Shown here: positions 1 through 11,048 of the stretch, in pieces
Layout: the number at the start of each line of letters is the position of its first letter
How positions within the stretch are numbered: position 1 is the first letter of the stretch
Assembly: GCA_018666055.1 (NCBI GenBank)
Contig: JABJAS010000063.1
Coordinates: forward strand, 1-11,048
Origin: Halieaceae bacterium
Lineage (GTDB): Bacteria > Pseudomonadota > Gammaproteobacteria > Pseudomonadales > Halieaceae
Reading direction: 5' to 3'
DNA: 11,048 nt
Translations under genes and position numbers: made by a program
Notes under the pieces: generated by a model
Seen by the model: the letters and a program-made list of their open reading frames with translations, nothing else
What the model was told of the DNA's origin: nothing
The model's database searches: none

Positions 1-36
1 CGTGACGCAGTTTGATTCGTCCCGAGGGGCAATATT

Positions 37-1380
37 GTGCGCATTAGTATATTTGGCAGTGGTTACGTTGGCTTAGTGCAGGCAGCCGTGTTCGCTGAGG
101 TGGGCCACGATGTGATCTGCATGGACATCGATCACGACAGAATTGCCCGCATTCAGCAGGGCGATATCCCCTTCTTTGAGCCAGGACTCAGCGCGCTACT
201 GCAAACTGGTCTCACGCAACAGCGGCTCCGCTTCACCAACGACAGCCGAGACGCTATCGAGAGTAGCGACTACTTATTTCTATGCGTGGGAACGCCCTCC
301 TTAACCGATGGCAGTGCTGATCTGCAGGCCGTCATGGCCGTTGCCACCGAGATTGGCAATCACATGACAAGCCGCAAGGTGATCGTCAATAAATCTACAG
401 TCCCTGTGGGTACGGCCGATCAGGTGCATAGCCGCATTGCCGACGGGCTCGCTGCTCGCCAAATCACGATTCCTTTCGAAGTCTGCTCTAACCCAGAATT
501 CCTCAAAGAGGGATCTGCCCTAGCCGACGCATTGAAGCCAGACCGGATTATTGTAGGAGCGCAATCGGAGGAAACCGTTGCTGAATTCCGTCGACTCTAC
601 GAAGCCTTTAATCGCAACCGCGACAGAATGATGTTTATGGATCCACGCAGTGCGGAACTGACTAAGTACGCCGCCAACGCCATGCTGGCGACCAAAATCA
701 GCTTTATTAACGAAATAGCCAACATCGCCGAGGCCGTGGGAGCCGATATCGAATCCGTCAGACAAGGTATGGGCTCCGATTCCAGAATTGGGTTTCAATT
801 TATCTATCCCGGTATGGGCTACGGTGGCTCTTGTTTTCCAAAAGACGTCCGCGCACTGGATCACCTAGCCAAAGAACACGGCACGGGCGCGCAATTGTTA
901 TCCGCCGTGCACACGACTAACGAACGCCAAAAACATAAGCTGTCTGACCATATTCTCTCGCGGCTGGGCCCGGATCTCACTGGCCGAACGGTGGCTGTAT
1001 GGGGGCTCGCCTTCAAACCCAACACCGATGACATGCGTGAGGCCCCTAGCCGCGTTTTACTTGAGGCGATCTGGGCTGCGGGAGGCCGGGTTGTGGCTTT
1101 TGACCCCGAAGCGATGGACACCTGCCGGGCGATCTATGGTGAGCGTGACGATATGAGATATGCCATGACCAAAGAGGCGGCAATCGACGGCGCCGATTGT
1201 CTCGCCATTTGCACAGAGTGGAAGGCATTCAGGTCCCCTGACTTTGAGGGCATGAAGCAAAGACTGACCTCACCCCTGATTTTCGACGGTCGAAACCTCT
1301 ACGACCCAAACTATATGGCAACACTGGAGATCGAGTATTACGCTATTGGCCGGGGCCGCTCAGTACAGCTTTCGGACTGA
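37..1380 (+). CDS. ugd: UDP-glucose 6-dehydrogenase
   Basis: Cytosolic NAD-dependent enzyme that oxidises UDP-glucose twice to UDP-glucuronate, a precursor for capsule, exopolysaccharide and lipopolysaccharide sugars. The 447 residues are the usual length for the family. Visible motifs: N-terminal Rossmann loop GSGYVG (residues 7-12) with the NAD-ribose acid D30; the substrate motif NPEFLKEG (152-159); K210 followed by YAAN; the catalytic nucleophile C266 in GGSCFPKD (263-270); and the C-terminal UDP-binding domain with GLAFKPNTDDMREAPS (324-339). The start is GTG at 37, preceded by a GAGG ribosome-binding site at 24-27 with 9 nt spacing, and the Rossmann strand begins immediately after it. 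The related GDP-mannose dehydrogenase is the main alternative, but the overall motif set reads as UDP-glucose type. No other sugar-nucleotide or polysaccharide gene lies in the window, so the pathway it feeds is not shown here. Confidence 0.93.
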   Translation: MRISIFGSGYVGLVQAAVFAEVGHDVICMDIDHDRIARIQQGDIPFFEPGLSALLQTGLTQQRLRFTNDSRDAIESSDYLFLCVGTPSLTDGSADLQAVMAVATEIGNHMTSRKVIVNKSTVPVGTADQVHSRIADGLAARQITIPFEVCSNPEFLKEGSALADALKPDRIIVGAQSEETVAEFRRLYEAFNRNRDRMMFMDPRSAELTKYAANAMLATKISFINEIANIAEAVGADIESVRQGMGSDSRIGFQFIYPGMGYGGSCFPKDVRALDHLAKEHGTGAQLLSAVHTTNERQKHKLSDHILSRLGPDLTGRTVAVWGLAFKPNTDDMREAPSRVLLEAIWAAGGRVVAFDPEAMDTCRAIYGERDDMRYAMTKEAAIDGADCLAICTEWKAFRSPDFEGMKQRLTSPLIFDGRNLYDPNYMATLEIEYYAIGRGRSVQLSD

Positions 1381-1620
1381 GCCATTTACCTCGGGCCATG
1401 GCAGCGCGCTACGCCCAAGAAATTCGCCTGCAAACAGGTTTTGGCGGCGTGTCAGCGGCGTGCAGATAAGTCGCTGTACTCTTTGGGTCTACTAGTCGCA
1501 ACCTAGGCGAGCAGATTGCGCATTGATTCAGTACACTCCCTACTCTTAACGCCGTAAAAACCTAGGCAGCAGAAAAACTGTGCCGCCAAAAATCATTTGT
1601 TCAACCAATGGAGCCGAGTC
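1381..1620. other. ugd-ettA intergenic region
   Basis: This 240-bp gap is the longest non-coding stretch in the window. I see no convincing small gene or RNA gene. A short hairpin (CCTG-CAAA-CAGG, 1427-1438) is followed by TTTT and could be a weak terminator for ugd; the stem is only 4 bp. An 8-bp direct repeat GCGGCGTG occurs at 1444-1451 and 1455-1462, an 11-bp period. A longer repeat pair at 1500-1572 is listed separately. No sigma-70 promoter stands out for ettA. Confidence 0.4.
1500..1572. repeat. Direct repeat pair upstream of ettA
   Basis: AACCTAGGCGAGCAG at 1500-1514 and AACCTAGGCAGCAG at 1559-1572 are the same sequence apart from one extra base, and start 59 bp apart. The CCTAGG core is palindromic. 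They sit 50-120 bp before the ettA start, where a promoter would be expected, so paired regulator sites are possible. This is inference from position only. Confidence 0.35.
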
Positions 1621-3285
1621 GTGGCGCAATACGTTTACACCATGAACCGAGTGGGAAAAATCGTCCCGCCCAAAAAAGAAATTCTAAAAGACATTTCCCT
1701 GTCTTTTTTTCCTGGCGCCAAAATTGGCGTGCTTGGCCTTAACGGCTCTGGTAAATCAACCCTTCTAAAAATAATGGCGGGTATTGATACCGACATTCTC
1801 GGTGAAGCGCGAGCACAAGCGGATATCAAGATTGGCTACCTGCCGCAAGAGCCGCAGCTGAATTCTGAAAAAGATGTCCGCGGGAATGTTGAAGAGGGAC
1901 TCCAAGAGGCGATTGACGCCCTGACGGGTCTTGAGCAGATCTATGCCGATTACGCCGAACCCGATGCCGACTTTGATGCGCTGGCCAAAAAACAGGCCAA
2001 ATTAGAAGACATCATTCAGGCAAAGGATGCGCATAACCTAGAAACGCGTCTCGATATCGCGGCCAACGCGCTGCGTTTACCACCATGGGATGCCGATGTC
2101 GGCACATTGTCTGGCGGGGAACAACGGCGCGTGGCATTAGCCCGGCTGTTGCTGTCTGAACCCGACATGCTGCTGCTCGATGAGCCAACCAACCACCTGG
2201 ATGCCGAATCCGTCGCATGGCTTGAGCACTTTTTAGAGGACTTCAGCGGCACCGTAGTCGCCATTACCCACGACCGCTATTTTCTCGATAACGCCGCGGG
2301 TTGGATCCTAGAGCTCGACCGAGGTCGAGGCATTCCCTACGAGGGCAATTACTCGGTGTGGTTAGAGGCCAAGGAGAAGCGGCTTGAGCAGGAGCAGCGT
2401 CAAGAAGCCTCCCACCAAAAGGCGATCAAAGCAGAACTAGAGTGGGTCAGATCTAATCCAAAGGGGCGCCAAGCCAAAAACAAGGCTAGGTTGCAGCGCT
2501 TCGATGAGCTGAACTCACAGGAATTTCAGAGCCGCAACGAGACCAACGAAATCTATATTCCGCCCGGTGCCCGGCTGGGTGACAAGGTCATCGAAGTCGC
2601 GGGTTTACGAAAAACATTTGGTGATCGGCTGTTATTTGACGAGGTCAACTTCGTCGTTCCCAAAGGCAGCATCGTGGGTATCATCGGCGCCAATGGCATG
2701 GGGAAGTCGACCCTATTTCGCATACTGATGGACTTAGAGACGCCCGACGGCGGCAGCGTTGTCGTGGGGGATACCGTGGAACTCGGTTACGTCGATCAAT
2801 CCCGTGATGACTTGGACGGCAGCAAAACGGTTTGGGAAGAAGTCTCTGATGGCCTCGATATTATCCGTATCGGCAGCTATGAGGTCGCATCGCGTTCTTA
2901 CGTGGGGCGTTTTAACTTTAAGGGATCCGATCAGCAAAAGTTTGTAAAAGACCTATCCGGTGGAGAGCGCAACCGCCTGCATTTGGCTAAATTATTAAAG
3001 CAAGGTGCCAACGTATTACTCCTCGATGAACCGACTAACGACCTCGATGTCGAAACCCTCCGTGCGCTCGAAGAGGCGCTGCTGGCCTTTCCGGGTTCCG
3101 CGCTGGTCATCTCCCACGACCGGTGGTTCCTGGATCGGATCGCGACGCACATTTTGGCTTACGAAGACGACGGCAGTGTGGTATTCCACGAGGGCAATTA
3201 CACCGACTACGAAGTCGATCGTCGGCAACGTCAAGGAGCGGATGCAGCAGTACCCAGCCGGGTGAAACACCGTCGACTCAAATAG
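1621..3285 (+). CDS. ettA: Energy-dependent translational throttle protein EttA (ABC-F ATPase)
   Basis: ABC-F family protein that binds the ribosomal E site and gates entry into elongation according to the ATP/ADP ratio. It has two ABC ATPase domains and no membrane segment. Domain 1: Walker A GLNGSGKST (39-47), signature LSGGEQ (163-168), Walker B LLLDEPTNHLD with catalytic E188. The linker carrying the tRNA-interaction region lies at about 240-320. Domain 2: Walker A GANGMGKST (356-364), LSGGER, LLLDEPTNDLD with E470. Both glutamates fall at the E. coli numbers, and the 554-residue length is one less than the E. coli protein. I chose GTG 1621 because the protein then begins (M)AQYVYTMNRVGK, as in E. 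coli (MAQFVYTMHRVGK), with GGAG at 1610-1613 seven nt upstream. The in-frame TTG at 1597 would add eight non-homologous residues. Convergent with radA. Confidence 0.97.
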   Translation: MAQYVYTMNRVGKIVPPKKEILKDISLSFFPGAKIGVLGLNGSGKSTLLKIMAGIDTDILGEARAQADIKIGYLPQEPQLNSEKDVRGNVEEGLQEAIDALTGLEQIYADYAEPDADFDALAKKQAKLEDIIQAKDAHNLETRLDIAANALRLPPWDADVGTLSGGEQRRVALARLLLSEPDMLLLDEPTNHLDAESVAWLEHFLEDFSGTVVAITHDRYFLDNAAGWILELDRGRGIPYEGNYSVWLEAKEKRLEQEQRQEASHQKAIKAELEWVRSNPKGRQAKNKARLQRFDELNSQEFQSRNETNEIYIPPGARLGDKVIEVAGLRKTFGDRLLFDEVNFVVPKGSIVGIIGANGMGKSTLFRILMDLETPDGGSVVVGDTVELGYVDQSRDDLDGSKTVWEEVSDGLDIIRIGSYEVASRSYVGRFNFKGSDQQKFVKDLSGGERNRLHLAKLLKQGANVLLLDEPTNDLDVETLRALEEALLAFPGSALVISHDRWFLDRIATHILAYEDDGSVVFHEGNYTDYEVDRRQRQGADAAVPSRVKHRRLK

Positions 3286-3298
3286 TCTCTGAATAACA

Positions 3299-3340
3299 GT
3301 CACGCGGTATCCGTCACACGGTAAGCGTCTGTCGATACCG
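3299..3340. repeat. Repeats in the ettA/radA convergent gap
   Basis: The 78-bp gap between the two stop codons holds an inverted repeat, CGGTATC (3305-3311) and GATACCG (3334-3340), with a 22-nt loop. It also holds a direct repeat GTCACGCGGTA / GTCACACGGTA (3299-3309 and 3313-3323, one mismatch, 14-bp period). There is no T-tract on either side, so a classical bidirectional intrinsic terminator is not supported. Transcription from both sides may still end here by other means. Confidence 0.3.
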
Positions 3341-3363
3341 ATGACAACAGGCTGAGCTTAACC

Positions 3364-4743
3364 TTATGAACATGCCTCTAGGGCTTCAGATAAGCGCGAT
3401 ACCGGTACCACCTCAAGGTTGGGAATCGGTTTTTTAGGCGCATTGCCCTTCGGCACAATGGCGCGTCTAAAACCGTGCTTCGCCGCCTCAGCCAAACGCT
3501 CCTGACCACTGGCCACAGGACGAATCTCACCAGACAAACCAACCTCTCCGAACACCACCCAGTCTTGGGGCAACGGTCGATCGCGGAGGCTCGATACCAC
3601 TGCGAGTAATAACGCTAAGTCAGCCGAGGTCTCCATCACTCTCACCCCCCCCACTACATTCGCAAACACATCCTGATCACCCACCTGAATGCCGCCATGC
3701 CGGTGGAGTACCGCCAGCAACATCGCTAATCGATTCTGTTCGAATCCGACCGTAACGCGCCGCGGATTACCCAGTGAGCTGTCATCAACCAACGCTTGGA
3801 TCTCCACCAGCAAAGGTCGAGTCCCTTCCCATACGACGACAACCGTCGTCCCTGGTGCAATGTGCTCTGACCGATCCAAAAATATTGCCGAGGGGTTGGT
3901 CACCTCGCGCATACCCGTATCGGTCATGGCAAAAATGCCCAACTCATTGACCGCGCCAAAGCGATTTTTTTGACCGCGCAACGTTCGGTAACGGGTGTCA
4001 TGGTCGCCTTCGAGCAGGATCGAGCAATCGATCATATGCTCGAGTACTTTGGGCCCCGCCAAGCTGCCATCCTTTGTAACATGACCCACTAATATCAGCA
4101 CTGTCCCTGTTTGTTTGGCATAGCGGGTCAGCTGTGAGGCACAGTCTCGAACCTGTGAGACGCTTCCGGGTGCCGATGTCAGCGTATCGCTATGCACCAC
4201 CTGAATGGAGTCAACGACCAGGATTTTAGGTTGTAGGGATTCTGCAGACGCCAAAATAGCATCGACGTCGGTCTCTGCCATCAATTGCAGTTGATCTGTG
4301 GGTAACTGCAGGCGATTGGCTCGCAGAGCAATTTGCTCTGGTGACTCTTCACCGGTGACGTAGAGCGCCGAATGCGACGACGCCAACCGACACAGTGTTT
4401 GCAGCAGAAGCGTGCTTTTACCCGCGCCGGGATGCCCCCCTATAAGAATGCTGGCGCCCGGGACAAACCCACCGCCTAACACACGATCAAATTCGTCGAA
4501 CCCAGATGCCAATCGGGGTAAATCGACAATGGAAACATCCTCTAGCCGCTTGACCGTCGCTAGACTGCCCGCAAAACCACCACGCGTCGCCGCCCGGCCG
4601 CTCGCTGCTTTTTTTGCCGCCGGCGCACTCAAGCGGAATTCAGTCAGCGTGTTCCATGCTTGGCATTCCCCGCATTGGCCCTGCCACTTGGGGAAATCTG
4701 CCCCACAATCGTTGCAGACAAACGCTGTTTTTGCCTTGGCCAC
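3364..4743 (-). CDS. radA: DNA repair and branch-migration protein RadA (Sms)
   Basis: RadA is a RecA-like ATPase that drives branch migration of recombination intermediates and helps process stalled forks. The 459-residue protein is full length. In order: a C4 zinc finger (C10, C13, C24, C27); a RecA-type core with Walker A GHPGAGKST (103-111) and the strand ending ILVVDS (174-179) as Walker B; the RadA-specific KNRFG motif (259-263) followed by AVNELGIF; and a C-terminal Lon-protease-like domain (about 285-459) containing the conserved GGVRVMETSADLALLLA stretch. The start is GTG 4741-4743, with AGGAG (4750-4754) six nt upstream. It is transcribed away from the DnaT-like gene, and the 89 bp between the two starts must hold both promoters. 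Confidence 0.97.
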   Translation of the reverse strand: MAKAKTAFVCNDCGADFPKWQGQCGECQAWNTLTEFRLSAPAAKKAASGRAATRGGFAGSLATVKRLEDVSIVDLPRLASGFDEFDRVLGGGFVPGASILIGGHPGAGKSTLLLQTLCRLASSHSALYVTGEESPEQIALRANRLQLPTDQLQLMAETDVDAILASAESLQPKILVVDSIQVVHSDTLTSAPGSVSQVRDCASQLTRYAKQTGTVLILVGHVTKDGSLAGPKVLEHMIDCSILLEGDHDTRYRTLRGQKNRFGAVNELGIFAMTDTGMREVTNPSAIFLDRSEHIAPGTTVVVVWEGTRPLLVEIQALVDDSSLGNPRRVTVGFEQNRLAMLLAVLHRHGGIQVGDQDVFANVVGGVRVMETSADLALLLAVVSSLRDRPLPQDWVVFGEVGLSGEIRPVASGQERLAEAAKHGFRRAIVPKGNAPKKPIPNLEVVPVSRLSEALEACS

Positions 4744-4778
4744 GCGAAACTCCTGAGAAACTGATCCTAAAGGCTGTA

Positions 4779-4807
4779 TTGATCGAGCTAAGCCGGTATC
4801 CTATCAG
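4779..4807 (+). promoter_or_regulatory. Candidate sigma-70 promoter for the DnaT-like/lambda P-like operon
   Basis: TTGATC (4779-4784) and TATCAG (4802-4807) are separated by 17 bp, each matching the consensus hexamers at four of six positions. The predicted transcription start, near 4814, would leave a leader of only about 20 nt before ATG 4833. It lies in the short divergent region shared with radA. Prediction by eye only. Confidence 0.35.
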
Positions 4808-4832
4808 ACCATTTGGTTTGCGCTCGATCACC

Positions 4833-5915
4833 ATGCCTTCCGGTTCCCTCATTCCCGACCGACAATTGACTTTCTCGCCCGAGCTGGCCGAGACCATCGG
4901 TTTAGAAGAAGCGATTTTACTGCAAGCACTGGGCACCAAACTGACCAATTGCGATGGTTGGACAACGATCGTGCTCCAGGAACTCCAGCAAACACTGCCC
5001 TTTTGGTCGATAGACCACATTATTCAACTGAGCGATAAATTAGTGGCGCTGGGCATTCTCGCGCGCTCATCGCATCACGACGCCGCGATATTGATCCTGT
5101 CGGCAACGGCGTTGGCGGAGCCCTCACGGCGCGTTGAGTCTGAGCCAGCTACCCCGACCCATCATCCCGGCAGTGCATTCGAGGCTCACCGCCGTCACTG
5201 GCAACCCAGTGATGCGTTGATTGATCTACTGGTGATGACCCAGGGAATCCCTCGCACGTTTGTCGACTCCATCGCGTCACAGTTTCTGCCCTCAGAGAGC
5301 GGCCGAGATATCGATACCCAATTTCGGCAACATGCCCTCGCACGCTGGCGAGCGCAACAAGGACTCACCACGGCATTTGAGATCAGCACCCCACCGCCAT
5401 TTGGCAAAGACTGGCGGCCGAATCAAGATGCCTTCGAAATTCTCGAGCAAGCAGGCATTGATCCAGAATTTGCCGACTCTGTGAGAGGGGAATTTGTGCT
5501 GTATTGGCGAGAACGGGGCGGGCCCCCTAAAGAAATTAATACCCGCTTTGTCGAACACGTCCGCCGTCGTTGGTTACGTCATACTAGTCAGATACATCAC
5601 AGCACGGAGCCGACCCGTATACCACGACACTGGCAACCCGACGTGGCGGTCTATGACACCCTTGGACTGGCCGGCATCTCGGAACAAGATGCCAAGGCAT
5701 TTCTGCCCGAGTTTGTGATGTATTGGCTCGACAGCAATGAAGTACACACTTCTTGGAACAGCAAGTTTCTGCAACATGTGAAGCGCCAAACTCAGAGCGC
5801 GAACTATGGAGATCCCAATGGCGGAGCAAAAGGACGCGGCGGCGCTGGCGCAAACCATCGTTCAAAGGACCGAAGCCTCAACGACGACCTCACCGACACC
5901 AGCTGGGCCAACTGA
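4833..5915 (+). CDS. Phage O-like/DnaT-like ssDNA-binding replication protein with three DnaT domains (candidate DopC)
   Basis: Likely a replication-initiation or restart accessory protein acting on single-stranded DNA with the DnaB loader encoded next to it. Of 360 residues, about 6-80 form a helical, winged-helix-like N-terminal region (opening LIPDRQLTFSPELAETIGLE). Three tandem units resembling the E. coli DnaT C-terminal domain follow, at about 122-172, 193-247 and 266-320. Each has an initial W-x-P, then a hydrophobic helix, and units 2 and 3 keep EFVxYW and a basic FxxHVxR end; compare DnaT DWQPDADF...FIAYW. The tail (325-360) is Gly/Arg/Asp-rich and overlaps the next gene. ATG 4833 is chosen because upstream codons would run into radA and the family-like sequence starts here, but no clear ribosome-binding site precedes it; TTG 4818 is the alternative. 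The gene order O-like then P-like is the phage lambda order. The DnaT assignment is firm; equating it with the proposed dopC is inference. Confidence 0.8.
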   Translation: MPSGSLIPDRQLTFSPELAETIGLEEAILLQALGTKLTNCDGWTTIVLQELQQTLPFWSIDHIIQLSDKLVALGILARSSHHDAAILILSATALAEPSRRVESEPATPTHHPGSAFEAHRRHWQPSDALIDLLVMTQGIPRTFVDSIASQFLPSESGRDIDTQFRQHALARWRAQQGLTTAFEISTPPPFGKDWRPNQDAFEILEQAGIDPEFADSVRGEFVLYWRERGGPPKEINTRFVEHVRRRWLRHTSQIHHSTEPTRIPRHWQPDVAVYDTLGLAGISEQDAKAFLPEFVMYWLDSNEVHTSWNSKFLQHVKRQTQSANYGDPNGGAKGRGGAGANHRSKDRSLNDDLTDTSWAN

Positions 5916-6495
5916 CGCGTCAGAACCGCCCGACGCGCAAGGCATTGAGGCCATTAATCAGGTTTTCGGGCTATTCCGACTGAACTACCACAACCAATAT
6001 TATGCCGCGTGGTCTGATTCAGAGCAGGTCAAGCAAGTCAAACGACTTTGGCTTGAGGCGCTTGATGCCTATCCCACCGCAGTCGTCTTACGTGCCGCTC
6101 AACATGCCATTGAAACCAGTGACTATTTGCCGACGCTCAACCGCATGATCGACGCCTGCCGACATGGCATGAGTGATCTGGGGTTACCGTCTCCCTATGA
6201 CGCCTATCGGGAAGCCTGTCTCGCGCCCACGCCAAAAACAGGGGCGGCTTGGCGCCACCCTGCTGTCTACCTCGCGGGCTGCGACTGTGGCTGGTTTTTT
6301 TTAGCCAACGAGGCAGAGCATCGAACCTGGCCGCTATTTCGCGAACACTATGAGCGCTGGGTCAGTCGAGCAGCACGAGGCGAAATACTGAAGGGACCTG
6401 AGCGGGTCAGCATTGCAGCCCCTGACGATGAGCCACCGAGCACCGAGGAACAAGTCACGCAGTTAGCACAATTACGAAGAGAGACCGGTCTCTGA
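5818..6495 (+). CDS. dopE: Lambda replication protein P-like helicase loader (candidate DopE)
   Basis: Lambda P captures host DnaB and delivers it to the O-bound origin; this 225-residue chromosomal relative probably recruits DnaB, encoded about 430 bp away. Similarity by eye to lambda P is spread along the protein: EAINQVFG (44-51) against P's QIINGVFS; the V..VKRLWLEA helix (71-81) against VNEIRRQWVLA; YLP...ACR (103-115) against FLP...WCR; W145 and HP.VYL against WKSNAHYWL; SRAARGEI (183-190) against TARINRGEA; and the C-terminal QVTQLAQLRRETGL. Residues 1-42 are a variable Ala/Thr/Pro-rich linker. ATG 5818 is preferred over ATG 5806 because GGAG at 5808-5811 lies six nt before it. The start is inside the upstream gene (98-bp overlap), so translation is probably coupled. 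The 3' end overlaps convergent hpt by 24 bp. Homology is strong; the cellular role is inferred. Confidence 0.8.
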   Translation: MAEQKDAAALAQTIVQRTEASTTTSPTPAGPTDASEPPDAQGIEAINQVFGLFRLNYHNQYYAAWSDSEQVKQVKRLWLEALDAYPTAVVLRAAQHAIETSDYLPTLNRMIDACRHGMSDLGLPSPYDAYREACLAPTPKTGAAWRHPAVYLAGCDCGWFFLANEAEHRTWPLFREHYERWVSRAARGEILKGPERVSIAAPDDEPPSTEEQVTQLAQLRRETGL

Positions 6496-6861
6496 CTCAT
6501 TGGTTGGGCTGGCGCTATCAAGCCAATACGCAATGACCTCTCGTAACCGCGTCGCTTGCTCGATCATCTTCTGATGGTTCGCCAGTAGCTGCGCGTCATC
6601 CGTTTCTTTGCACGATTGTTCTAGCTCACTCGCAACAGCCGACAGCATCGGCGCAGTTAAGTTGGCGCTGGTGCCCTTTAATCGGTGTGCGATCTGCTGC
6701 AAAGAGGCTCGATCATTCGCCTCGATGGCAATAGTGCTGGCGTTTAAGTCGGCTGACAGTTCGTCGACAAACAGCTCCAGCAACGAGCGAACCCCGTCAT
6801 GATTCCCCCCCATCAGCTCAATGAGCGCAGCAAAATCAATGGGAAGCGGTGGGTTTTGCAT
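6472..6861 (-). CDS. Stand-alone Hpt domain phosphotransfer protein
   Basis: A 129-residue single-domain histidine phosphotransfer protein, which would pass phosphoryl groups between response-regulator receiver domains in a phosphorelay. The diagnostic motif is AHRLKGTSANL (58-68), with H59 as the phosphorylation site and the K and G of HRLKG present. The flanking sequence reads as the expected four-helix bundle: FVDELSADLN before it, LSAVASELEQSCK after it. No signal peptide, membrane segment or kinase domain is visible. It starts at ATG 6861 without a recognisable Shine-Dalgarno sequence and lies 60 bp downstream of dnaB on the same strand, so it is probably the last gene of that transcription unit. 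Its partner kinase is not in the window. Its stop lies inside the 3' end of the convergent lambda P-like gene. Confidence 0.87.
   Translation of the reverse strand: MQNPPLPIDFAALIELMGGNHDGVRSLLELFVDELSADLNASTIAIEANDRASLQQIAHRLKGTSANLTAPMLSAVASELEQSCKETDDAQLLANHQKMIEQATRLREVIAYWLDSASPTNESETGLSS
6480..6493. repeat. 14-bp perfect palindrome at the dopE/hpt 3' junction
   Basis: AGAGACCGGTCTCT reads the same on both strands and lies in the 24-bp overlap of two convergent genes. It could fold as a 5-bp stem with a CCGG loop in either transcript, but no T-tract follows on either side, so a terminator role is not supported by sequence alone. Confidence 0.6.
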
Positions 6862-6921
6862 CGAGTTTAGTCAACCAACCAACCGGGCCTTAACAAGCGG
6901 CATTGCGGCTGTTTGAGTGCC

Positions 6922-8298
6922 CTAATAACCCGCGTAGTCATCGCGGGCAAGGTTTTCGAAACGGGTGAATTCACCCTGAAAAGCAAGCCGGCAAGTGCCG
7001 ATGGGGCCGTTCCGTTGCTTGCCAATAATGATCTCGGCGACCCCCTTATCGGGCGAATCCTCGTGATACACCTCATCACGATAAATAAACATCACCACGT
7101 CCGCGTCTTGCTCAATCGCACCAGATTCACGCAAATCTGAATTAACCGGTCGCTTATTCGGTCTTTGTTCGAGCGCTCTGTTGAGCTGTGACAAGGCGAC
7201 GACCGGACAACGAAATTCTTTGGCGATCGCTTTCAAGTTACGTGAAATCTCGGAAATCTCCGCGGTACGGCCCTCGTTGGAACCCGCCACCCGCATCAAC
7301 TGGAGGTAGTCGATCATGATCATGGCAAGATCACCGTGCTCTCGCGACAATCGACGCACACGTGACCTGACTTCGGTTGGCGTCAGCGCCGGCGTATCGT
7401 CAATGAAGATCGAAGTATCCTTGAGTTTGGCCATCGCCGACGACAGTTTCGGCCAATCGTCTTGCTGTAACTTTCCCGTGCGAACCCGGGACTGATCAAT
7501 TTTACCGAGCGAGGACATCATCCTAATCACCAGCTGCTCGGCTGGCATCTCCATCGAAAAAACGACAATCGGTTTTTCTGTATGAGCTGACGCGTTCTCA
7601 ACCAAATTCATCGCAAAGCTGGTTTTACCCATCGACGGTCGGCCCGCAACAATCACTAAGTCTGAAGGCTGCAGTCCAGATGTTTTTTTATCCAAATCGA
7701 TAAATCCGGTGGTGAGGCCCGTGATATCGCCCCCCGTATTATAAAGTTCCTCAATACGCTCCAACGCGCCGGAAAGCAGCGGTGCCATGCTCTGAGGCCC
7801 CCCTGATTTGGGCCCGCTCTCAGACACAGTCATGATCAGTCGTTCGGCCTCATCGACCAATTCGTCGGCGCTACGTCCCTCAGGGTTAAAGCCCGCGTTG
7901 GCAATGTCTTGCGCTGCATCAATGAGTTTGCGAAGCAGCGCACGTTCCCTGACGGCACGAGCGTAAGCGCTGACGTTGGCCGCCGTTGGGGTCTGCTCTA
8001 CGAGGTCGGTCAGATAGGTGTGGCCGCCGGCCGCATCGAGCTCGCCGGTAGCCAGTAGCCGGTCGGCAACCGTAATGACGTCAATCGGTTCGTTACGATC
8101 CACCAACAGGGCGATCTGGCGAAAAATGGCGCGGTGCTCTGGACGATAAAAATCGCTGGCGTTCACTTGCTCAGCTATGGCGTCCCAGCTCTCCGGCGCT
8201 AACAAAATACCGCCTATCACCGAGCGTTCCGCCTCGATTGACTGGGGTTGCATGCGGATCCGGGATATATCCGGATCCTCAGAGCTGAAGGAGTTCAA
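6922..8298 (-). CDS. dnaB: Replicative DNA helicase DnaB
   Basis: Hexameric 5'-3' fork helicase that unwinds DNA ahead of the replisome and recruits primase. From the TTG start the protein has 458 residues. The N-terminal domain begins at about PQSIEAERSVIGG (18-30). The RecA-like domain has Walker A GRPSMGKT (219-226, K225), Walker B IMIDYLQL (327-334), SQLNR (370-374) and DLRESGAIEQDAD (388-400). No intein interrupts these motifs. Start choice: residues EDPDISRIRMQPQSIEAE align with E. coli RDPQVAGLKVPPHSIEAE, so the ATG at 8253 is too short. TTG 8296-8298 has AAAAGG seven nt upstream and gives a length close to Pseudomonas DnaB. ATG 8352 is a longer alternative with no ribosome-binding site. 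It lies 157 bp after rplI with the same orientation. The E. coli-type priB and dnaC genes are not nearby. Confidence 0.96.
   Translation of the reverse strand: MNSFSSEDPDISRIRMQPQSIEAERSVIGGILLAPESWDAIAEQVNASDFYRPEHRAIFRQIALLVDRNEPIDVITVADRLLATGELDAAGGHTYLTDLVEQTPTAANVSAYARAVRERALLRKLIDAAQDIANAGFNPEGRSADELVDEAERLIMTVSESGPKSGGPQSMAPLLSGALERIEELYNTGGDITGLTTGFIDLDKKTSGLQPSDLVIVAGRPSMGKTSFAMNLVENASAHTEKPIVVFSMEMPAEQLVIRMMSSLGKIDQSRVRTGKLQQDDWPKLSSAMAKLKDTSIFIDDTPALTPTEVRSRVRRLSREHGDLAMIMIDYLQLMRVAGSNEGRTAEISEISRNLKAIAKEFRCPVVALSQLNRALEQRPNKRPVNSDLRESGAIEQDADVVMFIYRDEVYHEDSPDKGVAEIIIGKQRNGPIGTCRLAFQGEFTRFENLARDDYAGY
8256..8278. repeat. Inverted repeat at the 5' end of dnaB
   Basis: GGATCCGG (8256-8263) and CCGGATCC (8271-8278) are perfect 8-bp arms around a 7-nt AT-rich spacer. 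Overlapping the centre is a second palindrome, GGATATATCC (8263-8272). With the TTG 8298 start it lies at codons 7-14; in mRNA it would make a stable hairpin just after the start codon. It could limit dnaB translation or be a protein-binding site. Confidence 0.5.
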
Positions 8299-8431
8299 AA
8301 CGCTGCCTTTTGTTGTGCACCATCGGCCGGTCGCTGTGACGCTGACGCTCATTGAGCGGGCCCGTCATCAGCTACCGGGCCGAATAGAGTACCTGTGACA
8401 ACGGCAACGCGCCAGCAGATATCGGAAGTTG

Positions 8432-8456
8432 CGGGGCTGATCGCCCCGGCGGGGGC
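8432..8456 (-). other. Alternative GC hairpins just after the rplI stop
   Basis: On the transcript, a stem CGGGGC/GCCCCG (8432-8448, 5-nt loop) shares its central C-run with a competing stem CCCC/GGGG (8444-8454, 3-nt loop). Only one can form at a time. No T-run follows, so this is not a classical terminator. It could affect RNA processing or the rplI-dnaB expression ratio. A further GGCCCG/CGGGCC stem lies at 8359-8381 in the dnaB leader. Confidence 0.35.
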
Positions 8457-8905
8457 TATTCAGCGATAATGTGGATCGCGACCGAGGTCGACACGTCGGC
8501 GTGCACCTGAATCATAATCTCAAATTCGCCCAGTTCACGAATGGCGCCCTCAGGCAATCGGACCTCCGCCTTATCGACATCACAACCGGCGGCAGTGAGC
8601 GCATCGGCAATATCGCGGGTGCCCACGGAACCAAATAACTTGCCTTCTTCACCAGCGGTGGCAGCAATCTCAATGGCCGTTAACGCTGCCAAGGCGTCGC
8701 CTCGCGCTTGCGCTGCGGCGAGGGTCTCGGAGGCGGCTGCCTCGAGCTCTGCTCGGCGCGTTTCAAATTTAGCGACGTTATCTTCTGTTGCAGCGACCGC
8801 TTTTCCCTGAGGGATCAGAAAATTGCGACCGTAACCCGGTTTCACGTCAACCGTGTCGCCTAGACCACCGAGACTACCAATATTTTCCAATAATATAACT
8901 TCCAT
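8456..8905 (-). CDS. rplI: 50S ribosomal protein bL9
   Basis: Structural protein of the large subunit that binds 23S rRNA at the base of the L1 stalk and helps keep reading frame. The 149 residues match the E. coli length. The N-terminal rRNA-binding domain [36 protein letters not shown] shows the family's conserved Gly-rich and GYGRNFLIP signatures. An Ala/Glu-rich connecting helix (about 41-75) leads to the C-terminal domain with [11 protein letters not shown] and ELGEFEI. ATG 8905 is preceded by the purine-rich AGAGGAAGAAACG, a good ribosome-binding site. It lies 60 bp downstream of the DUF2232 gene and upstream of dnaB in the same orientation. Confidence 0.98.
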
Positions 8906-8965
8906 CGTTTCTTCCTCTGTTAACCGGCAATGCGGTCGACCTTTTTCAATTCATAACCGACAGTG

Positions 8966-9847
8966 TCAGTCTCCATCGGGGCCTTGACCGGCAGATCGGC
9001 TCCACCTACCCCTAACATCGGCAAAGGTGTCAATCACGACACACCCCACCCACAACCACTTCACTGGATCGAGTACGATCCACAATGCATACATCAGAGC
9101 CAACCAAGTGACCCCCTTGCCCGCCCGCTTCGCAAAAGCATGAAGCAGCGAGAACCCCACAATAGTGAGGGGCAACACAACCACCGCGCTCCACACTCGC
9201 CAGTCAGCGCCCATCCACCAAAGGATCAGTGCCGCGCTGGCCATCAACACCACCGCGCCAACCGGTAGCCGTAATGCGCGAAACTCCTCTCCGAACCCAC
9301 CCGGGTTATAAAGAGCGGCCTGCCAATACCGCCCCAAAATCAAACTCAGCAGCGCGATCACCGCGTTGCCGGTCGCCAGCAGTGCCGCGACCTGAGGCAC
9401 CGACACCCCGTTAAACACCATCTCCGCGGCCTCACCTTGGGCCAGTTCCTGCTCGAACTGCGCCAGCGCCTGATTAAAGGTCGCGACTAACTCCTGTAAA
9501 AAAACACCATTGAACAGTGTTAAGGCAGCGCCACCGAGTAATGCTAGGGGCACACTTGCCATCACAGCCAACGATAGACTGACACTTTCTCGCAAAATGA
9601 CCGCCAGACTAAACGTACCTAGCAATAACAGCACGCTTCCCGTATCACCGCTGATTGCAGCGATAATAATGGCGGGCAAGATTGCCCACAGTGTCAGCCA
9701 GCCGCCGGAGGCCGAACCGTTTCTTAACGTGACCAGTGCAATGGCTGCCGCACTGACCCAGCCAAATAACAAACTCCCCGACCCCAGTACCGCGACGCCT
9801 AGTGCTTGCCACCGGCCGCGCATGATAAATTCAGCGAGGCCGCGCAT
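8966..9847 (-). CDS. DUF2232 (YybS-like) multi-pass membrane protein
   Basis: Inner-membrane protein of unknown function, 293 residues, with about eight hydrophobic segments (around 15-41, 50-66, 70-85, 90-112, 148-172, 195-212, 219-238 and 246-270). Segments 4 and 5 are separated by a Gln/Glu-rich amphipathic loop at 117-145. The C-terminus is short and charged (RGRWSRSAGQGPDGD). In Pseudomonas a membrane protein of this family occupies the same place between rpsR and rplI, and the family call rests on that synteny plus topology. It starts at ATG 9847, nine bp after the rpsR stop, without a clear Shine-Dalgarno sequence, so coupling to rpsR translation is likely. ATG 9823 is a weaker alternative. 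No catalytic motif is recognisable. Confidence 0.82.
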   Translation of the reverse strand: MRGLAEFIMRGRWQALGVAVLGSGSLLFGWVSAAAIALVTLRNGSASGGWLTLWAILPAIIIAAISGDTGSVLLLLGTFSLAVILRESVSLSLAVMASVPLALLGGAALTLFNGVFLQELVATFNQALAQFEQELAQGEAAEMVFNGVSVPQVAALLATGNAVIALLSLILGRYWQAALYNPGGFGEEFRALRLPVGAVVLMASAALILWWMGADWRVWSAVVVLPLTIVGFSLLHAFAKRAGKGVTWLALMYALWIVLDPVKWLWVGCVVIDTFADVRGRWSRSAGQGPDGD

Positions 9848-9856
9848 GGTTAACGC

Positions 9857-10084
9857 TTAATTGTGCGCGTCGGTATAAGGCAGTAACGCAAGATATCGCG
9901 CGCGTTTAACCGCCGTCGCCAGCTGTCGCTGATACTTCGCCTTGGTGCCCGTGATGCGGCTCGGCACAATTTTTCCGGTCTCTGATACATACTGCTTCAA
10001 CGTGTCGAGATCCTTGTAATCAATCTCCTTCACACCCTCAGCGGTAAAACGGCAGAACTTTCGTCGTCGAAAAAAACGTGACAT
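9857..10084 (-). CDS. rpsR: 30S ribosomal protein bS18
   Basis: Small-subunit platform protein that binds 16S rRNA as a heterodimer with bS6. The 75 residues equal the E. coli length. The basic N-terminus [13 protein letters not shown], the central [50 protein letters not shown] and its C-terminal helix are family-typical. The start codon is three nt after the rpsF stop, and GAGGAA at the 3' end of rpsF serves as the ribosome-binding site, so the two partners are translated together. Unlike in E. coli, no priB gene separates rpsF from rpsR. Confidence 0.98.
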
Positions 10085-10087
10085 AGC

Positions 10088-10552
10088 TTATTCCTCGCTT
10101 GCTGCTTCTGAGTCTGCTGCCGGCTCGGCAGCTTCTTCAGAGGATGAATCCGCAGTATCTGCTGTCGCAGCTGCTTTACGCGCATCGTTATCGTTTCGTT
10201 CCTGATATCGCGCCTTACGCTCTTTGTCCTCACGCTCGGCTTTCATGAGCAAAGACTCTTCTAATACCGCTTCGTCGCGTCGGATGACCAGGTTACGAAT
10301 GACGGCGTCGTTGTAACGGAAGGTAGTTGTCAACTCTTCCATGGCCTCGTTAGTGGCCTCGACGTTCATCATGACGTAGTGCGCCTTATGAATTTTATTG
10401 ATGTGGTAAGCCAACTGCCGTCGGCCCCAATCTTCCAGGCGATGAACCGTGCCACCATCTTTTGTGATGACAGCGCTATATCGTTCAATCATTCCGGGGA
10501 CTTGTTCAGATTGGTCCGGATGGACCATGAACACAACTTCGTAGTGTCGCAC
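10088..10552 (-). CDS. rpsF: 30S ribosomal protein bS6
   Basis: Partner of bS18 in the 30S platform. The 154-residue protein starts [25 protein letters not shown], typical of bS6; DWGRRQLAY (41-49) and the HYVMMNVEA strand (58-66) follow. GTG 10550-10552 is the start, with GGGAG (10560-10564) seven nt upstream; the open frame continues to 10627 but the extra residues have no ribosomal-protein character. After about residue 105 comes a charged helix, then an Ala/Ser/Glu-rich acidic tail (128-154) ending ASEE. The tail makes it longer than E. coli bS6, and an EE terminus resembles the E. coli end that RimK extends with glutamates. It leads the rpsF-rpsR-DUF2232-rplI-dnaB cluster. Confidence 0.97.
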
Positions 10553-10574
10553 TCGCGTACTCCCTATGGTTAAA

Positions 10575-10596
10575 GCCACCCACGCTGTGGTGTGGC
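10575..10596 (-). promoter_or_regulatory. rpsF leader hairpin, candidate bS6:bS18 autoregulatory element
   Basis: In the rpsF transcript, GCCAC-A-CCAC pairs with GTGG-GTGGC around an AGC triloop, giving nine base pairs with one bulged A, ending 22 nt before the GTG start. A smaller GGCC/GGCC hairpin with CCG in its 5' arm and loop lies just upstream, at about 10607-10620. bS6:bS18 leader elements with an unpaired CCG are known in many bacteria. Matching this hairpin to that motif is tentative. Confidence 0.35.
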
Positions 10597-10622
10597 AAGG
10601 AGGAAAGGCCTTAATCGGCCCA

Positions 10623-10682
10623 GCCAAATTTTTGAGGTGCGGAGTCTACAAAGGTCACAACCGCTTTGCAAATGCCAAATTT
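10623..10682. repeat. GCCAAATTT direct repeats flanking the rpsF promoter
   Basis: GCCAAATTT occurs at 10623-10631 and 10674-10682, in the same orientation and 51 bp apart, about five helical turns, on either side of the candidate promoter. The right copy lies within a larger inverted repeat (TGCCA...TGGCA, 10673-10690) and a perfect CCAAATTTGG palindrome. Paired operator sites are possible but not shown. Confidence 0.3.
10643..10671 (-). promoter_or_regulatory. Candidate sigma-70 promoter of the rpsF operon
   Basis: On the minus strand, TTGCAA (10671-10666) and TAGACT (10648-10643) are separated by exactly 17 bp. A GC-rich discriminator (CCGCACC) follows the -10, as in promoters under stringent control. 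The predicted transcription start is near 10636, giving a leader of about 85 nt. It lies between rlmB and rpsF, so rpsF need not depend on rlmB transcription. Confidence 0.5.
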
Positions 10683-10712
10683 GGGTGGCAAAACTGATAC
10701 CGCGGCTCGCAA

Positions 10713-11048
10713 TCAACCGCGACGTTGCCGCACCGCCTCAAACAAACAAATACCCGCCGCGACCGACACATTAAGGCTCGATACCTCGCCCGCCATGGGC
10801 AAGTGCACACTGTAATCGCACAACTCTTGGGTCAAACGCCGCATTCCCGACCCCTCCGAACCCAGCACTAGCGCACACGGACCAGCTAAATCTTGTTCAA
10901 AAAGTGTCTCGGTGGCATCGCCACTGGTGCCCACAATCCAAATACCTGCTGCTTTGAGCGACTCGATTGTCCTCGCCAAATTCGTGACTCTCAGCCAAGG
11001 CACCGATTCAGCGGCACCGCAAGCCACTTTGCGCACCACCGCGTTGAC
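10713..11048 (-). CDS. rlmB: 23S rRNA (guanosine-2'-O)-methyltransferase RlmB, C-terminal part
   Basis: SpoU-family SPOUT methyltransferase that 2'-O-methylates G2251 of 23S rRNA (E. coli numbering) using S-adenosylmethionine. Only the last 111 codons are present; the gene continues beyond the right end of the window, so no start is given. The C-terminal knot motifs are intact: [25 protein letters not shown], and the SAM-binding [18 protein letters not shown] followed by [10 protein letters not shown], nearly residue-for-residue like E. coli RlmB. It is followed by rpsF 160 bp downstream on the same strand. Confidence 0.95.

What the first reader, a model, noticed from the sequence alone, without database searches (positions are those of the whole stretch)
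4833..6495. Phage lambda O/P-type helicase-loader pair embedded beside chromosomal dnaB
Seen: a DnaT-domain protein followed by a clear lambda P homologue, in phage gene order, ending about 430 bp from the 3' end of dnaB, with no phage structural, integrase or regulatory genes around. Known, from memory: a proposal that lambda O and P genes were domesticated (dopC, dopE) as a third type of replicative-helicase matchmaker in bacteria lacking DnaC/DnaI and DciA. Inference: this pair is the organism's essential DnaB loader. The proximity to dnaB and the housekeeping-like surroundings support domestication rather than a prophage remnant.
Basis: partly seen in the sequence, partly recalled or inferred. 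Interest (0 to 1): 0.85.

Follow-up and report, generated by a model that had tools for sequence, protein, structure and literature searches.

The report
Domesticated phage-type DNA helicase loader pair
A marine bacterium and its relatives appear to load their DNA-copying helicase with two neighbouring genes once taken from phages, and the first of the two proteins ends in a short peptide that looks like the plug by which it calls in the second.

Summary
The pair is real. 5818-6495 encodes a lambda P-type helicase loader; 4833-5915 a winged-helix protein with three DnaT domains. It is the published DopC/DopE kind (Brezellec 2017, recalled), in an uncultured Luminiphilus. The window's genome is only 66% complete, so its missing dciA proves nothing. 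Relatives decide: of 293 order-level genomes, 180 carry a strong DopE and none of these has DciA. No DnaC was recognised in 23 genomes searched. Purifying selection and the radA-dopC-dopE-dnaB order argue against a prophage remnant. By domain DopC is not a lambda O homologue (19 of 19 match DnaT, 0 of 19 Phage_rep_O).

New here: DopC ends in a conserved Trp tail (118 of 121 unique sequences), encoded inside a 98-nt overlap with dopE. Phage initiators beside P genes, lambda O included, carry a similar tail (40 of 42 unique ends). Homologues in a set lying beside their own DnaB-type helicase lack it (0 of 21). Initiators with an E. coli DnaT-like tail were not seen beside P (0 of 27). I infer a loader-docking peptide. 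Against this: in one P-linked subfamily only 3 of 22 keep a strict Trp tail. Binding is untested.

The parts
4833..5915 (+). dopC-type gene: 360 aa, N-terminal winged helix, three tandem DnaT domains, C-terminal tail
   Evidence: ORF; PF17948 with 3 stretches, E 3.8e-44; AlphaFold2 model pLDDT 76, pTM 0.30, with the same layout
4878..5102 (+). N-terminal winged-helix domain of DopC (residues 16-90)
   Evidence: model; similarity of about residues 5-83 to phage replication-initiation proteins, some annotated O-like; weak Foldseek matches to initiator N-terminal domains 4pql, 4pt7
5199..5366 (+). DnaT domain 1 (residues 123-178, divergent)
   Evidence: alignment A2, model; one search counts three stretches, the genome scan only the other two in this genome
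5412..5597 (+). DnaT domain 2 (residues 194-255)
   Evidence: PF17948 match at 5406-5591; model
5616..5798 (+). DnaT domain 3 (residues 262-322)
   Evidence: PF17948 best stretch; model
5859..5912 (+). Conserved C-terminal tail of DopC with Trp358 (codon 5904-5906), proposed DopE-docking peptide
   Evidence: alignments (W358 invariant in both); 118 of 121 unique DopC keep the strict motif
5818..5915 (+). 98-nt overlap of dopC and dopE in different frames, covering the DopC tail and the DopE N-terminus
   Evidence: 98 nt in 20 of 20 close relatives; site diversity 0.08-0.12 by codon position inside, against 0.51 at third positions of either gene outside
5808..5811 (+). GGAG, possible ribosome-binding site of dopE inside dopC
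   Evidence: read directly; not tested
5818..6495 (+). dopE-type gene: lambda P-type helicase loader, 225 aa
   Evidence: PF06992 2.5e-8; PHROG 109 1.8e-23; profile vs solved lambda P 8v9t 3.1e-6; Foldseek 9oa1 4.5e-6
6922..8352 (-). dnaB, the replicative helicase and presumed client
   Evidence: PF03796 5.3e-109 and PF00772 1.5e-34
3364..4743 (-). radA, conserved neighbour on the other side of the pair
   Evidence: domain matches of RadA type; before dopC in 23 of 25 same-genus loci fetched, the other two contigs beginning at or in dopC

Best explanation
The two genes are the chromosomal replicative-helicase loader of this lineage (DopC/DopE kind). DopE has the lambda P fold and is inferred to grip and open the DnaB ring. 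DopC is inferred to sit on origin or fork DNA: its winged helix may contact duplex or partner, and its three DnaT domains in one chain would coat single-stranded DNA like a pre-joined stretch of the DnaT filament. Its C-terminal Trp tail is inferred to dock DopE, so that DopE-DnaB is delivered to the exposed strand. Shown here: sequence and fold membership, conservation, mutual exclusion with DciA, purifying selection, the overlap, and the association of the tail with P-type partners. Inferred: DnaB opening, single-strand binding, tail-to-DopE contact, and use at oriC.
For: Families and fold. Exclusion with DciA: P in 47, DciA in 8, both in 0 of 58; 180 strong DopE, 0 of them with DciA, of 293. 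No DnaC recognised in 23 genomes (with the limits told above). DnaT in 48 of 58, in none of the 8 DciA genomes. Gene order radA-dopC-dopE-dnaB. dN/dS against three close relatives 0.035-0.063 (dopE) and 0.081-0.103 (dopC), outside the overlap. Tail: 118 of 121 unique DopC, most from Halieaceae; 40 of 42 unique ends of phage initiators beside P; 10 of 815 other unique ORFs. Homologues of one O: 9 of 9 unique beside P, 0 of 21 unique in the set beside a DnaB-type helicase (last 15 residues; 2 of 21 by chance-like matches in the last 25). E. coli DnaT, partner of DnaC, has another tail; initiators with that tail type: 27 unique, 0 seen beside P, 3 beside a DnaC homologue. Published: lambda Oam29 makes 294 of 299 residues and its authors conclude that the last five are essential; [quoted passage not shown]
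Against: No binding, loading or essentiality data exist here. Own genome incomplete. dopC and dopE evolve faster than dnaB (0.004-0.014) and radA (0.010-0.013). In the SPN1S/ydaU-like family 3 of 22 unique P-linked members keep a strict Trp tail (one as WNSPEGW) and 13 of 22 a loose aromatic one that 51 of 418 background ORFs also meet. In 12 named P-linked phages the strict motif is in the last 15 residues of 5. The initiator before the prophage P of G042 lacks it. Of 11 class-level loci, 6 have a Trp tail before the P-like gene, 4 do not and 1 had no upstream ORF. Sequences are related: 44 initiators fall in 5 clusters at 30% and 13 at 50%, and 10 of the 13 contain motif bearers. Eight unique initiators have neither P, DnaC nor DnaT-type tail. 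A long tag added to the C-terminus of O helps complementation (PMC6022878), so the tail need not be the free end. The 2026 preprimosome paper suggests the DnaT N-terminal domain as possible recruiter (PMC13377028, passages). The tree does not resolve DopE as one clade apart from phage P.
Confidence: 0.7

Rival explanations
1. DopCE serves replication restart (the PriA route) and not oriC, and another unseen loader works at oriC.
For: DnaT is a restart protein in E. coli (PMC13377028); DopC carries three DnaT domains; two Mu-like IMG/VR contigs carry DopC- or DopE-like parts, and Mu uses the PriA primosome (recalled).
Against: PriB and PriC models find nothing over cut-off in the 37 same-genus genomes, only two weak PriC matches below it; DopE replaces DciA, a general loader.
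Confidence: 0.12
2. The DopC/O tail binds DnaB, SSB or another host protein, not P/DopE; its link with P genes is indirect.
For: No structure or binding data; phages with and without P differ in other genes too; several P-linked initiators lack the tail.
Against: Tail type follows the partner gene: P-linked homologues 9 of 9, helicase-linked set 0 of 21; DnaT-type tails 0 of 27 beside P; [quoted passage not shown]
Confidence: 0.25
3. A prophage remnant that happens to lie by dnaB.
For: Gene order equals the phage O-P order; P-type proteins occur in phages.
Against: dnaB follows in 25 of 25 same-genus loci fetched, purifying selection, mutual exclusion with DciA, no other phage gene recognised in the window.
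Confidence: 0.02
4. The tail is conserved only because it shares codons with dopE.
For: The 98-nt overlap constrains both frames.
Against: Most phage O genes overlap P by 1-4 nt and still carry the tail (also lambda).
Confidence: 0.03

Closest known systems
DopC/DopE (Brezellec et al. 2017; recalled, paper not held; in the reference lists of PMC13326638, PMC9912922 and PMC10201434)
   Same: Lambda P-type chromosomal loader with a partner gene before it, in a lineage without DciA and DnaC. Brezellec 2016 (PMC5109545, passages) names Cellvibrionales as the one order lacking both; that Halieaceae belong there is recalled.
   Different: What I add could not be checked against that paper's text: three DnaT domains, the Trp tail shared with phage O, the 98-nt overlap, the radA-dnaB site, a copy in a Mu-like phage contig.
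Phage lambda O and P
   Same: P fold and order O-P; lambda O ends in a similar Trp tail.
   Different: DopC has no PF04492 match (0 of 19) and has DnaT domains instead; O and P overlap by 4 nt against 98; no iteron-like repeat array inside dopC, only two weak repeat pairs.
E. coli DnaT-DnaC operon
   Same: DnaT-type domain protein followed by a helicase loader gene.
   Different: DopE is P-type, not AAA+ DnaC; DopC has three DnaT domains in one chain; C-terminal tails differ.
Phage VW-6S replication protein and P; Rac-SA53 ydaU-ydaV
   Same: DnaT-domain initiator followed by a P-family or annotated P gene.
   Different: One DnaT domain; phage-borne. VW-6S has Gly before the Trp and so fails the strict motif.

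Membership tests
DopC/DopE loader | Second gene belongs to the lambda P family | tested here: met
   PF06992 over cut-off; PHROG 109; fold match 9oa1
DopC/DopE loader | First gene derived from lambda O | tested here: inconclusive
   0 of 19 DopC match PF04492 at E<=1, 19 of 19 match DnaT; N-terminal region resembles phage initiators, some called O-like; the tail resembles that of O
DopC/DopE loader | Host lineage lacks DciA and DnaC | tested here: met
   0 of 180 strong-DopE genomes have DciA; of the strong PF01695 matches in 23 genomes, three read are istB, the G045 partial and the second G042 match were not read, weak ones not read; own genome too incomplete to count alone
DopC/DopE loader | Fixed chromosomal place, not in a prophage | tested here: met
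   dnaB follows in 25 of 25 same-genus loci fetched; in 33 loci of other genera radA lies within 3 kb (midpoints) in 17 and dnaB in 6
DopC/DopE loader | Binds and loads DnaB; essential | not testable with these tools
   needs bench work
Phage lambda O (PF04492) | Phage_rep_O domain | tested here: not met
DnaT (PF17948) | DnaT ssDNA-binding domain | tested here: met
   three stretches, E 3.8e-44
DnaT (PF17948) | E. coli-type C-terminal tail | tested here: not met
AAA+ DnaC/DnaI loader | AAA+ ATPase domain in the loader | tested here: not met
   dopE matches only PF06992 and, below cut-off, PF11417

The most novel reading that the evidence does not exclude
Initiator proteins of the O/DnaT/DopC kind carry exchangeable C-terminal docking peptides that choose the helicase loader: a Trp tail ([DN]-x-[SDT]-W and a WNSPEGW-like form) for P/DopE, and the IPPGFRG-like tail of E. 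coli DnaT for DnaC. The peptide is portable across unrelated DNA-binding domains, and phages without a loader gene of their own copy the host DnaT tail to borrow host DnaC-DnaB. DopCE is the chromosomal fixation of the Trp-tail version.
Probability: 0.55. Interest if true: 0.78.

Novelty: new member of a known kind. Interest (0 to 1): 0.58.

Why it matters
How DnaT brings DnaB/DnaC to a fork is stated as unknown in 2026 (PMC13377028, passages), and how restart proteins recruit the complex as not well understood (PMC11087952, passages). Comparing DopC, lambda O and DnaT points to one small testable element, the last 20 or so residues. It also gives DopCE, for which I found no experiment in the held library, a concrete mechanism.

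Tried and rejected
Prophage remnant: rejected (gene order, selection, mutual exclusion). DciA in the own genome: not found, uninformative at 66% completeness; the strong DnaC-family match in the own genome is istB beside an istA-like ORF. PF06992 as search model for relatives: too insensitive, it missed the window's own gene in the genome scan, so the protein and alignments were used. Lambda-type origin iterons inside dopC: no repeat array, two weak pairs only. Single-sequence search of the PDB: nothing useful; profiles worked. Foldseek of the DopC model: no match at E<=0.001, DnaT and winged-helix chains among the weak ones. A single origin of all DopE: left open by the tree. The strict Trp motif as universal for P-linked initiators: not so. 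PriB and PriC: nothing over cut-off in the genus. Rows dropped before counts: 4 of 46 unique O-P ends in which the picked upstream ORF lay more than 60 nt from P, and 7 of 150 loci that gave no pair; L098 and L099 (prophage P, no DopC) left out of the DopC count. The lambda O scan served only as background ORFs. Brezellec 2017 and PMC10128896 are not held.

Full report
What is there. The window (11,048 bases) is one contig of an assembly of 1.99 Mb, 65.7% complete. The best 80 of 236 related loci in named genomes are led by uncultured Luminiphilus and Halieaceae, and 37 of the 58 relatives searched, own genome included, are of the same genus. Two ORFs lie between radA (3364-4743, -) and dnaB (6922-8352, -): 4833-5915 and 5818-6495, both +. 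The second is a lambda P-type loader by Pfam (2.5e-8), PHROGs (1.8e-23), a profile of 22 relatives against solved structures (lambda P 8v9t, 3.1e-6) and the fold of its model (9oa1, E 4.5e-6). The first matches DnaT with three stretches. Its model (pTM 0.30, so domain placement is not trusted) shows a winged helix, three helical DnaT domains and a mostly disordered end with a short helix.

Is it the loader? The own genome is too incomplete to judge, so I used relatives. Of 58, 47 have the P-type protein, 8 have DciA, none both, 3 neither (G001, G018, G026, 62-75% complete). DnaT occurs in 48 of 58: the same 47 plus G026. Of 293 genomes of the order, 186 match a 22-sequence DopE profile and 90 match DciA; 5 have both, each with a weak DopE match (1.8e-4 to 6.6e-29), and 22 have neither. 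With E<1e-40 the DopE count is 180, none with DciA. The 5 are probably prophage P genes; I did not read them. In 23 genomes searched for the DnaC/IstB family every genome matched, mostly by weak partial matches in long frames that I take for DnaA, Lon and the like and did not read. Strong matches were in G000, G010, G042 (two) and G045 (partial); three read by eye are istB beside an istA-like ORF, the other two were not read. At class level 24 of 370 genomes match, at E<1e-40 only the own genome and three of 1.2-1.3 Mb. Brezellec 2016 named Cellvibrionales as the one order lacking both known loaders (PMC5109545, passages). Its 2017 sequel, which proposed dopC and dopE, I recall but could not read.

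Domesticated, not decaying. In the 25 same-genus loci fetched (of 34 same-genus genomes with the gene) dnaB follows on the other strand in 25, at about 4.7 kb in one (G010); radA precedes in 23, and the other two contigs begin at or in dopC. In 33 loci of other genera and families, by midpoints, radA lies within 3 kb in 17 and dnaB in 6; some of these contigs are short. dN/dS against three close relatives is 0.035-0.063 for dopE and 0.081-0.103 for dopC outside the overlap, against 0.004-0.014 for dnaB and 0.105-0.249 for the Hpt gene. So the pair is under purifying selection, though faster than dnaB.

DopC is not lambda O by domain. Of 19 DopC proteins, 19 match DnaT and none matches Phage_rep_O at E<=1; phage O-like PHROGs appear once each at 0.045 and 0.068. 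Its first 80 or so residues resemble phage initiators, some annotated O-like. Phage VW-6S already has a DnaT-domain initiator followed by P. In this lineage the DnaT domain is tripled. Eight loci of other families scored one (L095, L096, L097, L218, L219, L225, L230, L231), as did L229 and some cut contigs; G051 scored four. E. coli DnaT forms trimers and filaments on single strands (PMC4132743, PMC13377028, passages), so three domains in one chain may be a pre-joined filament segment. That is inference.

The overlap. dopC and dopE overlap by 98 nt in 20 of 20 close relatives, and by 32-140 nt in 28 of 32 loci of other genera with both genes (the other four 176-263). These are upper bounds, because the first possible start was taken. 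Lambda O and P overlap by 4 nt. Inside the overlap diversity by codon position is 0.076, 0.122 and 0.098; outside it third positions reach 0.505 (dopE) and 0.514 (dopC). So both frames are held. What lies there is the C-terminal tail of DopC.

The tail. DopC ends in a block reading about RTRDRSLxDDL[TS]DTSWA. The strict motif [DNS]x[SDT]W lies in the last 25 residues of 118 of 121 unique DopC, most of them from Halieaceae; of the three misses two have Gly before the Trp and one an ambiguous residue. Lambda O and other phage O proteins end alike. I then tested the link with the partner. In IMG/VR, 150 P loci gave 143 pairs with an upstream ORF and 46 unique ends; 42 ends lie within 60 nt of P. 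Of these 42, 40 carry the motif in the last 15 residues, against 10 of 815 other unique ORFs. They are not independent: with two added, 44 initiators fall in 5 clusters at 30% identity and 13 at 50%, and 10 of the 13 hold motif bearers. Homologues of one O (phage PAJU2) differ in the next gene: 9 of 9 unique P-linked have the motif in the last 15 residues, 0 of 21 unique of the other set do (2 of 21 in the last 25). In that set (23 loci, 36-82% identity over the shared part) the next gene matched DnaB in 21 and the contig ended first in 2 (Fisher 7e-8). Of seven named phages whose initiator has no P next to it, P22 among them, none has the strict motif, and one has a Trp in the last 15 residues.

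The other tail. E. coli DnaT, partner of DnaC, ends in SEPDSQIPPGFRG. Some Escherichia and Klebsiella phage initiators match DnaT only in those last 20-25 residues. Five loci read of this tail type (SPN1S, Evi, Tritos, mEp460_ev081, PhiR42_1; three distinct) have no P-like ORF in the 5-6 kb read. In a wider family around SPN1S (best 80 of 591 loci, 57 unique ends), 27 unique have an IPxGFxG tail: 0 seen beside P (one contig ends 81 nt on), 3 beside a DnaC homologue, 24 beside neither. Of 22 unique beside P, 0 have it (Fisher 1.7e-9, not independent; 0 of 418 background ORFs).

Results against. In that family 3 of 22 P-linked members carry a strict Trp tail (two of NTDW type, one WNSPEGW); 10 more fit a loose aromatic rule that 51 of 418 background ORFs also fit, and 9 fit neither. 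Eight unique members lack P, DnaC and the DnaT-type tail; one is truncated. In 12 named P-linked phages the strict motif is in the last 15 residues of 5 and a little further in for ZX5; four have a WNSPEGW-like end, one Vibrio phage ESDW, one is a fragment. The initiator before the prophage P of G042 has no such tail. Of 11 class-level loci with P-like genes, 6 have a Trp tail upstream, mostly outside the strict motif, 4 do not and 1 had no upstream ORF. So the tail is not one fixed motif. The 2026 preprimosome paper suggests the DnaT N-terminal domain as possible recruiter and says the mechanism is unknown (PMC13377028). Lambda Oam29 makes 294 of 299 residues, and its authors conclude that the last five are essential although a 76-residue addition at the C-terminus is tolerated; [quoted passage not shown] This fits a docking tail that need not be the free end.

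Traffic with phages. One IMG/VR contig with Mu-like genes carries a DopE relative (40% identity) after a different initiator with the tail motif about 30 residues before its end. In the tree it groups with the DopE of G051 (91/87, below the tool's star), inside chromosomal DopE, which suggests capture from a host. A second Mu-like contig has two DnaT-like units and the tail and no P recognised. The label Mu-like is mine, from reading the ORFs.

Verdict. A new member of a known kind, the DopCE loader, well supported by comparison. The added value is the docking-tail reading, for which I found no statement in the held library (searches; only listings, abstracts and passages were seen).

Noticed in passing
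window 6472-6861 (-): A fast-evolving Hpt (phosphotransfer) gene lies between dopE and dnaB and overlaps the end of dopE tail to tail; it was recognised in only part of the genus loci.
   Followed up: partly
L233 4552-5588: IMG/VR contig with Mu-like genes carrying a DopE relative (40% identity) after an unrelated initiator that holds the same Trp motif near its end; groups inside chromosomal DopE in the tree.
   Followed up: partly
L234 4992-5492: IMG/VR contig with Mu-like genes and a protein of two DnaT-like units ending in the DopC tail, with no P gene recognised.
   Followed up: partly
L108 and L134 (G032): dopE is broken by a frame change, while radA and ettA matches are also shortened, so assembly error is likelier than decay.
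   Followed up: no
L122 (G000:C5): The one strong DnaC-family match in the window's genome is an istB beside an istA-like ORF.
   Followed up: yes
37 same-genus genomes: Neither PriB (TIGR04418) nor PriC (PF07445) gives a match over cut-off in the genus; two weak PriC matches lie below it (G026, G029). Restart there may run without them.
   Followed up: no
L499, L500, L501 (G485, G577, G651): Small genomes (1.2-1.3 Mb) of other families carry a DopE-like gene after a protein with a related Trp tail.
   Followed up: partly
L528 2955-3416: In phage Rac-SA53 the gene called ydaV is a lambda P-family protein (4.6e-16), next to a DnaT-domain ydaU with a CTDW tail.
   Followed up: partly
L510, L511, L529, L530: Coliphage initiators without a P-like ORF nearby end in the host DnaT tail, while two of them scanned against Pfam gave no family match at all.
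   Followed up: partly
L229 (G238): A Halieaceae genome whose DopC ORF is short (258 aa) and scored one DnaT domain; not clear whether real or a frame error.
   Followed up: no
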